From Clostridiaceae bacterium DTU059 (GTDB lineage Bacteria; Bacillota; Clostridia; DSM-8532): DNA of 48,974 nucleotides. A model generated the notes under the pieces. The model ran no database searches and had not been told where the DNA came from. It saw only the letters and a program-made list of their open reading frames with translations. The translations under genes were made by a program, and so were the position numbers. Positions 1 through 48,974 of the stretch are shown in pieces. Positions within the stretch are counted from its first letter, which is position 1. Each line of letters begins with the position of its first letter. The DNA lies in the NCBI GenBank assembly GCA_001512555.1, contig LFSK01000211.1:1-48974 (forward strand), given 5' to 3'.

Positions 1-200
1 TATCGGTTAGTGTCTTAGGATCAAGCATACCTTACCACCCGCTGAATTATGATGAGATTCTTTATATGTAGTATAACATATGAAAAAGCCAATCACATCA
101 AAGGCGGGCAGTTCTGAGGGTGATTGTGATAGGGTGGAGCTGTGTCTGTTCTAAAACGGGGGCATACAGAAGTCCAACAGGTTCGCCAGCAAAGACAGGC

Positions 201-247
201 AAAAAAACAACCCGAACCTCAGCAGGTTGGGTTGAGACTCGGGTTAT
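201..247 (-). terminator. Rho-independent terminator downstream of trxA
   Basis: On the minus strand AACCCGA...TCGGGTT (7-bp arms, inner CTCA/TGAG) is followed by GTTTTTTT; it lies just after the trxA stop. Confidence 0.75.
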
Positions 248-285
248 TATATGGAATTCGGGTCAATTTTATGTTGAACTTGTGG

Positions 286-591
286 TTATTTCAACAGCAT
301 ATTCTTAAGGTCTTCTTTGGCCCTGAAGCCGACAACCTTGGATGTAGCCTTTCCCTCTTTGAAAGCGATGACGGTCGGGATGCTCATAATTCCAAATTGC
401 GAGGCAAGTTCAGGCTCCTCGTCAACATTGATTTTCACTACTTTTGCCTGGTCCTTCAGTTCCCTGCCAAGCTCTTCAATTACCGGGCTGAGCATTCTGC
501 AAGGTCCGCACCAGGGTGCCCAGAAATCTACCAAAACGGGTACATCTGATTTCAATACCTCTGATTCAAAATTTGCTTTCGTAATATCCAT
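286..591 (-). CDS. trxA: Thioredoxin
   Basis: WAPWCGPCRM active site and thioredoxin fold sequence. Start placed at MDITKANF (ATG 591-589) with upstream AAAGGAG rather than at the longer ORF start. Confidence 0.95.
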   Translation of the reverse strand: MDITKANFESEVLKSDVPVLVDFWAPWCGPCRMLSPVIEELGRELKDQAKVVKINVDEEPELASQFGIMSIPTVIAFKEGKATSKVVGFRAKEDLKNMLLK

Positions 592-919
592 GGCCAAACT
601 CCTTTCATCGAACCTTTCACAATTTATTGATCCTGTCATGTGGACTTATTGTTTTTCCTGTTTATAATATAGCGCTTGCAGGATTAATTATACAGTAACA
701 TAGTCACACTAACAACCAGCAACCGTCCGGAAGAAGAATTATTATTCGGGCAGGTATGCCGCAATTCACTATATTACATGATTTAACACGGTGGGAATAT
801 GTGGTATAATAGGTACTCCAAAAGGTTTAATAATAAAAGAATAAGACTATAATCAGTTTTATAGTTTAAGCTTATTATTCTTAAAATATGATAATACCGC
901 CATGTGGAGGATCTGAAAG

Positions 920-1663
920 ATGAGAATCAGAAAATTCGCAGCAATTGCTGCACTATTTTTGCTTTTTATGATGGCAGGTTGCACATCAAAGACGGCACCT
1001 GGCCAGGAAGACAAGACCCAAAATCCCACCGGGACACCTGAGCCTACAGAAACGGGCCAACTGCAGTATATTGCCGGATACCAACTCAGGCAGCCCGAGG
1101 CGGGGGATACCATTGCCATACTAAAAACCAGCATGGGGGATATCAAGATACTGCTATTTCCCAATGAAGCCCCCAAAACAGTGGAAAATTTCGTGACCCA
1201 TGCCAAGAACGGATATTACGATAATCTGACCTTCCATAGAGTCATTGACGACTTTATTATTCAGGGCGGGGATCCAAAGGGTGACGGAACAGGAGGAGAG
1301 AGCATATGGGGAGAGCCCTTTGAGGATGAGTTCTCCTTAAACATGCTTCACTACAGAGGAGCCCTAAGTATGGCCAATTCAGGAGAGGACACAAACGGAA
1401 GCCAATTCTTCATAGTCCAGAGAAAACAGATTACAGATGGTGAAGTCGATGCACTCAGGGCTGCTGGTTATCCCGAAGATCTGATATCTCTGTACAAGGA
1501 ACATGGCGGAACACCTGGTCTGAATTTTCTGCATAGCGTTTTCGGACAGGTCTACAAGGGTATGGATGTGGTGGACAGGATTGCTGCTGTGGAGACTGAT
1601 GCGGAGGATAAGCCTTTAAAAAATGTAATCATTCAAACCATCGAAATACAGGAAGTCCAGTAG
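920..1663 (+). CDS. Cyclophilin-type peptidyl-prolyl cis-trans isomerase, lipoprotein
   Basis: Lipobox-like LLFMMAGC; cyclophilin motifs FHRVIDDFIIQGGDPKGDGTGG and GSQFFIV. Confidence 0.93.
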   Translation: MRIRKFAAIAALFLLFMMAGCTSKTAPGQEDKTQNPTGTPEPTETGQLQYIAGYQLRQPEAGDTIAILKTSMGDIKILLFPNEAPKTVENFVTHAKNGYYDNLTFHRVIDDFIIQGGDPKGDGTGGESIWGEPFEDEFSLNMLHYRGALSMANSGEDTNGSQFFIVQRKQITDGEVDALRAAGYPEDLISLYKEHGGTPGLNFLHSVFGQVYKGMDVVDRIAAVETDAEDKPLKNVIIQTIEIQEVQ

Positions 1664-1707
1664 AATTATTGACTGTTTGAGCCGCCATAAGCATTTGAAG
1701 AGGTCAA

Positions 1708-2496
1708 GTGAGGTTAGAATTGAACAGAAAGAGAATTATCATAGCCCTTTTTTCGGTACTAGGCGTAATTCTGATTTGGGATTCGGTTTTTACATGGAAT
1801 TATGTAAGGAGTATCAATTTAGGAATTGTTCTGCCCGGCCTGTTGGGTCTGCTCCTGATATCCATTGTCCTTAAGATGGTGCTAGTGGAAGGACCCGTCA
1901 TTAAGAGCAGGCGGCTAAGATCCTTGATACGCTGGGCTCTGATAATATGCATGGTATTCTTTGTCCTGATAGAAGGCCTGATCATTGCCGATCCATATCT
2001 GCACCGGGCTGAATTAGCGGGAAGGGTGGATTACCTGCTTGTTCTGGGATGTGGCATATGGCCTGATGGCAGACCCACCCTTGCTTTGATCAACAGACTG
2101 GATAAGGCGGTTGAGTATTATGCCGGCAATCCACATGTTAAGGTAATTGTTTCAGGGGGGCAGGGGCCTGATGAACCCATGCCTGAGGCTGAGGCCATGG
2201 CAGAATACCTTATCGGTAAGGGGGTTCCCGAAACCTCTATCATTAAGGAAACCCGGTCAACCAGCACTATGGAGAATTTTAAGTTTAGTCGTGAGCTGAT
2301 GCAGCCTGGTACTGAAGAGCCTGTCAGATTAGTGTTCATAACAAGTGATTTCCATGTGCTGAGGGCGAGGATTCTTGCAAAAAGGAACGGATTTGACGCC
2401 TATGCCATACCCGCTCCTACACCATCTGTGATTCTATTTAACAGCTATCTGAGGGAATTCTTTGCTTTTATCAAATCCATGGTATTGGACTACTGA
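1708..2496 (+). CDS. YdcF/SanA/ElyC-like (DUF218) membrane protein
   Basis: N-terminal TM segments followed by a DUF218-like core (YLLVLGCGIWPDGRPTLALINRLDKAVEYY, VSGGQGPDEPMPEAEAM). GTG start with GAGGT upstream. Confidence 0.85.
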   Translation: MRLELNRKRIIIALFSVLGVILIWDSVFTWNYVRSINLGIVLPGLLGLLLISIVLKMVLVEGPVIKSRRLRSLIRWALIICMVFFVLIEGLIIADPYLHRAELAGRVDYLLVLGCGIWPDGRPTLALINRLDKAVEYYAGNPHVKVIVSGGQGPDEPMPEAEAMAEYLIGKGVPETSIIKETRSTSTMENFKFSRELMQPGTEEPVRLVFITSDFHVLRARILAKRNGFDAYAIPAPTPSVILFNSYLREFFAFIKSMVLDY

Positions 2497-2508
2497 TCAG
2501 AACCAGGG

Positions 2509-3045
2509 CTATTCCTTGCCCTTGCCCAGCAGTACACCGATCACCTGTGGATAGATTTCCTTGGCCTGTTCCTTCCAGTTTTTGCAGATGTGTCTGGCAT
2601 CCTCCCTTGAGCCCACCGACAGACGAATATCGATGAGTGGCTTGAAATTCTCAATGATCTTGCATTTCACCTCGTACTCATTCTCGTTTTCAAGGGTATA
2701 TTCAGCAATGACCGAGGCCTCATACCTGATTGCGGGCCGTATAATTTCAACGATTTCCCTGATCCTTGCCTTTATACCTGCGGGAAGAATTCCTTCAAAC
2801 ATCTCAAGCATTTTTTCGCCCTGCTGGGTGATGGTATAATAATCGATATTATCACGGGTTTCACTGTTCACAAGCTTGTCGCTGATCAGCTCATGCAAAC
2901 CCTGCTGCAGCAAAAAGTAATTCATGAAGCGGTTTTCCAGCATGATTCGGGTAAGCTGCATATTGCTTACAGGTATATTAATAAACTTGATGAAATATAG
3001 TAACAATACCTTGTTTTCCGCTTTTTCAAAGCTCTCGTAATCCAT
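2509..3045 (-). CDS. DUF4364 family protein
   Basis: Overall resemblance to the clostridial DUF4364 winged-helix-like family (ENKVLLLYFIKFINIPVSNMQLTRIMLEN). Confidence 0.75.
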   Translation of the reverse strand: MDYESFEKAENKVLLLYFIKFINIPVSNMQLTRIMLENRFMNYFLLQQGLHELISDKLVNSETRDNIDYYTITQQGEKMLEMFEGILPAGIKARIREIVEIIRPAIRYEASVIAEYTLENENEYEVKCKIIENFKPLIDIRLSVGSREDARHICKNWKEQAKEIYPQVIGVLLGKGKE

Positions 3046-3212
3046 GGCGACAACTCCCTGTTTCGTGGTTTACATGCTTGGATTCTACCAGAGCCGGGAT
3101 AAAAAGTGAAGTGAAAAAGGTGTCATTTGGCAAGACTTGGGCTGGACAGAATAAACTTCAAACAAATCTGTGACTGAAAGACCAATGCGCAATTAATTAT
3201 TTTTCTCCTGGT

Positions 3213-3240
3213 TTGAATAATCAGGAAAAAGTAGTATATT
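3213..3240 (+). promoter_or_regulatory. Putative sigmaA promoter for small ORF 3365-3469
   Basis: TTGAAT (3213-3218), 16-bp spacer, TATATT (3235-3240). Confidence 0.5.
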
Positions 3241-3263
3241 TATTTTAGTACGGATTACTTAAC

Positions 3264-3337
3264 ATCTGCTGGCCACCCTCGGTTATCCGAAATAACCGCC
3301 TAAAGCGGCTGAAATATGGTAAGGGGGATGAGCAGAT
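3264..3337 (+). ncRNA. Putative structured leader RNA (class not recognised)
   Basis: Perfect 7-bp closing stem ATCTGCT (3264-3270)/AGCAGAT (3331-3337) encloses the perfect hairpin CGGTTAT/ATAACCG (3280-3286/3292-3298) and a short GCC/GGC hairpin. Confidence 0.5.
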
Positions 3338-3364
3338 TACCTGACAATAATCAGGGGGATGCGT

Positions 3365-3469
3365 ATGCTTGATTTTTTCATAGAGCTAATTGCTGATATC
3401 GCTGACGCTTTTCTTGATTTCTGGATTAATAAAGTAGTGGCAAGGTTCAAGAAAAATAAAAATAAGTAA
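3365..3469 (+). CDS. 34-aa amphipathic small protein MLDFFIELIADIADAFLDFWINKVVARFKKNKNK
   Basis: ATG with GGGGG 7 nt upstream; acidic residues at 3,7,11,14,18 on one helical face; Lys-rich C-terminus. Shorter than the ORF-track cutoff. Confidence 0.65.
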   Translation: MLDFFIELIADIADAFLDFWINKVVARFKKNKNK

Positions 3470-3530
3470 CAGCAGCACATTCTGAAAAATTTCAATCAGA
3501 AATCTCCAACCTCCGCATCTCACATCCAAC

Positions 3531-3559
3531 TTGTCACCTGGGATGGTGTATTATATAAT
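3531..3559 (+). promoter_or_regulatory. SigmaA promoter upstream of aconitase
   Basis: TTGTCA (3531-3536), 17-bp spacer, TATAAT (3554-3559). Confidence 0.65.
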
Positions 3560-3715
3560 AAGGTTTACTCAATGGGTCACCCGCTGTTTATCAGGCGGGT
3601 TCGGTATGACCGCCCATATCCGGATACAGGATAAATAAGCACATTGATTTGATTTCGGGGATCTTGCAGCTCCCTGAATTTATTATAAAAAACGTAGCAA
3701 GGGAGAAAGGAAGAA

Positions 3716-5635
3716 ATGGCAGGAACCATTACAGAAAAAATTCTATCCAGGCATATCCTGGAGGGAGAACCCGTTGCAGGGCAGGAAGTGGCCTTGAAAA
3801 TTGACAATACCCTCACACAGGATGCCACGGGAACCATGGCCTATCTCCAGTTTGAGGCCATCGGCATTGACCGCGTAAAAACTCAATTCAGTGTCAGTTT
3901 CGTGGATCACAACACATTGCAGACCGATTTCAGAAATGCGGACGATCATCAATACCTGCAGAGCGTTGCCAAAAGGTATGGACTCTATTTTTCCAGACCT
4001 GGTAACGGAATCTGTCATCAAATATTTTTAGAACGCTTCGCACGGCCGGGCAACACCCTGATAGGCTCAGACAGCCATACTCCCACTGCGGGAGGTATGG
4101 GATGCTTCGCTATGGGTGCAGGTGGCCTGGATGTTGCATGCGCCATGGCGGGAGCTCCTTTCAGAATCAAGTATCCCAAGATTGTGGGGATAAAACTGAC
4201 CGGGCGTCTCAACGACTGGGTATCTGCCAAGGATGTTATACTGGAAGTACTCAGACGTGTGGATGTAAAGGGTAATGTGGGCAAGGTTTTTGAATACTTT
4301 GGAGAGGGAGTCAAGACACTGGGGGTTCCCGATCGGGCGACCATCACAAATATGGGAACAGAGACCGGCTGTACCACCAGTATTTTCCCCAGCGATGAGA
4401 TGACCAGAGAATTTCTGAAGGCTCAGGGTCGTGAGGCTGATTGGCAGCTTCTTGTTCCCGATGAGAATGCTACCTACGATGAGATCATAGAGATCAATCT
4501 GTCTGAGGTTGAGCCCATGGTGGCGCTCCCCCATAGTCCCGGAAATGTCAGAAGGGTTCGTGAGGTTGGGCCCATCAAAGTGGACCAGGTTGCCATCGGC
4601 TCCTGCACCAACTCATCCCTGAGAGATCTGATGATGGTTGCTGCTATACTTGAAGGGCGCACCGTATCAGAGGATCTTCACCTCACCATCAGTCCCGGTT
4701 CAAGACAGGTAGTGGAGCATCTGGCTTCCAGCGGCGGCTATACCAGCATGGTTCGTGCCGGCGCCAGGATTATGGAGAATGCCTGCGGCGCCTGTATCGG
4801 AATGGGCTGTGCACCGCGTTCCGAAGGTGTTTCGGTAAGAACCTTCAATCGTAATTTTGAAGGGCGCAGTGGAACAAAGGATGCCAAGGTGTATCTTGTA
4901 AGCCCGGAAACCGCGGCTGCAACTGCTATTAACGGATATCTGACCGATCCGAGAGATCTGGGAGAGGCTCCCAAATTTGAGATGCCCAAAAAGTTCTTTG
5001 TAAACGATAATATGATCATAAAGCCCCTGCCTGAGGAAGAAGCTCAGAAGATTGAAATCAAAAGAGGGCCTAATATAAAGCCCCTTCCAAGCTTCGATCC
5101 TCTCGGAGATACATTGACCGGAAAGGTTCTGATCAAGGTGGGTGACAATATTACCACCGACCATATCATGCCGGCCGGTGCAAAGATCCTGCCTCTGCGC
5201 AGCAATATCCCGGAAATCTCAAAGCATGTCTTTGAGGCTGTTGATCCGTCCTTCTACGAGAAGGCCAGGTCTTCAAAGGGCGGTTTCATTATAGGCGCAG
5301 AAAACTATGGCCAGGGTTCAAGCCGTGAGCATGCGGCACTGGCACCCAAGTACCTTGGAGTCAAAGCTGTTGTTGTCAAGTCCTTTGCCAGGATCCATCT
5401 GGCCAATCTCATCAACTTTGGCATTGTCCCCCTGACCTTTAAAAATCCCGGGGATTATGACAGAATTTCCGAGGGTGATGAACTGGAAATAGCCATTGGT
5501 GATCTTACCGGGGAATGCTCACTGACCAACAAAACCACGGGAGAGACCTTCATGCTGGAGCATACCCTTTCCAGGCTGGACGCAGAGATACTCAAAACAG
5601 GCGGGAAGCTTCCCTGGATTAAAAAGCAAATCTAA
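3716..5635 (+). CDS. Aconitate hydratase
   Basis: Aconitase motifs [47 protein letters not shown], and swivel domain [22 protein letters not shown]. Confidence 0.96.
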
Positions 5636-5649
5636 TCGGAGGTATAATC

Positions 5650-6861
5650 ATGGCGAAAATTATAATGAAAACCCCATTGGTGGAGATGGACGGGGACGAA
5701 ATGACCCGAGTGATATGGGGCTGGATTAAAGAAATACTTCTTGAGCCCTATGTGGAACTTAAGACAGAGTATTATGACCTGGGTCTGAAACACCGGGATG
5801 AGACAAATGATAGAGTAACAGTGGAATCGGCTCTGGCCACCAAGAAGTATGGTGTTGCTGTCAAATGCGCCACCATAACTCCCAATGCGGACAGAGTAAA
5901 GGAGTACAACCTCAAAGAGATGTGGAAGAGCCCCAACGGTACCATAAGGGCGATTCTTGACGGTACTGTTTTCAGGGCTCCCATACTGGTTAAGGGAATA
6001 GAGCCCTTCGTGCGGCCTTGGAAGAAGCCAATTGTTATCGCCCGCCATGCCTACGGTGATATCTATAAAAACACTGAGATGGTGGTTGACGGACCCGGAA
6101 AGGCTGAGCTGGTCTTCACCGATGCCCAGGGCAAAGAGACCCGTCAGGAGATCCATGAATTTGAAGGACCCGGTATCCTCATGGGAATGCATAACACTGA
6201 AGCTTCAATTGAAAGCTTTGCTCATGCTTGCTTTAATTATGCTCTGGATCAGAAGATGGATCTCTGGTTTGCTGCCAAGGATACTATTTCAAAGAAATAT
6301 GACCATAGATTCAAGGACATATTCCAGGAAATCTTTGATTCCACATATCGCCACAAGTTTGATGATGCAGGCATAACCTATTTCTATACTCTCATCGATG
6401 ATGCGGTAGCCCGTGTTGTGCGCTCTGAAGGCGGCTTCATTTGGGCATGCAAAAACTACGACGGGGATGTTATGTCCGACATGGTGGCCACCGCATTCGG
6501 TAGTCTGGCCATGATGACATCGGTACTGGTATCGCCTGAGGGTTACTACGAATATGAGGCGGCTCACGGTACGGTACAGCGCCATTATTACAGGCATCTG
6601 AAGGGCGAGGAAACCTCTACCAATTCAGTGGCGACTCTGTTTGCCTGGACAGGTGCTCTCAGAAAAAGAGGCGAGCTTGATGGCTGCACTGACCTGATGG
6701 ATTTTGCTGATAAACTTGAGGAAGCTACAAAGACTACAATAGAGGAGGGCGTGATGACAGGGGATCTTGTAGCTCTGTCGAACCTACCCAATATCAAAAA
6801 GGTCAATACCCGTGATTTCCTGCTGGAGATCAAAAAGCGTCTTGACAAATTGCTTGCATAA
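5650..6861 (+). CDS. icd: NADP-dependent isocitrate dehydrogenase (eukaryote-like type)
   Basis: [67 protein letters not shown]. Confidence 0.96.
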
Positions 6862-6879
6862 CAGCGGGGTGGATTAACC

Positions 6880-7494
6880 ATGTATATCATCATCGCAGGG
6901 TGTGGTACGGTTGGATCAGGCCTTGCCAGTAAACTTTCCCGGGAAGGCCATGACATCGCCGTAATCGACAATGATGAGTCCTCATTCAGAAGGCTTGACG
7001 ACGATTTTCAAGGTCTCCGTGTAGTTGGTGTACCCATTGATCAGGACATACTAAAGAAGGCGGGTATTGATCAGGCAGATGCCCTGGCCGCAGTGACCCC
7101 GGATGACAACATGAATATCATGGTGAGCCAGGTGGCCAAGGATATATGCGGCATATCCCGGGTTGTAGCCCGGATCTACGATCCGGCCCGGGAGGATATC
7201 TTTCATCAATTCGGCCTTGAGACCATATGTCCTACCAACCTTAGCGTCGAGACACTTGCCTCCATATTGACCGGCAAGCATTTTGAATCCACCTGTACCA
7301 TAGGGTCAAACACGTTTTCCTTCCGTATTGAGGATGTTGACCCAAGTCTGGTAGGAAGTCAGATCATGGATATCAGGCCACAGGATGATAGGTTCATATT
7401 TGGAATTATAAAGGGAGGTAATTTTACCTTCGCTCATCCCTATGCGGTGGTGGAAAAGGACAGCAAGCTTGTAATCGCCGGCAGGATGGATTAA
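6880..7494 (+). CDS. TrkA/KtrA-like RCK domain protein
   Basis: N-terminal Rossmann motif IIIAGCGTVGSGLASKL, RCK-N and RCK-C arrangement. Confidence 0.9.
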   Translation: MYIIIAGCGTVGSGLASKLSREGHDIAVIDNDESSFRRLDDDFQGLRVVGVPIDQDILKKAGIDQADALAAVTPDDNMNIMVSQVAKDICGISRVVARIYDPAREDIFHQFGLETICPTNLSVETLASILTGKHFESTCTIGSNTFSFRIEDVDPSLVGSQIMDIRPQDDRFIFGIIKGGNFTFAHPYAVVEKDSKLVIAGRMD

Positions 7495-7528
7495 TAAAGC
7501 TGCTTGAGACCAAATAAGGATAATTGCT

Positions 7529-8182
7529 ATGAACATATTTATTATTGGTGCCGGCAAGGTGGGATACTACCTTGTGAAAACACTGTTACCCAATAAGCAC
7601 AGGATTACCATAATTGAAAAGGATCAGGAATACTGCAGCAGGCTGGCCGCTGATCTTGAGGTGGCGGTACTCCACGGAGATGGAACAGATATCAATCTGC
7701 TTTCGGAAGCCGGTGCCCAGCATGCCGATGTGTTTATAGCGGTAACGGGAAGGGATCAGGATAACCTGATAGCCTGTCAGCTGGCCAAACGGAATTTCCA
7801 CGTCAAGAGAACCATTGCTAGGGTCAATAACCCCAAGAACATTGCCGTGTTTGAAAAACTGGGAGTGGATATTGCTGTTTCCAGTACCTCCACCATAGCC
7901 GAGATGATCGAGAAAGAGATAGATTTTGCCGCGGTAAAAACACTTGCAAAACTGAAGAAGGGTGACCTGATGCTCAGTGAGGTGCTTCTTTCGAGGAAAT
8001 CCCAGGCATGCAACAAGAAGGTAATGGATATGAAACTGCCCAGGGAAGCCATACTGATGTCGGTTATCAGGGGGGATGAGACCTTTGTTCCCAACGGGCA
8101 AACCGTGTTGAAGGAGAACGATACCATATTTATCATCTGCAGGCAATCAAGTCAGAAAGACATCATAGATTATTTCAGCTGA
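7529..8182 (+). CDS. TrkA/KtrA-like RCK domain protein (second of tandem pair)
   Basis: MNIFIIGAGKVGYYLVKTL, RCK-N; C-terminal TrkA-C. Confidence 0.92.
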   Translation: MNIFIIGAGKVGYYLVKTLLPNKHRITIIEKDQEYCSRLAADLEVAVLHGDGTDINLLSEAGAQHADVFIAVTGRDQDNLIACQLAKRNFHVKRTIARVNNPKNIAVFEKLGVDIAVSSTSTIAEMIEKEIDFAAVKTLAKLKKGDLMLSEVLLSRKSQACNKKVMDMKLPREAILMSVIRGDETFVPNGQTVLKENDTIFIICRQSSQKDIIDYFS

Positions 8183-8202
8183 CCGAGAGAAGGATCGTTT
8201 CA

Positions 8203-8229
8203 GTGCGCCAGTGATTGGCGTGTTTTTTT
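8203..8229 (+). terminator. Rho-independent terminator after trkA-like pair
   Basis: CGCCA/TGGCG stem followed by TTTTTTT. Confidence 0.75.
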
Positions 8230-8311
8230 GTCCCCGTATTGTAGCGGTTATTTTAAGTTTATGATTATATAGAAGTTGGTATATAAATAGCTAGAAAAGG
8301 CAGATTTTGCT

Positions 8312-9124
8312 TTGTGTGAGGGGGTTAATATGCTTAAGGTGCTGATTGCGCTGCTTATCAGTGTTACGCTGATGAGCGGTCCGGTGCCTAAAACCAATAA
8401 TGAGTTTGATAACTCAAGGGTTCCGGATGGTTCTGTAGGCACCCGTTATATACCTGCAACCGAAAAAAGGGTCAAGACCCGTGTCCAGAGGGATGATGGG
8501 AAATACGACTATGATCTTTTCGGCAGAATCAGCTTTGAATACTTCCCTCTTCAGCTTGGAAACGGAAACTATCAGGTTATTATCTTTGAAAATATTCAGG
8601 GAACCAAGTACAGGGCCGCCAAATCCCAGACCATTGAGGCGGATATAAAAGACCCCCTGAAGGTCTTTTTGGCTTCCATCCAGACTGTGAACTGGAACGA
8701 GGATATGGACGCAATCAAGAAAGCTGCGAAGCTTACTGAGGGGCTTTCTACAGACCGGGAGAAAATCGATGCCATCTATCGCTATGTAGTTGAGAATATC
8801 AGCTATGATTACGATAAGATAAACAATATTCCAACCACCTATGTTCCGGACATAGATGAGATCATCCGTGACGGCAAGGGAATCTGCTATGACTACTCCG
8901 CTGTTTTTGCCGCCATGCTCAGAAGCCAGGGTATACCCTGCAAGCTTATCAAGGGATATTCCACAAATGTAAAAGGCTATCATGCCTGGAACGAGGTTTA
9001 TCTGGCCGATGAAGACCGGTGGGCAATAGTTGATACCACATATGACTCGGTTCTGATCCGAGGCGGCAAAAAAATCGGCATGGAAAAGCAGCCCTCCCAG
9101 TACAGCAAGAGCAGGGAATACTAG
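8312..9124 (+). CDS. Transglutaminase-like domain protein, probably exported
   Basis: Core GKGICYDYSAVFAAMLRSQGIPCKLIKGY..YHAWNEVYLADEDRWAIVDTTYD (Cys-His-Asp triad pattern); hydrophobic N-terminus. Confidence 0.9.
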   Translation: MCEGVNMLKVLIALLISVTLMSGPVPKTNNEFDNSRVPDGSVGTRYIPATEKRVKTRVQRDDGKYDYDLFGRISFEYFPLQLGNGNYQVIIFENIQGTKYRAAKSQTIEADIKDPLKVFLASIQTVNWNEDMDAIKKAAKLTEGLSTDREKIDAIYRYVVENISYDYDKINNIPTTYVPDIDEIIRDGKGICYDYSAVFAAMLRSQGIPCKLIKGYSTNVKGYHAWNEVYLADEDRWAIVDTTYDSVLIRGGKKIGMEKQPSQYSKSREY

Positions 9125-9167
9125 GCTCCATTATCATATCTTTATACATATCGGTTTTCTATAGGCC

Positions 9168-9196
9168 GCACCACTGCCAAGGGTGTGGTTTTTTGA
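9168..9196 (+). terminator. Rho-independent terminator
   Basis: GCACCAC...GTGTGGT stem followed by TTTTTT. Confidence 0.7.
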
Positions 9197-9424
9197 TTTC
9201 TTTGCGTTTGGGACTCTGTTTTTATTGCAGTCTCCAGGAGCAGGTTGGCGGGTCGGAATTGCAAGTGGCAACATATAATCTCCCAACTCGAAGGTTTATG
9301 TTATCTGTTCAGACAATTTTATAAATCCGGTCAAAGGCTGGGATGACGGTCTTTAAGGGCGAATCGATAAGCGCCGCAAGTCTTACAAAATTGCAGTATC
9401 TTGTAACGTTAATTGCAAAATCTC

Positions 9425-9453
9425 TTGACTCATGTTACCGGTTTGTATACAAT
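9425..9453 (+). promoter_or_regulatory. SigmaA promoter upstream of citrate synthase
   Basis: TTGACT (9425-9430), 17-bp spacer, TACAAT (9448-9453). Confidence 0.65.
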
Positions 9454-9577
9454 GATACAAAGCTATTGGCCTACTATCACTAAATATTGCAAAAGCCAGG
9501 CCGGTTGAGACTATGGGCATGGTCATCAGAGTATTGGAGATAGAGACATCGGACACTAGCACAAGGAGGTTGCTTTC

Positions 9578-10948
9578 ATGTACAATGGATTGTCCCGGAC
9601 GGAACTGGACAACTTTTTTCACATCTGGGGAGAAGCTGCCGAAATCAAGTGCAGGTTCAGACCTGGGGTGTATAGTAAATATAACGTGAAAAGAGGCTTG
9701 AGGAATGAAGATGGATCGGGTGTGCTGGTTGGGCTTACCAAGATCGGTGATGTTCATGCCTACGTTATTGATGAAAATGAGAAGGTTCCCGTGGAAGGAA
9801 GGCTCACATATCGCGGCATAGATATTTATGATCTCGTGGAAGGGTTCCTGTCTGAAAACCGCTTTGGTTTTGAGGAGTGCGCCTACCTCCTTCTCCATGG
9901 TGATCTTCCCACCGAGAGGGAACTGGAACTGTTTAAGAATGTACTGGCATCCTTCAGAAGTATTCCCGAGGATTTCGTAAGAACGAATATTCTCAGCGTT
10001 CCAAGTCATGATATTATGAACCAGTTGGCCAGGTTGGTCCTCATCTGGTATTCCTATGATGATAATCCTGATGATACAAGTGTGAAGAATCTTCTTAGGC
10101 AGAGCGTCAATCTGATCTCTAAATTCCCCTTGATGGCCGCTTACAGCTATCAGGCAAAGTGCCATTATTTTGACGGGAAAAGCCTAGTGATACATAAGCC
10201 CAGGTATGATCTGAGCACTGCTGAAAACCTGCTGATGCTGTTAAGGCCCTCGGGTGAATACACACCCCTGGAGGCAAAAATACTTGACCTGGCCCTTGTG
10301 CTGCATGCTGAACATGGCGGAGGCAACAATTCCACCTTTGCTGCCCATGTGGTTTCGTCCTCCGGTACCGATATATACTCCTCCCTGGCGGCTGCCATTG
10401 GAAGCTTGAAGGGACCCAAGCATGGGGGAGCCAACAGCAAGGTTATTGGTATGATGGATGAACTGAAAAGAGAGGTAAAAGACTGGAGAAGCGATGGCCA
10501 GATAAGGGATTATCTTGCCAGGATTGTAAGAAAGGAAGCCTTTGACCGGACGGGCCTGATTTATGGTATGGGTCATGCGGTTTATACCCTGTCTGATCCG
10601 AGATGCATTCTTCTCCGTGAACAGGCCGAAAAGCTTGCCTGCCAGAAAGGAAGAATGGAAGAGTATGAGCTTCATAAAAGGGTTGAAAAGCTTGCGCCGG
10701 AAGTATTCAGGGAGATCAAAAAATCCGACAAGCCTATGTGTGCCAATATAGATTTTTATTCCGGCTTTGTCTATGACATGCTTGATATACCCATGGAGAT
10801 GAACACTCCTATTTTTGCGGTATCCCGTGTGGTGGGCTGGTGTGCCCATATTATAGAGGAGAACCTCAACGGGGGCAGAATCATACGGCCGGCCTATAAG
10901 AATATTAAGAGGGCCAAAGAGTACATAGGACTGCAAGAGAGAAGCTAG
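9578..10948 (+). CDS. gltA: Citrate synthase
   Basis: LTYRGIDIYDLVE, LHAEHGGGNNSTFAAHVVSSSGTDIYSSLAAAIGSLKGPKHGGAN, GMGHAVY; RBS AAGGAGG. Confidence 0.95.
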   Translation: MYNGLSRTELDNFFHIWGEAAEIKCRFRPGVYSKYNVKRGLRNEDGSGVLVGLTKIGDVHAYVIDENEKVPVEGRLTYRGIDIYDLVEGFLSENRFGFEECAYLLLHGDLPTERELELFKNVLASFRSIPEDFVRTNILSVPSHDIMNQLARLVLIWYSYDDNPDDTSVKNLLRQSVNLISKFPLMAAYSYQAKCHYFDGKSLVIHKPRYDLSTAENLLMLLRPSGEYTPLEAKILDLALVLHAEHGGGNNSTFAAHVVSSSGTDIYSSLAAAIGSLKGPKHGGANSKVIGMMDELKREVKDWRSDGQIRDYLARIVRKEAFDRTGLIYGMGHAVYTLSDPRCILLREQAEKLACQKGRMEEYELHKRVEKLAPEVFREIKKSDKPMCANIDFYSGFVYDMLDIPMEMNTPIFAVSRVVGWCAHIIEENLNGGRIIRPAYKNIKRAKEYIGLQERS

Positions 10949-11326
10949 GATCTGCCGGCCTGATTCTCATACCTACAGCCTGCAGATCGTATAAGAATAT
11001 AAAGGTTCATGTTACGCTTTTCCCGGCGGCGCCTCCACAGATTATAATTATTATTTGATTGCCATAGAGTACCATGCTTTTGTTACCTATGCTGTTGTAA
11101 AAGCCAATGAGGGCAATACTTCTGTCACAGCTAAAATAAGCCACAATGCTGAGATCGGTTCTGATCTGAATAAGGCTTTCAAGGAAATCCGGTCCAGAAC
11201 CAGCAAAAGAATTTATGCCCATAAACCCGTTGACAGCTATGGTATCATAGAACTATTTTTCAAATAACCTTTCTGTGGTACAATGATATGGGTCGTTGAA
11301 TAACTCATTGTTTTGAGGTGTACGAT

Positions 11327-14300
11327 TTGTATTTGAAATCCCTTGAGATACAGGGTTTTAAGTCTTTTGCCGAAAAAATAGTATTGAATTTCAACTCGGG
11401 GCTGACATCGGTAGTGGGTCCTAATGGCAGCGGAAAAAGCAATATTGCTGATGCCGTCCGTTGGGTTCTCGGTGAGCAAAGCGCTAAAACCCTCAGAGGA
11501 AGCCGAATGGAGGATGTCATCTTTTCAGGCACGCAGCACAGAAAGCCTGTGGGCTTTGCATCGGTGTCCCTGGTTATCGACAATTCCGACAAAGCACTTC
11601 CCATCGATTTTTCCGAGGTAACAATTTCCCGAAGGATGTACCGTTCAGGAGAAAGCGAGTATTCCATCAACAAAACACCATGCCGTCTGAAGGATATCAC
11701 CGAGCTTTTTATGAATACGGGTGTAGGCCGTGAAGGCTATTCCATCATCGGACAAGGCCGTATTGACGAAATTCTCAGTGCACGCTCCGATGAAAGAAGG
11801 CTGGTCTTTGAGGAAGCAGCAGGTATAACCAAATACAAAGCCCGAAAAAGAGAAGCGGAAAGAAAGCTGGAGAATACACGGCAGAACCTTCTTCGCATCA
11901 ATGATATAATTGCGGAACTGGAGTCTCAGTTGGAACCTTTAGCGCAGCAGGCTGAGAAGGCAAGAAAATTCATAGATCTCAGCAACGAATTGAAGGGTAT
12001 TGAAGTCAGCCTTTTTTTGGATACCATCGACAGGCTGAAGATAAAAATAGTAGAGGTTGAGACCCAGGCGGGGGAGCTTAAAGACCAGATAGATGAGGAA
12101 AACAGAAGGATTGAAAATATCCGGAACAAGAACAGAAGTAAGAACGAGAGCCTGGAAAGGCTGAAGAATGATTCTGAGAATATACGGCAGTCCATTCATG
12201 CTCTGGATACTGCCATAGAGAAGAATGAAAGCAATATCCGGATCTATGAAGAGAAGATCAACCATCTCCTTTCCAATAATGAGGGTTATGGCGAGGATAT
12301 CAGGGGTATCAAGGAAAGAATGGAAGCCCTGAAGGTTGAGGCTGAACGCAAGGAGCAAAGGATCCAGCAGCTTACCAGGGACTCGGAAAGGTTTGCCCAG
12401 CTTTTGTCGGAGGCCGAAGAACGGCTTGCCAAAATCATGGCTCAACTTGATGAAAGCGAGAGAATCATCGAGGAAGCCAAACAAACTGTGATGGACAAGC
12501 AGGATCAGTTATCAGATTCCAGAATACGGGCAAATAACCTGAGAAACGATTTAGAAAACTACAGACAGCTTAAAGGAAGACTTTCTGAGGATATACATCA
12601 GGCTTTACTGGAGAAAGACCGGGAGAATATGGAGAAAGAGGATCTGGACGCCTCTTTGCGAAAGACCCGGGAGGATATTGCCACCACAAAGGATACCGTT
12701 GATGCCCTGGAGGATCAAAGAAATCGCGCAATGAGCAGGCTGGAGTCCTTACGGGAGAAGCGGGACGCTGTTATGCGCGATCTTCAGAGCCTTGAATCAA
12801 GGCGCAAGGTTCTGCTTGATATGGAAACCACCATGGAGGGCTACAGCCATAGTGTCAAGTCTGTAATGAATGCATGCCGCAACAATAAGGAGTTTTCAAG
12901 AGGCATTCATGGGGCGCTTGCCCAACTGATCAATGTAAGGGAGGAATATGAGACAGCCATTGAGGTCTGTCTTGGCGGTGCCCTTCAAAACATTATCACC
13001 GAGGATGAGTATGCTGCCAAACGGGCTATAGAGTTTCTTAAAAGCAAAAATCTGGGTAGAGCTACCTTCCTGCCCATATCTTCTGTCAAGCCCCGCACTC
13101 TGGAATCTGAAATACTCAGTCAGATCCAGAGTATGACAGGTTTTGAGGGAATAGCATCCGATATGGTATCCTGCAACAGCAGGTTCAGGGGCATCATTTT
13201 GAATCTTCTTGGCAGAACGGTTATTGTTGATAATATGGATTCGGCCATCCAGATGGCAAGGCGTTTTGGTTACTCTTTCCGCATTGTAACCAGGGATGGC
13301 GAGCTTTTGAATGCCGGCGGTTCCATCACCGGCGGCAGTCAGTCGTCCAAGCTGTCCAGCCTGCTTAGCAGGCATAGGGTGATAAAGGAGCTTGAGGGCA
13401 AAATAAGAACTGCCGGTAAGCGTCAAAAAGAATTGGACGGAGAGATCGGTGCAGTCGAACAGGAAAACAAGCAGATCACCGAACAGCTGGAAGCAAGCAG
13501 GAAGGTTCTTTCTGATTTGGAACTGATAAGGCTGAGGGATGAGAGCCATGTTGCAAGATTATTGGAAAGCATAAAGCGTCTGACGGCCAGAGTGGAGATG
13601 CTGAGACAGCAGGAGCAGGAGATTGAAGGAAATATCCTGAAGGTTGAGAACGAAAGTGCTCTTGAAGCCGAAAACACCCGCAGAATAGAGGAAGAGATCC
13701 AGGCTTTGAAGGATCTGATCCGGTCCCAGCAGATAAAGAACAAGGACGAGCAGGACAGACGAAACCTGCTCCACACAGATATAAATGATTATAGGGTTTC
13801 GGTTAATTCCATAGCTGAGAGTATCCAGAACATGAAGGAACAGCTTGCCCAGCTCAAGGAGGAGCAGGGCAGTATTACAGGAAATCTGGAAAAACGTGAG
13901 GCTGATCGGAAACGAAACCTGGAGCGTATTGAGGAGTTAAAGGCCTCAATTGCAGGAGTTCAAGAAAAGATACGCGGCATGAAAGAGGAGAAGACCGGCC
14001 TTGAATTAAAATCCGAAAGCATTTCTGAAGAAATAAGGGTGCTGGAGGAAGAATTATCGGGCATGCTTGATGCCGTAACCAGTCATAATAACACTATCAT
14101 GACCTTACAGGAGGGAATGGGAAGGCTGGAAGCCAGAAAAGCCAAAATGGAGGCCGAACTGGAAACCATTCAGAACAGGCTTTGGGACGAGTATGGATTG
14201 ACTTACGGAAATGCTGAGCCTCTGCGGCAGGAAATTACAAATATCAGAGCAACCCAAACCAGGATTTCTGAGCTTAAGGCTGAGATCCGGGATCTTGGTC

Positions 14301-14911
14301 CGGTGAACGTGGCTGCCATAGAGGACTACGCAAGGACTAAGGAACGGTATTCCTTCATGCAAACACAGCGTGATGACCTGGTTAAATCAGAGGAAAAGCT
14401 AAACCGTGTCATTCATGAAATCACTCAGGTGATGAAAAAGCAGTTTGTGGAGCAGTTTGCTCTGATCAACCGTAATTTCAACATTGTTTTCAGAGAACTG
14501 TTCGAGGGAGGCCATGCCGAAGTACAGCTTACTGATGAGGAAAACGTGCTTGAAAGCAATATAGACATTATCGTTCAGCCGCCGGGCAAGAAGCTCCAGA
14601 ATATGCTTCTTCTCTCTGGAGGGGAGAAGGCAATGGTAGCCATTGCGCTGATCTTCGGCATTTTGAGGATGCGTCCAGCCCCATTTTACATCCTGGACGA
14701 GATTGAGGCATCCCTGGATGATGCCAATGTCTATAAATTTGCCGATTATATCCGGCAATACACCGACAAGGCTCAATTCATTGTAATCACCCACCGAAAA
14801 GGCACCATGGAAGCTGCCGACACCCTGTACGGTGTTACCATGCAGGAACACGGTGTGTCCAAGGTGGTGTCCCTGAGGCTGGATGAGAGCCTTGAAAGAA
14901 ATGCGGGATGA
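11327..14911 (+). CDS. smc: Chromosome segregation protein SMC
   Basis: MYLKSLEIQGFKSFAEK, VGPNGSGKSN Walker A, hinge region, LLSGGEKAMVAIALIF signature, YILDEIEASLDDANV. TTG start at 11327 with GAGGTG upstream preferred over GTG 11318. Confidence 0.97.
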   Translation: MYLKSLEIQGFKSFAEKIVLNFNSGLTSVVGPNGSGKSNIADAVRWVLGEQSAKTLRGSRMEDVIFSGTQHRKPVGFASVSLVIDNSDKALPIDFSEVTISRRMYRSGESEYSINKTPCRLKDITELFMNTGVGREGYSIIGQGRIDEILSARSDERRLVFEEAAGITKYKARKREAERKLENTRQNLLRINDIIAELESQLEPLAQQAEKARKFIDLSNELKGIEVSLFLDTIDRLKIKIVEVETQAGELKDQIDEENRRIENIRNKNRSKNESLERLKNDSENIRQSIHALDTAIEKNESNIRIYEEKINHLLSNNEGYGEDIRGIKERMEALKVEAERKEQRIQQLTRDSERFAQLLSEAEERLAKIMAQLDESERIIEEAKQTVMDKQDQLSDSRIRANNLRNDLENYRQLKGRLSEDIHQALLEKDRENMEKEDLDASLRKTREDIATTKDTVDALEDQRNRAMSRLESLREKRDAVMRDLQSLESRRKVLLDMETTMEGYSHSVKSVMNACRNNKEFSRGIHGALAQLINVREEYETAIEVCLGGALQNIITEDEYAAKRAIEFLKSKNLGRATFLPISSVKPRTLESEILSQIQSMTGFEGIASDMVSCNSRFRGIILNLLGRTVIVDNMDSAIQMARRFGYSFRIVTRDGELLNAGGSITGGSQSSKLSSLLSRHRVIKELEGKIRTAGKRQKELDGEIGAVEQENKQITEQLEASRKVLSDLELIRLRDESHVARLLESIKRLTARVEMLRQQEQEIEGNILKVENESALEAENTRRIEEEIQALKDLIRSQQIKNKDEQDRRNLLHTDINDYRVSVNSIAESIQNMKEQLAQLKEEQGSITGNLEKREADRKRNLERIEELKASIAGVQEKIRGMKEEKTGLELKSESISEEIRVLEEELSGMLDAVTSHNNTIMTLQEGMGRLEARKAKMEAELETIQNRLWDEYGLTYGNAEPLRQEITNIRATQTRISELKAEIRDLGPVNVAAIEDYARTKERYSFMQTQRDDLVKSEEKLNRVIHEITQVMKKQFVEQFALINRNFNIVFRELFEGGHAEVQLTDEENVLESNIDIIVQPPGKKLQNMLLLSGGEKAMVAIALIFGILRMRPAPFYILDEIEASLDDANVYKFADYIRQYTDKAQFIVITHRKGTMEAADTLYGVTMQEHGVSKVVSLRLDESLERNAG

Positions 14912-14957
14912 CACGGTCACAAAACATCTGATGCCATACAATAACAGGAGGAAAACC

Positions 14958-15869
14958 ATGGGTGTATTTGATAAACTAAAGAACGGTCTAAAAAAGACAA
15001 GGGAATCCATTGCCAATAGAATCGACCAGGTGCTGGTATCCTTCGGAAAGGTGGACGAGGAACTTTTTGAAGAGCTGGAAGAGATCCTGATCACTTCAGA
15101 CGTAGGGGTGGAGACCTCTGTGGGTATCATCGACCAGCTCAGAGCCATGGTTAAAAAGGAAAAGATCACCACCGCCGAGGGTGTAAGGGAAGCTATCAGG
15201 CAAATCATTTCAGAGAAATTAAGCCATGAGCAAACTGGCCTGAACCTTTCCACCAGGCCTTCTGTCATTGTGGTTATAGGTGTCAATGGAGTTGGCAAGA
15301 CCACCTCCATCGGGAAGATTGCCCACATGCTCAAACTTCAGGGCAAAAAGGTGCTGGTGGCAGCTGCTGACACATTCCGTGCCGCGGCCATCGACCAGCT
15401 GGAGGTATGGACGAACCGTGCCGGAGTAGGTCTTGTCAAGCATTCGGAGGGTGCGGATCCTTCCGCGGTAATCTTTGATGCCATCCAGTCTGCCAGGTCA
15501 AAAGACGTGGATGTGCTGATCTGTGATACCGCCGGACGGCTCCATACAAAGAAGAACCTGATGGAAGAGCTTAAAAAGCTGTTCCGTATTATCAACAGGG
15601 AACTTCCCCAGGCCGATGTTGAGACTTTGCTGGTGCTTGACGCCACAACGGGTCAGAATGCGGTATCCCAGGCCAAGACCTTTTCAGAGGTTTCACAGCT
15701 GACAGGGCTGATTCTGACCAAGCTTGACGGCACAGCAAAGGGCGGAATCATCTTATCCATCAAGGATGAACTCAATGTACCCGTGAAATTTGTGGGTGTG
15801 GGTGAGCAGATGGATGATCTGCAGCCCTTCATACCCCAGGATTTTGCTGAAGCCCTGATGGGTGATTGA
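14958..15869 (+). CDS. ftsY: Signal recognition particle receptor FtsY
   Basis: GVNGVGKTTSIGKIAHML, ADTFRAAAIDQLEVW, DTAGRLHTKKNLMEEL, TKLDGTAKGG. Start at ATG 14958 with CAGGAGG upstream. Confidence 0.97.
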   Translation: MGVFDKLKNGLKKTRESIANRIDQVLVSFGKVDEELFEELEEILITSDVGVETSVGIIDQLRAMVKKEKITTAEGVREAIRQIISEKLSHEQTGLNLSTRPSVIVVIGVNGVGKTTSIGKIAHMLKLQGKKVLVAAADTFRAAAIDQLEVWTNRAGVGLVKHSEGADPSAVIFDAIQSARSKDVDVLICDTAGRLHTKKNLMEELKKLFRIINRELPQADVETLLVLDATTGQNAVSQAKTFSEVSQLTGLILTKLDGTAKGGIILSIKDELNVPVKFVGVGEQMDDLQPFIPQDFAEALMGD

Positions 15870-16620
15870 TGGGCTGGCCGGTATGCTGACCTTCGGAGGA
15901 ACTGAAAGCCTTTTTCTGTTCGGTTTCCCCATCATGGTTCAGCAGATGGGCATGCCCATCCTCAGTGATATAGAATCGGGTACCCAGGCCATTATCTATC
16001 AGGCCGGCAAGGCCACTGGATATACAATCCTCCAGGCACTCCTGCACCAGTTCAGGTTCCATATTGGCATCCCTTGCAAGGCCGTTAACGGTACGGAAGG
16101 CATATTCGCTGTTGGACAATGTCTCCAATACCTTTATCTTGCTGGTTTCGATCTGGTCGGCCTTCCCATGGCCGGGTTGCGGATTATTGGTGTCTTCGGC
16201 GTCCCAATCGCCGCTGCCGGTTTTATCTATCTCAGTGTGCTTTAAAATAACCGGCCGTAATTCAGTCTTAACGGCCTGGACATCTTCCTCCACCTTGTTC
16301 ACCCTTTCCAGGACTTTGTTTGAGATTCCTCTGATAAAGGCCTTTGAGGAGGCTGAAGCAATAACGCAAAAACCTGCAAACACCACCAGTTTGATGGGAT
16401 CTGTTTCGGATTCCCTGACTATATTGCTGGATATCATATTGAGGAACAGGGGAACCAGAAATGATGCGGCAACCCCTGTAATCAGGGATTTCAGAAGATC
16501 AGAAACCACGGGTCCGGAACCTTTCTTATTCTTACCGGGATGGCTGTATATGAAGTTTACCACCCCGCCCAGCAGGCCGAAAAGAATCATTACAAGAAAC
16601 AATCGAAGCGTATGATCCAT
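15829..16620 (-). CDS. Membrane-anchored protein resembling YEATS-associated helix-containing proteins, with C-terminal helical / winged-helix-like region
   Basis: Two N-terminal TM segments, NIVRESETDPIKLVVFAGFCVIASASSKAFIRGISNKVLERV; C-terminal NSEYAFRTVNGLARDANMEPELVQECLEDCISSGLAG resembles an HTH. Overlaps the ftsY 3' end by 41 bp. Confidence 0.6.
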   Translation of the reverse strand: MDHTLRLFLVMILFGLLGGVVNFIYSHPGKNKKGSGPVVSDLLKSLITGVAASFLVPLFLNMISSNIVRESETDPIKLVVFAGFCVIASASSKAFIRGISNKVLERVNKVEEDVQAVKTELRPVILKHTEIDKTGSGDWDAEDTNNPQPGHGKADQIETSKIKVLETLSNSEYAFRTVNGLARDANMEPELVQECLEDCISSGLAGLIDNGLGTRFYITEDGHAHLLNHDGETEQKKAFSSSEGQHTGQPINHPSGLQQNPGV

Positions 16621-16754
16621 AAGAATATTCCCTGTGAAAGCATTTCTAATACAGTGTAGTCACAAGGCTCTTTTCCTGTGAATAACACATGGTTGTTTTT
16701 CCGGCTTAAGGGGCTATATTTTTAAGCATTAAGCCAGTAAAATTTAAAAACTTC

Positions 16755-16783
16755 TTGACATTAGTTTGATATCAAACTATAAT
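16755..16783 (+). promoter_or_regulatory. Consensus sigmaA promoter with 18-bp palindromic operator in the spacer (marR)
   Basis: TTGACA (16755-16760), 17-bp spacer, TATAAT (16778-16783); perfect palindrome TAGTTTGATATCAAACTA at 16762-16779. Confidence 0.85.
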
Positions 16784-16789
16784 TAGCTT

Positions 16790-17209
16790 ATGATTGATAA
16801 TGTACTGACTCTGATATCAGCCATAAGAGACCGGTCTAACCGGTTCATCGTAGAACGGATGAAGCAGCAGGGGCTTCATGGGCTGGTTCCGTCGCATGGC
16901 ACCATTTTGTACAATCTCTTTATTCAAAAGGAAATGTCCATGACGGATCTTTCCCGGGTGACCGGAAAGGATAAATCAACCGTAACGGCCCTTGTCAATA
17001 AATTGCTGGCCATGGGGTATGTGACCAGAAAGAGGGATCCCGAGGACCTGAGAAGCTATTGTGTTTCCCTGACCCCAAAAGGGGCAGCCATGGAGAAGGA
17101 TTTTTTTCAAATCTCAGAGGATCTCATGGCCATTATATACAATGGAGTTTCTGCGGAAGAGCAAAAGTTGCTCATTACTCTCCTTAACAGAATAAAGGAC
17201 AATTTTTAA
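16790..17209 (+). CDS. MarR family transcriptional regulator
   Basis: MarR winged-helix core MSMTDLSRVTGKDKSTVTALVNKLLAMGYVTRKRDPEDLRSYCVSLTPKG. Confidence 0.93.
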   Translation: MIDNVLTLISAIRDRSNRFIVERMKQQGLHGLVPSHGTILYNLFIQKEMSMTDLSRVTGKDKSTVTALVNKLLAMGYVTRKRDPEDLRSYCVSLTPKGAAMEKDFFQISEDLMAIIYNGVSAEEQKLLITLLNRIKDNF

Positions 17210-17270
17210 CTCCCTGGTGTTTCAACCTGTCAGCCGTATCGGCTGCGATTGTGTGGCTCTTGCAACCTAA

Positions 17271-17288
17271 TAGTTTTATATCAAACTA
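17271..17288 (+). promoter_or_regulatory. Second MarR-type operator candidate
   Basis: TAGTTTTATATCAAACTA, 17/18 identical to the palindrome at 16762-16779. Confidence 0.8.
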
Positions 17289-17351
17289 AATTCAGCCTGT
17301 TCTGCCATGGGCGGGGTGGCTGGAATAATGATAAAAAGGAGGATGGATGAA

Positions 17352-17822
17352 GTGGAAATTTCTTATGAAGTTTTGGAAAAAGAGATTATGGGAGCCCTGG
17401 GTGAGAGTGGGATCATGGTACTTGCCACCAGCGCAGGTGGCCGCGTAACAGCACGGAGTATGAGCTGTATATTCAATGGATTGAGGATTGCCTTCCAAAC
17501 TGATAAAACATCTACAAAAATGAATCAGATCAGGGAAAACTCCCGGGTAGCCCTATGCGCCAGTAACATTCAGATCGAGGGAAAAGCAACTGTTTTGGGA
17601 CATCCTTATGAGATCCCATGGTTTAAGGAAAAATTCGCAAGGCTTCATCCCGGTTCCTTTAAAGCCTACTCTGGACTTGAAGATGAATGCGTAGTCGAGG
17701 TGGAACCGAGTCTGATTACCCTGTGGAAATACCGCAAGGATAATGACAAGCCTTATATTGACCAACTCAACGTGGCTGAAAGAAAGGCCAGCCGGAAATA
17801 TGTTACGCTGGCCGAAGAGTAG
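17352..17822 (+). CDS. Pyridoxamine 5'-phosphate oxidase-like (FMN-binding split barrel) family protein
   Basis: LGESGIMVLATSAGGRVTARSMSCIFNGLRIAFQTDKTSTKMNQIRENSRVALC; GTG start at 17352 preferred, 9 nt after AGGAGG (17337-17342). Confidence 0.85.
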   Translation: MEISYEVLEKEIMGALGESGIMVLATSAGGRVTARSMSCIFNGLRIAFQTDKTSTKMNQIRENSRVALCASNIQIEGKATVLGHPYEIPWFKEKFARLHPGSFKAYSGLEDECVVEVEPSLITLWKYRKDNDKPYIDQLNVAERKASRKYVTLAEE

Positions 17823-17835
17823 CAGACCCAGGAGG

Positions 17836-18090
17836 CTAGTGCAGACGCTTTTCCAACTGTTGGTATATCATTTCTTCGGTCATACCTGTTGCGATTATTA
17901 CCGGGGCACGGGTCACGGTATCATGAAAACCCATGAAATTATCGTTCATTCCTGAAAGAATAACGGCGTCGTAGTCTTTGTCTTCAACCTGCGTTGCGGC
18001 ATTGAAACCGATCCTTTCAACATGGTATCCCTTTTCAGCAAGATAATCGCTGACCCTGTCCAATCCTTCCTGAACTGCAATCCTTCGCAT
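17836..18090 (-). CDS. UPF0180 (YkuS-like) family protein
   Basis: IAVQEGLDRVSDYLAEKGYHVERI...DYDAVILSGMNDNFMG; RBS AGGAGG on minus strand. Confidence 0.85.
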   Translation of the reverse strand: MRRIAVQEGLDRVSDYLAEKGYHVERIGFNAATQVEDKDYDAVILSGMNDNFMGFHDTVTRAPVIIATGMTEEMIYQQLEKRLH

Positions 18091-18223
18091 GGTTAACCTC
18101 CTATGGGATTATGTTTGTTGGCGCACCACATGAACCGTGTGATGCCGGCCTTAATTATTATGCCCTAAGTATCCAAAAGGTATTCTCCTGCTCTTGCCAC
18201 GCTATCTGTCGTGTTTCTTTTCC

Positions 18224-18251
18224 TTGACAATTCCATACCTTGGAGTATAAT
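18224..18251 (+). promoter_or_regulatory. SigmaA promoter for glycine riboswitch-serA transcript
   Basis: TTGACA (18224-18229), 16-bp spacer, TATAAT (18246-18251). Confidence 0.75.
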
Positions 18252-18315
18252 CTAATTATTAAATATTTAACAATCATTCCGAACGGGGATGAAACAGTGA
18301 ATTAAACACCGGATG

Positions 18316-18474
18316 AAGGTTGAGGGAGAGATGCTGCCCGTCAGCACACCGAAGGAGTTACACTCTCAGGTAAACAGACCTTGACCTGACGGAACTCTGG
18401 AGAGACCGATTTGGCGCCGAAGGGGCAAGTTCTGATATGGAACGTATCTCTCAGGCAAAAGGACAGAGTGAGAC
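18316..18474 (+). ncRNA. Tandem glycine riboswitch (gcvT element)
   Basis: Aptamer 1: GGGAGAG...ACACCGAAGGAG..ACTCTCAGGTAAACAGACC. Aptamer 2: CTGGAGAGACCG...GGCGCCGAAGGGGCAAG...TCTCTCAGGCAAAAGGACAGAG. Strong match to the known consensus; boundaries approximate. Confidence 0.95.
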
Positions 18475-18643
18475 ATGAGTTAATATGGCCGGATCATGTA
18501 AAAGCCATACTATTGCAGCTTATATCTGCAAGTCAAACGCTTGTTTGCCTTTTTCCTTTTTGTAAGCAGGGAACGATTTCCGTAAAGGACTCCTTGCTCT
18601 GGTGCTCGTCCGGTATAATTTATTTTAAGAAGGTGGTATTATC

Positions 18644-20248
18644 ATGGCAAAAATTATCGTAACCGATAAGATGGCTCCCAATGGCATTGAATACCTTAGA
18701 AGCAAGGGCTTCGAGGTCGACACTCCTTTTGGAATATCTAAGGAAGAGCTCGTAAAGATTATCGGTAGCTACGACGCAATCATCGTAAGAAGTGCCACAA
18801 AAGTAAAGGGTGAGGTGCTGGATAAAGCAGTGAACCTGAAGGTAGCCGGGAGGGCAGGCAACGGAGTGGATAATATTGATGTGGCAGAGTGTACCAGGCG
18901 TGGCATTACCGTTGTCAATACACCCGAGGGTAACACCAATGCGGCTGCTGAACTTAGTGTCGCTTTGATTTTTTCAGTATTCAGAAATGTCCCCCAGGCT
19001 CATCACGCTGCTAAAAACAAGGACTTCAGAAGAAGCAAGTTCATTGGAGAGGAACTGGAAGGAAAGACTGCAGGTGTTATTGGCCTTGGTAAGATTGGCT
19101 CTATAGTGGCTAAAAAACTCAAGGGTGTGGGCATGAAAGTTGTGGGATATGATCCCTATATCTCCGATGAGAGGGTCAGCCAACTGGGTATTACGCGCAT
19201 TGAAAACCTTGATGACCTTTTGAAGATTGCTGACGTGATCACCATTCATATACCCAAATCCCCTGAGAGCAAAAACCTTATTGGCAGGCGTGAACTTGCC
19301 CTGTGCAAGAAGGGTGTAAGGATTGTCAATGTAGCCCGTGGAGGTATGATTGATGAGGAAGCCCTTTATGATGCCATAGTGTCCGGTCATGTGGCAGGGG
19401 CGGCCCTTGACGTGCAGGAAGTTGAACCCAACTTTAACAAAGCGCCTGAGGAGCAGGAGTATGAAAACAAGCTTCTTGAACTGGATCAGGTTATCTTTAC
19501 ACCTCATCTTGGCGCTTCCACAAAGGAGGCTAATCTGAACTGCTCATTGGGCGTTGCAAAACAGGTTGAGGCTGTTTTAAACGGAGAACTGGTATCAGCG
19601 GTCAATATGCCCCATATTTCCGGCGATCTGAACGAGCTCAAGCCCTTCATAAGTCTCGGTGAAAAACTGGGCGGTATTTATTTCCAGGCAGAGAAAGAAA
19701 GAATACAGAAAATTGAAATCATATATAGCGGTGATTTGGTGAATGTGGACACAAAACCCATTACCCTTTCGGTGGTCAAGGGCTTACTTGCCACCATCAT
19801 GAATTCTGATGTGAATTATGTAAACGCGATGATGAAGCTCGACGAGATGGGTATTGAACTTGTTGAAGGCAAATCCAGCACCCTTGATAAATACACCAAT
19901 CTGATCACCGTGAAGATCCAGCGCAAAGACAGGACTCTGTCCGTGGCGGGAACCGTGTTTGGCAAGGACAGCATAAGGATTGTGGACTTCTTTGGCTACC
20001 AGTTGGATTTTGAGCCGACCCAATATGTAATCGCTCTGCAGAATATGGATGTTCCCGGGATTATCGGTAAGGTCGGAACCCTACTGGGTGAGAACAATAT
20101 CAATATTGCGGCAATGCAGTGGAGCCGGAACAGCAAGGATGGCAAGGCAGTATCCTTTGTCAGCGTGGACAGCGATATCTGCGACGACATTCTCGACAAA
20201 CTTCGTTCCATCGACGGTATTCTGAAAGCCTCAAAGCTTTATTTCTGA
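18644..20248 (+). CDS. serA: D-3-phosphoglycerate dehydrogenase
   Basis: GRAGNGVDNIDV, GVIGLGKIGSIVAKKL, NVARGGMIDEEAL, TPHLGASTKEA, C-terminal ASB and ACT domains (IALQNMDVPGIIGKVGTLLGENNINIAAMQWSR). Confidence 0.97.
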   Translation: MAKIIVTDKMAPNGIEYLRSKGFEVDTPFGISKEELVKIIGSYDAIIVRSATKVKGEVLDKAVNLKVAGRAGNGVDNIDVAECTRRGITVVNTPEGNTNAAAELSVALIFSVFRNVPQAHHAAKNKDFRRSKFIGEELEGKTAGVIGLGKIGSIVAKKLKGVGMKVVGYDPYISDERVSQLGITRIENLDDLLKIADVITIHIPKSPESKNLIGRRELALCKKGVRIVNVARGGMIDEEALYDAIVSGHVAGAALDVQEVEPNFNKAPEEQEYENKLLELDQVIFTPHLGASTKEANLNCSLGVAKQVEAVLNGELVSAVNMPHISGDLNELKPFISLGEKLGGIYFQAEKERIQKIEIIYSGDLVNVDTKPITLSVVKGLLATIMNSDVNYVNAMMKLDEMGIELVEGKSSTLDKYTNLITVKIQRKDRTLSVAGTVFGKDSIRIVDFFGYQLDFEPTQYVIALQNMDVPGIIGKVGTLLGENNINIAAMQWSRNSKDGKAVSFVSVDSDICDDILDKLRSIDGILKASKLYF

Positions 20249-20274
20249 TCTGTAGGTTACATAAACATGTGAAG

Positions 20275-20317
20275 ATCCGGTTTGGGTACATAAGGATTCC
20301 CAGACCGGATTTTTTTG
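20275..20317 (+). terminator. Rho-independent terminator after serA
   Basis: ATCCGGTTTGGG / CCCAGACCGGAT stem followed by a T-run. Confidence 0.9.
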
Positions 20318-20407
20318 TTGTATGGAGGCAGGGCATGAGGCTGAACCATGGGCTTCCGGTTTCCGTTTATGGTATAATATGACTATATAGCTATTGGAGG
20401 TGTTGTC

Positions 20408-21049
20408 ATGGATAAGCATTTAAAAGCTGTTATGATGAAAAGAACTGAAAGGACCATGGAGAATCTTCGGAAAAACAGAATGCAGGCCTGGTATGTGGAA
20501 TCCCGGGAAGAGGTTGTACCCCTGCTGGAGACCCTGATTAAGGAAGGCGACACAGTGGCATGTGGAGGATCTGTAACCCTTTTTGAAACAGGGGTTATAG
20601 ATCATTTACGCTCAGGGCGTTACATATTCTATGATCGATATGAGAAAGGTCTGACACCGGATCAGATTACCGAAGTTTTTCGTAAGAGCTTTTCGGTTGA
20701 TGCTTACCTGACCAGTACCAATGCTGTTACAGAAAACGGGGAACTCTTCAATGTGGACGGCCGGGGTAATCGGGTAGCTGCAATGATATATGGTCCGGAT
20801 AATGTTATCGTAATCACCGGATGGAATAAAATTGTTACGGATCTTGAGGAGGCCATCAACCGCCTCGAACGGATTGCAGCTCCGGCAAACGCTGTACGTC
20901 TTTCCCGCAAAACACCCTGCGCGGAGACCGGCTTTTGCCAGGACTGCAGAAGCCCGGACAGGATATGCAGCAGTTATGTGATTTCCAGGCAGCAGCTTGT
21001 TCCTGACCGGATAAAGGTGATCATAGTGGGAGAGGAACTGGGATACTAA
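20408..21049 (+). CDS. LUD domain protein (LutC/YkgG-like, stand-alone)
   Basis: LUD core (VACGGSVTLFETGVIDHLRSG..FYDRYEKGL) and a Cys cluster CAETGFCQDCRSPDRIC. Confidence 0.88.
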   Translation: MDKHLKAVMMKRTERTMENLRKNRMQAWYVESREEVVPLLETLIKEGDTVACGGSVTLFETGVIDHLRSGRYIFYDRYEKGLTPDQITEVFRKSFSVDAYLTSTNAVTENGELFNVDGRGNRVAAMIYGPDNVIVITGWNKIVTDLEEAINRLERIAAPANAVRLSRKTPCAETGFCQDCRSPDRICSSYVISRQQLVPDRIKVIIVGEELGY

Positions 21050-21238
21050 TACGGCACAAAGGCTTCAGGCATTATTGAGGGGCGTTTTGAGTATGTATGG
21101 AATAGACGAGGACAGGAGTGCACACCCATAGGTTCGTTACAAAGGCTTTTTGATCTGAGTCCCGCACTATTAAAACAGGATGAACGGGGAAGTCAGAAAT
21201 GAAAGAACGAAGCCCTGGGAATGGAAAGGATGCAGTCT

Positions 21239-23374
21239 ATGTGTTATTCCAAACCTGAAGACCTTATTAACAGGGAATTTAGCTGGCTGGAGTTCAACCA
21301 GAGGGTGCTTGACGAGGCCGCTGATATAAACAATCCGCTGCTGGAAAGGCTTAAGTTTCTGGCCATTGTCAGCTCAAACCTTGATGAGTTCTTCATGGTT
21401 CGTGTAGGTTCCCTCAATGACCAGATCAATGCGGGCTTCAGCAGGCCTGACGCAACGGGACTCACCCCTGCCGCTCAATTGGAGAAGATCGCCCGGCGGA
21501 CAAATATAATGGTAGCCGAAGAATACTGCCTGTGGAGCAAAAAACTTGTTCCTGAACTCAGGGATAAAGGCATTAATATACTATCCCCGGGAGAACTGGA
21601 TCAGCTTCAGACAGATTATCTGTCCGATTATTTTGACAGTGTTATCTATCCGGTATTGACACCCATGGCTGTGGATCCTGCCCGGCCCTTCCCCCTGATC
21701 CAGAATAAGACACTGAATATCGGTGTGCTGATCCATAACAGTGTGCCAGATGAGGAAGATATCTTTGCTACAGTCCAGGTGCCTCCGATTTTCTCCAGGT
21801 TGGTGGAGTTGGAGGGATCCGGGAAAAAGACCTTTATCCTTATGGAAGATGTTATTTCCATGTTCATTGACAGGCTTTTTGTGGGGAGAAGAATTAAGGC
21901 TGCCTGCGCATACAGGGTGACACGGAACGGAGATCTGGCTATTGACGAGGATGAGGCCGAAGACCTTCTGATTGAAATAGAGAAATCTCTCAAACAAAGG
22001 ATCCGGGGTCAGGCGGTAAGGCTTGAGGTGTCCAGGGGATCAAGCGAGATTCTGATGAAGATTTTGCAGAGAAAACTGGAGCTTAAGGAAGACTATGTGT
22101 ATCTGGTTGACGGCCCGCTGGATCTGACATTTTTGTTGGAACTATATAAAGTCGAAGGGCTTGATGAACTAAAATATAAGCCCTATGTTCCGCAGATCCC
22201 AAAATACCTTGCCGGCGGCAGGGATATCTTTGAAGCCATAAGAGAAAGGGATATCCTGTTGCATCATCCCTATGAATCCTTTGAGCCAATAGTGGCCATG
22301 ATCCGGAAAGCCGCCCGGGATCCCCGTGTTCTGGCAATAAAGCAAACCCTATACCGTGTCAGCGGTAAATCACCTATTATAAGAGCCCTTGCAGAGGCTG
22401 CCGAGCAGGGGAAACAGGTGGCGGTGCTGGTTGAACTGAAGGCCAGATTTGATGAGGAAAACAACATTCATTGGGCGAAAAGCCTGGAAAAAGCAGGCTG
22501 TCATGTTATATATGGCTTGGTGGGACTGAAAACCCACTGCAAGATAACCCTGATTGTCAGAATGGAAGAAAGTGGCATAAACCGGTATGTTCACCTGAGC
22601 ACAGGAAATTATAATGATGAAACTGCAAGGATATACACCGATATCGGACTTCTCACCTGCAATAAGCACATAGGGGAGGATGCCTCAACGGTTTTTAATG
22701 CCCTCACAGGGTTCTGTGAAAAACCGCGCCTTAATAAGCTGGTAATTGCACCCACCATGCTGCGGAAACACTTTAACTACCTGATTGACCGAGAAATAAG
22801 AAATGCCCTTGAGGGAAGGCCGGCCTACATCAAGGCAAAGCTGAATTCCCTGGTGGATTCTGATATCATTGGACGGCTCTATCGGGCATCAGCCGCAGGC
22901 GTAAAGATTGAGTTGCTTGTACGCGGTATGTGCTGCTTAAAACCTGGCCTTGAGGGGATCAGTGAGAATATTCAGGTGAGAAGTATTGTAGGCCGGTATC
23001 TGGAGCACAGCAGGATCTACTGCTTTTGCAATGGCGGCAACGAGGATGTGTTTATTTCAAGCGCGGACTGGATGGAAAGGAATATGGACCGGCGCGTGGA
23101 ACTTTTGATCCCTGTTGAGGATCAGGAGGCTAAAAAACGGGTTCGCCATATTCTTGAGATTTATCTTAATGATAATGTCAAGGCAAGGCGCCAGCACAAG
23201 GATGGCAAATATTCTCTGCCCCCCTCTCCGGAGGATGAAAAGAGGCTGAGTGCCCAGGATTATTTCATGGAAGAAGCACTGGCCAATAGTCCGGGTAAGC
23301 CCCGTGAGACTATGAAGAGTTTGTTTCAGCCTGTCACAACCCCACCCATGGAAAAGGATGTCTGTGATATCTGA
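21239..23374 (+). CDS. ppk1: Polyphosphate kinase (PPK1)
   Basis: INREFSWLEFNQRVLDEA, SSNLDEFFMVRVG, HHPYESFEPIVAMIRKAARDPRVLAIKQTLYRVSGKSPII, HLSTGNYNDETARIYTD. Confidence 0.97.
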   Translation: MCYSKPEDLINREFSWLEFNQRVLDEAADINNPLLERLKFLAIVSSNLDEFFMVRVGSLNDQINAGFSRPDATGLTPAAQLEKIARRTNIMVAEEYCLWSKKLVPELRDKGINILSPGELDQLQTDYLSDYFDSVIYPVLTPMAVDPARPFPLIQNKTLNIGVLIHNSVPDEEDIFATVQVPPIFSRLVELEGSGKKTFILMEDVISMFIDRLFVGRRIKAACAYRVTRNGDLAIDEDEAEDLLIEIEKSLKQRIRGQAVRLEVSRGSSEILMKILQRKLELKEDYVYLVDGPLDLTFLLELYKVEGLDELKYKPYVPQIPKYLAGGRDIFEAIRERDILLHHPYESFEPIVAMIRKAARDPRVLAIKQTLYRVSGKSPIIRALAEAAEQGKQVAVLVELKARFDEENNIHWAKSLEKAGCHVIYGLVGLKTHCKITLIVRMEESGINRYVHLSTGNYNDETARIYTDIGLLTCNKHIGEDASTVFNALTGFCEKPRLNKLVIAPTMLRKHFNYLIDREIRNALEGRPAYIKAKLNSLVDSDIIGRLYRASAAGVKIELLVRGMCCLKPGLEGISENIQVRSIVGRYLEHSRIYCFCNGGNEDVFISSADWMERNMDRRVELLIPVEDQEAKKRVRHILEIYLNDNVKARRQHKDGKYSLPPSPEDEKRLSAQDYFMEEALANSPGKPRETMKSLFQPVTTPPMEKDVCDI

Positions 23375-23640
23375 TCTCCAGGCGGGAGATCGCTTCGTCA
23401 TTTCACCCCGTGCTATGATATTCTTGAAATGAGATGCGGGACTATAGGTTGGACTCCTCCAGTCTGGCTATGCGGCCCTTATTTTATCTTAACTTATGCC
23501 GTTTCGCATCAGAATGTCATTGTGAACCCAGCTAAGAAGAGCGTGTCAATCTTGGTGGTAATGCGAAAAAACCGGTTGACTGGATCGAAAACAGTATGAT
23601 AAAGTAGCAAAAAGTCGTACTGCTAAAGGAGGCACTAAAT

Positions 23641-24654
23641 ATGCAATCTGGCTTATTTCCGATAACGGATTACAAGCCGTGCATGAGCATACGGGAAACT
23701 GAAGTAGCAATCAAGTATGTTAAAGATCTTTTTGAACGTACTTTAGCTGAGGTATTGAACCTGACCCGTGTATCGGCACCCTTGTTTGTCTGTCCCAAAA
23801 CCGGCCTGAACGACAATCTAAGTGGGGTTGAGAGACCGGTATCTTTTGATGTCAAGAATATGAACGGGAGCGTTGTTGAGATCGTACAGTCCCTGGCCAA
23901 ATGGAAGCGGGCTGTCTTGAAAAGATACGGTTTTTCGGCAGGAGAGGGTATATATACCGATATGAATGCCATCAGAAGAGATGACGAATTGGACAATCTC
24001 CATTCCATATATGTTGACCAATGGGACTGGGAGAAGATTATCAGACCTGAAGACCGCAACATAGAAACCCTTATGGCTACTGTCCGTGATATATTTTCAG
24101 TGTTCAGAAAAGTGGAGGATATGGTCTGTGAAAGATATCCTTTCCTGAAAAGGCAGTTGCCTGATAGCATATACTTCATTACTTCACAGGAACTGGAGGA
24201 TCTCTATCCCACGCTTTCCCCAATGGAACGGGAAGAGAGGATTGCCAGGGAGAAAAAAGCTGTGTTTATAATGAAGATAGGCGGTGTATTGAAGTCGGGA
24301 AGCAGCCATGGTAGTCGAGCCCCTGACTATGATGACTGGGAGCTCAACGGGGACATTATTTTCTGGTATCCAGTTTTGAACAGGGCTGTAGAGATGTCTT
24401 CCATGGGAATAAGGGTGGATGCAGAGACCCTGGAAAAACAGCTGAAGCTGTCGGGTTGCGAAGACCGGAGGAACCTTCCATACCACAGGGATGTTCTTGA
24501 GGGAAGACTTCCCTTGACGGTGGGCGGCGGAATCGGACAATCCAGGATATGCATGTTCTTTCTCGGCAAGGCTCACATTGGCGAGGTACATTCCTCGGTC
24601 TGGCCTGAGGATATGGTGGACGCCTGTGAGAAGATGGGGATACAGCTGCTGTAA
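23641..24654 (+). CDS. asnA: Aspartate--ammonia ligase
   Basis: VSAPLFVCPKTGLNDNLSGVERPVSFD, DMNAIRRDDELDNLHSIYVDQWDWEK, LTVGGGIGQSRICMFFLGKAHIGEVHSSVW; RBS AAAGGAGG. Confidence 0.96.
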   Translation: MQSGLFPITDYKPCMSIRETEVAIKYVKDLFERTLAEVLNLTRVSAPLFVCPKTGLNDNLSGVERPVSFDVKNMNGSVVEIVQSLAKWKRAVLKRYGFSAGEGIYTDMNAIRRDDELDNLHSIYVDQWDWEKIIRPEDRNIETLMATVRDIFSVFRKVEDMVCERYPFLKRQLPDSIYFITSQELEDLYPTLSPMEREERIAREKKAVFIMKIGGVLKSGSSHGSRAPDYDDWELNGDIIFWYPVLNRAVEMSSMGIRVDAETLEKQLKLSGCEDRRNLPYHRDVLEGRLPLTVGGGIGQSRICMFFLGKAHIGEVHSSVWPEDMVDACEKMGIQLL

Positions 24655-24690
24655 GTTTAACAACTCCCCAATGGGATAACCTGTAACAAT

Positions 24691-24721
24691 AAAGCTCATG
24701 AGTATGATTCATGGGCTTTTT
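24691..24721 (+). terminator. Rho-independent terminator after asnA
   Basis: AAAGCTCATGA ... TCATGGGCTTT stem with terminal TTTTT. Confidence 0.7.
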
Positions 24722-24842
24722 CAATATGATATTAGTGAGAAGCACGAAGCTATCGAATTATATTGAGGTAAGAGGTGAGAACCTCTCACTTCTGCTTAGC
24801 ATACGCTGGTAAAGGCGTGATACAACAAATTGGAGGTATTGG

Positions 24843-25940
24843 ATGTCAGAAAACCGAGCAAGGCACATGTTTCCAGGCGGGAATACCAGTTTGGGTTTTT
24901 TCAGCTATTATGACCATATCCTTCCCCAGGAGCAGGCAAGCAGGATCTATGTTATTAAGGGTGGACCGGGAACAGGAAAGTCCAGGTTTATGAAGACGAT
25001 CGCCCATGAAATGCTGAGCAGGGGATATAGAGTGGAGTTCATGCATTGCTCTTCCGACAGCAATTCCCTTGACGCTATTCTGATACAGGATCTGAAAGTG
25101 GCCATGATGGATGGCACAGCCCCCCATGTGATAGATCCGAAGCATCCCGGCGCTGTAGATGAGATACTGAACTTCGGGGCGTTTTGGAATGAGGAAGGGA
25201 TCAAAAATCATAAGAAGGAAATATTTGAGGACAGCCGTGAGATCAGCCGACTGTTTTCCAGAGCATATGGTTATTTAGGTGCCGCCCATGGTATCTATCA
25301 GCAAAGCGCTTCCATTTATGCCCGTGCTTTGGAGAGAGGAAAGCTCAACCGGATGATTTTAAGCCTGGAAAAGGAGCTGTTTGCCGATGCAGATAGTACA
25401 GGCGAACCTGGCCGGGAACGCTCCCTTTTTGCAAGCGCCATTACCCCTGAAGGGTACGTCAATTATTTGGATTCCCTGCTAAACCTGGGTACGGTGTACC
25501 AGATAAGGGGGGATATGGGCACCGGTGAGGAAGAAATCCTGGTGAGGCTGCGGAACCGGGCTCTTACCTGCGGCTATGATGTGGAGGGTTTCTATTGCGC
25601 ATTAAATCCCCGCAAGCTTGAGCACCTGATCATACCCGGGCTGGATGCTGCCATAACCACCTCCAATTCCTATCACCACTGTAGTACTGGCGCCACCAGA
25701 ACTATTGACATGATGGATCTGATGGATCCGGGGCTTTTGAAACGTCACCAAAGTGAACTTGAGGAGAACCGGACTGTGTTTGATGGAGTGATGTCTGTGG
25801 CCCTGGGGAGCATCAGGCAGGCCAAGGAAAACCACGACAGACTGGAGAAATACTATATTCCCTATATGGATTTCAAGGCTATGGACGCATGCTGCCAGGA
25901 GATTCTCCATCGCCTGACCGAAAAGGGAAGCGAGCAGTGA
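24843..25940 (+). CDS. Uncharacterised ATPase with two related P-loop-like halves (PRK06851-like)
   Basis: Walker A GGPGTGKS at ~24960-24984; second, degenerate P-loop-like GDMGTGEE at ~25510-25533 in a similar context. Confidence 0.8.
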   Translation: MSENRARHMFPGGNTSLGFFSYYDHILPQEQASRIYVIKGGPGTGKSRFMKTIAHEMLSRGYRVEFMHCSSDSNSLDAILIQDLKVAMMDGTAPHVIDPKHPGAVDEILNFGAFWNEEGIKNHKKEIFEDSREISRLFSRAYGYLGAAHGIYQQSASIYARALERGKLNRMILSLEKELFADADSTGEPGRERSLFASAITPEGYVNYLDSLLNLGTVYQIRGDMGTGEEEILVRLRNRALTCGYDVEGFYCALNPRKLEHLIIPGLDAAITTSNSYHHCSTGATRTIDMMDLMDPGLLKRHQSELEENRTVFDGVMSVALGSIRQAKENHDRLEKYYIPYMDFKAMDACCQEILHRLTEKGSEQ

Positions 25941-26187
25941 GAGAAAAGAGCCCTGAAGCCGCTTTTTCCAATTTTTTAAATGGTGCAGAGCGTGTGAAAA
26001 TATGAAGTTTCACATGCTTTCAGGGATCCCGTAAAGCCCGGTCGCTGTGCTGCACGTCTGCGAAACATCGGTATGTCATCGCGAGTGAAGCAATCTCTGA
26101 AATCGCCTCTTTCTTCACGTCCTTGACTGGCATATGAGCCTGTGGTACAGTGGGCTGAGAAATTCAATCGCAATTGGGGGAAATAAA

Positions 26188-27543
26188 TTGAGCTACAATC
26201 TTGGGCTTATTTCCTTAGGGTGTCCTAAGAATCTGGTGGACAGCGAGATAATGCTTGGAGCGTTTAAGGAAAAAGGTTTTGTCCCCGTTGAGGATCTTTC
26301 ACAGGCGGATGCTATCATTGTTAATACATGCGCATTTGTTGGAGATGCGAAGGAGGAGGCCATTGTCAGCATTCTCGAAGCTGCCAGACAGAAGGAGGAA
26401 GGGCGGCTTAGGGCATTGGTGGTTACCGGCTGCCTTGCACAGAGATACCGTGAGGAGATTATCAGTGAAATACCCGAAGTGGATCTGGTTTTCGGGACCG
26501 GAAGTATTACCCGGGTGGCGGAGCAAACAAAGGCCTTTCTCGATGGAGAACTTTTGGAAAACCGTATATGGTGTGATATTCCCAATACAGTTGACTATCT
26601 TGACAATACCAGGGTTTTGAGTGACAACAAGCCCTATGCATACCTCAAGATTGCCGAAGGCTGCAGCAATAACTGTACCTACTGCATAATCCCAAAGCTC
26701 AGGGGGCCATACAGGAGCAGGCCTGTTGAAAACATTCTGAAAGAAGCTGAGTTCCTGGCAGCACAGGGAAAAAAGGAAATAGTCCTCATCGCGCAGGATG
26801 TCACTTTTTACGGCACCGATCTGTATGGAGAAAAAAGGCTGGTAGAATTAATCAGAGCCCTCAGCGGCATAGAGGAAATCCGATGGATACGCCTGCTGTA
26901 TTGCTATCCTGAACTTATAGATGATGCCCTTATCCAGGAGATGAAGGGTAACAGCAAGCTGGTATGCTATATGGATATCCCTGTCCAGCATATTTCGGAG
27001 AGCATACTCAGAGCCATGGGCAGAAGAGGTTCGGGTCAATACATAGAATCCCTTCTCAAGCATCTGAAGAAGGAAATACCCCATATCGCGTTAAGGACAT
27101 CCCTGATATCGGGTTTTCCGGGTGAGACCGAAGATGATCATCAGAAGCTGAAGGAATTTGTGGAGAAGGGATATTTTCAGCATCTTGGTGTATTTGCCTA
27201 TTCGCGGGAGGAGGGTACACCTGCCTACAGGATGAAGGATCAGGTGCCCGCAAGGATTAAAACGGCCAGAAGAAAAGCCCTCATGGAAGCACAGCAGGAA
27301 AATGTGGCCCGTTTTAACGGTTCGCGAATTGGCAAAACTTATGATACAATTATTGATGGAGTGGCAGAGGATGGTATTTTCTATTTGGGTCGGACCTATA
27401 TGGAAGCACCTGAAATAGATCCAGTGATATATGTGGCTTCATCACACCCTCTTGATATAGGAGATGTTGTAAAGGTTAAGATGCTTTGCTGCGACGAGTA
27501 CGACTTGATCGGAGAGGTAACAGGGGATGAATCTTCCAAATAA
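26188..27543 (+). CDS. rimO: Ribosomal protein S12 methylthiotransferase RimO
   Basis: LGLISLGCPKNLVDSE, radical SAM motif AEGCSNNCTYCIIPKLRGPYRSR, C-terminal TRAM. TTG start at 26188 preferred. Confidence 0.96.
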   Translation: MSYNLGLISLGCPKNLVDSEIMLGAFKEKGFVPVEDLSQADAIIVNTCAFVGDAKEEAIVSILEAARQKEEGRLRALVVTGCLAQRYREEIISEIPEVDLVFGTGSITRVAEQTKAFLDGELLENRIWCDIPNTVDYLDNTRVLSDNKPYAYLKIAEGCSNNCTYCIIPKLRGPYRSRPVENILKEAEFLAAQGKKEIVLIAQDVTFYGTDLYGEKRLVELIRALSGIEEIRWIRLLYCYPELIDDALIQEMKGNSKLVCYMDIPVQHISESILRAMGRRGSGQYIESLLKHLKKEIPHIALRTSLISGFPGETEDDHQKLKEFVEKGYFQHLGVFAYSREEGTPAYRMKDQVPARIKTARRKALMEAQQENVARFNGSRIGKTYDTIIDGVAEDGIFYLGRTYMEAPEIDPVIYVASSHPLDIGDVVKVKMLCCDEYDLIGEVTGDESSK

Positions 27544-28102
27544 ATTAACGCTTTCGAGAATACTGGCAACGCCCGTTTTCCTTTTCTTTCTTGTTCCGGG
27601 ATGGTTCGGACAGTTTCTTGGTCTGGATCAATGGGGCAGGTATGCAGCCGCCGCTATCTTTGTTCTGGCCTCCATCACCGATCTTCTGGACGGAATGATC
27701 GCAAGAAAACAAAATTCTGTTTCAGAACTGGGTAAGTTCCTAGATCCCATAGCGGATAAGCTCCTGGTTACCACGGCGCTGGTGGCCATGGTTATGACAG
27801 ATAACCTGTCGGTGTGGGCAGTAGTTATTATTATCTCCCGTGAATTCATTGTGACCGGGATACGTGTTGTTGCTGCCGGTCAGGGTATCGTTATAGCCGC
27901 CGGCAAACTGGGCAAGATAAAAACAATCTTTCAGATCATTGCCATTGTGGCTATTCTCATTCATGATTTTCCTGTCTCACTCATACTTCCCTGGCTTCCT
28001 GTAGGGGATATCTGTATGGCCATAGCCGTTGTTCTCACAGTGGTTTCGGGTATTGATTATGTTGCGAGAAATGCGTACATAATAAAAAAGAACGGCAAAT
28101 AG
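27527..28102 (+). CDS. pgsA: CDP-diacylglycerol--glycerol-3-phosphate 3-phosphatidyltransferase
   Basis: CDP-alcohol phosphatidyltransferase motif DLLDGMIARKQNSVSELGKFLDPIADK; 17-bp overlap with rimO. Confidence 0.95.
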   Translation: MNLPNKLTLSRILATPVFLFFLVPGWFGQFLGLDQWGRYAAAAIFVLASITDLLDGMIARKQNSVSELGKFLDPIADKLLVTTALVAMVMTDNLSVWAVVIIISREFIVTGIRVVAAGQGIVIAAGKLGKIKTIFQIIAIVAILIHDFPVSLILPWLPVGDICMAIAVVLTVVSGIDYVARNAYIIKKNGK

Positions 28103-28135
28103 GGAGCAATTCCTGTTGCGTCTCATGGATTTTGC

Positions 28136-28164
28136 TTTACATGGCAACCTTTGTATGCTAAAAT
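28136..28164 (+). promoter_or_regulatory. SigmaA promoter upstream of rpsO
   Basis: TTTACA (28136-28141), 17-bp spacer, TAAAAT (28159-28164). Confidence 0.55.
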
Positions 28165-28253
28165 ACAACAGTATAATTAACCGATGACTCGGTTTTTGGT
28201 TACTCCGGCCACTTACTGGGCATTCGGCTTTTAAAAGAAAGGAGTTATTAGCA

Positions 28254-28517
28254 ATGGACAAACAGTTAAAACAGGATATTATAGCAAAGTATGCTACTCA
28301 CGAGGGGGACACCGGCTCTCCGGAGGTTCAGGTGGCTCTTCTTACAGAAAGAATCAATCATCTCACAGAACACCTGAAGATCCATAAAAAGGATCACCAC
28401 TCCAGAAGAGGACTGCTGAAGATGGTTGGTCAGAGAAGAGGGCTGTTGAACTACTTGATGAAGAAGGACATTACCCGGTATCGTGAACTAATTGCTAAAC
28501 TTGAAATCAGAAAATAA
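28254..28517 (+). CDS. rpsO: 30S ribosomal protein S15
   Basis: [53 protein letters not shown]. Confidence 0.98.
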
Positions 28518-28542
28518 ATGGGCGGGTTTTCCGCCCATTTTT
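28516..28542 (+). terminator. Terminator overlapping rpsO stop
   Basis: AATGGGCGG gtttt CCGCCCATT followed by TTT. Confidence 0.75.
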
Positions 28543-28561
28543 ATGACATAATATAAATACC

Positions 28562-28655
28562 CGCTTAATTTAATCACGGGCAACAGAAGATCAGAGAAGA
28601 TGATTCCAATATGGAATCCTGTTCCCTGACCTTTTGTCCCTGATTAAATTAAGTG
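28562..28655 (+). repeat. Long near-continuous inverted repeat / hairpin upstream of pnp
   Basis: Outer arms CTTAATTTAATCA/TGATTAAATTAAG (28564-28576/28641-28653), apex GATTCCA-ATA-TGGAATC (28602-28618), with mostly paired sequence between. Confidence 0.9.
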
Positions 28656-28748
28656 CAAAGCATAAACCGGAACCCCCATTTTATTTGGATGGATTATACG
28701 GGATGTGCCATGCGCAAAGCGGGGAAAAAGAGAAGGAGAATTCGTATT

Positions 28749-30878
28749 ATGAAAAAAGTATTTAGCTTGGAAGTTGCAGGCAGAACACTTTCGGTTGAAG
28801 TCGGGCAGTTTGCCCAGTTGGCTAATGGCGCTGCGATGGTTCGCTATGGCGACACCGCTATTTTATCCACAGCTACCATGTCAAAGCAGCCCCGGGAAGG
28901 GATAGACTTCTTCCCCCTCAGCGTCGATTATGAGGAAAGGCTGTACTCGGTGGGAAAGATTCCCGGCGGGTTTATCAGGAGAGAAGGCAAGCCTACCGAG
29001 AAAGCCGTCCTGACGGCACGGGTCATAGACAGGCAGATGCGCCCCCGTTTCCCCAAAGATCTTAGGAACGATGTATCCATAGTGAATACAGTTCTCTCTG
29101 TGGATCAGGACAACTCTCCTGAATTCGCGTCCATCATCGGTACCGCTGTAGCTCTGTGTATTTCAGATATACCGTTCAATGGTCCGGTTGCCGGTGTCAT
29201 CCTTGGCCTGGTAGATGGAGAGGTCGTAATCAATCCCAATACCGAGCAGCGATTAAAAAGCGAAATGTATGTCACTCTTTCGGCTGATATGGAAAAGATA
29301 ATCATGATCGAAGCAGGAGCCAATCAGGTCACTGAAGAGGTTATGCTGGATGCTATCAAGAAGGGCCATGAAGAAATCAAACGAATCATCAGCTTTATTG
29401 ACGATATTGTCAAAGAGGTTGGAAAACCCAAGGTGGAGTATGAGCCCTATGTTGTTCCCGATGAGATATGGAATACAGTTTATGAAATGGCCTGGGAAGA
29501 CATGAAGGCGGCCATGATGAACGACGATAAGGCCGTCAGGGATTTGAACGTGGACACGGTTTGCAATGCGGTGCAGGAAAAACTGGCCGAAACCTTCCCT
29601 GAGCAGAAGCAGGAAATAGCCGATGCTCTGTACAAGCTGCAAAAGAAAGTGGTCAGAACCCTGATCCTTGATGAAGGCAAGCGGGTAGACGGAAGAGGGC
29701 TGATGGAAATCCGCCCGTTGCATTCCGAGGTGGCTCTCCTTCCAAGAACCCATGGTTCGGGACTATTCCAGCGCGGGCAGACCCAGGTGCTCACCAATGT
29801 TACCTTGGGACCGATGGGGGATGTCCAGACTCTTGATGGTGTTGATATTGAGGAAACAAAACGATATATGCACCACTACAATTTCCCGGCCTATAGTGTG
29901 GGAGAGGCAAGACCTACCAGAGGCCCCGGCAGGCGTGAGATCGGGCATGGAGCTCTGGCAGAGCGGGCACTTGAACCCGTCATCCCCAGTGAACAGGAAT
30001 TCCCATATGCCATCCGTCTTGTTTCCGAGGTCTTGATGTCCAATGGTTCAACCTCACAGGGTAGCGTGTGTGCCAGCACCCTGGCACTCATGGATGCGGG
30101 TGTTCCCATTAAAGCACCGGTTGCCGGTATCTCCTGCGGTCTTGTAGTAGACGAGGACAATCCGGAAAGGTTCGTAACCTTTATGGATATTCAGGGTATA
30201 GAAGACTTTTTCGGCGATATGGATTTCAAGGTGGCTGGAACCAAAAATGGTATCACTGCCATTCAGGTGGATATCAAGGTGGACGGCCTGAGCTATGAGA
30301 TCATCAGGCAGGCCTTTGAGATCACCAGGAAGGGTCGAATACAGATTCTTGATGAATGCATGCTGCCCACGATTTCCGAACCGCGTGATCATCTGTCTCC
30401 TTTTGCACCGAAGATATTCCAGACCAAGATTGATGTGGATAAGATACGCGAGGTTATTGGCCCCGGTGGAAAGGTGATCAATAAAATTATCGCCGAGACC
30501 GGAGTCAAGATCGACATTGAGGAAGACGGTATGGTGTATGTGGCAACTCCGGATGAGGAGGCTGGACATAAGGCCATCGCTATTATTGAGGGCATCGCTG
30601 GTAATGTTGAGCCGGGTCAGGTATACAACGGCCATGTTACAAGGCTTATGCAGTTTGGTGCCTTTGTTGAGTTCCTCCCTGGAAAAGAAGGCCTGGTTCA
30701 TATATCCAAGCTGGACACCAAACGCGTGAAAAAGGTCGAAGATGTTGTCAACGTGGGTGACGAGATCAAGGTTAAGGTTATTGAGATCGACAAACAGGGA
30801 AGGATCAATCTGTCCAGAAAAGATGTCCTTCTTGATGAAGCCAATAGCAAAGACCATCAGAATAAACAACAGGAATAA
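28749..30878 (+). CDS. pnp: Polynucleotide phosphorylase
   Basis: RNase PH domains, [19 protein letters not shown] domain [30 protein letters not shown]1 domain. Start at [11 protein letters not shown] (28749) rather than 28653. Confidence 0.97.
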
Positions 30879-31020
30879 ACCGGTTCATTGATTCCAGATC
30901 ATTTAGCCGGATACCAGGGGTCTTTGATGCGGGTTTCCCTTCAAAGGCCAGGCAAGTTCTTGTTACAGTCATTCAGGATACCGGGGTGGTATCCCGATGC
31001 TGAGATAAACTGAATACCTT

Positions 31021-31125
31021 TAACAGAGCAGGTATTATGCGTCAAGTGTCAGAGAATGGGAGTAGAGTCTCTGAACGAAAAACCATGATCCCATGGTTTG
31101 CGATATAATACCGCATCCGCTGTTA
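31021..31125 (+). ncRNA. Tetrahydrofolate (THF) riboswitch
   Basis: TAACAG/CTGTTA P1; GGTATTAT/ATAATACC P2; conserved GCGTCAAGTGT..GAGAATGGGAGTAG..ACGAA core; AACCATG/CATGGTT P4; 3' GCATCCGCTGTT, as in the known THF aptamer consensus. Confidence 0.88.
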
Positions 31126-31195
31126 CAAATAAGTCTTTCTTATTTGTGCGAATGAGATTCTGTTAAAAAGGAAGCATGAAAGGAGAGATTTTTTT

Positions 31196-31987
31196 ATGTC
31201 CAAAAATCGCAATGCCGTCAAAAGAATTGTTCACGTAAGTCTTTTAATCACCCTTGCCGTTATCATCAGGAATTTCAGCTACTCGTTTTACATAGGTGGT
31301 GTCCTGACCACCAGGATCAGTTTTTCCGGTATTTTTACCAGGATGGCAGCTATTCTCTTCGGCCCGGTATATGGCGGACTGGCATCCGGGATCCAGGACG
31401 TAATAGGATATCTCTTAAAACCTGAAGGGCCGTTCCTTCCGTGGTTGACCCTGACTGCCATAGCCGGAGGGGTTGTGGCAGGTTTTCTGTGGCGCCTGAC
31501 CGACAAAACCGACTATTCGAAAGCCGGCAGATACTACCTGCTGTTTTTTGCCTGTATCGGCTTTATTGGAGGAATCAACCAGCTGGTTCTGTCCCAGTGG
31601 TCTGAATCGAAATGGGGTCAGTTACTGAAGGGCATGGGAAATAACAAAGACCTGGCATCAATGGGCCTTATAATCTTTGCCTGCATAGGGATTGCCCTGT
31701 ACCTTCTTAACATGCTCTTAAGGCGCATAAGCGCCAGATGGCAGCTCAATGGGTATTTCTTCAGGGTTCTGTTCGTTGTGGGTATTTCGGGACTTCTGCT
31801 AACTACGCTGAACACATGGATACTGCAAATAACATTTCCCGAGCTTGGCCAGATTGATTTTATGGTATTCTGGATCCCAAGGGTCATCAAAGAGGCCTTT
31901 GTGGTGATTGTCCAGTCCTATATAATATCTTTTCTCCTTTCTATTTATAACAGGTATTTCAAGTCAGAGCCCGTGTTGAGCAGGTAG
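31196..31987 (+). CDS. ECF transporter S component, folate-type (FolT-like)
   Basis: Multi-TM protein with TTRISFSGIFTRMAAILFGPVYGGLASGIQDVIGYLLKPEGPFLPWLTLTAIAGG; preceded by a THF riboswitch. Confidence 0.85.
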   Translation: MSKNRNAVKRIVHVSLLITLAVIIRNFSYSFYIGGVLTTRISFSGIFTRMAAILFGPVYGGLASGIQDVIGYLLKPEGPFLPWLTLTAIAGGVVAGFLWRLTDKTDYSKAGRYYLLFFACIGFIGGINQLVLSQWSESKWGQLLKGMGNNKDLASMGLIIFACIGIALYLLNMLLRRISARWQLNGYFFRVLFVVGISGLLLTTLNTWILQITFPELGQIDFMVFWIPRVIKEAFVVIVQSYIISFLLSIYNRYFKSEPVLSR

Positions 31988-32107
31988 CACAAGGTGTGGT
32001 GTGAGCCGTCATCAGAACAAACCGTCCCTGCTGTTTAAATTTGCCAAGTAAAGAACAACAGTGGTAGAATAATGGCACTAATCCATATATCGGGTGATGG
32101 GTGAAGT

Positions 32108-33604
32108 ATGAAGAAAATGAAGGTACTTTTCGTAGCGGCTGAAGCCGCCGGGCTCATTAAGGTGGGCGGTCTTGGCGACGTGGCCGGAGAACTGCCCCGC
32201 AAACTGAAGGAATTGGGTGCCGACGTCTGCCTTGTCATACCCGCACACCAGGAAATCGGTGCAGCCACAAAGGAGATTTCCGAGTTTACTGTTAAGATGG
32301 GTAACGAGGAAGAAATCTGTATTCTGAAGGAAGTTCCGGATGCACCGGTGACTACCCTGCTTATCGGTAGCGACCGGTACTTTGGAAGGCCGTCAGTTTA
32401 TGGTTACAGTGATGATGCTGAGCGTTTCACCTTTTTTTGCCTGGCAGTCTTTCAGTGGATGAAGGATTCTGGGTTCAAACCTGATATCATCCATCTAAAT
32501 GACTGGCATACGGCGCCCCTGGCCATGCTTGTCAGGGAGAAGGAGGATGAAATCCCTTCTCTGTCAAGTTGTGCGCTGGTTTTCACCATCCACAACCTTG
32601 CTTATCAGGGGATTTGCGGACATGAAGTTTTCAGGATCTACGGTGTCAGGGATGCCGCATTTGAGTCTGATGGTGTTGAATACTACGGTGATTTCAATCC
32701 CATGAAGGCTGGTATAGGTTATTCAGACAGGTTTAACGCAGTCAGTGTTACCGGAGCCCGTGATATGGCCACAAAGAAATACGGGTACGGACTAGAAGGC
32801 TTTATCGGCATACACAAGCGGCGGCTCTCAGGAATATTAAATGGTATTGATCATGATGTCTGGAATCCTGAAACCGATCCGGCTCTCTTCCAGAATTATT
32901 CTATTGAAAATCCCGGACCGAAGCGTGAGAATAAAAGGCAGCTGCAGAAACAGCTTGGCCTGGAACCGAAGGGAGTTGCCCTTTGCGGTGTGGTATCCCG
33001 GCTGGATCAGATCAAGGGAACCGATCTGTTGATCCCCGCTGCTGAGAAAATTGTAAAGAGCGGGGGACAGTTGGTGATCCTTGGCAAGGGCAGTTCTGCT
33101 TATGAACGCACATTAAAAAAACTGGAAAAGGATAATCCTGGCCGTATATCAGTTAATCTTGGTTTTGATGATGGGTTGGCACGGAGAATCTATGCAGCCT
33201 CCGATATGTTCCTGATGCCGTCCCGCTATGAACCCTGCGGTATCGGGCAGCTTATAGCCATGCGCTATGGCTCGGTTCCGGTTGTACACAAGGTTGGCGG
33301 ACTGGCTGACACTGTCCGGGATGAGGCCGCTCATCATGGAGCGGGCACCGGATTTACCTATAGCACCGATTCTGCAAATGCCTTTATCAGAGCTATAGCA
33401 AAAGGCCTGAGGATGTTTAAAACTGACCGGGAGGGATGGAAGAGGCTGGTTAAGCGAGCCATGTCTTATGATTCCACCTGGGACAGATCGGCAGAGTCTT
33501 ATCTGACCTTATACCAGGAAGCACTTACAGAAAGGGCTTTGAGACAGGCCGGAACCAAGCAGGACAGAAAAGATGCAGAAAGCGAAAGGAAGGCAATAAC
33601 TTGA
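32108..33604 (+). CDS. glgA: Glycogen synthase
   Basis: KVLFVAAEAAGLIKVGGLGDVAGELPRKL, HLNDWHTAPLAMLV, FLMPSRYEPCGIGQLIAMRYGSVPVVHKVGGLADTV. Confidence 0.95.
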   Translation: MKKMKVLFVAAEAAGLIKVGGLGDVAGELPRKLKELGADVCLVIPAHQEIGAATKEISEFTVKMGNEEEICILKEVPDAPVTTLLIGSDRYFGRPSVYGYSDDAERFTFFCLAVFQWMKDSGFKPDIIHLNDWHTAPLAMLVREKEDEIPSLSSCALVFTIHNLAYQGICGHEVFRIYGVRDAAFESDGVEYYGDFNPMKAGIGYSDRFNAVSVTGARDMATKKYGYGLEGFIGIHKRRLSGILNGIDHDVWNPETDPALFQNYSIENPGPKRENKRQLQKQLGLEPKGVALCGVVSRLDQIKGTDLLIPAAEKIVKSGGQLVILGKGSSAYERTLKKLEKDNPGRISVNLGFDDGLARRIYAASDMFLMPSRYEPCGIGQLIAMRYGSVPVVHKVGGLADTVRDEAAHHGAGTGFTYSTDSANAFIRAIAKGLRMFKTDREGWKRLVKRAMSYDSTWDRSAESYLTLYQEALTERALRQAGTKQDRKDAESERKAIT

Positions 33605-34251
33605 AACTCGGCAGAATAAGCAAAGCCAAAGTCATAGAGATACTGGATATCCTGGAAGAGACTTATCCGCAGGCAAAATGCGAGCTTAATTACGGGACTC
33701 CGTTTCAATTACTGGTGGCCACCATGTTAAGTGCCCAATCCACCGACAGGACGGTCAACCGTGTCACAGAAACCCTGTTTGCACGTTATCCGGATTTGAA
33801 CAGCTTTTTGTCGCTGACCCAGGAGCAACTGGAGCAGGAGATCAAGGAAATTGGACTCTACCGGAACAAGGCGAAGAATATACTTGCCATGTGCAAGGAA
33901 CTTACCACCCGGTTTTCAGGTCAGGTGCCCGCCACACTGGAGGATTTGATCACTCTGCCCGGTGTTGGACGAAAGACCGCCAATGTTGTGCTTAGTAACG
34001 CCTTTAATATCCCGGCATTTGCTGTGGATACTCATGTCTTAAGGGTTTCAAACAGAATTGGGCTTGCCCGCAGCAACCGGCCGGATCAGACCGAATCACA
34101 GCTAACCAGCGTCATTCCGAAAGAAAGATGGATAAAATCCCACCACTTGCTCATATGGCACGGCCGGCGAACCTGCGCTGCAAGGAAGCCAAAGTGTGAG
34201 GTTTGTAGTATTTCGTCATATTGCGAATTCTATAAAAAAAATATAGAATAA
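33601..34251 (+). CDS. nth: Endonuclease III
   Basis: LVATMLSAQSTDRTVNRVT, LPGVGRKTANVVLSNAF, FAVDTHVLRVSNRIGLA, C-terminal CX6CX2CX5C FeS cluster (CAARKPKCEVCSISSYC). Confidence 0.97.
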   Translation: MKLGRISKAKVIEILDILEETYPQAKCELNYGTPFQLLVATMLSAQSTDRTVNRVTETLFARYPDLNSFLSLTQEQLEQEIKEIGLYRNKAKNILAMCKELTTRFSGQVPATLEDLITLPGVGRKTANVVLSNAFNIPAFAVDTHVLRVSNRIGLARSNRPDQTESQLTSVIPKERWIKSHHLLIWHGRRTCAARKPKCEVCSISSYCEFYKKNIE

Positions 34252-34327
34252 GAAAAGGATGAAAATTACCAATAAAATTACAAGCACACAGTAAAGTGCA
34301 GCCATTTGAGAAGGCCGGAGGACTACA

Positions 34328-36493
34328 ATGCCCAAACGCAGACGAAGAAGAAAAGCCATGCCGAAGGATGCCATATTTGTTCTGGATATTGGAACCAGGA
34401 CCATTGCTGGTCTTGTTGGTATTCAACAGGGCCATAGCTTTGTAATACGTGCAGCTGAGGTATTGGAGCATGAAGGCCGTGCCATGGTGGATGGTCAGAT
34501 CCACGACATATCAAAGGTTGTCTCAGGAGTATCCAGGGTAAGGGAACAGCTTGAGGAGCAGGTAGGCTATTCCCTGAACAAGGTATCCATCGCAGCGGCT
34601 GGTCGTGTGCTAAAAACCTGCAGGGTAAAGGTGGAAAGGGGTCTGGAAGAAGGCAGGGAGATCGATTCCCACCTGGTAGGCGCCATGGAGATGGAAGCCA
34701 TCCAGATGGCGCAAATGCAAATTGACAACGCACCTGCCAAAAATGAGGTTGGCCAGTATTACTGTGTAGGCCACAGCGTGGTAAACTATTATCTGAATGG
34801 TTATGTCATGTCCAGCCTTATCGGCCATAAGGGTCAAAAAGCCGGTGTTGAGGTTATAGCCACTTTTCTTCCCGAGATGGTGGTGGAGAGCCTGTATACC
34901 GTTATGGAAAGGGCCGGCATCGAAGTGACCTGTCTGACACTGGAGCCCATTGCTGCATTGAATGTGGCCATACCAAAAGAGCTTCGCCTGCTGAATCTGG
35001 CACTGGTGGATGTGGGTGCAGGCACTTCTGATATTGCAATTACTAAATCTGGCACCATTATAGCCTATGACATGGCTCCCGTTGCAGGTGATGAAGTAAC
35101 CGAAGCTATCGCTCAGAATTTCCTGGTGGATTTTAATACTGCTGAAAGAATTAAGCTGGAGTTGAGTGCCGGTCAAACCGAAATACAGTTCACCGACGTC
35201 CTTGATAATCAGGTTACCATCAAGTCCGATGACGTTGTCAGCACCATCAGGCCTGTTGTTGATCAGTTGGCCGAGACCATCGCCGAAAGGATTCTTGAGT
35301 GTAATGGCGGAAAGACTCCAAATGCCATCTTTTTGGTGGGCGGAGGCAGTCAGGCCGCAGGGCTGAGTGATGCCATTGCCGATAAAACTGGCCTTCCTCG
35401 GGAACGGGTCGCCGTGCGGGACAGGAATATAGCTAAGAATATAATTATAGAAGGGGATATGCCATCCGGGCCGGAGAGCATAACACCTCTTGGAATTCTG
35501 GTAACCACGGGTCTTTTCAGGGGTACCGATTTCTATTTTGTTACCGTCAATGGCCAGACCGTTAAAGTATTCAACTCATACAAGATGCGTGTTGCGGATG
35601 TTTTGGCTCTGGCGGGCTTCAATCCGGAACAGCTTATCTGCAAGTCCGGCAAAAGGCTCAGATTTTTCCTCAATGGAGAAAGCAGAACCCTGCCAGGCGG
35701 TATCGGAAAGCCCGCCGAGATCATGGTCAATGGCAAGGGGGAGTCGCTAACCGGCATGGTTTCACCGGGGGACAAGCTGTCCGTCATCCCGGCGGAAAAC
35801 GGAGAAGATGCCAGTGCTGTTTGCGCTGATCTTCTTGTGGAATTCCCACCTGCCACTCTTAAATATAATGGAGAGATCCATTCCATTCCCCAAAAGATAA
35901 GGATAAATGGGGAACCTGCTGATGAAGGCACATTAATTAAAGCCAATGATTATGTCGATATATCTATGGACTATACAATATCTGACATTGCCCATAAATT
36001 CGGGATAGATTCGGCGCTGCATTCATTTGAAGTAGACGGGAGGAGAGTAGATCCTTCATACATGCTTCAAGGGGGAGAAATAATTGAATGCCGCATTAGG
36101 GATCTGCCGGATCCTGGATACGAGTACGCCGAACTGAAGGACCCTGACCCAAAAGAGCCTGAAAGGAATGAGTATGAACAGGAGAAGCCCGAAGGGAAGG
36201 AAGCTGAACCAGGTTCGGAAACTGATCAGGACAAGTCTGATTTTTATGAGGAAGTGGCCTGTTCCAATGGTCTGGCGGCATCGGGTGATGGGATAAGCGT
36301 GATGGTAAATGGGGAAAGAATTCTGTTGCCGCTAAAAGAAGGCCGAACCATATTTGTTGATATTTTCAACCATATAGACTTTGATCTATCCCAACCAAAG
36401 GGGACTATTGTGTTAAAACTTAATGGCAGGGATGCGGGCTATACCGATGCGATTAATGATGGTGATGTTATAGAGATATACTGGCGTGGGTAA
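34328..36493 (+). CDS. FtsA-like cell division ATPase with long C-terminal extension
   Basis: Actin-fold motifs FVLDIGTRTIAGLVG, VDVGAGTSDIAITKSG, IFLVGGGSQAAGLSDAIADKTGLP; ~300-aa extension; basic N-terminus MPKRRRRRK. Confidence 0.87.
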   Translation: MPKRRRRRKAMPKDAIFVLDIGTRTIAGLVGIQQGHSFVIRAAEVLEHEGRAMVDGQIHDISKVVSGVSRVREQLEEQVGYSLNKVSIAAAGRVLKTCRVKVERGLEEGREIDSHLVGAMEMEAIQMAQMQIDNAPAKNEVGQYYCVGHSVVNYYLNGYVMSSLIGHKGQKAGVEVIATFLPEMVVESLYTVMERAGIEVTCLTLEPIAALNVAIPKELRLLNLALVDVGAGTSDIAITKSGTIIAYDMAPVAGDEVTEAIAQNFLVDFNTAERIKLELSAGQTEIQFTDVLDNQVTIKSDDVVSTIRPVVDQLAETIAERILECNGGKTPNAIFLVGGGSQAAGLSDAIADKTGLPRERVAVRDRNIAKNIIIEGDMPSGPESITPLGILVTTGLFRGTDFYFVTVNGQTVKVFNSYKMRVADVLALAGFNPEQLICKSGKRLRFFLNGESRTLPGGIGKPAEIMVNGKGESLTGMVSPGDKLSVIPAENGEDASAVCADLLVEFPPATLKYNGEIHSIPQKIRINGEPADEGTLIKANDYVDISMDYTISDIAHKFGIDSALHSFEVDGRRVDPSYMLQGGEIIECRIRDLPDPGYEYAELKDPDPKEPERNEYEQEKPEGKEAEPGSETDQDKSDFYEEVACSNGLAASGDGISVMVNGERILLPLKEGRTIFVDIFNHIDFDLSQPKGTIVLKLNGRDAGYTDAINDGDVIEIYWRG

Positions 36494-36543
36494 AAACTTC
36501 GTTTTATCGCAAGGATATGATCCAATCCTGATGGAGGTTCACT

Positions 36544-38283
36544 TTGGATACATTGGAGAAAAACCAATTCAGAAAAACGCTGGGCAGTTATTTCAGACAT
36601 GAGGGAACCATTACGAGGTTCGGATGGGTCATCATGGCCATTTTGGTTGTCGAGGATTTCGTCGCCAGGCTGGTCACAACACAGACGGCGGCTGATTTTG
36701 CCTTGCTGGCTGTACAGTTGGTTTTATATGCGGGATTCATCCTGATGGGTGTTCTTAAGCTGCGTCAGATCGGTGTAAGAGACCAGGATCAGAGTTCTTT
36801 CTACAAGCTCGCAAAATGCTCGGAGATAGTCATCATGACTATCTTCATCAGCCTGATGTATCATGGCTCTGTTTTCTATTTCATCGTACTGCTGCCCATC
36901 ATCTCCATAATCTTATCCAGGGGGTTTAAGGAATCGGTTCGGTACATCCTGCTGGGGTGGCTGACCCAGATACTTTCGCAGTATGCTGTTATGTTCCTGT
37001 TCAGCGACCTGAACCAACAGGGATTCTATAGCAATCCATTTATGCTGTTCATAAGCATAGCAGTGCAATACCTTTTATTTGCTTTTTGCGGTTACATATT
37101 AGGTAGTGTTCACAGGGAGTATGTACGGAGCCAGGAGGAAAACCAGATCCTGATCGACCGGCTGGGAGACAAGTATGTACAGCTGGAGCAGGCTAAAAAA
37201 GAGATCCAAAGCCAATACGACAAAATCAGTCAAACCAACGAGCAACTGGAGCAGGCCAACAACAGGCTCACCGCAAGCCTTGCCGAATTCTACACCCTTC
37301 AGCAGATATCACAGGCCATCAGTTCAATTTTTGATATGAACGAACTATTAAAATTTGTTAATGATGTGATCATCGGTGTCATGGGGGTCTCCCATTCCAC
37401 CATCGCATTATGCCATGGTCCTCAGAATCATTTAAAGGTGCAGGTTTCCAGCATTTTTGACAAGAAGGAGCTCGCTATAGTTTCAGACTATATTAATAGT
37501 GATGTTTTAAAGCCCTCGGCAAAGGATGGCAATTCCATGATAGACAATGATGTCAATCCGGATGAGTATCCATTTACCAGGGGAAGGAAGATACAGTCCC
37601 TCATCTGTGTACCGCTGATTGCGAAAGGGAATGTGCTCGGCATTGTTCTCATAGAACATGGCATACCCAATGCCTTTAACAGTGACAATGTAAGACTTCT
37701 TGAGATCATCTCCCAGCAGGTGGGAATAGCCATCGAAAACGCCCGGCTGTACCAGCAGATGCATGATCTTGCCACACTGGACGGGCTTACCGGCGCATAC
37801 AACCGCCTGTATTTTCAGGACAACCTTCAGATCGAATTCAAGAAGGCGCAGGAAGGAAACTATGACCTGTCCCTTCTCATGTTTGACATAGACCATTTCA
37901 AGAAGTTCAACGATACCCATGGCCATCTCTTTGGCGACCTGGTGCTTAAGAATACTGCAGCCTACATCATGAAGAAGCTCAGAAAGGAAGATATCTTCGC
38001 CAGGTATGGCGGGGAGGAATTTGTCATACTCATGCCCCATACTACGCTGGATCAGATTGTGGAAAAGGCGGAGGATATCAGAAGGGGTATTGGTTCTATG
38101 ATGATCTCCGACAGAGTGATCAGCGCTTCTGTTACCATCAGTATCGGTGTGTCTTCATACCCCGAGACTGCAGATAATCAGGTGACTCTCATCAAGAGCG
38201 CCGATGATGCACTCTATGAAGCTAAGCGACAGGGAAGGAACCGTGTTTGCGTTGCTTGTCCGAAAAGCAGCAAAAAGGCATAA
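36544..38283 (+). CDS. Membrane diguanylate cyclase (N-terminal TM region, coiled coil, GAF, GGDEF)
   Basis: TM-rich N-terminus, GAF-like domain, LDGLTGAYNRLYF..DIDHFKKFNDTHGHLFGD..ARYGGEEFVILMP. Confidence 0.93.
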   Translation: MDTLEKNQFRKTLGSYFRHEGTITRFGWVIMAILVVEDFVARLVTTQTAADFALLAVQLVLYAGFILMGVLKLRQIGVRDQDQSSFYKLAKCSEIVIMTIFISLMYHGSVFYFIVLLPIISIILSRGFKESVRYILLGWLTQILSQYAVMFLFSDLNQQGFYSNPFMLFISIAVQYLLFAFCGYILGSVHREYVRSQEENQILIDRLGDKYVQLEQAKKEIQSQYDKISQTNEQLEQANNRLTASLAEFYTLQQISQAISSIFDMNELLKFVNDVIIGVMGVSHSTIALCHGPQNHLKVQVSSIFDKKELAIVSDYINSDVLKPSAKDGNSMIDNDVNPDEYPFTRGRKIQSLICVPLIAKGNVLGIVLIEHGIPNAFNSDNVRLLEIISQQVGIAIENARLYQQMHDLATLDGLTGAYNRLYFQDNLQIEFKKAQEGNYDLSLLMFDIDHFKKFNDTHGHLFGDLVLKNTAAYIMKKLRKEDIFARYGGEEFVILMPHTTLDQIVEKAEDIRRGIGSMMISDRVISASVTISIGVSSYPETADNQVTLIKSADDALYEAKRQGRNRVCVACPKSSKKA

Positions 38284-38323
38284 AACGTAAACTCTTTTAT
38301 GTCAGACGAATTGCATGGGAAAC

Positions 38324-38812
38324 CTATTCGCCTTCACCGAGCACTTTGGCTGCATTCTGTTCTACTATTTCCTGAACCTGCAGCTCTTCGTCGGGTGTCA
38401 GCACTTTTTCAAGATCAAGAAGAAGGATGAGCTTGTCGCCCAGCTTCCCAACACCTGAAAGGAATCTATGGTCAAAATCTTTAAGGGTTGGTGGGGTATC
38501 CACTATATCCTCGTCATTAATCCTGACGATCTCGGTAACACTATCTACCGTAAAGCCCAGGAGCATGTCATTCATGTTGATAATAAGCACCTTCGTGTTT
38601 TCATCATGGGGCTTTTCAGGAAGGCTAAACCTTTTTCTAAGGTCGAATATGGTCAGAACCTTGCCTCTGAGGTTGATAAGCCCTTCTATGAACGGAGGTG
38701 TGTTGGGCACCTTGAATACTTCCTGAGGCTTAATTATCTGGAATATCTGGTTTATACTTATACCAAAGTTTTGATCTGCAACGCTGAATTTCACTAGCTG
38801 CTGTACTGCCAT
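38324..38812 (-). CDS. cheW: CheW-like chemotaxis coupling protein
   Basis: LVKFSVADQNFGISINQIFQIIKPQEVFKVPNTPPFIEGLINLRGKVLTIFDLRKRF. Confidence 0.92.
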   Translation of the reverse strand: MAVQQLVKFSVADQNFGISINQIFQIIKPQEVFKVPNTPPFIEGLINLRGKVLTIFDLRKRFSLPEKPHDENTKVLIINMNDMLLGFTVDSVTEIVRINDEDIVDTPPTLKDFDHRFLSGVGKLGDKLILLLDLEKVLTPDEELQVQEIVEQNAAKVLGEGE

Positions 38813-38881
38813 AGCAGGACACCTCCAATTTCCTTCCTCTCTTTTCTATTTACCCATTAATCATTTGATTTAACATTGAAA

Positions 38882-40078
38882 TCAGGTTCTGTAGGAGCCG
38901 TTTATCCTGATATAATCGTTGGTAAGGTCGCATGTCCACATCCTGTCAGCCACGGTACCCTGATTCATGTCAAGGGTGATGACCACTTCCGGAGCCCTGA
39001 GTATTTCAAGAGCCGTCTCTTCATCGAAGGGAACACCCGTGCCGTTTTTACAGACCGTGAGATTCCCCAGACTGATATCCAGTTTGTCAGGGTCAAACTC
39101 TGCTCCTGAATAGCCGGCTGCTGTGATAATCCTGCCCCAGTTTGCGTCGCATCCGAAGATGGCTGTTTTAACCAGAGGCGATTTGGCTATGGCATTTAGT
39201 ATCAGATGGGCTGTATTTCTATCCGGGGCATTTTTCACATGGATTTCTATAAGTTTTGTAGCGCCTTCCCCGTCCCTTGCCAGCATCTTGGCCAGCTCGG
39301 TGGCCATAGCCCTTAAAGAGTTCTCGAAGGCACTGTAGGCAGGTCCCTCATCATCAATTACCGGATTACCGGCCAGGCCATTTGCCAGGATCAATACCTT
39401 GTCACATACGCTGGTATCGCCATCAACAGAAATGCGGTTGAAGGATGAGTCTGCCACGCTTCTGAGGGCTCTGTCCAGCATCTTGCGGCTGATATTGGCG
39501 TCGGTTGTTATAACTGATATCATGGTGGCCATGTTGGGATGGATCATACCCGATCCCTTGGCCATACCGCCAATGGTTATGGTGTGCCCTTCGTAATCAT
39601 AAACCAGGGAAGATTCCTTGGGGAATGTGTCGGTGGTCATGATGGCCTGAGCGGCACTATTGCCACCGTCTGGGGAGAGAGACCTGAAGGCATCTGCCAG
39701 ACCGGCTTCTATCTTGTTCATATCCAGCCTGTAACCGATGACACCTGTGGAACCAAGAAGCACATCCTCAGCCTCGCAATCGACCAGTTGTGAAACCAGC
39801 CTTGCCATTTCAAAGGCATCCCGGTCTCCATCCTCACCAACGCAGGCATTGGCACAACCGCTGTTTATGGCAACAGCCCGTGCAGTGCCACGGCTGGCAA
39901 CCTTCCTGGACCATTTCAGGGAATGCCCCTTCACCACATTCTTCGTAAATATGCCGGCGCAGGTGGCCGGGACATCGGAAACAACAAGAGCCAGATCCTT
40001 TTCACCACTTTTCTTAATACCACATGCCACTCCTGCTGCCTGAAATCCCAAAGGTGCGGTTACTCCAGTTTTTGCCAT
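38882..40078 (-). CDS. argJ: Bifunctional glutamate N-acetyltransferase / ornithine acetyltransferase
   Basis: GGMAKGSGMIHPNMATMISVITTDA (autocleavage region), GCDANWGRI. Start at ATG 40078 with GGAGG 10 nt upstream. Confidence 0.95.
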   Translation of the reverse strand: MAKTGVTAPLGFQAAGVACGIKKSGEKDLALVVSDVPATCAGIFTKNVVKGHSLKWSRKVASRGTARAVAINSGCANACVGEDGDRDAFEMARLVSQLVDCEAEDVLLGSTGVIGYRLDMNKIEAGLADAFRSLSPDGGNSAAQAIMTTDTFPKESSLVYDYEGHTITIGGMAKGSGMIHPNMATMISVITTDANISRKMLDRALRSVADSSFNRISVDGDTSVCDKVLILANGLAGNPVIDDEGPAYSAFENSLRAMATELAKMLARDGEGATKLIEIHVKNAPDRNTAHLILNAIAKSPLVKTAIFGCDANWGRIITAAGYSGAEFDPDKLDISLGNLTVCKNGTGVPFDEETALEILRAPEVVITLDMNQGTVADRMWTCDLTNDYIRINGSYRT

Positions 40079-40190
40079 GATACCATCCTCCAAATCTCCA
40101 TTTGCTGAAAATCAACAGGCTTTTTTGATTGGTTAGATTATACATTAACCAAAACCGGCAGGCAAGAAGAGGGTTCAGTACAAGAGCGGG

Positions 40191-42470
40191 CTATAGCCGT
40201 TCGATGGTGTAATGATCAAGATTTGCACTTTGTAGCACCGAAGGAAGGTGCGACAGGGAGCAGAATATGGACAGATCATGAAGGGGGCGGGTTACGGCGG
40301 TGTAGAAAAGACCTGTCTCGTCGGGATTGGAATAATCATTTTCATTCGGAATGACTATCATGGCTGAATCGAACTCAAGGCCCTTGGCTAGATAGGCGGG
40401 CATGACCATGATGCCTTCCAGACCATACTCGAAATCCTCGTCCATTAACCTGAAGGGCAGGGGGTTCTTGTTCGCCTGCTTTTGAAGAGCTTTATAAATA
40501 AGTTTTGCCTCTGCCAGGGTTCTGGTGATAATAGCCGCTGTTTTGTATTTCTTATCGGTGAGCAGGGCTAAAGCGTCCGCCAGGGCATGGCAAAGCCGCG
40601 GATAATCACCGCATAGTATAAGCCGGGGCTTTTCTCCGTGGCGTCCGAAATACTCGCCCTCAGGCAGATTCAGAAAGCCTGCGGCAAACCGGTTGATTTC
40701 CACGGTGGAGCGGTAGCTTTTATTAAGCTGCATAAACTCATAGTCATCTGGAGAGACCAACCGGGCAATATCATCGAGGCTTCCGCCCGAGGCATAGGGG
40801 CTGATGTTCTGGTTCATATCTCCAAGAATGGTAATCCCGGCAGAGGGGAAAAGCCGTGCCAGGCTCTTCATCTGAAGCGGTGAGTAATCCTGTGCCTCAT
40901 CCACGATCAGATGTTTCACTGTCATATCCGGCATGGTTTCTCCCAGCATCAGTGAGAGATAAAGTATGGGTCCTGCATCCTCAAAAGCTATAATACCATT
41001 GTCTATATTTTCAAGAGTATAGCTCCTTGCCGCATGGATAATGGAGCTTTCCGGGCTGTCCTGATCAGTTATACAGGCGTTCCAGGCGGTATCGTCCTCA
41101 AAAAGTCTCCTGTAAAGCGTGAGGGCACCAACCGAGAAGATCCTTTCAATCTGTTTCTTAAGAGGTTCCAATTCCTTCCTGAGTTTAAGCTTTGAGAGAG
41201 CCTGAGCCTCTCTGGTGCTGAGGTACCCATCCCCCTCCAGGAGTTCATTGGCCTTCTGGCGCTGTTGCTGTCTTTTTAATGGTTTGATCAGATCATTAAT
41301 CCTGGTTTCCATTCTCTTGAGCCTGGCTGCAGGGGCCATGCCTGAAAAATCGTGATGGAAGAGTTGGGACAGATCCTCTGCTGTTATTAGGGTTCGTTCC
41401 TTGAAAACGATATCCTCAAACAGGAAGAAATGTTCAAGGGCATATTGAAAAAAGCGTTCTACTATTTTGAGAAAAGCAGTGGATGACTTAAACCGGATAA
41501 CCTCACGCATTGTTCTGCCATAGGGCGTGTGGGAGATGTTAAGAATCTGCTCCATGAGCTGGGGATGGGTTTGGATTTTTAGATTCTGCACAGGCATGTA
41601 TTTCCTTAAAATGGATGTAAAGGTTACTCCCTTGATTTCATCCTCACCCAACTCGGGCAGAACATCGGACAGATAGTCTCCCAGTATATCAGTGGAGGAC
41701 ATGATGACAAGATTCTCCGACCGGATGTGTTTCTTGTGCCGATACAGAAGATAGGAAGCCCGGTGCATGGCAACCGATGTCTTGCCGCTTCCCGCAGCGC
41801 CCTGAATGGCTAAAAGCCGTGAAGTCTCGTTGCGTATAGCAGCGTTCTGCTCCTTTTGAATGGTGGAAACAATATTTCTTAGTTTGGCTGCTGCATTGGA
41901 GGCCAGCATCTCCTGCAGTATCTCATCCCCGATAGCCAGGCTGGAGTCAAAGAAATAGATTAAGCGACCGCCCTCAATCCTGTATTGTCTTTTCAGGGTT
42001 AACTGGCCGTTGATCCGTCCCGCCGGGCACAGGTAGAATGCCGGACCCGTCTCGAAATCGTAGAACAGGCTGCAAATGGGGGCACGCCAGTCATAGACCA
42101 GGATCTTCATGGTATCCTCATCGGTGAGCGAATTGATGCCTATATATATCTGTTCCGGGTCGGAACCCTCTTCGGCAAAATCGATCCTTGCGAAATAGGG
42201 GGAAGAAAGCTGTCGATCCAGTCGAACTATATCCTTCCTGGTCTGCTTTGACCAGGAAATGTTCTGCTTCAAAAGACCGATGTGCTGCATGAAATCCGAA
42301 ATGCTTTCCAGGTCGGTTATTGCCCGGGATTCCTCCCACATACTCTTGTTTATATCTGCCTGCTGATGAATCAGATAATCCTTTTCAGCAAGTTTCTTTT
42401 TCAGAAGCGACGATATGAATGAAAGGGTTTTATCCAGGTGCCGGGATTCAGACTTCCAGTCAGGGTGCAT
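40191..42470 (-). CDS. HelD-like superfamily I helicase
   Basis: N-terminal coiled coil, YIGINSLTDEDTMKILVYDWRAPICSLFYDFETGPA, Walker A GAAGSGKTSVAMHRASYLLY, DEAQDYSPLQM, C-terminal FYTAVTRPLHDL. Confidence 0.92.
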   Translation of the reverse strand: MHPDWKSESRHLDKTLSFISSLLKKKLAEKDYLIHQQADINKSMWEESRAITDLESISDFMQHIGLLKQNISWSKQTRKDIVRLDRQLSSPYFARIDFAEEGSDPEQIYIGINSLTDEDTMKILVYDWRAPICSLFYDFETGPAFYLCPAGRINGQLTLKRQYRIEGGRLIYFFDSSLAIGDEILQEMLASNAAAKLRNIVSTIQKEQNAAIRNETSRLLAIQGAAGSGKTSVAMHRASYLLYRHKKHIRSENLVIMSSTDILGDYLSDVLPELGEDEIKGVTFTSILRKYMPVQNLKIQTHPQLMEQILNISHTPYGRTMREVIRFKSSTAFLKIVERFFQYALEHFFLFEDIVFKERTLITAEDLSQLFHHDFSGMAPAARLKRMETRINDLIKPLKRQQQRQKANELLEGDGYLSTREAQALSKLKLRKELEPLKKQIERIFSVGALTLYRRLFEDDTAWNACITDQDSPESSIIHAARSYTLENIDNGIIAFEDAGPILYLSLMLGETMPDMTVKHLIVDEAQDYSPLQMKSLARLFPSAGITILGDMNQNISPYASGGSLDDIARLVSPDDYEFMQLNKSYRSTVEINRFAAGFLNLPEGEYFGRHGEKPRLILCGDYPRLCHALADALALLTDKKYKTAAIITRTLAEAKLIYKALQKQANKNPLPFRLMDEDFEYGLEGIMVMPAYLAKGLEFDSAMIVIPNENDYSNPDETGLFYTAVTRPLHDLSIFCSLSHLPSVLQSANLDHYTIERL

Positions 42471-42743
42471 GGTAACCTCCTGTGGTTCGTTGGCTCGTAC
42501 TTATATTATGTGTAAAGATTGTACCAAACTCATTGAGAATAATACAGTCTTACAACATACCAAAAAATAGTGTAGAATAAAACTGAGGGAGACGACGGCT
42601 TACCATGGCGTGCTCCAGAAATGGTATGATTTGCATTTATGCCTGTTGGATGAGATAATAATAAGAATGGGCTAATGAAGAATACACGCCGGAGGGATAT
42701 TCCCCGGAATATTCGTCGAAAATGTGTATCGGAGATGATATCT

Positions 42744-43046
42744 TTGAATCCCAAACTCAAGGACAAATCAACAGACAGGCTTTTTGAAGCCATTCTGTCA
42801 TTAGAGACCATTGAAGAATGCTACAGGTTTTTTGAGGATCTTGTTACGGTTGCTGAGATCAAGGCTTTTGCTCAGCGCTTTGAAGTGGCTGGCATGCTGA
42901 TGGATAAAAAAACATATAAAGAGATCCACAGCAAAACAGGGGCCAGTGAGGCTACCATCAGCCGGGTTAACAAATCCCTCTTTTATGGTGCGGATGGTTA
43001 CAAGCTGATTCTGGAACGTCTCAGGGAAAGAGAGAAAAAGGACTAA
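42744..43046 (+). CDS. YerC/YecD family TrpR-related protein
   Basis: AILSLETIEECYRFFEDLVTVAEIKAFAQRFEVAGMLMDKKTYKEIHSKTGASEATISRVNKSL; TTG start at 42744 with GGAG ~9 nt upstream. Confidence 0.88.
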   Translation: MNPKLKDKSTDRLFEAILSLETIEECYRFFEDLVTVAEIKAFAQRFEVAGMLMDKKTYKEIHSKTGASEATISRVNKSLFYGADGYKLILERLREREKKD

Positions 43047-43081
43047 AGCTTTGTTCTGCCGCGAAAGGATGGAATTGATAG

Positions 43082-45817
43082 ATGGCAAATATTCTGGAAA
43101 AGATTTTCGGAAGCTATTCCGAAAGGGAACTCAAACGCATAATGCCCATAGTGGAATCCATAGAAGCAATGGAACCTGAGATCAGGGCTCTTACCGATGC
43201 CCAACTCAGAGCAAAGACAGACGAGTTCAAAGAACGGCTGGCAAATGGCGAGACCCTTGATGATATTCTTCCCGAAGCCTTTGCGGTGGTTAGAGAAGCC
43301 GCCCACAGGGTTATAGGGGAGAGGCATTTTAAGGTTCAGCTCATGGGTGGTATCATTCTTCACCAGGGAAGAATAGCCGAGATGAAGACCGGTGAAGGAA
43401 AAACCCTGACGGCAACCCTTCCTCTCTATCTTAACGCCCTTGAAGGCAAGGGTGCCCATCTTGTAACGGTGAACGATTACCTGGCCAAATATCAGGCCGA
43501 GCTCATGGGCAAGATTTATAACTTCCTCGGGCTTTCGGTGGGTGTTATTGTTCATGGCATGGACAATAATGCCAGGCGTAATGCCTACCATTGCGATATC
43601 ACCTATGGAACCAACAACGAGTTTGGATTTGACTACCTCCGTGACAACATGGTGGTTTACAAGGAAAACATGGTACAACGCGACCTGCATTATGCCATTG
43701 TAGACGAGGTAGACTCCATACTTATTGATGAGGCCAGAACTCCTTTGATCATTTCCGGGCAGGGGGAAGAGTCAACCGAGTTGTACGAGCGTGCCGACAG
43801 GCTGGTTCGCAGGATGAAAAAGGTGGTCTTTAAGGAGACAGATGACAAGCAGTTTGCCGATGACGTGGACGCCGATTATATAGTTGATGAAAAAGCACAT
43901 ACTGCCACCCTGACAGCCAGGGGCGTAAAAAAGGCCGAGGAGTTCTTCAACATTGAAAACCTCTCGGATATCGAAAATATGACTATTTCCCATCACGTCA
44001 ACCAGGCCTTGAAGGCCTACGGACTCATGAAGAGGGATGTGGATTATGTCATCAAGGATGGAGAGATCATCATTGTTGACGAATTCACAGGTCGCCTCAT
44101 GTATGGCCGCAGGTACAGCGACGGGCTGCATCAGGCCATTGAGGCAAAAGAGGGTGTCAAGGTGGAGCGGGAGAGCAAGACCCTGGCCACCATCACCTTC
44201 CAGAACTACTTCAGGATGTACCGCAAGCTGGCGGGAATGACCGGTACAGCCCTCACCGAGGAGCAGGAGTTCCGTGCCATATACAAACTTGACGTCATTC
44301 CTATTCCCACCAATCTTCCGGTGATAAGGATTGATCATCCCGATGTGGTTTTTAAGAGCAAAGCTGGCAAGTTCTCTGCTGTTGTTCAGGATATCGTGGA
44401 TAGCCATAAGAAGGGTCAGCCTGTTCTGGTGGGTACCATTTCCATTGAGACCTCTGAGATGCTGAGCAATATTCTCCGGAAGAACGGAATCAGGCATAAT
44501 GTGCTCAATGCAAAACATCACGACAAGGAAGCAGAAATCATAGCCCAGGCCGGTAAGCTTGGAGCTGTAACCATTTCCACCAACATGGCCGGACGCGGTA
44601 CCGACATAAAGCTGGGGGGCAATCCCGAGTTCCTTGCAAAGCAGGAAATGCGAAAAATGGGTATGGATGAGCAGCTCATTATGGCCTCGGTAAGCTATAA
44701 CGAGACAGACGATCAGGAAATTATTAAAGCCCGCCAGATATTCAAAGAGCTTCACGATAAGTATAAGGTTCAAACCGACAAGGAGAAGGAACAGGTTATA
44801 AAGGCCGGGGGTCTTAAGATCATAGGCACCGAGCGCCATGAGTCCCGACGCATAGATAATCAGCTTCGCGGACGTTCAGGCCGTCAGGGAGACCCGGGTG
44901 AATCCAGGTTTTACATCTCCCTGGAAGATGATCTGATGCGTCTCTTCGGCTCCGAAAGGATGCTGAGGATGGTGGATATGCTGGGGTTGGAGGAGAATCA
45001 GCCCATCGAGGCCAAGATGCTGTCCAATGCTATTGAAAGCGCCCAAAAGAGGATTGAGGGCATTAACTTCCAAAGAAGAAAGAGTGTCCTTCAATATGAC
45101 GATGTTATGAACAAACAGCGTGAGGTTATCTATAGTGAGCGCTATAAGGTTCTGAACGGTGAAAATCTGAAGGGCAATATAATGAATATGATCGACTCGG
45201 TATCCGCCAACATTGTGGACATGTACTGCAGCGATGAAACCCCGCCCGATGACTGGGATCTTGCGTCAATGATCACTTATGCGGAAAGCATTCTTATTCC
45301 CAGGGGATATTTGAAGCTGAAAGATATCGATCTTGAAACCGTTACAACCGATTACCTGAAAGAAATTATCCGCAAAAAGGCCAGGGAGATCTATGAGGAG
45401 AAGGAAAACGAATTTGGCGAAGAACTCATGCGTGAGTTGGAACGCCGGGTGCTTCTGCGGGCTGTAGACGAGAAGTGGATGGATCACATCGATGCCATGG
45501 ATCAGCTCAAATACGGTATAGGTCTTCGTGCATACGGGCAAAAGGATCCCGTTGTTGAATACAAGCGTGAAGGCTTCGATATGTTCGATGAAATGATAAG
45601 AAACATCCAGCAGGATACAGTTAAGATGTTGCTCCATATCAAGAAGGAGAATATTGTAGTACAAAGACAGCAGGTTGCCAGGGAAACCTCAGCCATCCAT
45701 GGTGAAACACAAAGGACAAGAGAGCCCAAAAAACGTGAGGCTACCAAGGTTGGCAGAAACGACCCCTGTCCCTGCGGCAGCGGGAAAAAATATAAAAAGT
45801 GCTGCGGAAGCAATTAG
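43082..45817 (+). CDS. secA: Preprotein translocase ATPase SecA
   Basis: [55 protein letters not shown]-terminal zinc motif [17 protein letters not shown]. Confidence 0.98.
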
Positions 45818-45840
45818 CAGATTCCGATATAACGAACAGA

Positions 45841-45865
45841 AACGGGGAGATTTCCCCGTTTTTTT
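45841..45865 (+). terminator. Rho-independent terminator after secA
   Basis: AACGGGG agattt CCCCGTT followed by TTTTT. Confidence 0.92.
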
Positions 45866-46111
45866 GTAGGCTTCACATCTGATCCGGTAAAAAATTTGCG
45901 GTTTGCTTGTTTGTATACTTTTCTTTGAAGAATGCAAGCGCATTTTTATATAAGAAGCATAAATAAACCCTCGACACCTATTGTGAAAAAGTTACGAAAA
46001 GTGATACAATAAATGAGAATTGGGAAAAAGCCAGAAATTTTTAATGCGAAAAGTGTTGCAGTAATGGTAATCTATGCATATTGAGGGTATAATGTTCTTT
46101 GGAGGGGTTTT

Positions 46112-47287
46112 ATGTTTGATATCAAAGAGGAAATGAAGCATTTTAAACCTATTGATTTGATCAATTTGCGTCAAAAACTTGGTCAGATCCCAGAGGACAT
46201 GCAAAATGCCATCGAATTGTATAACAAGGCTCTTGAAGATGTGGCCAGTCGCAATGAAGACATGGCCATCATAGCACTCAAGAAAGCCATTGCCATATAT
46301 CCTGCTTTCTATGAGGCCATGAACCTGATGGGGGTCTGCTATGAAAGCCTCGGGGATGAGGAAAATGCCCGTATAATGTTCAGTAAAGTTATTGAAATGG
46401 AAGACAGCAGTATCCGGGCACAACAATATCTTGACAGGCTGGATGGAATAGAGGAAGGCAAAGCTTCCGGGGCTGTCAGGAACAAGAAACGGGAAAAAAG
46501 CGCGGTTGTTTCGTGGATTAGCCGTGGATTGTCCCCGGAGAAGTCGGCTCCCTTTTATCTGAAATACATATTGGGTTTTGTAGTTGGCGTGATTGCCATG
46601 GGTGTCCTGTGGCTGCTCATGCCAGCCGATAAGCCACTCATCCATATCAGTCCCAGGGTGGACGGCAGTCAGCAGGTTCAGGTTCTTAAGGACGATAATG
46701 ACAGGTTGAACCAGATTATCGATGAGCTAACCGCAAGTCTGGAAGAATCCAATCAAAAGGAGAGCAAGCTCCGCGACGAGCTGGTTCAATATCAGGAATG
46801 GAGCAAAACACTTCGGCAACTGGACATGCTTTCTGTGGCGGGCAAGTACAGGGAAGTGGTTGTGGAAGTTGAAAAACTGGATGGACTGACCATTCCTCCC
46901 GAGATTGAGACTGAAATCATGCTCCTCTATGATACCTGCAAGCCGAAGGCCATTAATCAGATCTATGAATCGGCAAGGGGCATATACAACAGCAATGCGA
47001 CCAATAAGAGCAAGGATGTGTACAGGCAGTCGGCGGATGAATTTAAAATGGCCATCAGGATCATGGAGGAACTTGAAGAAGAGAACAAACCCAACAACAT
47101 GCTTCAGATTTATTATTATGGAGGAAAGGCCATCGCCCTGTCAGAATATCCTTCCAAGGAAGAAGCCCACCAGGAGGCATTGGACTGCTTTAATACCATT
47201 ATTGACATTGCACCCAATTCGGACTATGCATATTATTCCAAGCTCAGAATTAACGAGATAGAATCGGGCAGACCTGTAAAGCCCTGA
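46112..47287 (+). CDS. TPR-repeat protein with a single central TM helix and coiled coil
   Basis: TPR-like ALKKAIAIYPAFYEAMNLMGVCYESLGDEENARIMF; TM YILGFVVGVIAMGVLWLLM; second TPR-like region at the C-terminus. Confidence 0.8.
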   Translation: MFDIKEEMKHFKPIDLINLRQKLGQIPEDMQNAIELYNKALEDVASRNEDMAIIALKKAIAIYPAFYEAMNLMGVCYESLGDEENARIMFSKVIEMEDSSIRAQQYLDRLDGIEEGKASGAVRNKKREKSAVVSWISRGLSPEKSAPFYLKYILGFVVGVIAMGVLWLLMPADKPLIHISPRVDGSQQVQVLKDDNDRLNQIIDELTASLEESNQKESKLRDELVQYQEWSKTLRQLDMLSVAGKYREVVVEVEKLDGLTIPPEIETEIMLLYDTCKPKAINQIYESARGIYNSNATNKSKDVYRQSADEFKMAIRIMEELEEENKPNNMLQIYYYGGKAIALSEYPSKEEAHQEALDCFNTIIDIAPNSDYAYYSKLRINEIESGRPVKP

Positions 47288-47310
47288 TGAGTGATAGTTC
47301 CAAGAGTGAA

Positions 47311-47344
47311 AAAGGCGGTTGAACCGTACGGTTCAACCGCCTTT
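47311..47344. terminator. Bidirectional terminator candidate between convergent genes (perfect palindrome)
   Basis: AAAGGCGGTTGAACCGTACGGTTCAACCGCCTTT, 34-nt perfect palindrome between a + strand TPR gene and the - strand pfp-type gene. Confidence 0.85.
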
Positions 47345-47352
47345 CAAATTCC

Positions 47353-48612
47353 TCAATCAACCTTTGCAGGTACTTTTTTAAGCTTTGCAAAACGGGGGAG
47401 GCCATCCTCAAAGGGAGGACGGGAGTCGCCCTGAATAAGGGGAAGAGCATAATCAATGAACTCCTGGGTCAGACCAGTACCGTTTTCATTAATCCATTCC
47501 CTGGGAATCTTCTTTTCTGTATTGGCTACCTCTGAAAGATCAACCAATACATAATTGCATTTATAGTCGCCGTCTTCGTCAGTGGTTCTTTCGTAAGCCA
47601 CCATACGGTCTGTTGCACCCTCAAGGGCAAATTGAACAGCTTTTTGACCGGCTGTGAATGCCTCTTCCACATCGGTTGCAGATGCACAGTGAGCGGCGCA
47701 TCTCTGAAGAAGAGAGAATTCTATGGCTCTGGTCTTGCATTTGAGTTCCTTTTTCAGGACAGCGGCAAGCACCTGGCCAACCCCGCCAAGCTGTGCGTGG
47801 CCGAAGGAGTCTTTTTCTTTTGCCATATCGGAGCCATACTCAGAGATATATTTGCCGTTCTTATCGCGGATACCTTCCGATACAGCGACGATGACCTTAC
47901 CCTTTTTCTCTTCATAAACCTTTTTGCAATCAGAAATGAACTTGTCCATATCAAATTCGATTTCAGGAAGATAGATCAGGTCAGGGCCTGCTCCCTTGTA
48001 GGCTGCCAAGGCCGTTGCGGCTGTGAGCCATCCTGCATTTCTTCCCATAACCTCAAGAACACAGACCATGGGGGTGTCATAAACCCTGGCGTCATGGTAG
48101 ACTTCCATGGTTGCGGTTGCCACATACTTTGCAGCACTGCCGTAGCCAGGGCAATGGTCAGTGGCATACAGGTCGTTATCGATGGTCTTTGGAACACCGA
48201 TCACGCGGCACTCGTAACCAGCTTTTTGCATGAACTTGCTGACCTTGTTGCAGGTATCCATGGAGTCATTTCCGCCATTATAGAAGAAATAACGGATATC
48301 ATATTTTTTGAATACCTCAAGAAGACGATTGTAGTCGGTGGGATCCTCATCCGGATCGGCCAGCTTATAGCGTACTGAACCCAGAGCTGATGAAGGGGTG
48401 GTTTTTAACAGTTCAAGCTCCTTCCAATCCTCCAGCGACATATTGTAGAAATTTTCTTCAAGTATGCCACGGATGCCATGAGCTGCACCGTATACCTTGA
48501 GTATGTTGTCCGCTTTGAGAGCCTCGGTGATAACGCCTGCTGCGCTGGCATTGATTACCGAAGTGGGGCCGCCGGACTGACCAAATATCGCGTTTCCTAC
48601 CAGTTCTGACAT
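47353..48612 (-). CDS. 6-phosphofructokinase, probable PPi-dependent type
   Basis: FGQSGGPTSVINAS, FYNGGNDSMDTCNKVS, GVPKTIDNDL (PKTIDND typical of PPi-dependent forms), EVMGRNAGWLTAA; RBS AGGAGG. Confidence 0.92.
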   Translation of the reverse strand: MSELVGNAIFGQSGGPTSVINASAAGVITEALKADNILKVYGAAHGIRGILEENFYNMSLEDWKELELLKTTPSSALGSVRYKLADPDEDPTDYNRLLEVFKKYDIRYFFYNGGNDSMDTCNKVSKFMQKAGYECRVIGVPKTIDNDLYATDHCPGYGSAAKYVATATMEVYHDARVYDTPMVCVLEVMGRNAGWLTAATALAAYKGAGPDLIYLPEIEFDMDKFISDCKKVYEEKKGKVIVAVSEGIRDKNGKYISEYGSDMAKEKDSFGHAQLGGVGQVLAAVLKKELKCKTRAIEFSLLQRCAAHCASATDVEEAFTAGQKAVQFALEGATDRMVAYERTTDEDGDYKCNYVLVDLSEVANTEKKIPREWINENGTGLTQEFIDYALPLIQGDSRPPFEDGLPRFAKLKKVPAKVD

Positions 48613-48974
48613 GAATTTTTTCCTCCTATCGTTTTGTGTTTTAGATTATGTTAAATGCATTAATAGCAAAGCTATCGAAAATGAAAATTACCATAAAGCC
48701 CCTGCCCTCATATTATCCTTAATCGCCAAATGCCGCTAATTCGGAAGGGCTGCTGTAAAATGGCATAAAATTCAGACTTTAATATACCATAAAGAACCCC
48801 TGGACGCAATGCGATAATCAATTACATGTAAGGTGTTTCCGGTCAAAAGAGGGAGATGGGGGAATTTGCTCAGCAACATGTGGATCTGACCGGACAGAAT
48901 ACCGCGTTATTCGGTGTCAATACTTTTTGAATATTTCACCCTAAATGGGTCAAATTTATCGCATGAAAATTTCA

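What the first reader, a model, noticed from the sequence alone, without database searches (positions are those of the whole stretch)
3213..3469. 34-aa amphipathic micro-protein behind an unassigned structured leader
Seen directly: a short ORF (MLDFFIELIADIADAFLDFWINKVVARFKKNKNK) missed by the ORF track. Acidic residues at 3, 7, 11, 14 and 18 fall on one helical face, the opposite face is strongly hydrophobic, and the tail is Lys-rich. It has a plausible promoter and SD. Inference: a membrane-surface-binding peptide, comparable in type to modulin-like or SpoVM/CmpA-class small proteins or a type I toxin. No specific family is claimed.
Basis: partly seen in the sequence, partly recalled or inferred. 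Interest (0 to 1): 0.7.

Follow-up and report, generated by a model that had tools for sequence, protein, structure and literature searches.

The report
Unnamed acidic-stripe amphipathic micropeptide family
The window holds a real gene for a 34-residue helical peptide, one of an unnamed, patchily scattered family of tiny, probably membrane-acting proteins in Clostridia, whose function is untested.

Summary
The micro-ORF is real (window 3365-3469, +). It has a Shine-Dalgarno sequence, a weak promoter and protein-coding conservation. Relatives at 50-63% identity lie in Thermoclostridium caenicola (same locus), in other Clostridia and in Acetatifactor; a wider Lachnospiraceae set (36-68%) follows. 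In 11 aligned members positions 3, 7, 11, 14, 18 and 22 are always polar, mostly Asp/Glu; every other position from 2 to 21 is hydrophobic or small; Trp20 is invariant and a basic tail follows. Synonymous change exceeds replacement change (pooled pS 0.57, pN 0.16). AlphaFold gives one helix. The gene is patchy: two congeners have the DUF4364-aconitase spacer without it; elsewhere it sits beside unrelated genes, often just downstream of another gene. No Pfam, NCBIfam, PHROGs, PADLOC, PDB, phage, plasmid or viral-contig relative was found. The 'structured leader' fails: it is not conserved except about 25 nt at the SD, and it folds only modestly better than shuffles. Best reading: a membrane-active helix of a new, horizontally spreading micropeptide family, TisB-like in design. 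Type I toxin membership is unproven: no antisense promoter was found, and many copies look operonic. Modulin and SpoVM membership is not supported.

The parts
3365..3469 (+). 34-codon micro-ORF (stop included), MLDFFIELIADIADAFLDFWINKVVARFKKNKNK
   Evidence: homologues; pS>pN; AF2 single helix 2-32, pLDDT 85.7
3213..3240 (+). sigma-70-like promoter TTGAAT-16-TATATT (9/12)
   Evidence: promoter at the aligned place in T. caenicola, TTAAAA-17-TATAAT
3247..3364 (+). 5' leader of about 118 nt with a G+C-rich multi-branched fold; not conserved
   Evidence: z about -2; different in T. caenicola; no convincing relative in 32 genomes; no Rfam family
3340..3359 (+). small hairpin CCTGA-6 nt-TCAGG whose 3' arm overlaps the SD GGGGGA (3354-3359); this segment and the bases up to ATG are shared with T. 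caenicola
2509..3045 (-). divergently transcribed neighbour, DUF4364 (PF14277, winged-helix-like)
   Evidence: synteny
3531..3559 (+). promoter of the downstream aconitase-like gene, TTGTCA-17-TATAAT, present in congeners with and without the micro-ORF
3716..5635 (+). aconitate hydratase-like gene downstream; its spacer to DUF4364 lacks the micro-ORF in G002 and G003
   Evidence: named from sequence knowledge; not profiled

Best explanation
It is a genuine protein-coding microgene, one member of an undescribed family of 31-50-residue peptides scattered through Clostridia. Each peptide is a single alpha-helix of about 30 residues. One narrow face carries acids (positions 3, 7, 11, 14, 18, 22), the rest of the helix is hydrophobic, and a basic patch follows (23, 27, 30 and the tail). 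Shown: conserved reading frame, purifying selection, the acid stripe, the predicted helix, patchy presence and changing neighbours. Inferred: the helix inserts into or lies on the inner face of the cytoplasmic membrane, the basic tail holding to anionic lipid in the cytoplasm, and the acid stripes pair with basic patches of neighbouring copies (D3-K30, E7-R27, D11-K23 fit an antiparallel pair). At raised levels this would lower the membrane potential or reshape the membrane, like small membrane-active peptides such as TisB. The gene travels horizontally as a small unit and is expressed from its own promoter (as here) or from the operon in which it lands.
For: Homology and frame. Acid stripe, invariant W20 and no acid elsewhere in positions 2-25. 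pS>pN. Helix. Moment and hydrophobicity (H 0.5-0.6, muH 0.4-0.5). Presence or absence at one locus. Patchy presence. The micro-ORF of G026 is far less diverged from the window's at synonymous sites (0.33) than DUF4364 (0.86) or VatD (0.80) of the same pair, which suggests transfer. TisB comparison (29 aa, amphipathic, charged face, C-terminal lysines needed): PMC11449926.
Against: Membrane action is inferred from composition only. Several copies lie 12-30 nt behind another gene with a strong SD, where steady expression of a potent toxin would be hard to bear. The acid stripe is unlike the cationic faces of most lytic peptides. Synonymous-site evidence for transfer rests on about 16 sites. Oligomer geometry was not modelled.
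Confidence: 0.5

Rival explanations
1. A benign small membrane protein that binds and tunes a membrane enzyme or transporter, or marks membrane shape, as SpoVM-like peptides do.
For: Operon-tail positions and strong SDs suggest steady, tolerated expression. A strictly conserved face and W20 suggest a specific partner.
Against: No constant neighbour: DUF4364/acn, CAT, GyrI-like, NUDIX, GNAT, HD, SDR, DUF3881. Absent from most relatives, so it serves no core process.
Confidence: 0.3
2. A classical type I toxin whose mRNA is silenced by an antisense RNA and by its own leader.
For: Size, hydrophobic helix and Lys-rich C-terminus fit the clostridial type I toxin description (PMC6563280). The SD touches a hairpin here and in T. 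caenicola. Patchy and mobile.
Against: No minus-strand promoter-like site downstream of the ORF in the window or T. caenicola. Promoter-like sites in three other loci are about as frequent as in shuffles. Leader not conserved. Many copies look operonic. None found in phages or plasmids.
Confidence: 0.2
3. A secreted surfactant or leaderless bacteriocin (modulin-like).
For: Amphipathic helix with basic tail and no signal peptide; one of 13 members touches PSM-delta models at E=0.44.
Against: That score is not significant. No dedicated exporter or immunity gene recurs next to it. The acid face is not typical of cationic bacteriocins.
Confidence: 0.12
4. A chance ORF or a regulatory upstream peptide without protein function.
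For: Such ORFs are common by chance (29 with an SD-like string).
Against: Homologues across families, pS>pN, stripe kept in all 11 aligned members; different downstream genes.
Confidence: 0.02

Closest known systems
TisB (E. coli type I toxin, 29 aa)
   Same: Tiny, amphipathic, hydrophobic helix with a charged stripe and C-terminal lysines (PMC11449926)
   Different: TisB carries mixed charges (two Asp, three Lys); here the helix face is almost all acidic over 20 residues. No antisense RNA is evident, and sequence homology to TisB was not shown
Clostridial (C. difficile) type I toxins
   Same: 30-59 aa, hydrophobic N-terminal part, Lys-rich C-terminus (PMC6563280)
   Different: Those lie mostly in prophages with overlapping antisense RNAs; none seen here, and no phage link
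Phenol-soluble modulins (PSM-delta, Pfam PF19693 / NCBIfam NF033392)
   Same: Short amphipathic helix with a basic end
   Different: E=0.44 in one member of 13, none for the window peptide
SpoVM / CmpA small sporulation proteins
   Same: Only small size and (for SpoVM, from general knowledge) amphipathic membrane binding
   Different: No model match; absent from most related genomes, so not a conserved sporulation gene

Membership tests
Type I toxin-antitoxin toxin | small hydrophobic peptide under 60 aa with charged C-terminus | tested here: met
   34 aa, H=0.52 over residues 2-22, six basic residues from 23 on
Type I toxin-antitoxin toxin | overlapping antisense RNA gene | tested here: inconclusive
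   no minus-strand promoter-like site downstream in the window or T. caenicola; a consensus scan cannot exclude one
Type I toxin-antitoxin toxin | toxic on overexpression, neutralised by the RNA | not testable with these tools
   needs experiment
Phenol-soluble modulins | match to the PSM family models | tested here: not met
   none for the window peptide; best E=0.44 in one of 13 members
SpoVM / CmpA | match to curated Pfam or NCBIfam models | tested here: not met
   no match of any family up to E=10
SpoVM / CmpA | conserved across related spore formers | tested here: not met
   4 confident carriers, the window's genome included, of 32 genomes in the family; 10 of 397 at E<=0.01 in the Acetatifactor family sample
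Phage holin or phage gene | relatives in phages or viral contigs | tested here: not met
   TIGR01673 holin E=0.059 in one member only
The micropeptide family described here | polar (mostly acidic) residues at 3, 7, 11, 14, 18, 22; W20; basic 27 and 30 | tested here: met
   defined here, so not an independent test
Known structured leader or riboswitch | Rfam match | tested here: not met

The most novel reading that the evidence does not exclude
A new class of horizontally spreading, single-gene membrane peptide defined by an acid-only stripe on a membrane-length helix, which settles behind unrelated genes and acts on the membrane without a dedicated antitoxin or exporter.
Probability: 0.25. Interest if true: 0.65.

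Novelty: new variant of a known kind. Interest (0 to 1): 0.45.

Why it matters
Small proteins under 50 residues are mostly unannotated (only 6.1% of small-protein families got a conserved domain in a global catalogue, PMC11364881). This family gives a clear conserved pattern, many natural variants and an occupied-versus-empty locus within one genus, which makes its function directly testable.

Tried and rejected
Leader as a riboswitch or Rfam RNA: no match and no convincing relative. Phage, plasmid or viral origin: no relatives. A constant partner gene: none; a flavin reductase lies downstream in both L024 and L093, and a 147-aa gene of unknown function in both L088 and L084, but nothing general. 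Weak hits in larger proteins (L060-L065, L071) and L028 were looked at and rejected as chance. L029 (43 aa, E=0.007) is a possible distant member, not counted. Insertion boundaries at the VatD-CAT locus of G026 could not be drawn because flanks are unalignable in relatives. The exact peptide strings occur in no held paper.

Full report
Observation. GGGGGA (3354-3359) precedes ATG, and a weak sigma-70-like promoter lies at 3213-3240. It stands between divergent DUF4364 (2509-3045, -) and an aconitase-like gene (3716-5635, +) that has its own strong promoter at 3531-3559. On the sequence alone it would be one of 29 ATG ORFs of 25-50 codons with an SD-like string in the window, so the case rests on conservation.

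Conservation. A search of 99 relatives found full-length homologues in G004, G006, G026 and G052 (E=5e-10 to 9e-7). A scan of GTDB genomes named these records (Thermoclostridium caenicola, Clostridiales DTU070 and two Clostridiaceae MAGs) and added an Acetatifactor MAG. With a profile, 10 of 397 genomes of the Acetatifactor family matched at E<=0.01, and one relative of a carrier has two copies (G1196). The peptides are 31-50 aa. Synonymous change exceeds replacement change in every comparison listed; pooled pS 0.57 against pN 0.16 over four pairs, Fisher p=6.6e-11. These pairs share some ancestry, so the p-value is indicative.

Pattern. In 11 aligned members positions 3, 7, 11, 14, 18 and 22 are always polar and mostly Asp/Glu (11, 8, 10, 11, 9 and 6 of 11). 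No acid occurs at any other position from 2 to 25, W20 is invariant, and 27 and 30 are always basic. On a helical wheel the acids of the window peptide span 80 degrees, 100 with position 22. AlphaFold2 with 13 sequences gives one helix, residues 2-32, mean pLDDT 85.7. Hydrophobicity and moment lie between surface-seeking and membrane-spanning helices, so orientation is open.

Leader. The 118-nt leader folds slightly better than shuffles (z=-1.9 to -2.0). In T. caenicola the locus is the same but the leader is shorter, different, and folds no better than shuffles (z=+0.3). Only the segment ACCTGACAAnAAnnnGGGGGA to the start codon is shared, with a short hairpin touching the SD. No convincing relative of the leader was found in 32 genomes and no Rfam family matches. 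One other relative (L023, G026) does fold well around its SD (z=-3.5), with a different sequence. The leader should not be part of the claim.

Gain, loss and movement. From the DUF4364 start to aconitase the spacer is 673 and 609 nt in G000 and G004, which carry the gene, but 354 and 280 nt in G002 and G003, which lack it. G002 and G003 are sisters (97/93 support), so one event explains the genus. The same spacer in the neighbouring genus also lacks it where it was read out (G005, G027). Elsewhere the gene lies beside VatD and CAT, a GyrI-like gene, a ferritin-like gene, NUDIX, GNAT, HD, SDR or DUF3881 genes. The window and G026 copies differ at 33% of synonymous sites, against 86% for DUF4364 and 80% for VatD of the same two genomes, which suggests horizontal transfer; the number of sites is small. 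No copy was found among phages, plasmids or viral contigs, so the vehicle is unknown.

Mechanism. Shown: a conserved coding frame, the stripe, the predicted helix and patchy, changing location. Inferred: action at the cytoplasmic membrane. The nearest design is TisB (29 aa, amphipathic, C-terminal lysines required; PMC11449926) and, more loosely, the clostridial type I toxins (PMC6563280). Membership in a type I system is not claimed: no antisense promoter was seen and many copies look like the last gene of an operon. A benign, partner-binding membrane peptide is the main rival. Modulin, SpoVM/CmpA and holin families were tested by profile and not met.

Verdict. It is a new family within a known kind, of moderate interest.

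Noticed in passing
window 18387-18476: Glycine riboswitch aptamer (RF00504, 61.7 bits).
   Followed up: no
window 31022-31124: THF riboswitch aptamer (RF01831, 67.4 bits).
   Followed up: no
L085 (G1189 C4), match at 1501-1566, minus strand: A longer open frame (157 aa) begins MSDFLTELFAGAAELFVDFLVDHK, resembling the micropeptide, followed by a hydrophobic stretch; possibly a fused or ancestral form (E=0.001).
   Followed up: partly
L029 around 1498-1631: Possible distant member of 43-44 residues (MLIVDLLADIAEVIIDYFCNSLMDKVVEKFTKK...) with a four-residue, one-turn insertion, E=0.007.
   Followed up: partly
L031 spacer between DUF4364 and aconitase: G002 carries TGTCATTGCGAGC...-type sequence, resembling a dispersed palindromic repeat, where the micro-ORF stands in G000.
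   Followed up: no
L024 and L093: A flavin reductase-rubredoxin gene lies downstream of the micro-ORF in both, the only enzyme of known type shared between two neighbourhoods outside Thermoclostridium.
   Followed up: no
L089 1-130: Tandem repeat of about 45 nt (GCGATACGGTATACCCGGAGGGTGAACCTTGTGAAACGCCGAATG) just upstream of a family member.
   Followed up: no
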